Assembly (NCBI GenBank): GCA_028281525.1
Contig: JANQJR010000056.1
Span: 1-50,215, forward strand
Origin: Magnetovibrio sp.
GTDB lineage: Bacteria > Pseudomonadota > Alphaproteobacteria > Rhodospirillales > Magnetovibrionaceae
Reading direction: 5' to 3'
Length of the DNA stretch: 50,215 nt
The notes beneath the pieces were generated by a model that did no database searches, was not told where the DNA came from, and saw only the letters and a list, made by a program, of their open reading frames with translations. A program made the translations under genes and the position numbers. This document shows positions 1 through 50,215 of this stretch, piece by piece (the first letter of the stretch is position 1; each line of letters opens with the position of its first letter).

Positions 1-2
1 AC

Positions 3-734
3 TTCACTGACAACCTGGACGCGGTCGGCAACACCACCAAGGCGGTGACCAAGGGCTACGCCATCGGCTCCGCCGGTCTTGCAGCCCTGGTGCTGTTCGC
101 AGCATACACTGAAGATTTGGTGCACTATTTCCCGAACGTCTATGAACAGGTCAATTTCAGCCTGCAGAACCCGTACGTGGTGATCGGGCTGTTCGTCGGC
201 GGGCTCTTGCCGTTCCTGTTCGGCTCCATGGGCATGATGGCCGTGGGCCGCGCAGGTGGTGAAGTGGTGGTGGAAGTGCGCCGCCAGTTCAAAGAAATGC
301 CGGGCATTATGGAAGGTACGCAAAAGCCTGACTATGCACGGTGTGTGGATATGCTGACCAAGTCGGCGATCAAAGAAATGATCCTGCCGTCGATGCTGCC
401 GGTGTTCGCACCGGTCATCATGTACTTCGTGGTGCTGGGCATCGCCGATCAAGCGGCGGCGTTCTCCGCGCTGGGCGCGATGCTGATGGGCACCATCGTC
501 ACCGGCATCTTCGTCGCCATTTCGATGACGTCGGGCGGCGGTGCTTGGGACAACGCCAAGAAGTACATCGAAGACGGCAATCACGGCGGTAAGGGCTCCG
601 ACGCCCACCACGCCGCAGTGACCGGCGATACCGTGGGTGATCCTTATAAGGACACTGCGGGCCCGGCCGTCAACCCGATGATCAAGATCATCAACATCGT
701 GGCGATCTTGCTGCTGGCGATTCTCGCCGCTTAA
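3..734 (+). CDS. hppA: K+-independent membrane-bound proton-translocating pyrophosphatase, C-terminal part
   Basis: Integral membrane pump that hydrolyses pyrophosphate and exports protons. Only the last 243 residues are in the window; the frame is open to the left edge. At the start one reads [16 protein letters not shown]. The lysine after GNTT is the residue that marks the K+-independent class, because K+-dependent enzymes have alanine there. Five hydrophobic segments are visible, and the conserved late loop [15 protein letters not shown] is followed by [20 protein letters not shown], which belongs to the pyrophosphate/Mg site. The protein ends in a short hydrophobic tail, as usual for the family. 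A strong terminator follows 22 bases after the stop. The family is certain; the K+-independence is inferred from the single marker residue. Confidence 0.96.
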
Positions 735-755
735 GTACGCTCCACCGATCACAAC

Positions 756-788
756 AAAACCCCGGAGGCTCAGGCCTTCGGGGTTTTT
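756..788 (+). terminator. Rho-independent terminator of hppA
   Basis: A GC-rich inverted repeat (AACCCCGGAGGC pairing with GGCCTTCGGGGTT, one G-T wobble) is followed directly by a T run at 784-788. It sits between hppA and the convergent bamE-like gene and may serve both strands. Confidence 0.85.
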
Positions 789-811
789 CGTGTTTTGCGT
801 TCAGCGTTCAT

Positions 812-1282
812 TTAGCGGTTGAAGCGTCCGACATTGCTGATGATCTGCTCGATAAAGCCAAGCGTATTGCCCGCCGTCGGCGTTTCCCGGTCCACCGGTT
901 CGACCAGTTGGGCGCTTTCCTTGTCGTAGACGTCGACGCCCTGGACCACGCCGTGTTCGTCGAATTTGACGACGATGACTTGGCGGTCGATCAGGTCGGG
1001 CGCGAAAAACGCAGTGGTTTCCGTGCGTTCGGAAATGTAATACCACGCCGTGTCACCAAAGGTGGAACGGCTGGACGGCGAGCCCAACTTGTTCAGCACA
1101 TGATCGCGCGTATGTACCCCCGGTTCGATGGTGGAGACATCATCGATGTGCACCGCATTGCCGTGGTTGTCGACGCGCGGCGAGCAGGCGCTGATCAGCG
1201 TTGCGGCGGCCAGCGCAGCCAGTGGCGTTTTCATGCTGCGCAGCGTGAAGATGCGCGTGGGGGCTTTTTTCTTTTCACTCAT
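812..1282 (-). CDS. bamE: BamE (SmpA/OmlA) family outer-membrane lipoprotein
   Basis: Small lipoprotein of the BAM complex that helps fold outer-membrane beta-barrels from the periplasmic side. The N-terminus has a hydrophobic signal ending in the lipobox LISAC, so Cys33 is the likely lipidated residue. After it comes the SmpA/OmlA domain with the typical EPGVHTRDHVLNKLGSPS and FGDTAWYYISERTE stretches. The length (156 aa) fits the family. The ATG at 1282 gives a longer than usual n-region; a second ATG at 1234 would give a signal peptide that starts just before the hydrophobic part, and I cannot decide between them. It is divergent from the cytochrome bc1 chaperone gene, the common alphaproteobacterial arrangement. 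Confidence 0.88.
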   Translation of the reverse strand: MSEKKKAPTRIFTLRSMKTPLAALAAATLISACSPRVDNHGNAVHIDDVSTIEPGVHTRDHVLNKLGSPSSRSTFGDTAWYYISERTETTAFFAPDLIDRQVIVVKFDEHGVVQGVDVYDKESAQLVEPVDRETPTAGNTLGFIEQIISNVGRFNR

Positions 1283-1443
1283 TGGCCTACATTCTGCCCA
1301 GTTCCTAGGCCGCCGTCATCCGGCGGCGGGTTCCGAAAATCGCACCCCCGGGCGATTGTGTCAATTGCGGCCCGTAAGATTTGATCCGGGGCCGTGTGCA
1401 CCGCGTACAACGTCCGCCCCTCAACACCAGAAGACCGGTAACA

Positions 1444-2034
1444 ATGTTTTTCAAAGCCCTGTTCAGAAAATTCGGCTTTTCCCAGCCCGACCCGGCGGCC
1501 ACGGCACTGTACAGGACCTCCGTCCAAGCCGCCCGGCAGGTGGAATTCTTCACGGATCTGGGCGTACCGGATACGGTGGATGGCCGGTTCGACATGATTT
1601 CGCTAACCGTATCCTTGATGAACCGGCGCATCGGTCTGTGCGACCCGAAGCACGCGGAACGGATTCAAGAACTTGCTCAAGCCCTGTTCGACGTCATGTT
1701 CGAAGATATGGACATCAACCTGCGCGAATTCGGCGTTTCGGACGAAGGCATGAAACACAAGATCAAACCCATGGCGAAAGCGCACCTGGGCCGCCTCAAG
1801 GCGTATACCGACGCGCTCACGCACATGGACGAAAGCGAACGGCTGGACGCCATGACCGAAGCAGTGACGCGCAACATTTATCGCGGGGAAGCGCCGCCCA
1901 AGGCGCCACAGAGCTTGGCCGCGCGCGCCATCGAAATGTCCGTGGAACTGGACGGCGCAACCGATACCGAGGTGCTGAGCGGGCGCTTCGTCTTCGCCGC
2001 CGACACCCAGACGCCCTCAGATACGGACCGGTGA
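1444..2034 (+). CDS. Ubiquinol-cytochrome c chaperone (CBP3-like) family protein
   Basis: 196-residue protein of the family related to mitochondrial CBP3, which assists assembly of the cytochrome bc1 complex. The family pattern is visible in the segments GRFDMISLTVSLMNRR, ALFDVMFEDMDINLREFGVSD and KIKPMAKAHLGRLKAYTDAL. No signal peptide or membrane segment is seen, so it is probably cytoplasmic. The reading frame is open from 1381, but the ATG at 1444 gives the expected N-terminus. The next gene starts 11 bases after its stop, so the two are probably co-transcribed. This pairing with a YceD-family gene ahead of rpmF is frequent in alphaproteobacteria. The family is well supported; the exact role in this organism is inferred. 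Confidence 0.85.
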   Translation: MFFKALFRKFGFSQPDPAATALYRTSVQAARQVEFFTDLGVPDTVDGRFDMISLTVSLMNRRIGLCDPKHAERIQELAQALFDVMFEDMDINLREFGVSDEGMKHKIKPMAKAHLGRLKAYTDALTHMDESERLDAMTEAVTRNIYRGEAPPKAPQSLAARAIEMSVELDGATDTEVLSGRFVFAADTQTPSDTDR

Positions 2035-2045
2035 GGAGAGGGCAG

Positions 2046-2624
2046 ATGAACGACAATTTCGCCCCTACCGCCCCGGAACTGTCCCGCCCCGTGCGCGTCG
2101 AGGACCTGAAGGCGCAAACCTTTACCCTGGAGATCCACCCCAGCGACAGGGAACTGGAAAAACTGCGTGCGCGACTGCAAGTGGACGGCCTGGAAGGGCT
2201 TTCGGCGCAAACTTCCTTGCGTCTGTTGCAAAATGGTGACGTTTTGCTCAAAGCTCAATTCCAAGCCCGTGTCCGGCAAACCTGCGTGCTCACCCTGGAG
2301 CCCGTCGCGAGCGAAATTTCTTCCGCATTTGAAACGACTTACAGCAATACGGCCGAAGAGGATTGGGGCCACGGGGAAGAGGAATTCGCCGCGCTGGACG
2401 AGGATACCGACCCGCCCGAACCCATCCAAGACGGCATGATCGACGTCGGCGAAGCCATTTCGGAGCATTTAGCCCTTGAAATTGACCCCTTTCCCCGCGT
2501 AAAAGGCGCTACGTTCGATGGTTATTCGACCGGAAACGCCAGTGTGGATGAGGCGGCTCCGGCCAAAAAGAACCCCTTTGCGGTTCTTTCGAAACTCAAG
2601 ACGGCACCGGAATCGACTGAATAA
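2046..2624 (+). CDS. YceD (DUF177) family protein
   Basis: 192-residue YceD-family protein. The family almost always sits just ahead of rpmF. Bacterial and plastid members have been linked to 23S rRNA accumulation and ribosome assembly; the biochemical role is not settled. The conserved features are the CVLTLEPV segment in the middle, a very acidic stretch ([19 protein letters not shown]), and a C-terminal [10 protein letters not shown], which is the family signature. Start: ATG at 2046, preceded by a strong GAGGAGAGGG ribosome site. The usual paired cysteines are reduced to one ([10 protein letters not shown]), as in many alphaproteobacteria. A terminator stem begins inside its last codons, so rpmF downstream is probably transcribed mainly from its own promoter. 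Confidence 0.88.
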
Positions 2625-2657
2625 AGGGGCGAAAGCCTTGCCCCGGTGCCATTTTTT
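2603..2657 (+). terminator. Nested terminator overlapping the 3' end of the YceD-family gene
   Basis: An outer stem GGCACCGG (2603-2610) pairs perfectly with CCGGTGCC (2643-2650), and an inner stem GGGGC/GCCCC (2626-2630 with 2640-2644) lies within it. ATTTTTTGG follows immediately. The upstream arm is coding sequence. A separate perfect hairpin GGGACCC-acac-GGGTCCC (2688-2705) lies in the rpmF leader. Confidence 0.65.
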
Positions 2658-2749
2658 GGTTAAGTAAGCACCCCCTGTGCGGTGTTGGGGACCCACACGG
2701 GTCCCACAGCAAAATATGGCCGGGGTGTTTGAAGTTAAGGATTGTTCAG

Positions 2750-2935
2750 ATGGCTGTTCCAAAACATAAAGTCACGACGTCGAAGCGCAACATGCGCCGC
2801 GCCCACGACGCGCTGAAAAGCAACACATACGAAGAATGCCCGGCCTGTGGCGAACTGAAGCGTCCGCACCACGTGTGCGCAGCATGCGGTTATTACAACG
2901 ACCGCGAAGTTGTCTCTGCGGAAGACGCTGCATAA
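2750..2935 (+). CDS. rpmF: 50S ribosomal protein L32
   Basis: Small basic protein of the large ribosomal subunit, 61 residues. It begins [20 protein letters not shown], the invariant L32 N-terminus, which fixes the start at the ATG at 2750 although the frame is open from 2729. It contains a zinc-binding pattern CPAC-x9-CAAC in its centre, so this is the zinc-binding (C+) form of L32. It stands ahead of plsX with 33 bases between, the usual rpmF-plsX-fabH coupling of ribosome and lipid synthesis genes. Confidence 0.98.
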
Positions 2936-2968
2936 GCTGAGCTCACTTTTGCCGTTTCCGGCACACGG

Positions 2969-4039
2969 ATGAAGGCGCCCGGCATCGTGTCGCAAAACAT
3001 CACCCTTTCGATCGATGCCATGGGCGGCGACAAAGCGCCGGATATGGTCGTTGAGGGCATGGACATGGCGCTCAAAGACCTGCCGGGCACCAAATTCATC
3101 CTCTTTGGCCGCGCGCCACAACTGGCGCCGCTTCTGGAAAAATTCCCGACGCTTTCAGCCAACGTCGATCTGCGCAACGCCGAAGACGTCATCAGCAACG
3201 AAGAAAAGCCCGGTGTCGCCTTGCGCTCCGGGCGCAAGTCGTCCATGCGCCTCGCCATCAATGCGGTGGGCGAGCATGAAGCCGACGGCGTGGTGAGCGC
3301 GGGCAACACCGGCGCGCTGATGGCGATGGCCAAGTTCGTTCTCAAGACGCTGCCCGGCATCGACCGTCCCGCAATCGCATCGGTGCTTCCGACCATGAAC
3401 GGCGAAATCGTGATGCTGGATCTGGGCGCCAACATCCAGTGCGATGCGGAAAACCTGGTGCAATTCGGCGTCATGGGCGAGGTGTTCGCACGCAACGTCT
3501 TGCACATTCAAAAGCCGTCCATCGGCATTTTGAACGTCGGCACCGAAGTGCTGAAGGGCAATGATTCGGTCAAGCAGGCGGCTGCGATCCTCAAGGAAAC
3601 GCACCTGCCCATCGATTTCTACGGCTTCGTCGAAGGCGACGACATCGGCGCGGGCACGGTCGACGTGATCGTCACGGACGGGTTTACCGGCAACGTCGCG
3701 CTGAAAACCATGGAAGGCACCGCTAAACTCTTTGCAGGCGCGCTCAAGGACGAATTGATGAAGTCGCTGTTCGGCAAAATGGGCGCGCTCATCGCCAAAC
3801 CCGCGATCGATGCGTTCCGCGAACGATTCGATCCGCGCCGCTACAACGGCGCGATGTTCTTAGGCTTAAACGGCATCTGCGTCAAAAGCCACGGCGGCAC
3901 GGATGCCTTTGGTTTCTGCCACGCGGTGAAGCTGGCGCATGAGCTGGTCACGGACCAGTTGAACGAAGGCATCAAGGAAGACTATGCTCGCTTCAGTTCC
4001 GAACACCACACCATTCCCCTGATTCCGGCGGACGAGTAG
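2969..4039 (+). CDS. plsX: Phosphate acyltransferase PlsX
   Basis: Converts acyl-ACP and inorganic phosphate to acyl-phosphate, the donor for PlsY in the first step of phospholipid synthesis; a peripheral membrane enzyme. The 356-residue sequence carries the family motifs SIDAMGGDKAPDMVVEG near the N-terminus, VSAGNTGALMA, GANIQCDAENLVQFGVMG, NVGTEVLKGND, and YGFVEGDDIGAG followed by VIVTDGFTGNVALKTMEG. The start is the ATG at 2969, which gives a ten-residue extension before the first motif; this is normal. It follows rpmF and precedes fabH, so the enzymes that begin phospholipid and fatty acid synthesis are adjacent. The gap to fabH is 270 bases, larger than usual. Confidence 0.97.
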   Translation: MKAPGIVSQNITLSIDAMGGDKAPDMVVEGMDMALKDLPGTKFILFGRAPQLAPLLEKFPTLSANVDLRNAEDVISNEEKPGVALRSGRKSSMRLAINAVGEHEADGVVSAGNTGALMAMAKFVLKTLPGIDRPAIASVLPTMNGEIVMLDLGANIQCDAENLVQFGVMGEVFARNVLHIQKPSIGILNVGTEVLKGNDSVKQAAAILKETHLPIDFYGFVEGDDIGAGTVDVIVTDGFTGNVALKTMEGTAKLFAGALKDELMKSLFGKMGALIAKPAIDAFRERFDPRRYNGAMFLGLNGICVKSHGGTDAFGFCHAVKLAHELVTDQLNEGIKEDYARFSSEHHTIPLIPADE

Positions 4040-4309
4040 GGCATACCGCAATGAAGTTGGTGCATTTTTCGTTGCGCAAGGGCATGTGCGGCTGGTAGGA
4101 AGAACGCGCAGGGCAATGTGATGCCTCGGTCAAACGTTCAGACGCCCCAAACGCCCGATCTTGCACAACCCCGCAAGGGCCGGACGCTTCTTTCCTGAGG
4201 GTGCGTCGAAGTCCTTGAGCGTATGGTCGATACGTTCATCGTTCTTCTCCTGCCCACAGGATAAATCGCTCCGGCGAAAATGGATCAACCTTAATTACAG
4301 TATGCTCTG
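4040..4309. other. plsX-fabH intergenic gap with an unassigned open stretch
   Basis: No gene is recognised. On the minus strand a stop-free run from about 4290 down to a TGA at 4133 would encode a basic peptide with the segments DERIDHTLKDFDAP and RPALAGLCKIGRLGRL. It lacks an ATG start and a ribosome site and matches no family I know. It may be a gene remnant. The fabH promoter should lie near the AT-rich part at 4285-4305. Confidence 0.3.
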
Positions 4310-5281
4310 ATGCCCTTACGCTCCAAAATCACCGGCACCGGCGCCCATTTGCCGGATCAGGTCGTGACCAACGACGATCTGGCGAAAAAAGTCGACACCT
4401 CCGACGAATGGATCGTTGAGCGCACCGGCATCCGCGAACGGCGCATCGTGCGGGAAGGCGAAACCACGTCGGCCTTGGCCTTCCAGGCGGCGGAAAACGC
4501 CCTGGAGGCAGCGGGCCTAACCGGCCAGGACATTGATCTGGTGGTGGTCGCCACCACCACTCCGGACAACACCTTCCCATCCACAGCCACCAAAGTGCAA
4601 GCTATGTTGGGCATGGACCACGGCGCGGCGTTCGACGTGCAGGCGGTCTGTTCCGGCTTTGTCTATGCCTTGTCGGTGGCCGATAATTTCATACGCGCAG
4701 GACAGACCAAGCGGGCTTTGGTGATCGGCGCGGAAGTGTTCTCGAAAATCCTCGACTGGGAAGACCGCACCACCTGCGTGCTGTTCGGCGACGGCGCGGG
4801 CGCGGTGGTTCTGGAGGCCCAGGAGGTCGAGGAGGGCGAACAGACCGGCATTCTGTCCACGCATCTGCATTCAGACGGCAAGCTGCGCGATCTTTTGTAC
4901 GTGGATGGCGGCCCGGGCACCAATGGCCAGGTCGGCCATGTCCGCATGCTGGGCCGCGAAGTGTTCCGCCATGCGGTCACCAATCTGGCTTCGGTCGTGG
5001 GCGAAGCCTTGGAGGCCAACGGCCTCACCCAGGACGACATCGACTGGCTGGTGCCGCACCAGGCCAACAAGCGCATCCTCGACGGCACGGCGCGCAAACT
5101 GGGCTTGCCGGCAGAACGCGTGGTCGTCACCGTCGACCGCCACGCCAACACCTCGGCTGCGTCCGTGCCTCTAGCCCTGGACGAAGCGGTGCGCGACGGG
5201 CGCATCAAAGCGGGCGATCTGGTGCTCATGGAAGCCATGGGCGGCGGCCTGACGTGGGGCGCGGCTTTGGTACGCTGGTAG
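4310..5281 (+). CDS. fabH: 3-oxoacyl-ACP synthase III (KAS III)
   Basis: Condenses acetyl-CoA with malonyl-ACP to begin fatty acid synthesis. The complete catalytic triad is visible: Cys114 in [12 protein letters not shown], His250 in [11 protein letters not shown] and Asn280 in [15 protein letters not shown]. The length (323 aa) is typical. It lies in the plsX-fabH-ihfA-merR block. The final codons (GGGGCGCGGCTTTGGTACGC region) are reused as the unit of a degenerate tandem repeat that runs on downstream of the stop, so this 3' end appears to have been copied several times. The enzyme itself is intact. Confidence 0.97.
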
Positions 5282-5408
5282 CGCACCAAAAGGGGGGCGC
5301 GGCTTTGGTGCGCTGATAGAGCAGCGCCTCAAAAAAGGGGGGGCGCGGCCTTGGTGCGCTGATAGAACAGCGCCTCAAAAGGGGGGTGTCGCCTTGGGCT
5401 GCTGATAC
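5256..5408 (+). repeat. Degenerate tandem repeat derived from the 3' end of fabH
   Basis: Four copies of a unit like GGGGCGCGGCTTTGGTGCGC followed by TGATAG begin at 5256 (inside fabH), 5294, 5340 and 5383. The first covers the real fabH end and stop codon. Copies two and three are close to it, and each is followed by a variant of AGCAGCGCCTCAAAAAAGG. The fourth is strongly diverged. The spacing is 38, 46 and 43 bases, with G runs of different length at the joints. Confidence 0.85.
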
Positions 5409-5555
5409 AGTGCTTGCGGGCTGTGCAGCTTTTGTTTGCGCTGCACCATTCATTTGGTCCACAGCAGATTCAAGGGAATCTTCCATCCCTTTGATATTGA
5501 CGGATTTTGTTCCCCGCCATACACTTCCATTTCAATCTTGGAAAGGGGTGTGTGG

Positions 5556-5867
5556 ATGTCCAACCGTACCATTACCCGTGCACAGCTGAGCGAAGCCGTG
5601 TACCAGGAAGTCGGGCTGTCCCGGAACGAGTCCGCGGATCTTCTGGAATCGGTGCTGTCGATGATTTCGGATTCCCTGTCCGGTGGCGAAACCGTGAAGA
5701 TTTCTTCCTTCGGCAGTTTTTCCGTGCGTCAAAAGGGCCAACGCATCGGCCGCAATCCCAAAACCGGCGAGGAAGTGCCGATCCTGCCGCGCAAGGTGCT
5801 GGTTTTCCGCCCCTCCCAGGTGATGAAAGCCCGCATCAACGCCAAGCGTTCGCCCGGGACCATCTGA
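5556..5867 (+). CDS. ihfA: Integration host factor subunit alpha
   Basis: 103-residue DNA-bending protein of the HU/IHF family, which forms a heterodimer with IHF beta and acts in sigma-54 promoters, recombination and replication. The sequence has the alpha-type N-terminus [20 protein letters not shown], the core [25 protein letters not shown] (read in two parts: SSFGSFSVR, then [12 protein letters not shown]), and the DNA-arm tip RNPKTGE. The frame is open from 5436; the ATG at 5556 after GAAAGGGG gives the correct start. The MerR-type gene begins five bases after its stop, so the two are an operon. IHF is relevant here because the window also encodes the sigma-54 activator NtrC. Confidence 0.96.
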
Positions 5868-5872
5868 AGTCC

Positions 5873-6280
5873 ATGAGCGCGCGAAAGTCTGACCAAGCGT
5901 TCCGCACCATCAGCGAGGTCGCGGACGAGTTGGATTTGCCCCAGCACGTCCTGCGCTTTTGGGAAACCAAGTTTCACCAGGTCTCGCCGATGAAACGTGG
6001 TGGCGGGCGGCGCTACTACCGCCCCGAAGACGTCGAACTTTTGCGCCGCATCAAGATGCTGTTGCACCACGACGGCTACACCATCAAAGGCGTGCAAAAG
6101 CTTTTGGCCGGAGGTGGGGTCAAGAATTTGCCGCCGGAAATCGAGCCTGCGGCGCAAACGGAGCCTGAGGCGAACACGTCCTCCGCCAGTGAGACGGCCG
6201 GCTTGGATACGGCGGCGCTGGGTGCTTTGGTCGCGGAGTTGGAAACCATCCGCGACCAGTTGAAAAAATCGCTTTCTTAA
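5873..6280 (+). CDS. MerR family transcriptional regulator, IHF-linked type
   Basis: 135-residue protein with an N-terminal MerR winged helix: [20 protein letters not shown], then WETKF and the wing [19 protein letters not shown], then the second helix pair ending in GVQKLL at about residue 75. The rest is low-complexity (Glu/Ala/Thr-rich) and closes with a short amphipathic helix ([13 protein letters not shown]), the expected dimer helix. No metal-binding cysteines are present, so it is not a metal sensor of the classical type. It is always the partner of ihfA in alphaproteobacteria; its target is not known. ATG at 5873, five bases after ihfA. Confidence 0.9.
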
Positions 6281-6292
6281 GGCTTTGAGCCG

Positions 6293-6321
6293 TTGCAACG
6301 CGGCTTGCCAGCGCGTATATT
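6293..6321 (+). promoter_or_regulatory. Probable sigma-70 promoter of tRNA-Pro
   Basis: TTGCAA (6293-6298) and TATATT (6316-6321) are separated by exactly 17 bases, about 36 bases upstream of the mature tRNA. The match to the housekeeping consensus is good. Confidence 0.7.
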
Positions 6322-6357
6322 CGCGCCGCTTCCGAACCTTGGAAGTGTTTGATTTGT

Positions 6358-6434
6358 CGGAGCGTAGCGCAGTCTGGTAGCGCACTACACTGGGGGTGTA
6401 GGGGTCGTAGGTTCGAATCCTATCGCTCCGACCA
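6358..6434 (+). tRNA. tRNA-Pro (anticodon GGG)
   Basis: 77 bases including an encoded CCA. The acceptor arm CGGAGCG pairs with CGCTCCG. The D-arm AGCGCAGTCTGGTAGCGC and the T-arm GTAGGTTCGAATCCTAT are canonical. The anticodon stem CTACA/TGTAG encloses the loop CTGGGGG, which gives anticodon GGG. A promoter lies upstream and a perfect hairpin follows at 6440. Confidence 0.97.
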
Positions 6435-6439
6435 TATGC

Positions 6440-6470
6440 AAGGGGTTGGGCCATTAGGCCCAACCCCTTT
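6440..6470 (+). terminator. Perfect hairpin terminator after tRNA-Pro
   Basis: A 13-base-pair perfect stem (AAGGGGTTGGGCC with GGCCCAACCCCTT, loop ATTA) begins six bases after the tRNA and ends in a short T run. It lies between the tRNA and the convergent YbaK-type gene and could stop transcription from both sides. Confidence 0.8.
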
Positions 6471-6510
6471 GTCGTGTCTGCCTGACTTTTTGCCGGAAGC
6501 TGCGGGAGAT

Positions 6511-6993
6511 TTAACCGACATCAGCAGGCATGCGCGGGTGCCACGGCGGCGAGGCCACCGCGTAGGAAATCACGCCCTCAGTCAGGCTTTTAAGTTCATC
6601 GAAGGTGGTTGCGATCAGGCATTTGGCATTGCCCGCCCGGGAATACAGCAGATCGAAACGCTTCAAACTGGCGTCCAGAATGGTCGGCACGTTCTCCGCC
6701 AACTCCAGGGGAAACAGACTGTCGATGCCCGCGCCGATCAGCGCTTCGATGGCGTCCGCGCTTAGCAATTCGGCCTCGCCCTTGGCGTTCAGCACCTTTG
6801 AAACCTGCTCGGCATCGCAGGCTTTGTCGCCGGCCATCAGGACCAGGATAGCCTGTCCTTCGACAGAACAGAGCAGAGGATTGATGACCGCACCTTCCTC
6901 GACGTCCAATTCCCCCGCAATGTCTGCGACGGAGCGCGACGGCGTGGTGAGAATGTGGATGTTGTCCAACAGTTCGCTGAGGGTGACAGACAT
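6511..6993 (-). CDS. YbaK/prolyl-tRNA-editing-domain protein
   Basis: 160-residue protein. The C-terminal two thirds match the YbaK/ProX deacylase fold: VEGQAILVLMAGDKACD, the helix before ELLSADAIEALIGAGIDSLFP, and NVPTILDASLKRFDLLYSRAG. Family members hydrolyse mischarged Cys- or Ala-tRNA(Pro) and related species; here the substrate is not predictable. The first 30 residues are outside the core and look like a short winged-helix-like stretch (SVADIAGELDVEEG). The ATG at 6993 is chosen because upstream in-frame starts lack a ribosome site. It converges on a tRNA-Pro gene, which may be coincidence. Confidence 0.75.
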   Translation of the reverse strand: MSVTLSELLDNIHILTTPSRSVADIAGELDVEEGAVINPLLCSVEGQAILVLMAGDKACDAEQVSKVLNAKGEAELLSADAIEALIGAGIDSLFPLELAENVPTILDASLKRFDLLYSRAGNAKCLIATTFDELKSLTEGVISYAVASPPWHPRMPADVG

Positions 6994-7563
6994 GTGTGCA
7001 CCGGCTCTCTGGATCATGTGCGCGGTCAAACAAGCTGGGTCGAGCAACTTGAGTTGCAAATCTTGAAATGCGTGTCCCCACGTATGCACGGAATGCATGC
7101 ACGGGGCGCGAATCGCCCACCCCCAAAAGGCTACACATGCGAATCAGAATTACAATAATCAATTTAGCGTATTTTAAAATCAAATACTTGCGCCAAACCG
7201 ACAAAAAACCGTTCTTAATTTTCCCGGGCGGTTTGCGCTGGCTTTGAGGCGATGAAAGTTTCAGGCTCCTAAATTCCACGTTCTTCACGCCAGGTGAACA
7301 TGGCCGCGGTTCATGCATTTCATTTTTCATGTTTTACTTTAAGAAAGACTATTTTTACCTATTTTTTCAATTTATTAAGAGGCGTATCCTTCTGTTTTCC
7401 TGATGCTGACAGGAATCGGTCTTGCGCTGCGGCATTTTATGCCCGTGTATACAGGGATCCTATTTCGTCGACACACCTTTGGCGCCGAGAAACACGGACT
7501 CCAGCCATCAATTCTTATTTTTCAGTGACCGATGCCGTTTTGCCGCACGTATGGCGGTGAGCG

Positions 7564-7654
7564 GACAAGAAGAGGCCGGTTGAACGCGATGCCAACCGGC
7601 CGGAGTTTGTGCTCTTGAGGGAAGGGAAAGGCTCGCAATGAGCCCATCCACAAT
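7564..7654 (-). ncRNA. Small RNA candidate B, second tandem copy
   Basis: It shares a perfectly identical 52-base core with candidate A (7603-7654 here, 7751-7802 there, offset 148). Read on the minus strand, the core contains a short hairpin GGCTC-ATTGC-GAGCC, then a pyrimidine tract TTTCCCTTCCCTC, and then AAGAGCACAAACTC. It closes with its own terminator (stem GGCCGGTTG/CAACCGGCC at 7574-7601, then a TCTTCTT tail). A perfect CRP-type box lies upstream. The terminator arms differ in sequence from copy A but keep the fold. No coding potential is seen in the core. The 5' end is not determined. Confidence 0.7.
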
Positions 7655-7685
7655 TCCCACTTTGGCAGATCCGAAGCAAGCTGGC

Positions 7686-7701
7686 TGTGACGCACGTCAC
7701 A
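7686..7701 (-). promoter_or_regulatory. CRP-type palindrome ahead of small RNA B
   Basis: TGTGACGCACGTCACA matches the CRP consensus TGTGA-N6-TCACA exactly and is flanked by C and G that extend the palindrome. Its centre is 41.5 bases from the ATTGTGG of the RNA core, the same distance as in copy A. Confidence 0.75.
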
Positions 7702-7716
7702 GGACGATAATTTCCC

Positions 7717-7802
7717 AAAAAAGGAGCCGGCCACGCACGGCGACCGGCTCGAGTTTGTGCTCTTGAGGGAAGGGAAAGGCTCGCAATGAGCCCATCCACA
7801 AT
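7717..7802 (-). ncRNA. Small RNA candidate A, first tandem copy
   Basis: It has the same 52-base core as candidate B, with the GGCTC/GAGCC hairpin and the exposed TTTCCCTTCCCTC tract. It ends in a textbook terminator on the minus strand: GAGCCGG (7744-7750) pairs with CCGGCTC (7724-7730), followed by six T (7717-7722). Candidate promoter elements on the minus strand are TTGTAT and CATTGT, 18 apart; copy B has TTGCTT and AATTGT at the same spacing. Both are weak, as expected if an activator is needed. The expected RNA is about 75-85 bases. The pyrimidine tract could pair with Shine-Dalgarno sequences of target mRNAs. Confidence 0.72.
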
Positions 7803-7833
7803 GCCCACTCTGGCAATTTTCATACAAGTTGAC

Positions 7834-7849
7834 TGTGACGCGCATCACA
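7834..7849 (-). promoter_or_regulatory. CRP-type palindrome ahead of small RNA A
   Basis: TGTGACGCGCATCACA, again an exact TGTGA-N6-TCACA, extends to the 22-base imperfect-centre palindrome 7831-7852. It could also act on the plus-strand gene at 7993, whose possible -10 (7903-7908) places the box near -73. Confidence 0.75.
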
Positions 7850-7992
7850 GTCTTAAAAATTCTTGAGCTATCAATGAACTATTGCAGGCGCGCAAAGTGC
7901 GCTATGATTTCTTTCAGAGCTTGTGCATGAAGCTCTCATATCTCTCATAAGAGGATTCTCTCACGTACGCCTTCGTAATGGGAAGCACGCAC

Positions 7993-8346
7993 ATGAACGA
8001 AGATTATGGTGACGACTATAAAAAGATGATGAACCAAAAGCGGTTCCTGAATGACATCGAACAGGGAATCCGCATCGCAAACCGGGAAATCATTCACGCG
8101 AAACTACCAGCGCTGAATAAGGATACGGTGCTCGCGTTCGCCGTGGCCATCGCCCGGTTGCGTGCGCGCTATCTGCAAGCGGCCTTCCGTGCAGCGGAAA
8201 CCGATCGAGGCGAACCTCTGGACCAAAGCGAGGTCAACCAACTGCGCACGCATCGCGAATCATATGAAGAAACGAAAGCCGCTTTCGAAGCACTGCGCTA
8301 CGCCATCGAACAAGGCTATGTGGATGTCGAAGTCGACAAAGAGTAA
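7993..8346 (+). CDS. Uncharacterised small helical protein
   Basis: 117 residues; I do not recognise the family. The sequence is soluble, strongly charged and mostly helical: KMMNQKRFLNDIEQGIRIA, then IIHAKLPALNKDTVLAFAVAIARLRARYLQAAF, and then YEETKAAFEALRYAIEQGYVDV. It has no cysteine pairs, signal peptide or membrane segment. Two in-frame ATGs exist, at 7978 and 7993; the second is preferred because GGGAAG lies ten bases before it. The gene stands alone. The CRP-type box at 7834-7849 lies on its upstream side and could control it together with the divergent small RNA. Confidence 0.6.
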   Translation: MNEDYGDDYKKMMNQKRFLNDIEQGIRIANREIIHAKLPALNKDTVLAFAVAIARLRARYLQAAFRAAETDRGEPLDQSEVNQLRTHRESYEETKAAFEALRYAIEQGYVDVEVDKE

Positions 8347-8499
8347 TGCTCCGCATCACCCATTTCGGCAAAAAGGCTCTCTGCACTGAGGGCCGTGTTG
8401 TCGCGCTGCTCATATCGAAATGGCAACAAACCATCCTCATACGCAGTTAAGCTTCAATTTGATCAAGATTTGGTGATTGGATTTGGGGCCGCCAATCTC

Positions 8500-8625
8500 C
8501 ATATGTAGAGACAACCACCCGTTCTTGGCTCAACTCCTCCTTCCCCCCACATCACCACTGGGCCGGAGCGGGTGGATAACGACACAGAAAACTGCCCCGT
8601 AGCCATCCGGTTACGGGGTGTTTTT
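8500..8625 (+). ncRNA. Possible C-rich small RNA ending at the 8594 terminator
   Basis: Upstream of an isolated terminator there is no open frame, but there is an unpaired-looking CAACTCCTCCTTCCCCCCAC stretch, the composition typical of anti-Shine-Dalgarno small RNAs. The 5' end is a guess. The alternative is the long 3' untranslated region of the gene ending at 8346. Confidence 0.35.
8594..8625 (+). terminator. Rho-independent terminator
   Basis: CCCCGTA pairs with TACGGGG around a nine-base centre, followed by TGTTTTTA. It is 250 bases from the nearest upstream stop codon. Confidence 0.8.
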
Positions 8626-8736
8626 ATACGCTTCCAACGCGAAAACCGGGCCTAGTAGACAGCCGTCAACAGAGGCCAAACCGTTGTTGCGGCAAAGCTT
8701 CGCGAAATAGTGCGGCGAAATGTTTGGAGCTTGGGC

Positions 8737-9012
8737 TTAAGACGCCACGGTTCGGCCGGCTTGCGTCAATTTGCAGACGATCCAGTCCGGTTTCAGGGGG
8801 TTGGAAAACCACGGTTCCGCCCAGCCCTTATCGATACAACTGCGCACCGTGCGCTCGCAGACCTGCTGGCCTTCTTCGTCGAACAAGGGCAATTTGCCGC
8901 CCGGCTGGTTCAAGCCGCGACGCAGCCAGGCGCGTTGCGCCTGGGACGGGGCATGTCCACCCTTGGCGGGCGAACTGCTGTCGTTTGCGGCGGTGTCCGT
9001 TTGCGCGGCCAT
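8737..9012 (-). CDS. Conserved hypothetical protein of 91 residues
   Basis: I cannot assign a function. After a polar N-terminal tail the compact part reads AQRAWLRRGLNQPGGKLPLF, then DEEGQQVCERTVRSCIDKGWAEPWFSNP and KPDWIVCKLTQAGR. The arrangement of a basic helix, a turn and a final DWxVCKLTxAGR strand resembles a small winged-helix-like protein with a closing ...LTxxGR motif, as in MarR-like or DUF2087-like wings, but this is only a resemblance. It is divergent from cutA with about 87 bases between the starts. Coding is supported by clear codon bias and by the compact conserved-looking core. Confidence 0.65.
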   Translation of the reverse strand: MAAQTDTAANDSSSPAKGGHAPSQAQRAWLRRGLNQPGGKLPLFDEEGQQVCERTVRSCIDKGWAEPWFSNPLKPDWIVCKLTQAGRTVAS

Positions 9013-9099
9013 GGGGCGTTCCTAACGGTGATCGACGATGGCGGGCATGTTACGTTAGATATTGGGTGTTTCACAACTCTTGCAACCTGGGGATAACTC

Positions 9100-9450
9100 A
9101 TGAACCCTGATCTTAACAACGGTGCGTTACAGGTTGTCTACGTCACCGCGGAAAGCCGCGACGAGGCCTTGCGCCTCGCAAAAGCACTGGTTTCGGAACG
9201 TTTGGCGGCGTGCGCCAACGTCATCGACCACATGCAATCGGTCTATTGGTGGGAAGGGGCGCTCCAGGAAGACGACGAAGCGATCTTGATCTTAAAAACC
9301 CGCCGCGCGTTGGTGGAGCCCTTGGTGCAACGCATTCGCAACCTGCACAGTTACGATTGCCCCTGCGTTGCCGCCTTGCCCATCGAAGGCGGCAATCCCG
9401 ACTATCTGAGCTGGATCATGAACGAAACCTCAAACGGGACCGTGCCCTAG
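9100..9450 (+). CDS. cutA: Divalent-cation tolerance protein CutA
   Basis: 116-residue trimeric CutA1 protein, cytoplasmic, linked to copper tolerance in enterobacteria and of uncertain function elsewhere. It has the family pattern VYVTAESRDEALRLAKALV, RLAACANVI, SVYWWEGALQEDDEAILILKT and HSYDCPCVAALPIEGGNPDYLSWI. The conserved metal-side His/Tyr/Pro motif is present, with cysteines on both sides of the proline. Its TAG stop codon begins exactly at the left target dinucleotide of the MITE-like element at 9448-9716, so the insertion changed the stop codon from TAA to TAG but left the protein intact. Confidence 0.94.
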   Translation: MNPDLNNGALQVVYVTAESRDEALRLAKALVSERLAACANVIDHMQSVYWWEGALQEDDEAILILKTRRALVEPLVQRIRNLHSYDCPCVAALPIEGGNPDYLSWIMNETSNGTVP

Positions 9451-9716
9451 GTCACCGCCCCATAAATGGCATGGAAATGGTATGAGCGCATGTGTTTGCC
9501 TGCGAGGCGCAAGGACGTAGGAAACTTGGTTGGTTTTCAAATCCTTGCAACGCAGCAGGCGGACAGATGCGCTATATCCTTCGGACGCTGAAACGACTTT
9601 GATCCGCGGTGTCCAAAGCCCTTGGACGGGGAACCGGCCCCGCCCTGCGGGCTTTTCCGCGCGGTTCTGGGCGGTTTGAGCGCCATTTCTCATGCCATTT
9701 ATGGGGCGATGACCTA
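9448..9716. mobile_element. MITE-like element with terminal inverted repeats and TA duplication
   Basis: A 265-base element (9450-9714) bounded by TA on both sides (9448-9449 and 9715-9716). The left end reads GGTCACCGCCCCATAAATGG and the right end, on the other strand, GGTCATCGCCCCATAAATGG. The match runs about 31 bases with one substitution and one indel near the inner end. Inside is a further imperfect stem (CTGCG...GCAAGGA with TCCTTGC...CGCAG). No transposase is encoded. TA duplication and this size point to a non-autonomous relative of IS630/Tc1-type elements. The ends lie exactly at the stop codons of the two convergent neighbours. Confidence 0.75.
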
Positions 9717-10658
9717 AGGTTTGATGGACACAGTGTTGGAAATTTCGCGCGCCGCACGCGCCGCGTCTTTGTCTCTAACGTCGAAGCCACGCTGAATGGA
9801 TTGCGCCAGGGGCTTGAGCAAATCAATGTCCTTGGGTACGGGAAAGTCGCCGGCATCGATAATCCGGTGCGTGACGTCGATCAGAGATTTGCACAGATCG
9901 CCGACGTGTTCGAACCGCGTTCCGATCATACGCCGCGCGACGTCTTCCCCGACATACAACAAGCGATTTAAGGACTTCCGCGTGTCTTCATCCGGGCCGC
10001 CGAAGGCCAAACCGGGCACGATGCGGTCCACCAGCCAAGTGATTTGGTGGGCGTGGCGGTCCAGTTTTTCGAGATTGACCTTTTTGATGCACGCATCGAT
10101 CTGCGCCTGGATCTGTTGCACATCCATACGCTTTTCGCCAACGGCCTTGGCGCGCAGCACATTGGGCACTTCGATCGGGTCGATGTTCATGCCCCGGTCG
10201 TGGTCCTTGCCGGGTTTGCGCCGATCGGGTCCGATGTAGCCGCTGGTCACCACGAACGGTTTGCGCGCCCTAATCAAGCTGTTGATGCGCTGAAGGATCT
10301 GTCCCGCCGACAGAGGTTTGGTGATCATGTCGTCGGCGCCCGATTGCACAATGGCGCGCACGTCGTCAGTGGTCGGCGACCATGTTGTGGCAATCACCGG
10401 CATGAACGGATTGCTGCCGATCACGTGATGGCGCAGCTCGTAAACGAACTTGTTCAAATCACCGTCCTTCAGCTTCGTGTCGGCGATGAGCAGATCGGGC
10501 ATCCCGATGCGAAACTTGGAATCGATGTCGGCCATGCCCGTACCCAATGTGACATGGCGAAAGCCATTGTCGATCAACACATTGCGAATCGCATTGCGGA
10601 CCGAGCGTTCCGGATCGATAAGCAGGATATCGATCTGGTCAAAAACGTATTTATCCAT
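9714..10658 (-). CDS. Orphan response regulator with an uncharacterised helical C-terminus
   Basis: 314 residues. Residues 1-125 form a CheY-like receiver: acidic pair near the N-terminus (ILLIDPE), phospho-acceptor Asp60 in DLLIADTKLKDGD, the switch Thr in IATTWSP, and Lys in ITKPLSAGQIL. A GYIGPDRRKPG motif follows, seen in many alphaproteobacterial single-domain regulators, and then about 170 residues of predicted helices (MDVQQIQAQIDACIKKVN, ITWLVDRIVP, LAQSIQRGF) with no DNA-binding or enzymatic motif. No histidine kinase is adjacent. The output is therefore unknown; protein-protein signalling is the simplest guess. Its TAG stop lies on the right edge of the MITE-like element. Confidence 0.8.
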   Translation of the reverse strand: MDKYVFDQIDILLIDPERSVRNAIRNVLIDNGFRHVTLGTGMADIDSKFRIGMPDLLIADTKLKDGDLNKFVYELRHHVIGSNPFMPVIATTWSPTTDDVRAIVQSGADDMITKPLSAGQILQRINSLIRARKPFVVTSGYIGPDRRKPGKDHDRGMNIDPIEVPNVLRAKAVGEKRMDVQQIQAQIDACIKKVNLEKLDRHAHQITWLVDRIVPGLAFGGPDEDTRKSLNRLLYVGEDVARRMIGTRFEHVGDLCKSLIDVTHRIIDAGDFPVPKDIDLLKPLAQSIQRGFDVRDKDAARAAREISNTVSIKP

Positions 10659-10861
10659 GAGAGCCCATTTGCATGTTTCTTATTTATGCGAACATTATTA
10701 TCGCAACGTTGTTATCATTATATGTGGCTTCCCTGGACGACCCCAAACGCTTGGTGCGTCCAGGTTTTCATCCTTAATCCCTCATTGAAGTATTCTAAAA
10801 CATGCGGTCTGGCTGCGCCAGTCCGCCAAATTGCTTAGGGTCAAACCCAAGATGCGAGATC

Positions 10862-12031
10862 CTAGGCAAATGACCGCGATACACGCACCGACGCCAACGC
10901 TTGGGCGGCGATGCCTTCCTGCCGTCCTGTAAAACCCAAGCCTTCGGTGGTGGTCGCCTTGATGGACACGCGATCCTTCTCAATGCCCAGGATTTCCGCC
11001 ACCCGCGCGGCCATGGCGTCACGGTGCGGGCCGATCTTGGGGGCTTCGCAGATCAGCGTAACATCGACGTTCACGATTTCACCGCCCCGATCCCGGACCA
11101 AGGCTGCGGCATGGCGTACGAACCTGTCTGACGCCACGCCTTTCCATTGCGGATCCGTTGGCGGGAAGTGTTGGCCGATATCGCCTGCGCCGATGGCGCC
11201 CAACAATGCATCCGTCAAGGCATGCAGCCCGACATCGGCGTCCGAATGCCCGGCCAAACCTTGCTGGTGCGCAATCTTCACCCCGCACAGGGTGACGTGA
11301 TCGTTGTCATGGGATTCGCCAAACCGGTGCACGTCATAGCCCTGGGCGGTGCGTGTTTCCAGATTCGCGGACAAAAGCCTCTCGGCGCGCATCAAATCGT
11401 CTCCGGTGGTGATCTTGAAGTTGTCTTCCGACCCGGCGGTCAGTGCCACGCTCAAACCCAAACGTTCCAGCAGTTGCGCATCGTCGGTCAGCTCTTCGCC
11501 GGACAATTGCCGATGCACGTCGAGAATATCGGCGAACCGAAACCCCTGGGGCGTTTGCGCACGAAACAGACCGGCGCGTGAAACTGTACCCGCGATGGCG
11601 CCATCTTCGCCGCGCTTCAGTGTATCCGCAACGGGTACGGTGGGCAGGGCGCCAAGATGATCGGCCAAAGCATCCAACACGCCGTCGATGACGGCGCCGT
11701 CCACGAACGGGCGCGCGGCGTCCTGGATCAAGACGTAATCGGGGGTGAGGGGCACGAGGCTTTCCAAACCCAATCGCACGCTATCTTGGCGCACCGCACC
11801 GCCGTCCACAGGCTCCAGAACGTCCAACCCGGCAACAGCGGAGGTGTACAAATTCCGGTCATCGGGATGGATGACGCAACGCACATGATCCACGCGGGGG
11901 TGAGCCAAGAACGCCCGTACGGTGCGGGTCAAGACGGCGCGTCCACCCAACTCGGTGTATTGTTTCGGCACATCGCCGCCGAACCGCCGCCCGCGACCCG
12001 CCGCGACCACCAATGCAACCGTACCGCCCAT
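10862..12031 (-). CDS. ispDF: Bifunctional IspD/IspF isoprenoid enzyme
   Basis: Fusion of two steps of the methylerythritol phosphate pathway: MEP cytidylyltransferase (IspD) and MECDP synthase (IspF). Residues 1 to about 225 are IspD, with the nucleotide-binding loop [19 protein letters not shown] and the late IQDAARPFV. Residues about 230-389 are IspF, with the zinc ligands in GYDVHRFG and [19 protein letters not shown] and the closing [19 protein letters not shown]. Both active sites look complete. The fusion is typical of alphaproteobacteria. ATG at 12031, divergent from the YpjD-type gene. Confidence 0.97.
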
Positions 12032-12144
12032 CTACCTTCGAAGCCCCCAAAACCTTTGCGTCCAAGTGCTTAAGCTAGCACTTGGTGTATTTTTTCCAAA
12101 CCATTTCGCTTGCATCCAAGGCCCTTTGGCGCAAACAATGCGCC

Positions 12145-12948
12145 ATGTCTCAAAACGCGCTCTACAGCATCATCGCCATTTTCTCTCTATTGCCGGCGGC
12201 CTTGGTCACGCACCGCAAGGACGCCGCCTTGGATCACGCCCATTGGGCGGCGCTCATTCTCGGCGTCATGGGCAGCGGCGTGTGGGCCTTGGCCCAGGCG
12301 TCCGGGGCCTGGAGCGCGGGACTCGCTCCGGCGCTTTGGATCACCGTCGCGGTGACCATGGCGTTGTTCGCCATGCTGTCCTGGTCGGTTCAAGAGGCTT
12401 GGCGCCTGACGGCATTGGTCGTGCCTTACATGATGCTGATCGGCATGTTCGGGCTGCACGCTCCCCAGGGCGCCACTGAGGCGGCAGCGACAGCCAAGCA
12501 TACGGATGCTTGGCTGATCGTGCACATTGGTGTGTCGGTGGTGACCTATGGACTGGTGACCATCGCCGCCGTCGCCGCGCTCTCGGCGTTTTTGCAGGAA
12601 CGCGCGCTTAAAATCAAAAAACCCACCAAGCTCACCCACAAGCTGCCCTCGGTCACGGATTGCGAATTCATCACCGTGCGCCTGCTCGGTTGGGGGGGAG
12701 GGATTTTGGGCCTCGGCCTCGTCAGCGGCATGGCGGCGGAATTTCATCGCAGCGGCCAACTCTTGGTCCTGGATCACAAGACGGTTTTGAGTTTCCTCGC
12801 CTTTTTCGTGATTGGCGCGTTGTTGTACGCCCATCACACCACCGGCATGCGCGGGCGCATGGCGGCGCGCATCGTGCTGTTGGCTTATCTGCTTTTGAGC
12901 CTGGGGTACCTGGGCGTCAAGCTCGTCACCGACGTGTTTTTGGCTTAA
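12145..12948 (+). CDS. YpjD/CcsA-type cytochrome c assembly membrane protein
   Basis: 267-residue multi-pass membrane protein with about eight hydrophobic segments. It belongs to the CcsA/CcmC-like cytochrome c assembly superfamily, nearest to E. coli YpjD (similar length). Histidines that could bind haem are present in IVHIGVSVVTYGLVTIAAV and in the late HHTTG. The classical WWD tryptophan motif of CcmC is not present, as in YpjD. The frame opens at 12082, but the ATG at 12145 (MSQNALYSIIAIF) gives a normal first membrane segment. The substrate and partner are unknown in the family. It precedes the nitrogen operon by 111 bases. Confidence 0.85.
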   Translation: MSQNALYSIIAIFSLLPAALVTHRKDAALDHAHWAALILGVMGSGVWALAQASGAWSAGLAPALWITVAVTMALFAMLSWSVQEAWRLTALVVPYMMLIGMFGLHAPQGATEAAATAKHTDAWLIVHIGVSVVTYGLVTIAAVAALSAFLQERALKIKKPTKLTHKLPSVTDCEFITVRLLGWGGGILGLGLVSGMAAEFHRSGQLLVLDHKTVLSFLAFFVIGALLYAHHTTGMRGRMAARIVLLAYLLLSLGYLGVKLVTDVFLA

Positions 12949-13012
12949 ATCCGACACGATTGCTGCCTGCGCGGGCACCCGCCCCAGCATTCCCTTGCGT
13001 TTTGTGCGAATT

Positions 13013-13029
13013 TGCACAATAAATGTGCA
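13013..13029 (+). promoter_or_regulatory. Probable NtrC-binding site ahead of dusB-ntrBC
   Basis: TGCACAATAAATGTGCA fits the enterobacterial NtrC site TGCAC-N7-GTGCA exactly. A second overlapping inverted repeat TTGTGC-N6-GCACAA covers 13002-13019. The site ends 30 bases before the dusB start codon, a position suited to autoregulation, most likely repression, by the NtrC encoded downstream. Confidence 0.6.
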
Positions 13030-13059
13030 TCTCGTGCGCGGATGTGACCCCAAGCCCCC

Positions 13060-14079
13060 ATGACAAACACCATGAGCTACACCATTGGCCCCGTCGAATT
13101 GTCGAGCAACGTCATGCTGGCCCCCATGGCCGGCGTGACCGACATGCCGTTTCGCCGGCTGGTCAAATCCTTCGGGGTCGGCTTGGTGGTTTCCGAAATG
13201 ATCGCCTCCAAGGCGATGATCTACGCCAACAAGAAGACGCTGCGGATGTCCAGCGCGTGTGGCGATGAATACCCCATGTCGGTGCAATTGGCCGGAACCA
13301 ACCCTGAAGACGTCGCGGAAGCGGCCAAGCTGAATGAAGACCGGGGCGCCGCCATCATCGACCTCAACATGGGCTGCCCCGCGAAAAAGGTGGTGAACCA
13401 TTATTCCGGCTCGGCCTTGATGAAGGATGAAATCTTGGCCGGCAGGATCATGGAAGCCGCCGTCAAGGCCGTGGACCTGCCTGTGACGCTGAAAATGCGC
13501 ACCGGTTGGGACGACGCCAACCGCAATGCGCCGAAACTGGCGCGCATCGCTGAAGCGTGCGGCATCCAATCCCTGGTGGTGCACGGGCGCACCCGCATGC
13601 AAATGTATAAGGGGCACGCCGACTGGGACTTCATCGGCGCGGTCAAGGACGCGGTCAAGATCCCCGTCACCGGCAACGGCGATGTGAACACCTTGGACGA
13701 CGCGGCGCGGATGTTTGAACGCTCCGGCGCGGACGGGGTGATGATCGGGCGCGGCACCTACGGGCGGCCCTGGTTCCCGCACCAGGTGGAGCATTTCCTC
13801 AAGACCGGAGAACGCTTGGCCGACCCCAGCCTGGAAGAGCAGATGCACATCATCTTGCGCCACTTCGAGGCCATGTTGAGCCATTACGGCACGGACCTTG
13901 GCGTGCGCAACATGCGCAAGCATTTGGGCTGGTATTCCAAAGGCCTGCCCAATTCGGCGGAATTCCGCGCCGAAGTGTTCACTTGCGCCGAGCCGGAGCG
14001 GGTGACGGACATGATCCGCGTGTTTTTCGATCCCCTGATTGAGCGCGGCGTGCAAACAGACCGCGTCGCAGCGGCATAG
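13060..14079 (+). CDS. dusB: tRNA-dihydrouridine synthase DusB (NifR3)
   Basis: Flavin enzyme that reduces uridine in the D-loop of tRNA. The 339-residue sequence shows the FMN-barrel motifs: [19 protein letters not shown] at the start, the catalytic cysteine in [42 protein letters not shown] and [11 protein letters not shown]. It is the first gene of the nifR3-ntrB-ntrC arrangement conserved in alphaproteobacteria, where dusB was first described as nifR3. A second ATG five codons on is possible ([12 protein letters not shown]). ntrB begins nine bases after its stop, so it is in the same transcript. Confidence 0.95.
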
Positions 14080-14088
14080 GGCCCGACC

Positions 14089-15237
14089 ATGGTCAGAAAC
14101 CTGTTCGCATTCCCCTCCAAGGCCGGTTCTTGTTTCGAACCGACGGCGGTGCTGAACGCGTTGGCCTCGGCGGTTCTGGTGGTGGGCGAAGATGACGGCC
14201 TGATGTACGCCAACGCCGCATCGGAACAGTTGTTCGCGCGGTCTCGCGTCAGCCTTGCGCACGCCGCCATCACCGATTTGCTGCCCAAAGACAGCCCGGT
14301 GTTCGAACTGATCCATCAAGTGCGCGGCGGCATGAGCGCGATCACCGAACACGGCCTCGCCCTGGACACGCCCAAGACCGGCAAACGGCTGGTCAATGTT
14401 CAGGCCGCGCCGATGGTCGAGGTGCCGGGCGCGGTGGTGCTGTCGTTTCAGGAACGCTCCATCGCCGATCAGATCGACCACCGCTTGACGCACCGGGACG
14501 CGACGCGTTCCATCGCCGCCATGTCCGCCATGATGGCGCACGAGGTTAAAAACCCGCTGTCGGGCATCCGCGGCGCGGCGCAACTGCTGGAAACCGGCTC
14601 CAGCCCCCAGGATCAGGAACTCACCCGCCTGATCCAGGACGAAGCCGATCGCATCAAGGCCCTGGTGGAGCGCATGGAGATTTTCTCCGAAAGCGCGCCT
14701 TTGAAGAGCGGGCCGGTCAACATCCACCAAGTGCTCGACCGGGTGCGGCGCATTGCCGAAAACGGCTTTGGCAAGCACGTGCGTTTCGTTGCCGAATACG
14801 ACCCGTCCCTGCCGCCGGTGGCGGGCAACCGCGATCAGTTGATCCAGGTCTTTTTGAACTTGATCAAAAACGCCTGCGAGGCGGTACCCCGGGACGAGGG
14901 CGTGGTGCACATGAAAACCGCCTATCAACACGGTGTGCGCTTCGCCATGCCGGGTTCTCAAAGCCGCGTGCACCTGCCGCTGTCGGTTACCATCACCGAC
15001 AATGGCCCCGGCATCGCGCCTGACATGCAAGACCACCTGTTCGATCCCTTCGTCACCACCAAGCCCAAGGGCAGCGGTCTCGGCCTTGCGTTGGTGGCCA
15101 AGATCGTCGGCGACAACGGCGGCGTGATCGATTTCAAAAGCCGGCCCGGCCGCACCGAGTTCCGCATCCTGCTGCCCATGTCCAAGGAACCCATGCCCAT
15201 GGACGATGTCGGGGGCGAACTGGGCGGAACGAATTGA
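14089..15237 (+). CDS. ntrB: Nitrogen-regulation sensor kinase NtrB
   Basis: Cytoplasmic histidine kinase/phosphatase that sets the phosphorylation of NtrC in response to the PII protein. An N-terminal PAS domain (VLVVGEDDGLMYANAASEQL) leads into the HisKA helix with His151 in MMAHEVKNPLSGIRGAAQLL. The ATPase lobe has LIKNACEAV (N box), TDNGPGI (G1) and KGSGLGLALVAKI (G2). There is no membrane segment, as expected. 382 aa is normal. It lies between dusB and ntrC. The start, ATG at 14089, follows the dusB stop by nine bases. Confidence 0.96.
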   Translation: MVRNLFAFPSKAGSCFEPTAVLNALASAVLVVGEDDGLMYANAASEQLFARSRVSLAHAAITDLLPKDSPVFELIHQVRGGMSAITEHGLALDTPKTGKRLVNVQAAPMVEVPGAVVLSFQERSIADQIDHRLTHRDATRSIAAMSAMMAHEVKNPLSGIRGAAQLLETGSSPQDQELTRLIQDEADRIKALVERMEIFSESAPLKSGPVNIHQVLDRVRRIAENGFGKHVRFVAEYDPSLPPVAGNRDQLIQVFLNLIKNACEAVPRDEGVVHMKTAYQHGVRFAMPGSQSRVHLPLSVTITDNGPGIAPDMQDHLFDPFVTTKPKGSGLGLALVAKIVGDNGGVIDFKSRPGRTEFRILLPMSKEPMPMDDVGGELGGTN

Positions 15238-15285
15238 CGGCGCCAATGACTATGCGAATTAAGAGCATTCAAGAAAGCTAAAATC

Positions 15286-16725
15286 ATGACCGCAGGCTCC
15301 ACCATCCTCATCGCCGACGACGACACCTCCATTCGCACCGTGTTGGACCAAGCACTGACCCGCGCCGGATATGAAGTGCGGACCACGTCGAACGCCTCGA
15401 CCCTATGGAACTGGGTCTCGGAGGGTGAGGGCGATTTGGTGATCACCGATGTGGTCATGCCGGATGAAAACGGGCTCGACCTGGTGCCCCGGATTCTCAA
15501 GATTCGGCCCAACTTGCGCATCATCGTCATGAGCGCGCAAACGACTATTTTAACGGCCGTGAAGGCGACCGAACGCGGTGCGTTCGAGTACCTGCCAAAA
15601 CCATTCGATATCAATGAAGTATTATCCGTTGTTCAACGTGGACTTGAGGCTAGCAAGGCGTCAAAACAAGAAAATGGCCATCCGGAAGACGACGAAGAAT
15701 TACCGCTCATCGGGCGCTCCGCGCCGATGCAGGCGATCTACCGCGCCATCGCGCGGCTGATGCAAACGGACCTGAGCGTGATCATCACCGGCGAGTCCGG
15801 CACCGGTAAGGAATTGGTCGCACGCGCGTTGCATGATTTCGGCGCGCGGCGCAACAAGCCGTTCGTCGCCGTCAACATGGCGGCGATCCCACGCGACTTG
15901 ATCGAGTCCGAATTGTTCGGTCATGAAAAGGGCGCGTTCACCGGCGCCACCAGCCGCAGCGCCGGACGTTTCGAACAGGCCCAAGGCGGCACCCTGTTTT
16001 TGGACGAAATCGGCGATATGCCCCCTGAAGCGCAGACCCGTTTGCTGCGCGTTCTGCAGGAAGGGGAATACACGACGGTTGGCGGACGCACCCCGATCAA
16101 AACCAACGTGCGCATCATCGCAGCCACCCACCGGGACCTTAAACAATTGATAAGACAGGGGAGTTTTCGCGAAGATTTGTTTTTCCGCCTGAATGTCGCG
16201 CCCATCCGTATCCCGCCATTGCGCGAACGCATGGAAGACGTAGCGGAACTGGCGCGCCACTTCCTTGCCCAGGCGGCAACGGAAGGTCTGCCCTGGAAAA
16301 CCATTGCACCGGACGCCATGGAACGGCTCAAGCGCCACGCCTGGCCGGGCAATGTGCGCGAGCTTGAAAATATGATCAAACGATTGGCTGCGCTTTGTGT
16401 GGAAGAGGAAATCAGCCTTGAGACCATTGAGATGGAGCTGGCGGAAGCCCCGCCAACAGCGGCTGAGAGCGATTCTGGTGGATTAGCTCAATCCGTTGAG
16501 CGTCATATAAAGGCGTACTTCGCCGCCCATGGCGATACCCTGCCGGCGGCTGGCTTGTATGACCGGATTCTACGCGAGGTGGAACGCCCGTTGCTGCAAT
16601 TGACCCTGGACGCGACGCGCGGCAACCAAGTGCGTGCGGCGGATGTTTTGGGGCTCAACCGCAACACCTTGCGCAAAAAAATCCGCGAGCTGGACATTCC
16701 CGTGGTGCGGGGTGGGGCCAAATAG
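15286..16725 (+). CDS. ntrC: Nitrogen-regulation response regulator NtrC
   Basis: Sigma-54-dependent activator of nitrogen-assimilation genes. The receiver spans residues 1 to about 125, with phospho-acceptor Asp55 in VITDVVMPD and Lys in YLPKPF. The AAA+ domain has Walker A GESGTGKE near residue 169, the sigma-54 contact loop GAFTGA at 216-221, and Walker [10 protein letters not shown]. The C-terminus is a Fis-type helix-turn-helix ([20 protein letters not shown]). All key residues are present, so it should be fully active. It is followed by ntrY after 34 bases. The site TGCAC-N7-GTGCA ahead of dusB is a likely target. Confidence 0.97.
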
Positions 16726-16759
16726 GGCCCAACGCCAGCGCCACGCTTGGGAGGATTCC

Positions 16760-19102
16760 ATGTCCGAAACCAACCTTTCCCGGTCTGAACACTCTGCGGC
16801 CGACGCTGCGGCGGTTCACGGCGCGCCCTTGGACAATTCGCACGCAGCACCGCCTAAACCCCGGAAATCCTTTCAACGTCTGTTGTTGAGCCGCCGCTTG
16901 GCGTTCGTCCTGGCAGCCATCGCCATGGCGCTGGGCATCACCACCTTCGGGTTTCTCACCGGCACCACCGAAGACACCGGTGCCACGGCCTCCACCCAAC
17001 TGCAAGTGCTGTTGGTCGCCGACTTGGTGATCTTGCTGTTGCTGGCCGCCGTCATCATCCAACGCATCGTCAAAATGTGGGCGCAACGGCGCAAGGGTAC
17101 GGCCGGTTCGGCTTTGCACGTGCGCATGGTGGTGATGTTTTCTCTGCTGGCGGTCACCCCCGCTATTTTGGTGACCGTATTCGCCGCGTTGTTTTTGAAC
17201 TTCGGCTTCAATTCCTGGTTTTCGGAACGGGTGCGCACCGCCGTCGACGCCTCTCAGGCGGTCGCCACGGCCTATTTCGACGAACACGTGCAAAACATCC
17301 GGGTCGATATGCTGGCGATCGCCACCGAGTTGAACCGGGACGCGGAAAAATTGATCTCTACACCTGGGCTGCTGCGCCATCTGCTGACCACCCATGCTTC
17401 TCAGCGCAATCTGACCGAGGCCAGTGTGCTGGCGGGCAATGGACGTGTCGTGGCGCGATCGGACTACTCTTTGTTTTCCCTGGATGTCGGACACATTCCG
17501 CCCAGTGCCATGATCCGCGCCGACCAAGGCGAGTTGGTGATTCTCACCGCCCCGGGCGCGGACCAGGTGCGCGCCCTGGTGAAGCTGGAGAATTACATCA
17601 ACGCCTATTTGTTGGTGGGGCGGTTCGTCGACGCCCAGGTGCTGACCAACATGGCCAGCGTGCGTGAAGCCGCGCAAACGTACCTGAGCCTCAGGGAAAG
17701 CAGCGGCAAGATCCAAATCACCTTCGTCGCCATCTTTGCTGTGGTGTCGCTGCTGCTGCTTCTGGCGGCGGTGTGGATCGGCATGGCGCTCGCCAACCAG
17801 ATGGCCAGACCCTTGTCGCGCCTGATCGTGGCGGCGGACGCCATCTCGGCGGGCAACCTCACCCACCGGGTCGAAGTGGACGACACCATCAGCGAAGTGG
17901 GCTCCCTGTCGACGGCGTTCAACGATATGGCCGCGCAACTCGCCACGCAGCAAGACGGCTTGATACAGATGAACCGCAAACTGGATGAACGCCGCCGCTT
18001 CACCGAAACGGTGCTGTCCGGCGTGTCCGCGGGCGTGGTGGGCATGGACTCAGATGGCCGCATCACATTGCCGAATCGCACCGCCAGCCTGCTTTTGGGA
18101 ACGGATTTGTTGGAAGCGCGTGGACGCTTTCTCGCGCAAATCGCGCCGGAGATGGCGGAAGTCCTCAGCAATGCCATGGACCGCACCGACCGCACCGCCC
18201 AAGCCGAAATCACCCTTGCGCGCGACGGCCGGACCCGCACCTTGATCTGCACGGTGGCGGCGGAAAAGATCGACAGCGACATCATCGGTTACGTGCTGAC
18301 ATTTGACGACATCACCGAATTGCAATCCGCCCAGCGCAAGGCCGCGTGGTCGGGCGTGGCGCGGCGCATCGCGCATGAAATCAAGAACCCGCTGACGCCG
18401 ATCCAGTTGTCGGCGGAGCGCTTGAAACGCAAATACTTAAAGCAGATCACCGACGACCCGGAAACCTTCACCACCTGCACCGAAACCATCATCCGCCAAG
18501 TGGAGGACTTGGGCAGGATGGTGGATGAGTTTTCGTCCTTCTCGCGCATGCCCCAAGCGCAATTGAAACCGGAAAACCTGTCCGAGCTTTGCCGCCAGGC
18601 ACTGTTTCTGGAACAAAACCGCGGCGTGGGCATCGACTTGGTCCAAGACCTACCCGATCGCGACATCACCATCCCGTGCGACAGCCAACAAATCTCGCGC
18701 GCGCTCACCAACATTCTCAAAAATGCCGCCGAATCGGTCAGTGAACGCGCCGAAAAAGAAGGGCCGGATGCCCCGCCGGGCCAAATCCGCTTCGCGCTCG
18801 CGCAACACGGTACGGTGCGCGGGCCGCGCACCACCATCGTCGTGGAAGACAACGGAACCGGGCTTCCCGAGACCGATTTGGTGCGCTTGACCGAACCTTA
18901 CGTCACCACACGGGCCAAGGGCACGGGACTGGGGCTCGCCATCGTCAAGAAAATCATGGAAGATCACGGGGGTGATCTGCTACTGGAAAACAGGCAAGAA
19001 GGCGGCGCGCGGGCGATCTTGAGCTTTCCGCCCCGGGACGAAGCGGCGCATCCGCAAGACGGCCAGATGCCGGATCAGGCCACCGCCAAGGCCAGCGAAT
19101 AA
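16760..19102 (+). CDS. ntrY: Membrane sensor kinase NtrY
   Basis: 780-residue transmembrane histidine kinase that partners NtrX; linked in alphaproteobacteria to nitrogen and redox control. Three membrane segments lie near residues 48-70, 82-104 and 122-148. A periplasmic region follows to about residue 316, then a fourth segment (316-342), a HAMP linker, a PAS domain (about 410-520), and HisKA with His539 in ARRIAHEIKNPLTPIQL. The ATPase lobe has NILKNAAESV, VEDNGTGL and KGTGLGLAIVKKI. The frame is open from 16634, but the ATG at 16760, five bases after a GAGGA ribosome site, is the clear start. It follows ntrC closely. Confidence 0.95.
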   Translation: MSETNLSRSEHSAADAAAVHGAPLDNSHAAPPKPRKSFQRLLLSRRLAFVLAAIAMALGITTFGFLTGTTEDTGATASTQLQVLLVADLVILLLLAAVIIQRIVKMWAQRRKGTAGSALHVRMVVMFSLLAVTPAILVTVFAALFLNFGFNSWFSERVRTAVDASQAVATAYFDEHVQNIRVDMLAIATELNRDAEKLISTPGLLRHLLTTHASQRNLTEASVLAGNGRVVARSDYSLFSLDVGHIPPSAMIRADQGELVILTAPGADQVRALVKLENYINAYLLVGRFVDAQVLTNMASVREAAQTYLSLRESSGKIQITFVAIFAVVSLLLLLAAVWIGMALANQMARPLSRLIVAADAISAGNLTHRVEVDDTISEVGSLSTAFNDMAAQLATQQDGLIQMNRKLDERRRFTETVLSGVSAGVVGMDSDGRITLPNRTASLLLGTDLLEARGRFLAQIAPEMAEVLSNAMDRTDRTAQAEITLARDGRTRTLICTVAAEKIDSDIIGYVLTFDDITELQSAQRKAAWSGVARRIAHEIKNPLTPIQLSAERLKRKYLKQITDDPETFTTCTETIIRQVEDLGRMVDEFSSFSRMPQAQLKPENLSELCRQALFLEQNRGVGIDLVQDLPDRDITIPCDSQQISRALTNILKNAAESVSERAEKEGPDAPPGQIRFALAQHGTVRGPRTTIVVEDNGTGLPETDLVRLTEPYVTTRAKGTGLGLAIVKKIMEDHGGDLLLENRQEGGARAILSFPPRDEAAHPQDGQMPDQATAKASE

Positions 19103-19147
19103 CGAACAACAAAACAACAACGCATATGACGAACGTGGAACGAAGGC

Positions 19148-20530
19148 ATGGGCCAAGACATTCTCATTGTCGATGACGAACCGGACATCCGCACGTTGGT
19201 GTCCGGCATCCTGGAAGACGAAGGCTTCCAACCCCGCGAAGCCGGCGGCGACGCCGAAGCGCTGGAGTTGATCGAAACCCGCCGGCCAAATCTGGTGTTG
19301 CTGGACATCTGGCTGCAGGGCTCGCAAATGGACGGCCTGCAGATTCTATCTCAGGTGAAAAAACGCCACCCCAGCCTGCCGGTGGTGATGATGAGTGGTC
19401 ACGGCACCATCGAAACTGCGGTGAACGCGCTTAAAAACGGTGCATACGATTTCATCGAAAAACCCTTCAAGGCCGACCGTCTGGTGTTGGTGGTGGAGCG
19501 CGCCATCGAGGCGGCCCGGCTGAGACGGGAAAACGAAGAGCTGCGCCTGCGCACCGACGCCGACGACAATCTGATCGGCGCGTCACCCGGCATTTCCCAG
19601 GTCCGCCAAGCGGTCGAGCGGGTCGCCCAAGCCAATTCACGCGTGCTGATCACGGGCCCCAGCGGTTGCGGCAAGGAAGTGGTTGCGCGCATGCTCCATG
19701 ACCGTTCCGCCCGTGCGGGCGGCCCCTTCGTGGTGGTCAATTGCGCCACCATGGAGCCCGAACGCATGGAAACCGAATTGTTCGGCACCGAAACTCCGGC
19801 CGAAGACGGGGAGGGCGGGCGCAAGGTGGGCTACTTCGAAGCGGCCCACAACGGCACCTTGTTCTTGGATGAAATCGCGGACATGCCGCTCGAAACCCAA
19901 GGCAAGATCGTGCGCGTGCTGCAAGAACAAATCTTCGAGCGCGTCGGCGGCTCCACCAAGGTCGAAGTGGACGTACGCGTCGTCGCCAGCGCAACCCGCG
20001 ACATTCAGGCGGAAATCACCGCCGGTAACTTCCGCGAGGATCTCTTCTACCGTTTGGCCGTGGTGCCCATCGAAGTGCCGCCCTTGAAAACCCGGCGCGA
20101 AGATATCCCCGCGCTGGCCGCGCACTTCATCGGTCAAGCGTCGCGACGCTCCGGACAGCCCGTACGCAAATTGTCGGAAAATGCCGTGGCGGCCTTGCAG
20201 GCCTATGAGTGGCCGGGCAACGTGCGCGAATTGAAGAACATCATCGAACGTCTTCTGATCATGGCGCCGGGCGGCGCGGACGAACCGATCAGTTCCGAAA
20301 GCCTGCCCGCCGAAGTGACATCCAATTCCTTTGGCTCCGCCACGCAAAACGGCGGGGCGGAATGGATGGGACTGCCGCTCAAACAAGCGCGCGAGGCGTT
20401 TGAGCGAGACTACCTGCAAACCCAGGTTACGCGGTTCGGCGGCAACATCTCGCGCACCGCGGAGTTTGTCGGCATGGAGCGTTCCGCGTTACACCGCAAG
20501 CTGAAATCGCTGGGCCTGACAGGGGCCTAG
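19148..20530 (+). CDS. ntrX: Response regulator NtrX (AAA+ type, without GAFTGA)
   Basis: 460 residues. Receiver with phospho-acceptor Asp53 in LVLLDIWLQGSQMDGLQ and Lys in FIEKPFKADRL. AAA+ domain with Walker A GPSGCGKEV and Walker B TLFLDEIADMP. C-terminal Fis-type helix-turn-helix (NISRTAEFVGMERSALHRKL). The sigma-54 contact loop is replaced: where NtrC has GAFTGA, this protein has TETPAEDGEGGRKVGYFE (about 210-228). This is the usual state of alphaproteobacterial NtrX and suggests it does not act as a canonical sigma-54 activator. It follows ntrY by 45 bases and is its expected partner. Confidence 0.95.
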   Translation: MGQDILIVDDEPDIRTLVSGILEDEGFQPREAGGDAEALELIETRRPNLVLLDIWLQGSQMDGLQILSQVKKRHPSLPVVMMSGHGTIETAVNALKNGAYDFIEKPFKADRLVLVVERAIEAARLRRENEELRLRTDADDNLIGASPGISQVRQAVERVAQANSRVLITGPSGCGKEVVARMLHDRSARAGGPFVVVNCATMEPERMETELFGTETPAEDGEGGRKVGYFEAAHNGTLFLDEIADMPLETQGKIVRVLQEQIFERVGGSTKVEVDVRVVASATRDIQAEITAGNFREDLFYRLAVVPIEVPPLKTRREDIPALAAHFIGQASRRSGQPVRKLSENAVAALQAYEWPGNVRELKNIIERLLIMAPGGADEPISSESLPAEVTSNSFGSATQNGGAEWMGLPLKQAREAFERDYLQTQVTRFGGNISRTAEFVGMERSALHRKLKSLGLTGA

Positions 20531-20550
20531 GCGAACACAGGAGTGAGAGC

Positions 20551-21927
20551 ATGAAGGTTATCGTTTGCGGCGCAGGTCAGGTGGGCTTCCACATCGCCCA
20601 GCATTTGTCGCGCGAAAACAACGATGTCACGGTGATTGACCAATCCCCGGAACTGGTCCGCAGAATTTCCGACACTCTGGACGTGCAGGGCGTCATCGGC
20701 CATGCCTCGCGCCCTGACGTGCTGGAACGCGCCGGCACCGAAGACGCCGACATGATGATCGCGGTGACCGCCGCGGACGAAGCCAACATGGTCGCCTGCC
20801 AGGTGGCGCACTCATTGTTCGGCGTGCCGACCAAAATCGCGCGCATTCGCGCCCAGGCTTATCTGCAGCCCATGTGGTCAAATTTGTTTTCCAGGGAACA
20901 CATGCCCATCGACGTCATCATTTCCCCGGAAATCGAAGTGGCGCACGCGATCAAGCGCCGCCTCACGGTGCCGGGCGCGTTCGACATGATCCCCCTGGTG
21001 GACACCCGTGTGAAGCTGTTGGGCGTGCGTTGCGGCGACACATGCCCGCTGATCAACACGCCCATGCGTCAAATCACCCAACTGTTTCCGGACCTCTCCA
21101 TCACCGTGATCGGCATCGTGCGCGACGGCCAGTTCCTGTTCCCCGACGCCGAAACCCAGATGTTTCCGGGCGACAGCGTGTACTTCGTGGTCGATTCCGA
21201 AAAGCAGGAACGCGCGCTCGCCGCCTTTGGCCACGACGAACAGGAAGCGCGCCGCCTGGTGATCTTCGGCGGCGGCAACATCGGCCTGTTCCTGGCCGAA
21301 GAACTGGAAGCGTCGGAAAGCAAACTCAACGTCAAACTGATCGAATGGAACGCCGAGCGTGCGAGCCTGTGCGCCAGCCGCTTGAAACGCACCATGGTGG
21401 TGCAAGGCGACGTCCTGGATATGCAGATCATGAACGAAGCCAACATCGCCATGACGGAAACCGTGATTGCGGTCACCAACGACGATGAAAACAACATTCT
21501 GTCGTCTCTGCTGGCCAAGCGCGAAGGCGCACAGCGCGCCATCACGCTGATCAACAAGGGCGAGTACGAGGCGCTGATCGGCTCGCTCGGTATCGACGTG
21601 GTGGTGGATCCGCGCAACATCACCGTTTCCACCATCATCCAGCACGTGCGCCGCGGGCGCATCCATTCCGTTCACACGCTCGGCGAGGGCTATGGCGAAC
21701 TGATTGAGGCCGAAGCGCTGGAAACCTCGCCCATGGTCGGCAAACCGCTCAAGGAAGCGGATTTGCCCGAAGGTCTGGTGATCGGCGCGGTGGTGCGCGG
21801 CGAGGAAGTCATCAGCCCGCGCGGCAACACCGTGATCCAGGCCAAGGACCGGGTGGTGGTGTTCGCGGCGTCCGATATCATCGCCCAGGTGGAAAAGATG
21901 TTTTCCGTCCAGTTGGAGTATTTCTAG
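20551..21927 (+). CDS. trkA: Trk potassium uptake regulatory subunit TrkA
   Basis: Cytoplasmic NAD-binding gating subunit of a Trk/Ktr K+ channel. It has two tandem RCK units: the first Rossmann fold begins MKVIVCGAGQVGFHIAQHL and the second LVIFGGGNIGLFLAEEL. Each is followed by a TrkA_C domain (the first near PLVDTRVKLLGVRCGD, the second near VGKPLKEADLPEGLVIGAVVRG). 458 aa is the expected length. The membrane partner TrkH/G is not in the window. Placement after ntrX is usual in alphaproteobacteria. A good ribosome site (CAGGAGTGAGAGC) precedes the ATG. Confidence 0.97.
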   Translation: MKVIVCGAGQVGFHIAQHLSRENNDVTVIDQSPELVRRISDTLDVQGVIGHASRPDVLERAGTEDADMMIAVTAADEANMVACQVAHSLFGVPTKIARIRAQAYLQPMWSNLFSREHMPIDVIISPEIEVAHAIKRRLTVPGAFDMIPLVDTRVKLLGVRCGDTCPLINTPMRQITQLFPDLSITVIGIVRDGQFLFPDAETQMFPGDSVYFVVDSEKQERALAAFGHDEQEARRLVIFGGGNIGLFLAEELEASESKLNVKLIEWNAERASLCASRLKRTMVVQGDVLDMQIMNEANIAMTETVIAVTNDDENNILSSLLAKREGAQRAITLINKGEYEALIGSLGIDVVVDPRNITVSTIIQHVRRGRIHSVHTLGEGYGELIEAEALETSPMVGKPLKEADLPEGLVIGAVVRGEEVISPRGNTVIQAKDRVVVFAASDIIAQVEKMFSVQLEYF

Positions 21928-22785
21928 GTGACGACGGCATACGTCAATGGCCGCTACATTGCGCAGCGCGATGCCGCCGTGCACATCAACGACCGGGGCT
22001 TTCAGTTCGCCGACGCGGTCTACGAAGTGTTCGCCGTGCAGGACGGCAAGCTGGTCGACGTGGAAGCCCACTTGGACCGGCTCGACCGTTCTTTGAGCGA
22101 GCTCTCTATCCCACAACCCATGAGCAGCCGCCAAGCGCTCAAACTGGTGATGCGCGAGGTTCTGCGTCGCAACCGGATTGAATATGGCGGGCTATATTTA
22201 CAAGTCACGCGCGGGGTCGCGCCCCGCGATTTTCCCGATCCGGGCGGGCTTGAGCCCACGGTGGTGATGACCGCTTGGCGCACCCAACCCTTCGACGCCG
22301 AAACCGCCATGCGCGGGGCCAAGGTCGTCAGCGCGCCGGATATCCGCTGGAAGCGGTGCGACATCAAGACAGTGCAGCTGCTCGCGGGCGTGCTCGCCAA
22401 GACCGATGCCCATGCCCGGGGCGCGGCGGAAGCCTGGTTGCTGGACGAAACGGGGTTCGTAACCGAAGGCTCCGCGTCCAACGCCTGGATCGTCACCTAC
22501 GACAACGAACTGATCACACGCCACACCGACACCGCCATCCTGGGCGGCATCACCCGCCAAACGGTTTTGAAGCTGGCCGCGCAAAACGGCCTGACTTACA
22601 TCGAACGCCCGTTCAGTCTTGAGGAGGCCAAGGCCGCGCGCGAAGCCTTCACCACATCCTCGACCATGATGGTGCGTCCGGTGGTGCAGATCGACGATAC
22701 CGCCATCGCCAACGGTGAAACCGGCGCGTTCACCCGCCAGATTATCGAGCTTTACGGCGCATACATGCGCGGCGGCACAATATGA
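21928..22785 (+). CDS. dat: D-amino acid (D-alanine) aminotransferase, class IV
   Basis: PLP enzyme of fold type IV that exchanges D-alanine and D-glutamate amino groups, supplying cell-wall precursors. The PLP lysine is Lys147 in KRCDIKTVQLL, at the position known for D-amino acid transaminases. Other markers are the N-terminal NDRGFQFADAVYEVF, TEGSASNAWIV and GGITRQTVL. Branched-chain aminotransferases share the fold, but the short NDRGFQFADAVYEV start favours the D-amino acid group. It starts with GTG directly after the trkA stop codon and overlaps the next gene by four bases, so translation is probably coupled. Confidence 0.88.
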   Translation: MTTAYVNGRYIAQRDAAVHINDRGFQFADAVYEVFAVQDGKLVDVEAHLDRLDRSLSELSIPQPMSSRQALKLVMREVLRRNRIEYGGLYLQVTRGVAPRDFPDPGGLEPTVVMTAWRTQPFDAETAMRGAKVVSAPDIRWKRCDIKTVQLLAGVLAKTDAHARGAAEAWLLDETGFVTEGSASNAWIVTYDNELITRHTDTAILGGITRQTVLKLAAQNGLTYIERPFSLEEAKAAREAFTTSSTMMVRPVVQIDDTAIANGETGAFTRQIIELYGAYMRGGTI

Positions 22786-23435
22786 CGACACGCAAGCCAA
22801 ACGCCATCATCTTCGATTGGGACAACACCCTGGTGGACAGCTGGGTGGTGATCCAGGACGCCATGAACGCCACATTTCGCGATTTCGATCTGCCCCAATG
22901 GACACTTGAGGAAACCCAGACGAACGTGGCGAAGTCGCTCCGCGACAGTTTTCCGGAGATGTTCGGGGACCGCTGGGAAGACGCCCGCGAAGCCTTCTAC
23001 GGCCATTTCGAAGGCATGCATCTGGACCGTCTAACCCCGCTGCCGGGCGCTTCTGAGGCCATCCGTGACTTACAGGAAGCGGGAATTTACCTCGGCGTGG
23101 TCAGCAACAAGACCGGGCATCTGCTCCGCCGCGAAGCGGAAAAACTCGGCTGGGATAAACACTTCGGCCAAATCATCGGGGCCACCGATGCGGTCCGGGA
23201 CAAACCCGCCAAGGACCCGGTGGTGATGGCCTTGGGCGGCAGCGGTTTTGAGACCGGGCCGGATGTGTGGTTTGCCGGGGATGCGCGCATCGACATGGAA
23301 TGCGCGCTCAACGCCGGCTGCACTCCGGTCCTGGTGCGCTCTGAACCGCCCGCAAACGGTGAGTTTCAAGGCGTCGAACCGGCGCTTTATTTCGAAGCCG
23401 CGCAAAAGCTTTCCAATCTCGCCAAGAACCTGTAA
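22782..23435 (+). CDS. HAD-family phosphatase, phosphoglycolate-phosphatase-like
   Basis: 217-residue haloacid-dehalogenase-type hydrolase. Motif I is IIFDWDNTLVDSW, with the nucleophile in DWDNT. Motif II is VVSNKTGHLL, motif III the Lys before DPVVMALGG, and motif IV FAGDARIDMECALNAG. The helical cap between residues 20 and 85 is of the C1 type seen in phosphoglycolate phosphatases and related housecleaning enzymes; the substrate cannot be read from sequence. The ATG overlaps the preceding stop (ATGA), so it is in the trkA-dat operon. Hfq follows after a gap of 160 bases and probably has its own promoter. Confidence 0.88.
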   Translation: MTTRKPNAIIFDWDNTLVDSWVVIQDAMNATFRDFDLPQWTLEETQTNVAKSLRDSFPEMFGDRWEDAREAFYGHFEGMHLDRLTPLPGASEAIRDLQEAGIYLGVVSNKTGHLLRREAEKLGWDKHFGQIIGATDAVRDKPAKDPVVMALGGSGFETGPDVWFAGDARIDMECALNAGCTPVLVRSEPPANGEFQGVEPALYFEAAQKLSNLAKNL

Positions 23436-23597
23436 TATCTGGCCTTCCATCTGGGGGGGCCTTTGGAGGGAGGTGCCGAAGGGGCGCGATCTAGACGCGC
23501 ACGGCGTTTTCCATACAGCAGGCCTACATGGATTAAAAAAGGTCCGATCCGGCACTCCACCGGCGCGGATGATAATGTTTAACGTAGGGAAGCAACC

Positions 23598-23852
23598 ATG
23601 GCTTCGGAAAAATCACAGAACGTCCAAGACGTCTTTCTCAATCACATTCGCAAACAAAAAACGCCCGTGACCGTGTTCCTGGTCAACGGCGTCAAGCTGC
23701 AAGGCATCGTCACGTGGTTCGACAACTTCTCGGTGCTGTTGCGCCGGGACGGTCACACACAGCTTGTTTACAAGCACGCCATCTCGACGATCATGCCGTC
23801 GCAACCGATTCAGCTCTTCGAACCGGAAGTCGCAGCCGGAGCTGAGGAATGA
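23598..23852 (+). CDS. hfq: RNA chaperone Hfq
   Basis: 84-residue Sm-like hexameric protein that pairs small RNAs with mRNAs. It contains Sm1 ([23 protein letters not shown], read as [10 protein letters not shown] and [13 protein letters not shown]) and Sm2 ([13 protein letters not shown]). The residues that bind uridine-rich 3' ends (Gln8-type, Phe42-type, KHAIST) are all in place. It is followed by hflX, the classical partner. A GGGAAGCAACC ribosome site precedes the ATG. Its presence in the same window as three small-RNA candidates is circumstantial but fitting. Confidence 0.97.
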
Positions 23853-23858
23853 TGCGCT

Positions 23859-25217
23859 TTGCCTAGCCGCTCCGAATGGGGGGAAGGTAGCCACATCCAT
23901 TCAGCAGATGACGGCGACGGCTTCGCACGCGGCGAGCGCTGTTTGGTCATCCATCCGCACTTGAAAAACGCCCCGCAAGCCGATGCGGGCGCGTTCGTGC
24001 GTGCGCCCAAGGCGCGCCTGGAAGAAATCATCGGTCTCGCCCAGGCCATCGAATTGGACATCGTTGGCCGCGAAATCGCGAATCTCAACGCGCTCAAGCC
24101 CGGTACATACTTCGGCAAAGGTACGTTGGAGCGGTTCGAAGCGCTCATCCAGGGCCGGGACGTGGGCGTGGTCATCGTCGATGCGCAGCTCAGCCCGGTG
24201 CAACAGCGCAATCTGGAACGTGCGTGGATGACCAAGGTCCTGGACCGCACCGGCATCATCTTGGAAATCTTCGGCGAACGGGCGCGGACCAAGGAAGGGC
24301 GCCTGCAGGTCGATCTGGCGCATTTGACCTACCAACGCTCCCGTTTGGTGAGGTCTTGGACCCACTTGGAACGCCAGCGCGGCGGCGCGGGGTTCATGGG
24401 CGGTCCCGGTGAATCGCAGATCGAAATCGACCGCCGCTTGATCGATCAGCGCATCGCCAAGCTGAAGCGCCAATTGAAAGAGGTCAAACGCACCCGTGAG
24501 CTACACCGCGCGTCCCGGCGCAAGGTGCCGTTTCCCATCGTCGCGCTGGTGGGCTACACCAACGCCGGGAAATCCACCTTGTTCAACCGGCTCACGCAAG
24601 CGGAGGTATTCGCCAAGGACCAACTGTTCGCAACCTTGGATCCGACCATGCGCGGCATCGACCTGCCATCGGGCAAAAGCGTGATCCTGTCCGATACGGT
24701 GGGCTTCATTTCCGACCTGCCGCACGAACTGGTGGAGGCCTTTCACGCCACCTTGGAAGAGGTTCTGGAAGCCCAGGTGATCGTGCATGTCCGCGATGTT
24801 TCCCACCCCGATACAGAGGCGCAAAAGGCCGATGTGGAAGACGTGCTCAAGACGCTCGGCATCAATGACGAACGTCAGCACGCCCATATGATCGAAGTGC
24901 GCAACAAAATCGACCAACTGCGCCCTGAAGATTTGGAAATCCAAATCAATCTCGCGGCGCGCGCGGATCATCCCGTGGTGCTGATGTCCGCTGTGACGGG
25001 GCAGGGGGTTGATGATTTCTTGGCGCACGTGGAGGCGCAACTTTCCCAGACGCTGGAAACCCTAGAACTCAGGTTGGACCACGCCGACGGCAAGACCCTG
25101 TCCTGGCTTTATGCGCACGGGGATGTCGTTGAACGTCACGACGATGAAGACGCCGTTCACATCACCGTGAAGATGGACCCGGCGAACGCGCGCCGCTTCG
25201 AACAGCGCAAGGTCTAA
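23859..25217 (+). CDS. hflX: Ribosome-splitting GTPase HflX
   Basis: 452-residue GTPase that dissociates stalled ribosomes under stress. The N-terminal HflX domain has TYFGKGTLERFEALIQ, the D-rich VVIVDAQLSPVQQRNLE and the TKEGRLQVDLAHLTYQ helix; a GPGESQIEIDRRLI linker follows. The GTPase domain has G1 GYTNAGKST, G3 DTVGFI, a NKID G4 motif, and SAVTGQG. The start is a TTG at 23859, six bases after the hfq stop, with GAGGA ten bases before it; no ATG exists in the first 100 codons. Translation is therefore probably coupled to hfq. Confidence 0.95.
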   Translation: MPSRSEWGEGSHIHSADDGDGFARGERCLVIHPHLKNAPQADAGAFVRAPKARLEEIIGLAQAIELDIVGREIANLNALKPGTYFGKGTLERFEALIQGRDVGVVIVDAQLSPVQQRNLERAWMTKVLDRTGIILEIFGERARTKEGRLQVDLAHLTYQRSRLVRSWTHLERQRGGAGFMGGPGESQIEIDRRLIDQRIAKLKRQLKEVKRTRELHRASRRKVPFPIVALVGYTNAGKSTLFNRLTQAEVFAKDQLFATLDPTMRGIDLPSGKSVILSDTVGFISDLPHELVEAFHATLEEVLEAQVIVHVRDVSHPDTEAQKADVEDVLKTLGINDERQHAHMIEVRNKIDQLRPEDLEIQINLAARADHPVVLMSAVTGQGVDDFLAHVEAQLSQTLETLELRLDHADGKTLSWLYAHGDVVERHDDEDAVHITVKMDPANARRFEQRKV

Positions 25218-25337
25218 TTCCAGCCATATCCCCTTAAATCCATAAGTTGCTGACTTTCCCCTCTGCAACCAGCGCTTTTTTTCGCATTTCGGTCTCTCAA
25301 GCCCGATTCGCTTGCGATTCGTTAAAGGTTTGTTCAT

Positions 25338-25351
25338 ATCTACTAGTAGAT
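25338..25351. promoter_or_regulatory. Perfect 14-base palindrome in the promoter of the small gene at 25460
   Basis: ATCTACTAGTAGAT is identical on both strands and overlaps the -10-like AGATAATAA at 25348-25356. The position suits an operator. No protein that binds it is known from the sequence. Confidence 0.45.
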
Positions 25352-25459
25352 AATAAAGCGGCCGACGATTCGTGCGATTCGCCCCGAGACGGGTGTGGAT
25401 CGTGACCGCGTCCCGCAAAATCGGCTACGCTTGGGACCTGATTGTGGAAGGAGAAACCG

Positions 25460-25729
25460 ATGGCCACAGCTGCAGCTCAGAAGAAATGGCGCGACAAACA
25501 TCGCTTCGTAAAGTCGCAATTGAACGTCATGGCGCGGCGCATCACCCATGACGGCTTGAAGGAAATTTCCGACCAATTCGGCCTACACGGCAAAGCGGAA
25601 GCCGTGGCGTTCTGCACCTTCGTGGTGCGCGCCATGAAGCAGAAAAGCGACGGCGACGCGGCGACCTTTTTGTACCTCGACGCCCTCAAAGCCGGTTTCA
25701 AACGGGACCGGGATATCTATTCGCCGTGA
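25460..25729 (+). CDS. Uncharacterised 89-residue protein
   Basis: I do not recognise a named family. The protein begins MATAAAQKKWRDKHRFVKSQ, then has a strand-helix-helix-like core: LNVMARRITHDGLKEISDQF, GLHGKAEAVAFCTFVVRAMK. This pattern (short basic strand, then two helices with G at the turn) is suggestive of a ribbon-helix-helix DNA-binding protein, but the resemblance is weak. A strong GGAAGGAG ribosome site precedes the ATG at 25460. A perfect palindrome (25338-25351) lies in the promoter; if the protein binds DNA, self-regulation through it is a natural idea. It is a single gene ahead of the inositol-monophosphatase-family gene. Confidence 0.65.
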   Translation: MATAAAQKKWRDKHRFVKSQLNVMARRITHDGLKEISDQFGLHGKAEAVAFCTFVVRAMKQKSDGDAATFLYLDALKAGFKRDRDIYSP

Positions 25730-25816
25730 CCTGCCCATGACCGGGAAGATCACAGGCCGCATGTATGACATATGCTTACAATTGCGCACTTGTTTTGATG
25801 CAGGTCCTGACGAAAG

Positions 25817-26650
25817 ATGAACGCCATGGATGCCTTGGTCCACGATGTCGAGAGCCTGCTCCGCCATGTGGCGGAAGAGGAAATTCTGTCCCGTTTCAAA
25901 AAATTGGAGCGGGACGAAATCCGCGCCAAATCCGCGCACCCCAGGGATTTGGTCACCACCGCCGATTTGGAAGCGGAAAACCGCTTGGTCGAAGGCCTGA
26001 CCCGGCTGGTTCCCGAAAGCGTCGTCGTCGCGGAGGAAGAGGCGTCACGCCATCCCGAAGTCCTGGAACGCATCTCCGGCGATGCGCCGGTCTGGTCCAT
26101 CGATCCGCTCGACGGCACCGGCAACTTCGCCCACGGCAAACCGTGCTTCGCCATGATTTGCGCCTTGATCGAAGGCGGGGAAACGCAGATGGGCTGGATT
26201 TTCGACCCCATCGCGGGCATATGCGCGACGGTCCGGCGCGGGGAAGGCGTCTATTTGGGCGGCCAAAAAATCGTCTTGGACACATCCGTGGACATAGAGC
26301 GGATGACCGGTTCGTTGGGCCACGGCATGAAAAAACGCCTTGAAAAGCGCAAGAACGCAAACGGCGCGGGATGGCCTCAACATGTGGTGCGCTACCACTG
26401 CTGCGGACGAGAGTACCTGGACATGCTGGTGGGCAAGCTGCATTTCATCGTCTACGGCGGGCGGCTGATGCCCTGGGACCATGCGGCGGGAACCTTGATG
26501 ATCGAAGAGGCCTCTGGGTTTGCCCGCTTGCGCGGCAATAAATCTGCGTATGATCCGGCCCAACCCCATGGCGGTGGGGAATTGCTGCTGGCCACCAGCG
26601 CAGGGGCGTTTGATGAACTGGACCGCATGCTCAAAGACTTGATGAACTGA
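25817..26650 (+). CDS. Inositol-monophosphatase family enzyme
   Basis: 277-residue member of the Li+-sensitive Mg-dependent phosphatase superfamily, which includes SuhB, CysQ and histidinol phosphatases. Motifs: VVVAEEEASRHPE (first metal Glu), WSIDPLDGTGNFAHG (central DP-LDGT metal site) and LMPWDHAAGTLMIEEASG (last Asp). All metal ligands are present. The region between is less like SuhB (the CCGREYLDM stretch replaces the usual SAALDL), so the substrate is open. The first ATG at 25817 is followed by a second nine bases on. Confidence 0.87.
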   Translation: MNAMDALVHDVESLLRHVAEEEILSRFKKLERDEIRAKSAHPRDLVTTADLEAENRLVEGLTRLVPESVVVAEEEASRHPEVLERISGDAPVWSIDPLDGTGNFAHGKPCFAMICALIEGGETQMGWIFDPIAGICATVRRGEGVYLGGQKIVLDTSVDIERMTGSLGHGMKKRLEKRKNANGAGWPQHVVRYHCCGREYLDMLVGKLHFIVYGGRLMPWDHAAGTLMIEEASGFARLRGNKSAYDPAQPHGGGELLLATSAGAFDELDRMLKDLMN

Positions 26651-26670
26651 TTGGCGAAGGCATAACGGAC

Positions 26671-27540
26671 ATGAAAACCGCATTTATCGGCTTGGGCGTC
26701 ATGGGCTATCACATGGCGGGCTATTTGCAAAAAGGCGGACACGACACCACCGTCTACAATCGCACCGCCGCCAAGGCGGAAGCTTGGGTCGGCGAATTCG
26801 GCGGCGCCAAGGCTGAAACCCCGGCGGCGGCGGCCGAAGACGCGGACATCGTCTTTGCCTGCGTGGGTAACGACGACGACCTGCGCGCCGTCACGGTGGG
26901 TGAAAACGGCGCATTTTCCACCATGAAAGCGGGGGCCATTTTCGTCGACAACACCACGGCGTCGGCCGCCGTGGCGCGAGAGCTTTACAATCTCGCCAAG
27001 GAACGCGGCATTCGCTTCATCGACGCCCCGGTATCGGGCGGCGAAGCCGGCGCACAGCAAGGTATCTTGACAGTCATGTGCGGTGGTGACGAAGACGCCT
27101 TCGCCACCACCCAGCCGGTGATCGATTGTTTCGCGCGCGCGGTGACGCTGCTGGGCCCCAGCGGCTCGGGCCAACTCACCAAGATGGTCAACCAGGTGTG
27201 CTTCGTCTCCACCGTGCAGGGCTTGGCCGAAGCCTTGAACTTTTCCGAACGCGCAGGTCTAGACACCAAGAAGGTGCTGGATGTCATCTCCAAGGGCGCG
27301 GCGCAATCGTGGCAGATGGACAACCGCGGTGCGACCATGGTCGACGATGAATTCGACTTCGGCTTCGCTGTCGATTGGGTGCGCAAGGACTTAGGGATCG
27401 TCCTAGATGAGGCGGACCGCAACGGCGCGCCGATGCCGGTCACCGCGCTGATCGACCAGTTCTACAAGGACGTCCAGGCCATGGGCGGCGGGCGCTGGGA
27501 CACCTCCAGCCTGATCCGCCGGCTCCGCCGCAAGGAGTAA
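26671..27540 (+). CDS. NAD(P)-dependent beta-hydroxyacid dehydrogenase
   Basis: 289-residue enzyme of the 3-hydroxyisobutyrate / tartronate-semialdehyde reductase family. The Rossmann start is FIGLGVMGYHMAGYLQKGGH, the substrate loop DAPVSGGEAGAQQGILTVMCGG, and the catalytic lysine lies in GQLTKMVNQV. The C-terminal helical domain carries KDLGIVLDEA. The exact substrate (3-hydroxyisobutyrate, tartronate semialdehyde, succinic semialdehyde) is not predictable. It starts 20 bases after the phosphatase gene, probably in the same transcript, and is convergent with the aldolase gene. Confidence 0.88.
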   Translation: MKTAFIGLGVMGYHMAGYLQKGGHDTTVYNRTAAKAEAWVGEFGGAKAETPAAAAEDADIVFACVGNDDDLRAVTVGENGAFSTMKAGAIFVDNTTASAAVARELYNLAKERGIRFIDAPVSGGEAGAQQGILTVMCGGDEDAFATTQPVIDCFARAVTLLGPSGSGQLTKMVNQVCFVSTVQGLAEALNFSERAGLDTKKVLDVISKGAAQSWQMDNRGATMVDDEFDFGFAVDWVRKDLGIVLDEADRNGAPMPVTALIDQFYKDVQAMGGGRWDTSSLIRRLRRKE

Positions 27541-27559
27541 GGGAAGGGGGACGGGCCCC

Positions 27560-27623
27560 CTAGAGCCGGATCGTCTTAATCTGAATCGCTTTAGCGATGC
27601 GGATTAAGTCGAACGCGCTCTAG
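27560..27623. repeat. REP-like long palindrome between convergent genes
   Basis: A 64-base imperfect palindrome. CTAGAGC (27560-27566) pairs with GCTCTAG (27617-27623), GTCTTAATC pairs with GATTAAGTC with one mismatch, and GAATCGC pairs with GCGATGC around a TTTA loop. It resembles the CTAGAGC-ended palindromes dispersed in many alphaproteobacterial genomes. It covers the stop codon of the aldolase gene and could also end transcription on both strands. Confidence 0.65.
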
Positions 27624-28549
27624 TCCTTACCCTTATAAATTTCGACGATCCGCCCCAGCATCTCCACGGCGTCGTCTTTCGGACGCTGGAAGGAATTGCG
27701 CCCGACGATAGACCCAGTGCCGCCACCGTCCCGGATTTGGCGGATTTGGTCGAGCAAGCCTTCGGTGTCCTTGGCCGCGCCGCCGGAGAACACCACCATG
27801 CGCCGCCCATCGTAGGCGGACTGCACCACATGGCGGATGCGTTCCGTCAGGGTCGCGATGGGAATGCCTTCGGTCTCATAGACCTTCTTGGCTGCCGGGA
27901 GTTCAAGATGCGCGGTGGGCGGTTTGACCTTGATAATGTGCGCACCCAGTTGCGCCGCAAGGTGCGCGGCGTAAGCGACGATGTCGACCGCCGTTTCGCC
28001 TTCCTTGGAGAGGTTGCCACCGCGCGGATAAGACCAGATCACCACCGCCAAACCGACCGCCTTGGCTTCCTCGGCCAATTCGCGCACTTCCTCGATCATG
28101 TCGTAGGCTGCGTCGGAGCCGGGATAGATGGTGTAACCAATGGCCGAACAGCCGAGCCTGAGCGCATCCTCGACCGATCCCGTCAGCGCCTGGGTCGGCC
28201 CGTCCTTGAAACCGCACAATGAATTCGCGCTGTTGAGCTTAAGGATTGTCGGCACCGCCCCGGCAAATGTGTCGGCGCCGGCTTCCAAAAGGCCGAGCGG
28301 CGCCGCGAAGGCGCTCATACCCGCATCGATGGCGAGTTGATAGTGATAGTGCGGGTCGTACCCCGGCGAATTGGGCGCATGGCTGCGCGCGGGCCCATGT
28401 TCGTTGCCCTGATCGACCGGCAAGATCAACAGATGGCCGGTTCCGGCCAGCTTTCCGTGCATCAGCAAGCGCGCCAAGTTGGTCTTTGTCCCCGGCGTTT
28501 GCCCCTCGTAATTGGACAGGATCTTTTTGACGCGTTGGGTGATTTTCAT
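27620..28549 (-). CDS. Class I fructose-bisphosphate aldolase (DhnA/FbaB family)
   Basis: 309-residue Schiff-base aldolase of the DhnA type, acting in glycolysis or gluconeogenesis. It begins MKITQRVKKILSNYEGQTPG. The active-site barrel shows LLILPVDQGNEHGP, the YTIYPGSDAAYDMIEEV helix, the Schiff-base lysine region HIIKVKPPTAHLELP, and the phosphate loops FSGGAAKD and GSIVGRNSFQRP. All key residues are visible. It is alone on the minus strand. A REP-like palindrome covers its stop codon. Confidence 0.92.
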   Translation of the reverse strand: MKITQRVKKILSNYEGQTPGTKTNLARLLMHGKLAGTGHLLILPVDQGNEHGPARSHAPNSPGYDPHYHYQLAIDAGMSAFAAPLGLLEAGADTFAGAVPTILKLNSANSLCGFKDGPTQALTGSVEDALRLGCSAIGYTIYPGSDAAYDMIEEVRELAEEAKAVGLAVVIWSYPRGGNLSKEGETAVDIVAYAAHLAAQLGAHIIKVKPPTAHLELPAAKKVYETEGIPIATLTERIRHVVQSAYDGRRMVVFSGGAAKDTEGLLDQIRQIRDGGGTGSIVGRNSFQRPKDDAVEMLGRIVEIYKGKD

Positions 28550-28964
28550 CGGACTTCTCCCTTTTTCGGCGGCAAGGCGCGCGGGCTATGTGTGGCAAGT
28601 CTTGGCCGTGCGGCGCGGTTAATCTTTTATTGTATAAGATGCTTGTATCAGTTGGATGTACAAGCGGCGGGTGTTGAGACACCTCCAGCCCGATCCGCAG
28701 ACAATTTCGAAAGCCTCGTACAAAAAGAATTTCGCCTACATACACAGTTATTCAATAATTGTTTTCATCAAAAGAAGGAAATTCTATCGATGGATGCAAC
28801 GGCAACAGCATTATGATAATGTTACTTAGGCAAGGGGTGTGTCCGCAACAATAATACAAAAGCAATCAACAAAATGAAATGGCTGCACGTTTCTGCGTAA
28901 AAACGCACCCAAGTGAAACGGTCGGCAGAGGCATGCGGTCTTCAAGGGTGGAGGTACACACGTC
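28550..28964. other. Divergent intergenic region between the aldolase and the first chemoreceptor
   Basis: 415 AT-rich bases with no protein gene of normal size. The minus half should hold the aldolase promoter. On the plus strand an 8-codon frame (ATG at 28790, GAAGGA ribosome site, MDATATAL) lies ahead of the chemoreceptor. No clear sigma-28 promoter is visible to me. Confidence 0.5.
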
Positions 28965-30653
28965 ATGTCGCTCAAAAATGTGCCCATCAATTTGAAAATC
29001 ATGCTGATCGTCGTCCTGGCTATGCTTGGCATGATCGTTCTGTTCGCCATATCCATGGCGGACTTACGGGCGGAAATGATGACTGCCCGCCAACTCAAAA
29101 CGAAAAGCATCGTCGAAACGGCGGTGTCTCAAATCGGGCATTATGCCGAACGGGCACAAAGTGGCGAATTGAGCACCGAACAGGCCCAACAACAAGCACA
29201 GCAGGCTATATCGGCTTTGCGCTATGACGGGGACAATTACGTCTGGATCAACGACATGGATGTGCGCATGGTGATGCACCCGATCAAACCGGATTTGAAC
29301 GGCAAGGATTTGCGGGGTGCGAAAGACCCGGACGGCCTGAATTTATTCGTCGCGTTTGTCGACATGGTCCGGGACAACAAGGCCGGGTACGTATCCTACA
29401 TGTGGCCCAAGCCGGGCAGTGAAGATCCGCAGCCGAAAATATCCTATGTCGCTGGGTTCGCGCCATGGGGCTGGGTGGTCGGTACGGGCGTTTACATCGA
29501 TGACGTCAACGAAGCCTTCATCAACGAAATCATGAAGTTTGCCGGCATCTTCGTTGCGCTGGTTCTGTTTGTGCTGATTCTCTCCATCTCCATCGGACGC
29601 GGCATCAGCCATTCCATCTGCTCGATGACGCAAGTGATGTGGGGGCTGTCCCATGGAGCCCTGGACATAGACGTGCCTTCCCAGGAACGTAAGGATGAGA
29701 TCGGCCGGATGGCGGAGGCCGTGCAGGTGTTCAAAGACAATGCCTTGGAGGTTCAACGTCTGGAAGAAGAAAAAATCGCGAACGAAAAACGTACGGCAGA
29801 AGAGAAGCACGCGATGATGATGCAAATGGCCGACGATTTCGAAAGCAACATCGGCACGGTGGTGGATTTCGTATCCTCGGCGGCGACAGAAATGTATTCC
29901 TCCACGGAAACCATGTCGCAAACGGCAAAACAGTCCATGGACCAGTCCACGGCCGCCAGCAGCGCCGCGGAAGAGGCTTCAACCAATGTGCAAACGGTGG
30001 CTTCCGCCGCAGAGGAATTGTCCAGTTCCATTTCCGAAATCTCCCGCCAAGTCGCGCAATCCACGCAAATTGCCGGAGAAGCGGTGAACGAGGTCGAAGG
30101 CGCCAATACCAAAGTCCAAGGCTTGGCGACGGCGGCACACAAAATCGGCGAAGTGGTGGCCCTGATCACCGACATCGCGGACCAGACCAATCTGCTGGCA
30201 TTGAACGCAACCATCGAAGCGGCGCGCGCAGGCGAGGCGGGTAAGGGCTTCGCGGTGGTGGCGTCCGAAGTCAAGAACCTCGCCAACCAGACCGCCAAGG
30301 CGACGGAGGAAATCTCCGCCCAGATCGGTGGCATTCAAAGCGCCACGCAGGATGCCGTCCACGCCATCGGATCCATCGGCGGCATCATCTCGAAAATGAA
30401 CGAGATCGCATCGACTATAGCAGCGGCGGTCGAGCAACAGGGCGCGGCCACATCCGAAATCGCACGCAATGTCGAGCAGGCCGCGAACGGCACCAAGGCC
30501 GTCTCTTCCAACACCACGAACGTCAGTCAAAGTGCAACGGAAACCGGCAGCGCGGCGAGCCAGGTCATGGCAGCGGCGTCCGAACTGTCCAAACAGTCCG
30601 AAACCTTGCGCACAACCGTGGATTCGTTCCTCACCGAGGTCCGCGCGGCGTGA
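28965..30653 (+). CDS. Methyl-accepting chemotaxis protein with single Cache domain (first paralogue)
   Basis: 562-residue chemoreceptor. Membrane segments lie near residues 11-31 and 188-212. Between them is a single-Cache sensor with the family core [19 protein letters not shown], then [11 protein letters not shown] and [17 protein letters not shown] linker follows, then the signalling domain with the hairpin tip [21 protein letters not shown] and [12 protein letters not shown]. There is no C-terminal NWETF-type tether. The ligand is unknown; single-Cache receptors often sense small carboxylates. GGAGG precedes the ATG. It is a tandem paralogue of the next gene; the terminators are also alike. 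Confidence 0.94.
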
Positions 30654-30986
30654 TCGTAGTTCTCCAGCCTCCAACACCAGAAAAGGGCCGGTCAGGCCCT
30701 TTTTTTGTGTCTTGTTCGATGATGAAAACGGCTCGCTCATACCCGTCATTCGAAGGATGGCCAGGCGACGGGGCAGGGATACGCCGAACCTGATGCAGCA
30801 TTTCCGGCACGCCCATAACTGACAACACACCTAAACGGAAATGTGAATACTATTGCATTCATACCACAAATAATATTTAGTATTATTATTATGTTTTGAT
30901 GTTTGAAATCAGCCGGCTAAATCCTGTGCAAGACGCCACACGAATGTATCGAAAATTCTCTTTCGATTTTGAGTTAGGTGCAAACG
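30654..30986. other. Region between the two chemoreceptors
   Basis: 333 bases without a gene. It begins with the terminator of the first receptor and then carries about 30 bases resembling the 3' end of the lipoprotein gene at 32751 (30711-30740). The rest (30835-30970) is AT-rich promoter-like DNA with the imperfect repeat AATAATA-TTTAG-TATTATT. Confidence 0.6.
30681..30707 (+). terminator. Terminator of the first chemoreceptor
   Basis: AAAAGGGCC, loop GGTCA, GGCCCTTTTTTT, with seven T following. It is nearly the same as the terminator at 32721-32748 after the second receptor. Confidence 0.85.
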
Positions 30987-32672
30987 ATGTCCATTCAAAA
31001 CCTCCCCATCAATAAAAAACTGTTGTTGATCGTCGCCATAGTTTCAGTCGACATGATCGCCTTCTTTTCCTTCTCTTTGCACGAATTGCGTGCAGAGTTG
31101 ATGAACAGCCGTCAGCTCAAAACACAAAGCATCGTACAAACGACGATTTCCATCATCGCTCATCACCACAGCCAAGCCACCAACGGCGCAATTTCCGTTG
31201 AGGAAGCCAAGGATGAGGCCAAAGCAGCCATTCAGGATTTACGTTACGACGACGGCAACTACGCTTGGATCAACGACATGGATGTACGCATGGTGATGCA
31301 TCCTTTAAAGCCCGGATTGAACGGCAAGGACTTAAAGGACGTGAAGGACCCGAACGGGCTGGCTCTCTTTCGTGCATTCGTCGATACCGTCAAAGCCGAT
31401 GGGGCCGGCTATGTCCCCTACATGTGGCCCAAACCCGGCAAAGAAAAACCCCAGCCGAAAATTTCTTACGTCGCCGGTTACCCGGACTGGGACTGGGTGG
31501 TCGGTACAGGCGTTTATATCGACGATGTGGATGACGCCTTTTTCCAGCAAGCCGTCATTTTCGCTGTGCTGTTCGTTGTCATCGTGAGCTTGATCGTGGC
31601 GTTTGCACTGTTTGTCGGACGAGACATTTCACGTTCTGTGAACACGTTGGCGCAGTCGATGAAAGCCTTGTCGGCAGGGGACATGGATTCTGAAATTCCC
31701 GGCACCGCACGCGGTGATGAGTTGGGTGGCATGGCCCAAGCGGTAAATGTCTTTAAGCAAGAGATGATCCGCGCCGAACAACTGGATGTCGCGAACAAAG
31801 CGGAAGAAGAAGCCCAACGCGCTCGTGCTCAAAAAGTCGACCAATTGACCCAACAGTTCGACCAGGATGCGTCGGGCATGATCCAAACCGTTTCCTCCGC
31901 GGCGACGGAGTTGCAATCCTCGTCGCAATCCATGTCCCAGACTGCGGATCAGACCATTGAACTCTCAACCGGAGTAGCCAGTGCATCAGAAGAAGCCTCG
32001 AACAATGTTCAAACGGTCGCCAGCGCAGCCGAAGAACTGTCTAGCTCCATCTCCGAAATCTCCCGACAGGTGGCCCAATCCACCCATGTGGCGGGAACGG
32101 CGGTGGCCGAAGTGGACAACGCCAATCAAAAGGTCCAAGGCTTGGCCGACGCCGCCAACAAGATCGGCGAAGTGGTGGCCTTGATCACCGATATCGCGGA
32201 TCAGACCAACCTTCTGGCCCTGAACGCCACAATCGAAGCGGCACGCGCGGGCGAGGCGGGTAAAGGCTTTGCGGTGGTGGCGTCCGAGGTCAAGAACCTC
32301 GCCAACCAGACCGCCAAGGCGACGGAAGAAATCTCCAACCAGATCGGCGGCATTCAGGGTGCGACCCAGGATGCGGTCACAGCGATTGGTTCCATCGGGG
32401 GGATCATCAGTCAAATCAATGAGATTACCGCCACGATTGCAGCGGCCGTCGAAGAACAAGGCGCGGCGACCCAGGAAATCGCACGCAATGTCGAACAGGC
32501 ATCCTTAGGTACACGGGAAGTTTCCAGCCATATCACCGAGGTGTCGAATGGCGCTTCGGAAACCGGCGTGGCCGCCAATCAGGTGAAGTCCGCATCGGAT
32601 GAACTCTCGGCCCAATCCGAGATGCTGCAGGCGACAGTAGATAGGTTCCTTGGCGACATGCGCAATGCTTAA
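30987..32672 (+). CDS. Methyl-accepting chemotaxis protein with single Cache domain (second paralogue)
   Basis: 561-residue tandem paralogue of the preceding receptor, with the same architecture: two membrane segments, a single-Cache sensor ([31 protein letters not shown]), HAMP, and an MA domain with an almost identical tip ([20 protein letters not shown]). The signalling domains are highly alike; the sensor domains have diverged more, with a longer acidic stretch in this one. The frame is open from a GTG at 30978, but the ATG at 30987 (MSIQNLPINKK) aligns with the start of the first paralogue ([11 protein letters not shown]). Different ligands for the pair are likely. Confidence 0.94.
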   Translation: MSIQNLPINKKLLLIVAIVSVDMIAFFSFSLHELRAELMNSRQLKTQSIVQTTISIIAHHHSQATNGAISVEEAKDEAKAAIQDLRYDDGNYAWINDMDVRMVMHPLKPGLNGKDLKDVKDPNGLALFRAFVDTVKADGAGYVPYMWPKPGKEKPQPKISYVAGYPDWDWVVGTGVYIDDVDDAFFQQAVIFAVLFVVIVSLIVAFALFVGRDISRSVNTLAQSMKALSAGDMDSEIPGTARGDELGGMAQAVNVFKQEMIRAEQLDVANKAEEEAQRARAQKVDQLTQQFDQDASGMIQTVSSAATELQSSSQSMSQTADQTIELSTGVASASEEASNNVQTVASAAEELSSSISEISRQVAQSTHVAGTAVAEVDNANQKVQGLADAANKIGEVVALITDIADQTNLLALNATIEAARAGEAGKGFAVVASEVKNLANQTAKATEEISNQIGGIQGATQDAVTAIGSIGGIISQINEITATIAAAVEEQGAATQEIARNVEQASLGTREVSSHITEVSNGASETGVAANQVKSASDELSAQSEMLQATVDRFLGDMRNA

Positions 32673-32720
32673 GGCAGGCCCCAAACCGCACGAAGGGGCG
32701 GGGCATTTCTGATCAAAATG

Positions 32721-32748
32721 AAAAGGGCCGCTAGGGCCCTTTTTTTTA
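32721..32748 (+). terminator. Terminator of the second chemoreceptor
   Basis: AAAAGGGCC, loop GCTA, GGGCCCTTTTTTTT. It lies directly before the stop codon of the convergent lipoprotein gene (32751) and may act on both strands. Confidence 0.85.
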
Positions 32749-32750
32749 TC

Positions 32751-33380
32751 TTATTCGATGATGAAAACGGCGCGGGGACGCGGCGTCATGATGCTGTCGA
32801 TGTCCCAGGCCAGCCAAGTCCAACGCGCATCGTTGGGATCCTTTTTTTCAACATTGGCGTTGTGGCTCTTGATCGGCATGTCGGTCTTGACGCGAATCTG
32901 ACCTTGCGTGTTCAGACCCATTTGCTGGATACGCTGGCGGTTTTCTTGTGTCAGCGACTTGCCTTCCAGCACGACGTAACCGGAATTTTCGACGTACTTG
33001 AGTTGGAAGATCAGCTCATTGCGGCGCAGGAACGTCACCGTCTTGGCCGCCAGCAGATCGCCCGAGCGTTCCCAGTTCACCTTGAAATGGCCTTCGCGGT
33101 AGTACTGGAATTCCTTGGTATTGGAATCGCGCAGGAAATCGCGCTCGATGACCGCGATCCTTTCTTGCTCCTCTTCGGGCGAAATCTCGTTTTTGACCAG
33201 CCCGTCATAAAGCCCCATATGGGCTATGTAGCCGTCGAATATCGCGGAATAATAACCGGCTTTGTCGACTTCGATCTCGGCATCGAAACGCACCGGCAGA
33301 TAACACGACGCCAACACCAAGGCGGCGGTGCTGAGGGCTGCGGCTTTTGCGGCAAAAGATTTCAAGGTTTTGCGTTGCAT
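32751..33380 (-). CDS. Uncharacterised lipoprotein of about 209 residues
   Basis: Family not recognised. It begins with a signal peptide and lipobox (STAALVLASCYLPV), so Cys26 should be lipidated and the protein exported. The mature part is a mixed alpha/beta domain with IDVDK-like strands (AEIEVDKAGYYSAIFDGYIA), a charged helix EEEQERIAVIERDFLRD, then EFQYYREGHFKVNWERSGDLL and a C-terminal RWTWLAWDIDSIMTPRPRAVFIIE. It has no catalytic motif. The start could also be the ATG at 33389, nine bases upstream; neither has a clear ribosome site. It follows mazG by about 37 bases and is probably co-transcribed. A fragment of its 3' end is repeated at 30711. Confidence 0.75.
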   Translation of the reverse strand: MQRKTLKSFAAKAAALSTAALVLASCYLPVRFDAEIEVDKAGYYSAIFDGYIAHMGLYDGLVKNEISPEEEQERIAVIERDFLRDSNTKEFQYYREGHFKVNWERSGDLLAAKTVTFLRRNELIFQLKYVENSGYVVLEGKSLTQENRQRIQQMGLNTQGQIRVKTDMPIKSHNANVEKKDPNDARWTWLAWDIDSIMTPRPRAVFIIE

Positions 33381-33417
33381 GGACGCCATGATGGCGCGAA
33401 CGCTTGAAAGCGCAAGC

Positions 33418-34254
33418 CTATTTTTCATAGGCCTTGGCTTCGGTCCACAGCCGGTCCAATTCCACAATGTCCGTGTCTTGAACTTCGCGGTCCTCCGCCC
33501 AAAGCGCACGTTCGATATGGGCGAAACGGCTTTCGAAACGCGTATTGGCGTGACGCAGCGCCGCTTCCGGATCGATGTCGAGCTTGCGTGCCAGGTTGAC
33601 GCAGGTGAACAGCAGATCGCCGATCTCATGCTCCTGTGCTTTCGCGTCACCGGTTTTCAGTTCGGCTTCCAACTCCGCCACTTCTTCGCGGAATTTATCG
33701 AACACGGGCCCCGCATCCCCCCAGTCGAAACCAACCCGTGCGGCGCGCTTTTGCAGCTTGTTGGCGCGCATCAGTGCGGGCAGCCCCCGGCTGACATCAT
33801 CCAGCGCTCCGTGACGTTCCCCGCCGGCTTCGGCCTTGGCCTTGCGTTCTTCGGCCTTGAGCGCCTCCCAATTCACGGTTTGCGCATCCGCGTCATCGAT
33901 GCCGGTCTGATCGCCGAACACGTGAGGATGGCGGCGGATCATCTTGTCGGTGATTCCGGCCGCGACGCCATGAAAGTCGAAGTCGCCTTGCTCCTTGGCC
34001 ATCTGGGCGTAGAACACCACCTGGAACAGCAAATCGCCCAGTTCATCTTTCAAGTGCGCCATATCACCATGATCGATGGCGTCGGCAACCTCATACGCTT
34101 CTTCGATGGTGTGCGGCGCGATGGTGGCAAACGTCTGCTCCAGATCCCAGGGGCAGCCGCCGTCGGGATTGCGTAGCCGCGCCATCAATTCCAGCAGGCC
34201 ACCGAGATCGGAGGCGGGAATATTGGACTTGGACTTGGGCTTGGGATTCGCCAT
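33418..34254 (-). CDS. mazG: Nucleoside triphosphate pyrophosphohydrolase MazG
   Basis: 278-residue hydrolase that removes pyrophosphate from nucleoside triphosphates. It has two tandem MazG domains. The first carries GCPWDLEQTFATIAPHTIEE and EEAYEVADAID, with the metal-binding acidic pattern EEAYE and DELGDLLFQVV. The second, weaker copy has FREEVAELEAEL and EIGDLLFTCVNLARKL. The frame is open from 34308, but the ATG at 34254 (MANPKPKSKS) is the better start because the longer form adds a non-conserved basic tail. It is convergent with nothing and forms a transcript with the lipoprotein gene. Confidence 0.92.
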   Translation of the reverse strand: MANPKPKSKSNIPASDLGGLLELMARLRNPDGGCPWDLEQTFATIAPHTIEEAYEVADAIDHGDMAHLKDELGDLLFQVVFYAQMAKEQGDFDFHGVAAGITDKMIRRHPHVFGDQTGIDDADAQTVNWEALKAEERKAKAEAGGERHGALDDVSRGLPALMRANKLQKRAARVGFDWGDAGPVFDKFREEVAELEAELKTGDAKAQEHEIGDLLFTCVNLARKLDIDPEAALRHANTRFESRFAHIERALWAEDREVQDTDIVELDRLWTEAKAYEK

Positions 34255-34506
34255 GGGCGGAATTATGCCGTTACGCGCCCTAAAGTGAAACATGGATTCT
34301 GCGCGCAACGCCTAGCCATAACATTTCGAATACAGACAAGCAGCGTCCGATAAAAAAATTTATAACCACACCTCTTTATCTCCAAAAATCGTACACCATC
34401 TTCCCGATAGCGCTTTGAGCTGTCAGCAAAAAATGAAACAATTACGGTATCGTGAAGTTGTGATCTGTCCCGTTTCAGTTACCGAAAACATCGGACGGAG
34501 TGTTTT

Positions 34507-37248
34507 ATGTCCAACGCAGATTTACCGAAAAATGACCTGCCTCAGATCGTCTCGGATGCTTATCTGGAGTCGCCCTGGCACGCGCGCGGCGTCGATGACG
34601 TCTATCAAATCCTCAATGTCTCGGACCAAGGGCTGAGTTCGGACGAGGCCCTGGTGCGGCGCGAAACCTTCGGCCCCAACAAACTCCCCGAAGTGAAGCC
34701 CACGCACCCCTTCATTCGCTTCATGATGCAGTTCCACAATGTGTTGATCTACGTGCTGCTGGCCGCCGCAGTGACCACGGCGGCACTGGGTCACTGGATC
34801 GACACAGCGGTCATCATCGGCGTGGTGGTGATCAACGCGCTGATCGGCTTCATCCAGGAAGGCAAAGCGGAAGATGCACTGCGCGCGATCCGCGACATGC
34901 TCTCGCCCCAGGCCATGGCCTTGCGTGACGGGCACCGCGTTACCGTCGACGCGGCGGATCTGGTGCCGGGCGATGTGGTGTTGCTGCAATCAGGCGACCG
35001 CGTGCCCGCTGATATCCGCCTGTTTCGCGCCAAAGGCCTGAAAATCGAAGAGGCCGCTTTGACGGGAGAATCCGTCGCCATCGACAAGACCGTCGATACT
35101 TTAAGCACGGAAACGGTCTTGGCGGACCGCCACTGCATGGCGCATTCGGGCACACTGGTGACGTACGGACAAGGGTCCGGGGTCGTGATCGCCACCGGGA
35201 GCGGCACCGAACTTGGTCGCATCAGCCAATTGGTGGCTGACGTGCAACAGGTAACCACGCCGCTCCTGGAGCAAATGGCGCAGTTCGGCAAGTGGCTCAC
35301 GGTCGTCATCCTGACAATCGCCTCGGCCACATTCGCCTTTGGCGTCTTGATCCAGGATTACACTGCCTCGCAAATGTTCCTGGCCGCCGTTGGCTTGGCG
35401 GTCGCGGCCATTCCCGAAGGCCTGCCCGCGATCATGACCATCACGCTGGCCATCGGTGTGCAGCGCATGGCGGGGCGCAACGCCATCGTCAGGCGTTTGC
35501 CCGCAATCGAAACCCTGGGCGAAGTCAACGTCATCTGTTCGGACAAGACCGGCACGCTGACGCGCAACGAAATGACCGTGCGCACCATCTGCATCGCCAA
35601 CAAGGAATATGGACTTTCCGGCACCGGCTACGATCCGCACGGCGCATTCACGGTAGAAGGCGAAGATGTCAATCCACAAGACAACGACATCCTGCGCCAA
35701 GTGGTGCGCGCCGCGGCGCTGTGCAACGACGCGGAACTGGAGCAGCGCGACGCGGATTGGGTCGTGCACGGCGATCCCATGGAAGGGGCGTTGCTGGTCG
35801 CGGGACTGAAGGCCGGATTGCCGCCGCAAGAGGAAATCAGAAAATACCCACGCACCGACCTGATTCCGTTTGAATCGGAACATAAGTTCATGGCGACCCT
35901 GCACCACAGCCATGAAGGCGAAAGCTTCATTGTGCTCAAGGGCGCCCCGGAACGGGTGTTGGATATGTGCGGCGTGGTGCTGACCGAAAATGGCGAGCTG
36001 CCCCTAGACGCCACGCGGTGGCAGCAGCGCATCGAAAAACTGGCGGCGCGCGGCCAACGTGTTTTGGCGGTGGCTTACAAGTCCACACAAGAGCACAAGT
36101 CGGAACTCGATTTCCAGGATGTGGAAGATGGCTTGGTGCTGCTGGGCCTATTCGGCTTCATCGATCCGCCGCGCGACGAGGCCATCGTTGCCGTGGACGT
36201 CTGCCAACACGCCGGCATTCGAGTCAAGATGATCACCGGCGACCACCACGCCACGGCCGCCGCCATCTCCCGCCAACTCCGCCTCACCAATTCCGATGTT
36301 GCCCTCACCGGACATGAGTTGGAGCAGATGAGCGACGACGAATTGCGCGAACGCGTCGAGAACGTCGACGTTTTCGCCCGTGTCAGCCCGGAACACAAGC
36401 TGCGGCTCGTTACCCGTCTCCAGGATTTGGGCCTCACCGTCGCCATGACCGGAGACGGGGTCAACGACGCGCCCGCGCTCAAACGCGCTGACGTCGGCAT
36501 CTCCATGGGCAACAAAGGCACCGAAGCCGCCAAGGAAGCATCGGAAATGGTGCTGGCGGACGACAACTTCGCCTCCATCGCCCATGCCGTGGAAGAAGGC
36601 CGCACGGTCTACGATAATCTGCGCAAATCGATTCTGTTCATCCTGCCCACCAACGGCGGACAGGCGATGTCGATCATTGGCGCGGTGCTGCTGGGGTTTG
36701 CCGAATTGCCGTTGACGGCGTTACAGATTCTATGGGTCAACATGGTGACCGCAGTGACTTTGGCGCTGGCGCTGGCGTTCGAACCACCGGAAAAGGGCGT
36801 TATGGACCGCCCGCCCAGACACCGTGGCGAAGCGATTCTCACGTCCATTTTCATATGGCGCATCGCGTTCGTGTCCGTGCTTTTGCTGATCGGCACCTTC
36901 GGCATGTTCATTTGGGAAACCCAACAAGGCGCAAGCATTGAACGGGCACGGACCATCGCGGTGAACACGTTGATATACTGCGAAATCTTCTACCTGTTCA
37001 ATGCGCGCTACATCACCGCTCCGGTGCTCAACATGCAAGGCCTGTTCGGCAACAAATACGTGCTGATCGCCATCGGCATCCTGGTGCTGCTGCAGCTCAG
37101 CTTTACCCATTTGCCACCGTTCCAGGCCCTGTTCGGCACCACCGATATTGGTGTGCAGGATTGGCTGAGGATCGCTTTGATCGCATCCTCTGTTCTGTTC
37201 CTGGTGGAAATCGAAAAGGTGTTCTTGCGCCGCATCATGAAGCGATAG
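34507..37248 (+). CDS. Cation-transporting P-type ATPase
   Basis: 913-residue P2-type (SERCA/PMR1-like) ion pump. The N-terminal cation-ATPase domain is ALVRRETFGPNKLPEVKPTH. The actuator loop has EAALTGES near residue 184, the membrane helix motif VAAIPEGLPAIM lies at 300-310, and phospho-acceptor Asp346 is in VICSDKTGTLT. The nucleotide domain ends with MITGDHHATA, and GDGVNDAPALKRADVGISMG closes the P domain. Six further C-terminal membrane segments follow. The ion is not predictable with certainty; the PEGLPA motif is typical of Ca2+/Mn2+ or Na+ pumps. It stands alone with a normal ATG. Confidence 0.94.
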   Translation: MSNADLPKNDLPQIVSDAYLESPWHARGVDDVYQILNVSDQGLSSDEALVRRETFGPNKLPEVKPTHPFIRFMMQFHNVLIYVLLAAAVTTAALGHWIDTAVIIGVVVINALIGFIQEGKAEDALRAIRDMLSPQAMALRDGHRVTVDAADLVPGDVVLLQSGDRVPADIRLFRAKGLKIEEAALTGESVAIDKTVDTLSTETVLADRHCMAHSGTLVTYGQGSGVVIATGSGTELGRISQLVADVQQVTTPLLEQMAQFGKWLTVVILTIASATFAFGVLIQDYTASQMFLAAVGLAVAAIPEGLPAIMTITLAIGVQRMAGRNAIVRRLPAIETLGEVNVICSDKTGTLTRNEMTVRTICIANKEYGLSGTGYDPHGAFTVEGEDVNPQDNDILRQVVRAAALCNDAELEQRDADWVVHGDPMEGALLVAGLKAGLPPQEEIRKYPRTDLIPFESEHKFMATLHHSHEGESFIVLKGAPERVLDMCGVVLTENGELPLDATRWQQRIEKLAARGQRVLAVAYKSTQEHKSELDFQDVEDGLVLLGLFGFIDPPRDEAIVAVDVCQHAGIRVKMITGDHHATAAAISRQLRLTNSDVALTGHELEQMSDDELRERVENVDVFARVSPEHKLRLVTRLQDLGLTVAMTGDGVNDAPALKRADVGISMGNKGTEAAKEASEMVLADDNFASIAHAVEEGRTVYDNLRKSILFILPTNGGQAMSIIGAVLLGFAELPLTALQILWVNMVTAVTLALALAFEPPEKGVMDRPPRHRGEAILTSIFIWRIAFVSVLLLIGTFGMFIWETQQGASIERARTIAVNTLIYCEIFYLFNARYITAPVLNMQGLFGNKYVLIAIGILVLLQLSFTHLPPFQALFGTTDIGVQDWLRIALIASSVLFLVEIEKVFLRRIMKR

Positions 37249-37266
37249 GGCCCGAAACCAGGATGG

Positions 37267-38025
37267 CTAGGCCGTGCTGATCTGGCGCCATTCCTCGGCT
37301 TGCTCGACGTAGCGTTTGTGCTCCGTCACGTGCTCCGGGTTGTCCGCCGTTAAGTCCGCAAAGCTTTCCATCACGCGCAGCTGCTTGGCCGCGAAATCCT
37401 GGATATCCACCTGGGGCAAGCGGGGGGTGAGCGTGGTGAAGCTCAGGATCACATGGCCACCCTGGGGGCGGAGTGCCATTTTGTCCACGTCCTGGCGCAC
37501 CTTGTGCGCACCCGCCAGCATGAACTGGGCGTAAGGCTTCAGCACTTTGGCGTCCGCTTCCAACCGTGCGCGTTCGCGCGCAAATTCATCCCGCGCGACG
37601 ATGGTCTTGCCCGAATACACCACCGGTGCGCTTCCGGACACGTCGCATTCCCATCCGGGACGCGGGATCAGCAGATCGGTCTGGTCGTGCTCCGTGCGCG
37701 CGCCGGAAAACGGCATGGTCTTGCACCGCTGGGGCTTGGTTTCGTGCACGGCGCAAAGCCCATCGGACAAAAGCGCCGGGCAGGGCAGATGCGACGGCAC
37801 GTAGGAAAAGGCTGTGACGCGCACGGCGGCTTTCTTTTTGCGCTTCGGTTCCACCACCACGCCCAAACGTGCAGTCAAATCGAACGACTTGCCGCCGGGG
37901 CGCACCGGCGTCCACAACACGAATAAGGGAAACCGGTCGGCATGGGCGATGGCGTCATCCAACGCCAACGGCAGCCAGCCCTGACAACATTTTCCACATG
38001 CGGTGCATTCGAAATGACGTTCCAA
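37267..38025 (-). CDS. YkgJ family cysteine-cluster protein
   Basis: 252 residues. The YkgJ signature is clear: CTACGKCCQGW at the N-terminus and CPALLSDGLCAVHETKPQRC further on, four or more cysteine groups thought to bind zinc or an iron-sulphur cluster. The biochemical role of the family is unknown. The frame is open from a TTG at 38070; a TTG at 38025 is preferred because a GAGGG site lies five bases before it and the protein then begins just before the HFECTACGKCC motif, as in homologues. No ATG is available near the start. It is convergent with the ATPase and divergent from the small membrane protein. Confidence 0.85.
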   Translation of the reverse strand: MERHFECTACGKCCQGWLPLALDDAIAHADRFPLFVLWTPVRPGGKSFDLTARLGVVVEPKRKKKAAVRVTAFSYVPSHLPCPALLSDGLCAVHETKPQRCKTMPFSGARTEHDQTDLLIPRPGWECDVSGSAPVVYSGKTIVARDEFARERARLEADAKVLKPYAQFMLAGAHKVRQDVDKMALRPQGGHVILSFTTLTPRLPQVDIQDFAAKQLRVMESFADLTADNPEHVTEHKRYVEQAEEWRQISTA

Positions 38026-38093
38026 ATCAACCCTCGGGTCTTGTATGCTGCAACTCAAGATGCCCGTCAAAAGGGATCAGGGAAACCGCTTTC

Positions 38094-38318
38094 ATGTTCA
38101 ACCCGTTCGATTTGTTTGATCTCATCTCCAATCCGCGGCTGCGCTGGGCCGTTTTGGCCGGCGTTTTGGGCGTTCTGGACTTGCTGCTGTTCATCGGTTG
38201 CTTGCAAGCGGAAAACACCCGCTGTACGGCCATTACCGGTGTGCTGGGAGTCGCCATCCTCGTTTTTGGCGCCTGGCACGGCTTGATTTATGCGGCGCAG
38301 CGCAAAGGCGGCTTTTGA
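38094..38318 (+). CDS. Small membrane protein of 74 residues
   Basis: Two hydrophobic segments, AVLAGVLGVLDLLLFIGCL and ITGVLGVAILVFGAWHGLIYA, connected by a short loop with two cysteines (GCLQAENTRC), end in a basic tail QRKGGF. Function unknown. The frame is open from 37869, but the ATG at 38094, with AGGGATCAGGG upstream, is the likely start because the upstream part is antisense to the YkgJ gene. It converges on the YchJ-type gene with ten bases between. Confidence 0.6.
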   Translation: MFNPFDLFDLISNPRLRWAVLAGVLGVLDLLLFIGCLQAENTRCTAITGVLGVAILVFGAWHGLIYAAQRKGGF

Positions 38319-38328
38319 GCGTACCGCC

Positions 38329-38817
38329 TCAATTCGCCCCGCAACATTTCTTGTATTTTTTACCGGACCCACAGGGGCAGGGGTCGTTGCGCCCGACCTT
38401 TTCGACGCGGCGCTGCTCGATCGCCGGATTGATATCGCCGTCCACGTACATCCATGCACCCTCGATGCGGCGGAACAGGGACTTTTCGCGGTGCGCCATC
38501 AACTCGCCGTTTTCCCGGAACCGGGCGGTGAACGTCACCGTACCGGTGTCGTCAGAAGGACCGCCGTCGGTGGTGGCGGTGATGTCGAGCCCCAGCCATT
38601 CGACGCCTGCGAACTGGGCGCGCGCGGCGTCCTTGTTGTAGTCCGCTTGGGCTTCCGGCGCGTGGGTGTCGGCGATGTGGTCGTAGTTGCCTTTGACGTG
38701 TGCGGTGTAGCGCGAGCGCATCAACGCTTCGGCGGTTTCGGCCGGGGCCGAGCCGTCCAGGATCGGACCGCAGCAGTCCTCATAAGCTTTGCCGGAGGTG
38801 CAGGGGCAGTCGGTCAT
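38329..38817 (-). CDS. YchJ family SEC-C protein
   Basis: 162 residues. It has the SEC-C zinc motif at both ends: [13 protein letters not shown] at the N-terminus and [17 protein letters not shown] at the C-terminus. Between them lies an NTF2-like domain with [24 protein letters not shown] and [13 protein letters not shown], as in E. coli YchJ (UPF0225). The role is unknown. The frame opens at 38904; the ATG at 38817 starts the family-typical [10 protein letters not shown]. The region upstream, to 39020, contains the first copy of a 42-base hairpin-like repeat. Confidence 0.92.
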
Positions 38818-38935
38818 GAAAAAGAACTCGCATTCTAAAGTGAATTGGTGGCGGACTTTAGGCGCAAACCATCGAAAGAACAACGGTTTGATGAACCTTG
38901 GCATTCACCAGAAAATGTGGGGCGCGAAATCTGCT

Positions 38936-38977
38936 TGTTGCGTCGAGAGAAGGGCTTACAAGCGCCTTAGGGCAACA
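38936..38977. repeat. 42-base hairpin-ended repeat, copy 1
   Basis: It begins TGTTGC and ends GCAACA, with AGAGAAGGGCT inside. A second copy with 34 of 42 bases identical lies at 46495-46536, in the same orientation. The inverted ends are conserved in both. Confidence 0.6.
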
Positions 38978-39020
38978 TCTATCAAAGGCTCGTCGAAACC
39001 CGATCCGGTCTTCGGATGAT

Positions 39021-39695
39021 TCATCTGTTCCATTGTGTATTGGTTTGATGCCAGACGGCGGCGGCCTCCCATGTTGCTGTGTATACCGCTTCGCCGATCG
39101 CCTTGCCCACATGGGTGTGCAAACCGGCAAACGTCGTATGACCTCTGTTAGCATTCGGGCAGGACATGACAATGCAGTCGGTTCCAGTCCCCGTGATCGC
39201 GGAACGTTCGGGTTGTTTTTCACGGCCATAATCCATCAGAGCCGCCGTTCTTGCCTGTGTCGCAATGGATGAAGCCTCAATCAGGGCACCATCGCTTAAG
39301 GAGATATTCAAAGCGCATAAGGAATTGATCGTGCCGACTTTGGGTAAGGGCAACCCTTCATCGGGAAAGCCGACGTGTGCGCCATTGCTCAACCCCAATG
39401 TGGTCAAGCATTGGGCTTGAGCGAAACCTTTTGTGCGCTCGCAATAATGGTGATGCTGGATATGGCGCGATGTTATCAAACCCAACGCCCCGTCAAGACC
39501 GCCTTTCTTCAACTGATCGGTCATGAAAAGCCGCGCATCGATATTGGGGTTGAGATCGGCATTGCGGACCTCCAACCAGGCAACGCGGTCATTGAGGCAA
39601 AACCCGGGATGGGTAATGGACCAACTGAGCATGCGCTGCTGCGTTTCAAATTCAGCAACAAGCCACGGGGCTCTATGGGAATGAACAAAACTCAT
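39021..39695 (-). CDS. cbiZ: Adenosylcobinamide amidohydrolase CbiZ
   Basis: 224-residue salvage enzyme that cuts the aminopropanol tail from adenosylcobinamide and from pseudo-cobalamins, giving cobyric acid that can be rebuilt to the preferred cobamide. The family signature is clear: GTINSLCALNISLSDGALIEA, the helix ATQARTAAL, SAITGTGTDCIVMSC and the terminal AGLHTHVGKAIGEAVYTAT. It is the last gene of the B12 operon, seven bases after tonB. No de novo cobalamin genes are seen here, so a salvage-and-remodel strategy is plausible. Family assignment rests on motif recall. Confidence 0.88.
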   Translation of the reverse strand: MSFVHSHRAPWLVAEFETQQRMLSWSITHPGFCLNDRVAWLEVRNADLNPNIDARLFMTDQLKKGGLDGALGLITSRHIQHHHYCERTKGFAQAQCLTTLGLSNGAHVGFPDEGLPLPKVGTINSLCALNISLSDGALIEASSIATQARTAALMDYGREKQPERSAITGTGTDCIVMSCPNANRGHTTFAGLHTHVGKAIGEAVYTATWEAAAVWHQTNTQWNR

Positions 39696-39702
39696 GGATT
39701 TC

Positions 39703-40515
39703 TTAACCGTTCATCAGGTCGAAACGAATGGGGATGCGCAGTTTGCTGGCGACGCTGAACCCGGCTTTTTTTGCCGGTTGGAATGTCCATTTTCGAACGG
39801 ATTTCAACGCCGCACGGTCCAGGATTTTGTGGCCACTTGAATGAACGATCCAGACTTCGACAGGCTTGCCCCGCTCATCGATGGAAACGCTGAGAACTAC
39901 CCGTCCTTGCCATCCGCGTTTTCGCGCCAGCTTAGGATATTTGGGCTTGGGATTGGCGGCACTGCCCAACCTGTATCGGGCCGATTGTATCTCACCGGAC
40001 TGGCCGGCTTGTTGGATGCCGGCCATTTGAGTGGCGCCGCTCAAGGTTTCTCCCTTTTGCTGCCCCTTTAAATTGATCTGAGCATTTTGCAAAGCTTGGT
40101 GACTTGCTTCCTTCGTCGAGTGGCGCTGTATGTCCGTCGTCTTTTGGGTCGATTGTTTTTGCACAGGTGGTTTGGGCTTGCGCTTTAGCACGATATCCGA
40201 AGTTTTCGAGATGGGAACATCCTGCACAAGAGACGCTTTTGGGTTCAGCTCTTGCGTTTCTTCGTCGATGTCCTGCATGGCGGGATCGGCTGTCTCTACA
40301 ACGCGTTTGTCTTCGATCGGCTCCGGAGTTGGCCGTGGTGGTGTCAAAGTTTCTTGGAGCTGTTGCTGAATGCCTTCGCTTCCGCCCGGTGAGGGGCTTT
40401 CCATGATGATTTCGACCGACAGGATATTGGCTCCGGTTACAGGCGGCGCCGCGGCTTGCCAAGTCAGAAAGGCCGCCCCGGCCACACTGATGTGGGCCAA
40501 GGCCGACCATGCCAA
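39703..40515 (-). CDS. tonB: TonB energiser protein of the B12 operon
   Basis: 270-residue TonB that passes energy from the inner membrane to outer-membrane receptors. It has one N-terminal membrane segment (ALAHISVAGAAFLTWQAA), a proline-rich spacer (TLTPPRPTPEPIEDKR, KRKPKPPVQK), and a TonB_C domain: YPKLARKRGWQGRVVLSVSI followed by RAALKSVRKWTFQPA. The reading frame has no ATG; the TTG at 40515 is the only plausible start and lacks a strong ribosome site, so the start is uncertain. It lies in the operon with btuB and probably serves it specifically. exbB/exbD are not in the window. Confidence 0.88.
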   Translation of the reverse strand: MAWSALAHISVAGAAFLTWQAAAPPVTGANILSVEIIMESPSPGGSEGIQQQLQETLTPPRPTPEPIEDKRVVETADPAMQDIDEETQELNPKASLVQDVPISKTSDIVLKRKPKPPVQKQSTQKTTDIQRHSTKEASHQALQNAQINLKGQQKGETLSGATQMAGIQQAGQSGEIQSARYRLGSAANPKPKYPKLARKRGWQGRVVLSVSIDERGKPVEVWIVHSSGHKILDRAALKSVRKWTFQPAKKAGFSVASKLRIPIRFDLMNG

Positions 40516-40559
40516 GGATGCAGCCTTGTTTCCAGAAACCTGCGAGGCGACCGATACGC

Positions 40560-41339
40560 TTAGGATGTCAACCTCCAGGGCACGATGTAGTCTTGGGCTT
40601 CATGCTGGCCGATCAGGGCTTCGATGCCGTAGGCGTCTTTCATGTTCGCTGCATTGATCACCCGATCGATGACGCCGGAAGCTTTCATACGGCCTTTTTC
40701 AAGCAGGTAGAGACGGTCGCAATAGCGCGCGGCCAGATTCAAATCATGCAGGACAACGACAACGGCAACGCCGGTTTCGACCTGTTGCTTGAGAACATTC
40801 ATGACTTGGAGCTGGTGTCCGGGGTCCAAGTCCGCCGTCGGTTCATCCGCGAACAAAACCCGTGGCTGACCAGCAAAAGCCCGCGCCAACATGACGCGGG
40901 CGCGCTCGCCCCCCGACAATGTGGACACCAACCGGTCTTTGAGATGGACGATATCGAAGGTGTTCAGGGCGTGTTCAATGGCCTTTAAGTCGTCCGGCGT
41001 GCGTTTTCTCAACAGCCGTTGATAGGGAAGTCGGCCCATCTCAACCACTTTATGAACCGTCATGGGCCAATGGCAGACACTGCCTTGCGCGACGTATCCC
41101 AATTGACGGCCACGCCGTTCGTTGGAGATATTCTCAAGCGGGCGATCTTGATACATCACACGCCCAGCGCTCGGAGACTGCAATCCCAAAAGCGTTTTCA
41201 GCAATGTGGATTTCCCCGCACCGTTCGGTCCGATCAGGCCGATCAACTCTCCCGGCTTGATGGACAGGGAGATATTGTCAAGCAAAGTGCTGCCATCGAT
41301 CTCAACACCGATGTTTTGTGCGGACATCACGGTCATCAT
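40560..41339 (-). CDS. btuD: Vitamin B12 import ATPase BtuD
   Basis: ABC transporter ATPase, 259 residues. Walker A GPNGAGKST, Q-loop, signature LSGGERARVMLARA, Walker B VLFADEPT and the H-loop LHDLNLAARYCDRL are all present. This is the FecE/BtuD subfamily of importers for corrinoids, haem and siderophores; here the riboswitch and neighbours indicate corrinoid. The start ATG (41339) overlaps the btuC stop (ATGA), so translation is coupled. A second ATG three bases on is equally possible. Confidence 0.94.
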   Translation of the reverse strand: MMTVMSAQNIGVEIDGSTLLDNISLSIKPGELIGLIGPNGAGKSTLLKTLLGLQSPSAGRVMYQDRPLENISNERRGRQLGYVAQGSVCHWPMTVHKVVEMGRLPYQRLLRKRTPDDLKAIEHALNTFDIVHLKDRLVSTLSGGERARVMLARAFAGQPRVLFADEPTADLDPGHQLQVMNVLKQQVETGVAVVVVLHDLNLAARYCDRLYLLEKGRMKASGVIDRVINAANMKDAYGIEALIGQHEAQDYIVPWRLTS

Positions 41340-42322
41340 CGCATTTCTCGCCGGGTTTTCATGATGAGGTAAAGAAAGAACGGCGCACCGATCAGAGCCG
41401 TCAGCACGCCCAAATTGATTTCGGGTTTGGACGGTATGAGGCGAACGGCGATATCGGCCAAAATCAACAACACCGCGCCGCCCAGACCACTCACAAGCAA
41501 AAGACGGCTGGGCTGGTACGAAACCAAGGGGCGCAGCAGGTGCGGAACGACCAGTCCGACAAAGCCGATGCTGCCCGCCGCCGAAACCGACGCCCCCACA
41601 CACATGGCCGTGCCCAATATCAAGCGTATATTGACATGCGCTAAGTTGATGCCCATGGACCGAGCGGTTTCTTCACCCAACGTCAACGCATCGAGCGCGC
41701 GGCCCGTCGTCAAAATCATGAGCCACCCCAGCACCATGAAGGGGAGCGTCAGTGTCACATCGGTCATGCTGCGGTCTTTCAAAGAGCCCATGACCCAAAA
41801 CAACATTTCCGTAACGGCCCAAGGGGTGGGAGCCAAGCTCATGGTGAGTGACGTCAGGGCAATGGCAAGACTGCTGATGGCGACGCCCGCGAGGATGATC
41901 GTGAGAACGGACGATTCCCGGCCGGTCAGAACGAACAACACCAAAACGGCCAATCCTGCGCCACACATACTGACCAAGGGCAGGGACCAGACGAAGGTGC
42001 TGGCCAATCCGAAATAAATGGCGATAACACCGCCCAGGCCAGCCGTTGCCGATATGCCGATCACACCGGGTTCGGCCAGTGGGTTGCGCAATAGCCCCTG
42101 CAAGGCGGCGCCGCTCAGCCCCATTGAGAAGCCGATCACCGCACCCAATATCACGCGGGGCAGGCGGATTTCCTGCATCACGATTTGGTAGCCTTTTGAA
42201 GCTTCGCCGATCAGCCCATTCCAAATGACGTCCACAGGCAGGGGCGTATACCCGACGTAAAGGCCAAGACCGGCCGACAGCAACAGCGCCAAGACAAGGC
42301 TAACGGGAAGTCTGAGTGCCAT
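41336..42322 (-). CDS. btuC: Vitamin B12 ABC transporter permease BtuC
   Basis: 328-residue FecCD-family permease with about ten membrane segments. Typical motifs are RLPRVILGAVIGFSMGLSGAALQG at the N-terminus (first part RLPRVILGAVIGF), NPLAEPGVIGISATAGLG, and near the end GSIGFVGLVVPHLLRPLVS, the coupling helix. It forms the channel of a BtuCDF importer. It overlaps btuF by 23 bases and btuD by four. Clean, complete gene. Confidence 0.95.
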   Translation of the reverse strand: MALRLPVSLVLALLLSAGLGLYVGYTPLPVDVIWNGLIGEASKGYQIVMQEIRLPRVILGAVIGFSMGLSGAALQGLLRNPLAEPGVIGISATAGLGGVIAIYFGLASTFVWSLPLVSMCGAGLAVLVLFVLTGRESSVLTIILAGVAISSLAIALTSLTMSLAPTPWAVTEMLFWVMGSLKDRSMTDVTLTLPFMVLGWLMILTTGRALDALTLGEETARSMGINLAHVNIRLILGTAMCVGASVSAAGSIGFVGLVVPHLLRPLVSYQPSRLLLVSGLGGAVLLILADIAVRLIPSKPEINLGVLTALIGAPFFLYLIMKTRREMR

Positions 42323-43139
42323 GTGCTCTTCTCTTTAAATAGTTGATGGCTTCGAACAAGAACCAGCCGCCGCACGCCCAATACTTGTCCGGCACATCGA
42401 TAACAGGTGTGGTTTTGATGAATTCTTGAAGCGCGCTGTGTTGACGCAACCGGGTCGACAAGCTGTGACGGCCACGTTTGAAAAAGCTCATGACCAAGAG
42501 ATCGGGTTTGTCGAGGACGAGTTCCTCCAAGGACAAAGACGACCACCCTTTCATGCCCAGTTCACTTGCGAGATTGCGGTACCCGGCGGCATGGATGACC
42601 GTTTCGACAAACGTGTTTTGCCCCGCGCTATATCCGCCGGGCATAAAATAGGCGGCTGTTTGGGTTTTGGCTTGATCTTGTCCGTTGAGGGCTTGTTTTA
42701 AATCGCTGAGGAGCGTTTCTGCCCGTTCTTCTTCTCCCAGCGCCTGGGCCACTTTATGGGTTTCAGCCTGAATGTCTTCGAACGTTACGGGAAGAGACAG
42801 CATCAGAACGGGGATGTCCGACTGACGCAGGATTTCCGTCGTTTTTACGCCCCGCCAGCGATTGGCAATCACGAGGTCGGGATTAAGCAGCAAAATTTCC
42901 TCTGCACTGCCGCGCGTGGTGGGGATGTCCTTCGCCTTTTCGTGCTGAAGAGAAATCCGTGGATTGTGCGCATCTTCGGAAAGCGCGGCGATCTGGTGCG
43001 GCTCGACCATACCCAAAAGGTATTGGTCGGCACACACACTTAAACTGACGATCCGTTTGGGCGCGTCAGCAGATGACACCGATGCAAGAAGGAAGACCGC
43101 GGCGGACAGGAGCCCGCCGCAAATGCGGCGCAAAAACAC
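42300..43139 (-). CDS. btuF: Vitamin B12 periplasmic-binding protein BtuF
   Basis: 279-residue class III binding protein. It has an N-terminal signal peptide (GGLLSAAVFLLASVSSADA) followed by KRIVSLSVCADQYLLGMV, EEILLLNPDLVIAN, the long backbone helix, and a C-terminal ASELGMKGWSSLSLEELVLDKPDLLV. It delivers corrinoid to BtuCD. The start is a GTG at 43139, placed immediately after the preceding stop codon, with CGGAGG as the ribosome site; no closer ATG exists. Assignment to corrinoid rather than siderophore rests on the operon. Confidence 0.92.
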   Translation of the reverse strand: MFLRRICGGLLSAAVFLLASVSSADAPKRIVSLSVCADQYLLGMVEPHQIAALSEDAHNPRISLQHEKAKDIPTTRGSAEEILLLNPDLVIANRWRGVKTTEILRQSDIPVLMLSLPVTFEDIQAETHKVAQALGEEERAETLLSDLKQALNGQDQAKTQTAAYFMPGGYSAGQNTFVETVIHAAGYRNLASELGMKGWSSLSLEELVLDKPDLLVMSFFKRGRHSLSTRLRQHSALQEFIKTTPVIDVPDKYWACGGWFLFEAINYLKRRAHGTQTSR

Positions 43140-43712
43140 TTAGTGGCCTCCGCATCGAAATTTTTCGCATGTCCGGTCGAGAGGGTCCGGTTCAAGCCCC
43201 AGATACTTTTCCCGGAACGCATCCCACATACCCAGGCGCGACCAGTCCGGATCGCGCAGGATGCGGTCTTCATCGCTGATGAATGGGTTGGGGAAGAACA
43301 CCGTCATCATCTGTTCGTCTTTGCCGTTGAAGAACCGCAGCCCCCAACTGCGCGGACTGTCGTCCGAATTGAGGATGCGATACATTTCGGCGCGCTGGCA
43401 CCTGCGATGATACGCCAATTCCGGCGAAGTCGGGTTCGCGCGCGTTCCCTTATGTTCGCCGATGCATATATGAAAGTGCCAACTGCCGAAATGGACGGTC
43501 AAATACCCGTCCAGCACATTGATTTTCTTCGGCGCATTCGGTGCATGGATTTCAAACACGGCGCCTTGCACCAGCGGACCGAAAACAACGCGGTCCCAAT
43601 AGTTTTCGAAAACATTCGTCAAAACGTCCCGGAGGTTGTCTTCGCTGGTGTCGAGGGGGAAGACCTGAAGCCTTCCCATTCCCTCTTCTTCGCGGATAAA
43701 CGATTCAAGCAT
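43140..43712 (-). CDS. Uncharacterised conserved protein in the B12 operon
   Basis: 190 residues; no named family is certain to me. It has no signal peptide or membrane segment, so it is probably cytoplasmic. Visible features: an N-terminal helix pair (LRDVLTNVFENYWDRVVF), FEIHAPNAPKKINVLDGYLT, then HFGSWHFHICIGEHKG, in which the HxHxCxxxH cluster looks like a metal or haem/corrinoid ligand set. Then RRCQRAEMYRILN, a GLRFFNGKDEQMMTVFFPNPF strand pair, and a tail ending CEKFRCGGH. The conserved histidines and cysteines suggest a metal-dependent or corrinoid-handling role. It sits between btuB (10 bases) and btuF (immediately adjacent), with AGGAGC before its ATG, so it is co-expressed with B12 uptake. 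Similar genes near btuB occur in other alphaproteobacteria. Confidence 0.75.
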   Translation of the reverse strand: MLESFIREEEGMGRLQVFPLDTSEDNLRDVLTNVFENYWDRVVFGPLVQGAVFEIHAPNAPKKINVLDGYLTVHFGSWHFHICIGEHKGTRANPTSPELAYHRRCQRAEMYRILNSDDSPRSWGLRFFNGKDEQMMTVFFPNPFISDEDRILRDPDWSRLGMWDAFREKYLGLEPDPLDRTCEKFRCGGH

Positions 43713-43722
43713 TGCGTTGCTC

Positions 43723-45597
43723 CTAAAATTGCGTGCGCACACCGACGTAAAAGGCCCGGCCCGGCGTACCGTAGGTCGATGCTTCCTGATAGTCCTTGTC
43801 CAACAGGTTTTCCGCACGGCCATACACGGTCACTGTTTCGTTGAGCGTGTAGGCTGTTTTGGCGTCGAGCGTCATAAACCCACCCATATAGTCTTTGGTC
43901 GCGCCATCGAAAGTCCGGCCCTTGGCGCGCACGGAAAAGTCCGTCGTCAGGCGGTCCGTGGGCTCCCATCCCAACGTCATTGTGGCTTCGTGTTTGGGAC
44001 GCCGGGTGAGGCTTTGGCCTGTGGATTTGTTTTTGGCCAGGGTGTAGGTGTACGTTCCCGTCAAAGATAGATTGTCCGTCAACTCGGCGCTCAGGGTGTT
44101 TTCGACGCCTTGGGATTGCGCCCGGTTGATGTTGACGTAGCCTGAGCCCACCCAACTGATCAGGTTCTTGGTGGTGTTGCGGAAATACGTGACATCAACA
44201 AGCACACGGTCATCCCAAAACGTTTGCTCGACACCAAAGTCCCAGCCCCGGCTTTCTTCCGGTTCCAAATCCTCGTTGCCTCCGCCATAGACGTTTTCAT
44301 AGAGCTCATAGAGGCTAGGCGCGCGAAACCCGGTGCCGAAACTGCTGTGCAGCCGGGTTTGGGTGGCGTCGAAGGTATACGCTCCAGTCAAACGATAGGT
44401 GCTGTGATTGCCGAATTTCTGGTGATCGTCCAATCGCACACCGGCCGACAGGGAGAGGTTGTCCAACGCAGTGATCTGGTAATTCGCGAAGTAGCCGTTA
44501 TTGCGCACTTTCTTATCAATGCCGGACTGCTCCGTACTTTCTTGTTCGGTTTCCGCACCGAACACGACCGCTTGGTCTTTGGAAATGTCCAAGTTGCCCT
44601 GATACTCGACTTTGCGCTTGGCGCCGTCATAGTAGGTGCCGGGATTTGAGGCGTTGGAGCGGTTGGAGCCGATGTACATATCGCGCTGGGCAGTGACGTA
44701 GCTCAACCCAACTTTGTTGTTCAAACGACCGTCGAAAAAAGACAGGTTCCCACCCAGGTAAGCGCTCTTTTCCCGGCGGTAAGCATTGAAGTCGGCATCG
44801 ATGGCTTTGCCGCCCGACCAGTTGTCGTATTCATAGTGCGCGCGCATGTAGCGCAATTTGGCTTCCAGATCGAACGTGTCGGTGACGTCCACACCGAAAT
44901 TCGTGTTTACGGTCACGTTTTCATATCCATCGTCTTCGGTATTGCCGTTGCGCTCATCGGCTGTTGAGAAACCGCCAGAATCGAGGTAGGTGACGCTTGC
45001 GCCGTAGTTGACTTTATTTTGCGAACCCCTGACGGACGTCCTCAGGTCTTTGGTGCGAAAGCTTCCGATTTCGGCCAAAGCCGAAACTTTGGGCTTTCCT
45101 TTTCCCTTCTTCGTGATGATGTTGATCACGCCGCCGATGGCGTCGCCGCCGTACAGCGTGCTTTGCGGTCCTCTGACGACTTCGATGCGTTCGATATCGC
45201 CGACCATCAAATGCCCAAAGTCGTAAGACGGTTGCGCACGGCTTGGGTCGGCCAGTTCGACACCATCGACCAACAGCAAGGTGTGATACCCTTCCATACC
45301 GCGCATATAGACGTTGGTATAAGCGCCCATGCTGCCCGTTTGGGTGACGGAAACGCCCGGTACTTTGCGCAGGACATCGATGACTTCGCGTGCCTGTTCA
45401 CGCTCAAGTTCTTCTGCGTCAATAACAGTTATAGAACTTCCCACCATTGAAATAGGCGTTTCCATACGTGTGGCGGTCACCACCACATCTTCGATTTCCG
45501 TTTCCTGTGCGTGTGCCATGGACGCCACCAAAGTTAACAATCCTGCCGTCAGGCCGAGGCATTTGACAGGGCGAACGCGTTCATTCAGAGTGCTCAT
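43723..45597 (-). CDS. btuB: TonB-dependent vitamin B12 receptor BtuB
   Basis: 624-residue outer-membrane receptor. A signal peptide ends after AHA (residue 30). The TonB box region IEDVVVTATR follows. The plug domain contains VLRKVPGVSVTQTGSMGAY, VELADPSRAQ and GGAIGGVINIITKKG-type sequence, read here as GDAIGGVINIITKKGKGK. The barrel ends in VGVRTQF with the terminal Phe needed for BAM recognition. It lies directly behind a cobalamin riboswitch, which supports B12 over other substrates. A normal ATG with GGAG upstream. Confidence 0.95.
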   Translation of the reverse strand: MSTLNERVRPVKCLGLTAGLLTLVASMAHAQETEIEDVVVTATRMETPISMVGSSITVIDAEELEREQAREVIDVLRKVPGVSVTQTGSMGAYTNVYMRGMEGYHTLLLVDGVELADPSRAQPSYDFGHLMVGDIERIEVVRGPQSTLYGGDAIGGVINIITKKGKGKPKVSALAEIGSFRTKDLRTSVRGSQNKVNYGASVTYLDSGGFSTADERNGNTEDDGYENVTVNTNFGVDVTDTFDLEAKLRYMRAHYEYDNWSGGKAIDADFNAYRREKSAYLGGNLSFFDGRLNNKVGLSYVTAQRDMYIGSNRSNASNPGTYYDGAKRKVEYQGNLDISKDQAVVFGAETEQESTEQSGIDKKVRNNGYFANYQITALDNLSLSAGVRLDDHQKFGNHSTYRLTGAYTFDATQTRLHSSFGTGFRAPSLYELYENVYGGGNEDLEPEESRGWDFGVEQTFWDDRVLVDVTYFRNTTKNLISWVGSGYVNINRAQSQGVENTLSAELTDNLSLTGTYTYTLAKNKSTGQSLTRRPKHEATMTLGWEPTDRLTTDFSVRAKGRTFDGATKDYMGGFMTLDAKTAYTLNETVTVYGRAENLLDKDYQEASTYGTPGRAFYVGVRTQF

Positions 45598-45914
45598 TGC
45601 AGACTCCGTTCTGTGTGAATTTATCCAAGTTCACGAAGCCTCCGTGGATCCGCCAAGATTTCGGAGGCTTCATCTATTTCAGCGCCAAGGAATGTGGGAA
45701 AGCCATCCCTATAGCCGTCATGCCGCTCAAAAAGAGGCGCGGCAAAATCGGAACAAACGCACACCGAAAAGCGTGCGAACAAACCGATCAAAGCTCTGGA
45801 TGGAAACTGTCGAACACGACAAAAAAAAATCCCACCACAGCGACACAAAACGCGTCACCACAATGGGTAGCCATGCCTTCAAACCTTCCCGTGTGAAGGA
45901 CGGGTAACGCTGAC

Positions 45915-46085
45915 GGTGGCAGGTCTCCTGACTTGCGGGTCTCAGCTAATCGGTTCGATCTTCCCGGCTGTTGTGCACTGGCCAGTGATCCTTCTTAGAA
46001 CCGACGCTTTCCGCTTACAGTTGCGGGGGCAGTGCTGGATTTTCACCAGCTTCCCATTTTCAGCCCGAACGATGTTCGGGCCACC
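45915..46085 (-). promoter_or_regulatory. Cobalamin (adenosylcobalamin) riboswitch controlling the B12 operon
   Basis: Read on the minus strand, the complete class-I cobalamin aptamer is present: GGGAAGCTGGTGAAAATCC, then the B12 box region ACTGCCCCCGCAACTGTAAG, then GCCGGGAAG, and near the end GACCCGCAAGTCAGGAGACC. P1 closes with GGTGGC (46080-46085) pairing with GCCACC (45915-45920). It lies 318 bases upstream of the btuB start codon in the sense direction. B12 binding normally shuts expression down. The whole operon from btuB to cbiZ should respond. Confidence 0.97.
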
Positions 46086-46494
46086 AACGTCTGATCGCGT
46101 TTTAATACAACATCCGTAAAGTGTCAAATCCGTATTTCAGGAAGTTCGCCTTAATCTCTTGATATTTCATCATATAATTCTGCATATGGCTGGTAATTTC
46201 TCTCGCGCAATACCGCGCCTTGTGGTGCTTGCAATAAAAAAGAGCAGGGGACAAACCAGCCAACGATACGATCCAGCCAGGCTGTGTTGTGTTGGGAGCA
46301 GATAGCCAACACGCCGAAACATGTTGTGGACGTTTCGGGATTGCTGGAGCTTTCGGCCTGACCAGACACCACCACGATAACGCACGTTTCGCCGCAGGTG
46401 GTGTGCGGACCGGAGTGCCCACGCACCCGGGGCTACCTAAGTCCCATGGCGAACTTCCCGGAGAGAGGCACTATTTTTAGGCGGGGGATATTCC

Positions 46495-46536
46495 TGTTGC
46501 ATAGAGAGAAGGGCTCACAACCTTCTTATCGCAACA
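46495..46536. repeat. 42-base hairpin-ended repeat, copy 2
   Basis: TGTTGC ... GCAACA with AGAGAAGGGCT inside, same length and orientation as the copy at 38936-38977. Confidence 0.6.
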
Positions 46537-47047
46537 CGTCATCTGGCTTCTCTGTTATCGCAAATCGGGAAGTTTCGGACCGTTTTGCATGTAAAACCGC
46601 ATGCCTTCTATAGGCACGATGTTGTTGAGCTGCAAAAAGCGTTGTGTTCGTAATTTCGGACTGATTGTTGTGTTTGGTATCTATGTTTATCACAACGTCA
46701 GTTTTTACAAATCATCAAATAGTGGCTGTTTGGCGATTTCAAGTGTTGCGCAATTAGCAACCAAATTGAAAAGTCGTTCCGTGAGCACATGAGCTTCGCG
46801 CAGGATTGGCGGGCTGTTATCCACAGCCATACAACTAGCGTGATAAATGACAGTATTGACGTGCAAAATAAGAATGTGGAAAGGTCTCAATCATAAGTAT
46901 ATCTGTGATCCGGGCACTTTGATCAGCAGGGTCCTATTGCGAGGGGGGGCAACCCCGAAATGTGTGCGAATGAGGCGTGACCGTGGAGCCAGTGCGTTCC
47001 GCGAAAGGCTTAGTTTGTCTGTTTGTTGAGAAAAAGGGGGCCATTCC

Positions 47048-50000
47048 ATGACCAATCAATTGCCAATTATTTCTGCACCTGTCGTGTTTAATATGAATGA
47101 AGCGGACGGGACACTGCGTATTTACGAAACTGATCTGCTGGCAAATGCAACTGATCCTGATTTGGACACCTTATCCGTTCTCAATGTCGCCACTGACAGC
47201 GGAACGCTGGTCTACGACGCAGTCAACAATTGGTGGGAGTTCACGCCGGATAATGGGTTCACGGGGGGCGTGAACTTAACATTCGATGTAACGGATGGAA
47301 CGGGCACAGTTCCGGCAACAGGCGTTGTGGGTGTTGGGGCGACTATCCAGGGCACGAGTGCGGCAGATACCCTGACTGGAACGGATTACAACGATGTTAT
47401 TTCGGGCAACGGTGGCGACGATGTAATCGACGGTGGGGCAGGCAACGACGTTGCCGTGTTCAATGGCCTGAAGTCGGACTATGCCGTTGAGTATGATGCG
47501 GGCACGAATACGTTCACGGTAATTGATCAAGATGCAGTTGCTGACGGCGATGACGGTGTGGACACCGTCACAGGTGTTGAGAAGCTGATCTTCAAAAACG
47601 GCGTCGAATTGGATATCTCGGGAACGACGACGGCGCTACCCGAAGCTCTGGACAGTGTGATGCTGACGCCGCAAGACGAAGCGGGCAGCTGGAAACTTTC
47701 GGGCTCGGGTGGGGCCGGTGCGTTGACGTACGCTTTAGACGGTGCAGCAGAAAACGGCACGGTCAATGTCAACGCGGATGGCACCTACACCTATACGCCG
47801 AACGCAGGCTTCACGGGCACGGACAGTTTTACGTACCGTGTGACGGACAGCAATGGGATTAGCTCGACCGCGACCGTGGACGTGACGGTGGGCACACCGG
47901 GGTCCGGCTATGACGTCGCCCACTCTGTCGCACTGGATGGTGCGGACGATTATCTCACGCGCACGCCTGCAACTGCGAGCGATCCGGATCAGTTTGTGAT
48001 TTCAGTCTGGGTTAAGCGCGGCACACTGGGGACGAAGCAGACAATTTTCGGCGCAGGCGATGGCGGTCCTGCGCATGGTTATCTGCGGTTCAATGACGAC
48101 AACACCCTTGAGTTTTTGGATGACGGCTTAAGAGGAACAGCTGGTGACAATTACCTGAGCACCACAACGGCTATCAACGATACCAGCGATTATCACCATG
48201 TGGTTTTGGCGGCGGATACGACGCAGGCACAAGCTTCGGACCGCATCCGTCTCTGGGTGGACGGCCAGCAGGTCGCGTTCACGAATTTGACGGATTACAG
48301 CGGGGCTAGCGCGATTATCGGTAGCACGGTGCCTATGGTCATCGGTCGTGAAGAGCGCTATCAGCGCGAATATTTTGACGGCGGCGTGTCGGACTTCCAA
48401 TACTTAGACGGCGTGACGATCACCGACCCGGCCACTGCAGGCCTGGGCATGGTCAATGCTGCGGACGGGTCTTGGGTTCCGACAGAATACACTGGCTCTT
48501 ACGGCGCAGAGGGCTTCCATCTGGATTTCACGGATGCTACCGACCTGGGCAATGACGTGTCGGGGAATAACAACGACTTCACAGCCGCAGGCGGTGTGAC
48601 GCACACGACGGATACGCCGTTGCACAATCCGGCGGTGTGGACGCGCGACGGCATTGGTGGGGATTACACACAGGTGACGTTGAGCGATGCGGGCAGACAG
48701 TTCCGCAAAGACGTCGGTGGCGTCAACATGGCCATCTCTTCGCTGACGATGGATGCGTCTGCGGACACGTATGCAGAGTTTGTCTTGGAAAGCGCGGGTA
48801 ATGGGTATCCGTATGTAGGTATCGTTCAATCCGGCGCGAACCCGACGTTCACGTCATCGCAGCCAAATACGAGCACCACGGTGGGGGATTATGGCTATCA
48901 CGCGAACGGCAACGTTCGCACGGGTGGCTCTGACTTCACGGTTTTGTCCAGTTATACGAACAGCGACGTGATCGGTGTGCGTCTGCACGCGGGTGCATTG
49001 ACCTTTTACAAAAACGGCGTGTCGCTCGGCACGGTCGCCACGGGGCTCACGGGCAGCTACCACTTCGGTGTCGAAGGGGAGCAAGGCACCCAGTGGCAGG
49101 CCCGCTTCAGCGCAACGGAGCAACAATACACGCCAGACGGCACTTCGGATCTGGTCATACACACGATCACGGGCGTTGCGGTTCCGGATGGAACGCCCGG
49201 CAACGACAGCTTCGAAGGTGGCGATGAGGCGGACACATTTTCTGGCTTGGGCGGTGACGATCAGTTCATCGGCAACGGTGGTGACGATGTGATCACCGGC
49301 GGCGATGGCAATGATACGGCTGTGTTCAACGGCTATCGTTCCGATTATGACGTGACGTACGATCAAGCTTCGGACACCTATACGGTCACGGACCTTGATA
49401 CCTCAACAGGCGGCCGCGGCTGGGGTGACGATGGCACGGACACGCTCACGGGTGTTGAGACATTAATCTTCAAAGAGGACCCATTGGGCGCAGACGATCA
49501 AGTTTCGGGTGTAGAAGACACAGCACTGATCATTACACCGTCTGAGCTTTTGGCAAACGATATGGATGCAGATTCAACTCAATTGAGTATCACGGATGTG
49601 CACTCCGCCGTAAACGGATCGGTTTCGATCAATGGCGAAGGCAATATCGTCTTCACGCCGGATCAAAATTTCAGCGGTGAAGCCAGTTTTGTCTACAAGG
49701 TCGAAGATGGTGAAGGCGGGTATAGCACGGCAACGGTCACGGTCGATGTCGATGCCGTCGCCGATGCACCGGTGTTGAACACGGTCAGTGTCTCGGGCGA
49801 TAAGAACACGGCGATCGCTTTGGACATCACGTCCAGCCTGAACGACACGGATGGCTCCGAAAGTTTGTCGATTACGATCAGTGGTGTGCCGAGCGGCGCT
49901 TCTTTGAGTGCCGGCACGGATAATGGGGATGGATCGTGGAGCGTGGCTCCGGCAGAATTGTCAGGCCTAACCTTGACACCGCCGACGGATTACTTTGGCA

Positions 50001-50215
50001 GTTTCGATCTCACGGTCGATGCAACCGCAACGGAATCTTCCAACAGTGATCAAGCAACGTCGACGCAAGCGTTCAATGTCGAAGTTACATCGGTGTTGGA
50101 TGAATTGTCTGCCGTCACGGGCGAAATTCAAGTGAACACTTATACCTCGGGTATGCAAGAACGCACGGTGATCTCTGCACTTGAAGGCGGGGGATACGTG
50201 ATCGTGTGGCATTCC
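47048..50215 (+). CDS. Giant RTX/cadherin-like secreted adhesin, N-terminal part
   Basis: The frame is open from the ATG at 47048 to the right edge: 1056 codons without a stop, gene incomplete. No signal peptide, as expected for type I secretion. Order of parts: a cadherin-like domain (about 18-95); RTX nonapeptides GGDDVIDGGAGND (100-140); a second cadherin-like domain (217-275, GYTYTPNAGFTG-like); a LamG-type domain (about 291-460, with ALDGADDYLTRTP and RLWVDGQQVAF); a SPRY-like part (about 560-690, with HAGALTFYKNGVSLG); a second RTX block (715-762, GGDDVITGGDGND); and further cadherin-like repeats to the end. The last residues VISALEGGGYVIVWHS begin a repeat type known from very large T1SS adhesins. 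Probably a surface or biofilm protein. Confidence 0.85.
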   Translation, partial: MTNQLPIISAPVVFNMNEADGTLRIYETDLLANATDPDLDTLSVLNVATDSGTLVYDAVNNWWEFTPDNGFTGGVNLTFDVTDGTGTVPATGVVGVGATIQGTSAADTLTGTDYNDVISGNGGDDVIDGGAGNDVAVFNGLKSDYAVEYDAGTNTFTVIDQDAVADGDDGVDTVTGVEKLIFKNGVELDISGTTTALPEALDSVMLTPQDEAGSWKLSGSGGAGALTYALDGAAENGTVNVNADGTYTYTPNAGFTGTDSFTYRVTDSNGISSTATVDVTVGTPGSGYDVAHSVALDGADDYLTRTPATASDPDQFVISVWVKRGTLGTKQTIFGAGDGGPAHGYLRFNDDNTLEFLDDGLRGTAGDNYLSTTTAINDTSDYHHVVLAADTTQAQASDRIRLWVDGQQVAFTNLTDYSGASAIIGSTVPMVIGREERYQREYFDGGVSDFQYLDGVTITDPATAGLGMVNAADGSWVPTEYTGSYGAEGFHLDFTDATDLGNDVSGNNNDFTAAGGVTHTTDTPLHNPAVWTRDGIGGDYTQVTLSDAGRQFRKDVGGVNMAISSLTMDASADTYAEFVLESAGNGYPYVGIVQSGANPTFTSSQPNTSTTVGDYGYHANGNVRTGGSDFTVLSSYTNSDVIGVRLHAGALTFYKNGVSLGTVATGLTGSYHFGVEGEQGTQWQARFSATEQQYTPDGTSDLVIHTITGVAVPDGTPGNDSFEGGDEADTFSGLGGDDQFIGNGGDDVITGGDGNDTAVFNGYRSDYDVTYDQASDTYTVTDLDTSTGGRGWGDDGTDTLTGVETLIFKEDPLGADDQVSGVEDTALIITPSELLANDMDADSTQLSITDVHSAVNGSVSINGEGNIVFTPDQNFSGEASFVYKVEDGEGGYSTATVTVDVDAVADAPVLNTVSVSGDKNTAIALDITSSLNDTDGSESLSITISGVPSGASLSAGTDNGDGSWSVAPAELSGLTLTPPTDYFGSFDLTVDATATESSNSDQATSTQAFNVEVTSVLDELSAVTGEIQVNTYTSGMQERTVISALEGGGYVIVWHS

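Follow-up and report, generated by a model that had tools for sequence, protein, structure and literature searches.

Tandem copies of a predicted CRP-activated small RNA gene in Magnetovibrio sp. and their relatives in Rhodospirillales

The window analyzed here, that is, the whole stretch of 50,215 bases from Magnetovibrio sp. (a genus assigned by NCBI to Rhodospirillales), carries on its minus strand two identical copies of a 52-nt core (7751-7802 and 7603-7654), which are arranged head to tail and lie 148 bp apart; the perfect twin claimed in a preliminary description of this DNA was thus confirmed to the base. Identity between the core copies ends exactly at both 52-nt borders, and the whole tandem repeat, including the box upstream, comprises 108 nt with 86% identity. 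An exact TGTGA-N6-TCACA palindrome precedes each core at the same 148-base offset, as had also been noticed (Table 1), and these are the only two such boxes in the window, against a mean of 0.02 in shuffled windows. As shown by the terminator scan, each copy ends in an intrinsic terminator of its own, with CTTTTTT after the stem in copy 1 and TCTTCTT in copy 2; the terminator regions of the two copies are only 43% identical, yet both fold, in keeping with the earlier statement that the stems differ while the fold is kept. R1, a covariance model built on the transcript without the box (described below), matched copy 1 at 7717-7804 (77.5 bits) and copy 2 at 7566-7656 (68.8 bits). A search of the organism's own genome at E 0.001 gave no further copy, and R1 listed only these two there.

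In the family to which the window belongs, the sRNA adjoins a conserved ORF of 122 amino acid residues, and a gene with a tRNA-editing domain and a tRNA gene are located past the terminator. The hfq gene reported about 16 kb away was recovered as an Hfq-like frame; its proximity has no weight as evidence. The window also contains a cobalamin riboswitch (45901-46103, minus strand, 121.7 bits).

Table 1. Coordinates of the twin sRNA genes and neighboring features in the window, and loci of the f23 copies discussed in the text.
Feature	Position	Strand	Basis or remark
Copy 1 CRP-type box, TGTGATGCGCGTCACA	7834..7849	-	Exact palindromic half-sites
Copy 1 putative extended -10, TGC-CAGAGT	7807..7815	-	Box centre at -41.5 (from the inferred start); position fits family profile
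Copy 1 predicted sRNA, ~84 nt	7717..7800	-	Start inferred at 7800 from promoter spacing
Copy 1 predicted 5' hairpin	7773..7797	-	Fold and covariation of family helix
Copy 1 conserved CCCTCAAGAG, proposed pairing tract	7760..7769	-	Conservation and predicted exposure
Copy 1 intrinsic terminator stem, then T tract	7724..7750	-	Terminator scan
Copy 2 CRP-type box, TGTGACGTGCGTCACA	7686..7701	-	Exact palindromic half-sites
Copy 2 putative extended -10, TGC-CAAAGT	7659..7667	-	Box centre at -41.5 (from the inferred start); position fits family profile
Copy 2 predicted sRNA, ~88 nt	7565..7652	-	Start inferred at 7652 from promoter spacing
Copy 2 predicted 5' hairpin	7625..7649	-	Fold and family covariation
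Copy 2 conserved CCCTCAAGAG, proposed pairing tract	7612..7621	-	Conservation and predicted exposure
Copy 2 intrinsic terminator stem, then TCTTCTT	7574..7601	-	Terminator scan
Neighboring 122-aa ORF without Pfam match	7978..8346	+	Similar ORF adjoins sRNA in several family relatives (by reading)
Aminoacyl-tRNA editing domain gene	6511-7098	-	Adjoins tRNA gene 6358-6431 (+)
Hfq-like ORF	23583-23852	+	Motif and reading
f23 copies	G039: L348, L349, L159/L351, L237; G059: L350, L239/L352

When the DNA was searched against 60 genomes (its own and relatives), strong matches were obtained in the genus, the family and the order, and at E 1 a total of 51 genomes were positive, mostly weakly; 27 of the 28 cores read have a box of at least 9/10 within 140 nt upstream. 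When the species collection was scanned for box and core together, 41 stretches were returned, of which 40 look real on reading; the remaining one (L070, from a record titled Acidobacteria and lacking a terminator) was rejected as a chance match. The record titles are mostly Rhodospirillales, Rhodospirillaceae, Magnetovibrio or Thalassospiraceae, some of the others being given just as Alphaproteobacteria or Proteobacteria and one as Rhodobacterales. The 56 distinct cores were reduced to 53 by dropping L070, L039 (cut by the end of a contig) and L034 (lacking a T tract under the rule applied), and R1 was built from the alignment of 46 of these 53 extracted sequences after seven with a divergent 5' part (L019, L023, L024, L028, L040, L057, L065) had been left out. 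CCCTCAAGAG served as the search string for the extracted set, and its invariance there is by construction.

The preliminary description had proposed a covariance search in related genomes. With R1, matches of at least 40 bits were obtained in 85 of 297 Rhodospirillales genomes, representing 18 of 31 families. At E 0.01 the number rose to 177 of 297, with alphaR8 RNAs and unrelated terminators, judged by reading, at the weak end. Among 385 genomes drawn from the class, none that belongs to another order reached 40 bits (best 39.3, without the core), so that in this sample the family does not extend beyond the order; in searches spanning more than 40 genomes the filters were stricter and some weak matches were lost. 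The core or a close variant is present in 62 of the 80 regions fetched from R1 matches. A recurrent terminator of the AAACTT-GGCCGG type also gives weak R1 matches (L153, L156, L157, L158, L222, L243), where the gene before it ends, as read, in LFPF. Against Rfam 15, no match at gathering score was found in the twin-sRNA region, and at E up to 10 only low-scoring sX11, plastid group II intron, RF00519, snoZ242 and SrbA were listed, which agrees with the earlier failure to assign a named family. The open-licence papers searched yielded no description of the core, of a crp-downstream sRNA or of an order-level equivalent. Judged by its sequence, this would be a familiar kind of regulator, a CRP-activated sRNA, in a family that is new to Rfam 15 and to the literature searched and whose promoter signature is unusually clear.

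The consensus structure predicted by RNAalifold consists of a 5' hairpin and the terminator, with double changes at 13 of the 14 pairs. The alignment cells were paired in 95.1% of cases versus 84.1% in shuffles, none of 500 shuffles reached the observed value on any of five measures, and paired cells dropped to 63.6% or below when the structures were slid. Covariation of the terminator helix is expected; the 5' helix covaries too, at five of its six pairs (91.3% paired). Across the 66 ensembles of single sequences, UUCCCUCAA was exposed, with a mean unpaired probability of 0.61-0.85 per base, the GAG that follows it was less exposed (0.31-0.41), and CACAAACU was exposed again. The previously described order of a small hairpin and then an exposed tract therefore held as to exposure, with the correction that the hairpin sits inside the 52-nt core. 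Comparison of the aligned sequences thus points to an RNA with a conserved fold and conserved ends.

The promoter region was analyzed by aligning 64 promoters on the box; of 73 cores with a terminator, 69 had a box of at least 8/10, and 64 of these entered the profile. The four without such a box were L024, L106, L163 and L164; L106 belongs to another order and adjoins a glmS-like end (by reading), and L024 and L164 have exact boxes farther upstream. The box-to-minus-10 spacing was fixed in the 64 promoters: counted from the box centre, position +30.5 is A in 87% and position +34.5 is T in 90%. If the box is centred at -41.5, a value that rests on an inferred transcription start, these positions fall at -11 and -7; position -14 is G in 68%, and around -58 to -64 the sequence is rich in A/T. 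The -10 elements of the window copies match TATAAT at only 3 to 4 of 6 places. Judged from the sequence, box and -10 spacing have the layout of a class II CRP promoter. Since many of the profile loci had been found through the box, the box is not independent evidence there; the -10 spacing is.

The box was examined separately in the 80 regions, which were taken down the ranked R1 list from places outside the set collected earlier. A box of at least 8/10 was found at 57 of the 62 core loci, 33 of them exact, against 81 of 1240 shuffled controls at this level and 2 of 1240 at 9/10; when the 10 loci also found by the box pattern were removed, 47 of 52 retained such a box (23 exact). The cores selected by R1 that lack it are L163, L197, L229, L230 and L245. 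Three of these (L229, L230, L245), with a well kept core and no recognisable box, are among the four loci read in family f11, the fourth (L206) having a box of 9/10. Family f4 has its box at a greater distance upstream, some 140 nt from the core (L353, L164). At alphaR8/mmgR control loci of the same order, the box was found in 0 of 15 (at best 7/10), five of the original 20 loci having no 10-mer and not being counted.

The organism's own genome has 10 HTH_Crp_2 matches, eight above the cut-off, and six PF00211 cyclase domains. One of the proteins (L182) combines a cyclic-nucleotide domain with TRETVAR in the recognition helix, which we take to resemble the helix of E. coli CRP. This CRP is the candidate regulator; alternatives in the genome are a second CRP/FNR-type protein with REVVAR (L178) and five further CRP/FNR-type proteins. 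The linkage to crp was evaluated at 172 loci with a core-like site and a terminator, duplicates included, with flanks of 0.3-8 kb. In 22 genomes of families f5, f14, f17, f19 and f22, the sRNA is directly preceded on its own strand by the orthologue of L182, and the core lies 87-369 bp beyond the end of the crp match; in two of them (G287 and G233) the core is the variant TCCTCCAGAG. The crp matches that span nearly the whole protein are 51-62% identical, with TRETVAR in each match listed. At two loci (L065 3005-3862 and L024 604-2026) the sRNA is flanked on the same strand by crp and by a CheY/DivK-like gene (names by reading). The preliminary description had named conserved flanks around a core that is not conserved as a finding against it; the opposite was seen, in that the neighbors of the sRNA differ between families while core, box and fold stay. 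Because core and box are retained at loci with altered flanks, and because crp adjoins the sRNA in 22 genomes, the gene and its proposed control by CRP, which that description had put forward as a duplicated pair, are strongly supported by comparison across genomes.

Tandem arrangement is found at five of the 13 loci read in the window's family, with a spacing of 136-175 bp. The twins are mutually closest in G000, G008 and G013 (identity 78, 71 and 94%), but not in G003 and G017. A single shared origin of the twins was rejected as the simple explanation in view of the latter two genomes, and duplication or conversion has probably happened more than once; branch support is weak for both points.

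Potential targets were sought in the same genome with a 14-nt seed at up to 2 mismatches; of 16 places, two were the sRNA genes themselves and the other 14 showed no convincing start region. The pattern CTTGAGGGA-N2-10-ATG gave 45 matches in 21 genomes versus 11 when the pattern was reversed; this control is a poor one, since the Shine-Dalgarno layout is lost on reversal. Among the 30 matches read, only a STAS gene recurs, in 3 genomes. Its start region contains TGAGGGAA in four of six members of the genus and a one-base variant in a fifth. The same TGAGGGAA is present in all six members at the start of an MlaD-like gene of the same cluster (names by reading), where it forms the coding end of the preceding gene; this stretch is absent from the 20 other genomes fetched. 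No target site recurs beyond the genus, and the STAS and MlaD-like genes are weak target leads only. The crp start region would form a weak duplex with the sRNA (-14.7 kcal/mol).

Taken together, the locus likely carries the same sRNA gene twice in tandem; the product, about 85 nt long, would be activated by CRP and act in trans, probably with the assistance of Hfq. Each copy would be transcribed from its own class II promoter, with the box at -41.5 and an extended -10, and would be ended by its own intrinsic terminator; CRP charged with cyclic nucleotide, presumably cAMP, would cause both copies to be made. The exposed UUCCCUCAAGAGC between the two hairpins may then bind mRNAs at their purine-rich ribosome-binding regions, probably with Hfq as the platform, and repress them, and the twin may serve dosage. 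The base-pairing role is suggested by the exposed pyrimidine tract and by likeness to the alphaR8 RNAs. CyaR of Escherichia coli is a CRP-activated, Hfq-type sRNA that represses mRNAs, and the logic proposed here is alike; no sequence relation was found to CyaR, which is not among the Rfam matches and whose host belongs to a different bacterial class. For CyaR we know of no tandem copies and no crp linkage. According to excerpts of PMC10127613, promoter activity of SMelC181 in Sinorhizobium meliloti falls in a mutant of the CRP-like gene clr, so that this too is an alphaproteobacterial sRNA gene with a CRP-like-dependent promoter; it is compared here by description, and it belongs to another order, with a Clr that differs from the CRP read here.

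The closest known relatives in design are the alphaR8 RNAs (RF00519), namely MmgR of Sinorhizobium meliloti and SisA-D of Caulobacter crescentus. As described in the excerpts available (PMC12559287, PMC7143759), they are about 77-90 nt long, with a weak 5' hairpin, a C/U-rich single-stranded tract whose 10-mer UUUCCUCCCU is used for pairing, and a Rho-independent terminator, and they sometimes occur in several copies per genome. The window sRNA has the same plan of hairpin, tract and terminator, and a rival reading is that it is a divergent alphaR8 branch that was duplicated, gained CRP control and acts as alphaR8 RNAs do. The weak R1 matches in other orders, which include mmgR-like RNAs, favor this, and so do the f23 copies (four in G039 and two in G059), which join a box of 9-10/10 to the exact UUUCCUCCCU and CAAGA. 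With RF00519, three of these copies reach 31.6-37.4 bits. The f23 copies have almost no 5' hairpin (by reading), and among the family copies read the exact 10-mer was found only in them; a fifth G039 copy (L347) lacks the box. By sequence, the f23 copies are a possible bridge between the two families. However, copy 1 scores only 16.3 bits with RF00519 against a gathering cut-off of 41, copy 2 does not appear among the matches up to E 10, and both read CCUUUCCCUUCCCUC in place of the exact 10-mer. At least 23 genomes hold both RNAs at separate places; the own genome has an RF00519 match just above the cut-off (42.1 bits; L173 1454-1531, minus strand, contig C43), with a 10-mer departing from consensus (GCCCCCCUUG), near a glmS-like frame by reading. 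The box found at none of the 15 control loci likewise separates the two, and according to PMC12559287 the upstream regions of SisA-D have no motif in common, unlike the CRP box with its fixed spacing here. The usual N-formylglutamate amidohydrolase neighbor of alphaR8 was seen neither beside the window copies nor, as read by eye, in the relatives of the new family, and the 3' likeness is weak because AAACTT and GGCCGG-type stems are common among terminators in these genomes. A divergent alphaR8 branch is therefore a rather doubtful explanation.

It is less probable still that the sRNA works chiefly through another RNA or a protein, as a sponge or by sequestering an RNA-binding protein, rather than on mRNAs. 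The weak target signal, the RF00519 RNA in the same genome and the pairing of the alphaR8 RNA SisA with the sRNA CrfA (PMC12559287, in excerpt) are in its favor, but the tract is exposed and complementary in kind to ribosome-binding sites, and a search of the own genome that allowed 0 or 1 mismatch over 14 nt returned no complementary partner other than the sRNA loci. That the repeats are promoter-terminator debris, the leader of a downstream gene or a small coding gene is very improbable. Two overlapping frames of 102 and 108 amino acid residues do span the copies, so that the earlier remark on the lack of a notable open frame needs correcting for the locus itself; it stands for the family, in which no reading frame is conserved. 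No ATG precedes the core in 24 of 69 sequences and no ATG frame reaches it in 26 of 69; the frames that do reach it use all three phases, one phase being commoner than the others (24 sequences). The promoter layout and terminator of each copy, and the constancy of core, box and fold beside variable neighbors, also argue against this explanation.

On the preferred reading of a CRP-activated sRNA, the family could be a crp-linked riboregulator of the Rhodospirillales, a proposal that we regard as quite possible and put forward tentatively. The gene would ancestrally have stood directly downstream of crp as a class II CRP-activated, repressive arm of the CRP regulon, would have arisen from or converged on the alphaR8 design, with the f23 copies as intermediates, and would have left crp in several families and been repeatedly tandem-duplicated in the window's family. 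CRP-controlled sRNAs seem to be best studied in enteric bacteria; the present family would be a CRP-type sRNA across an alphaproteobacterial order, recognisable by sequence alone, and its control by CRP would be predictable genome by genome because the promoter layout is so constant. Through the f23 copies, the question of how the widespread alphaR8 RNAs acquire new inputs becomes approachable. If the proposal is true, carbon status and post-transcriptional control would be connected, in a directly testable way, in magnetotactic, marine and soil Rhodospirillales.
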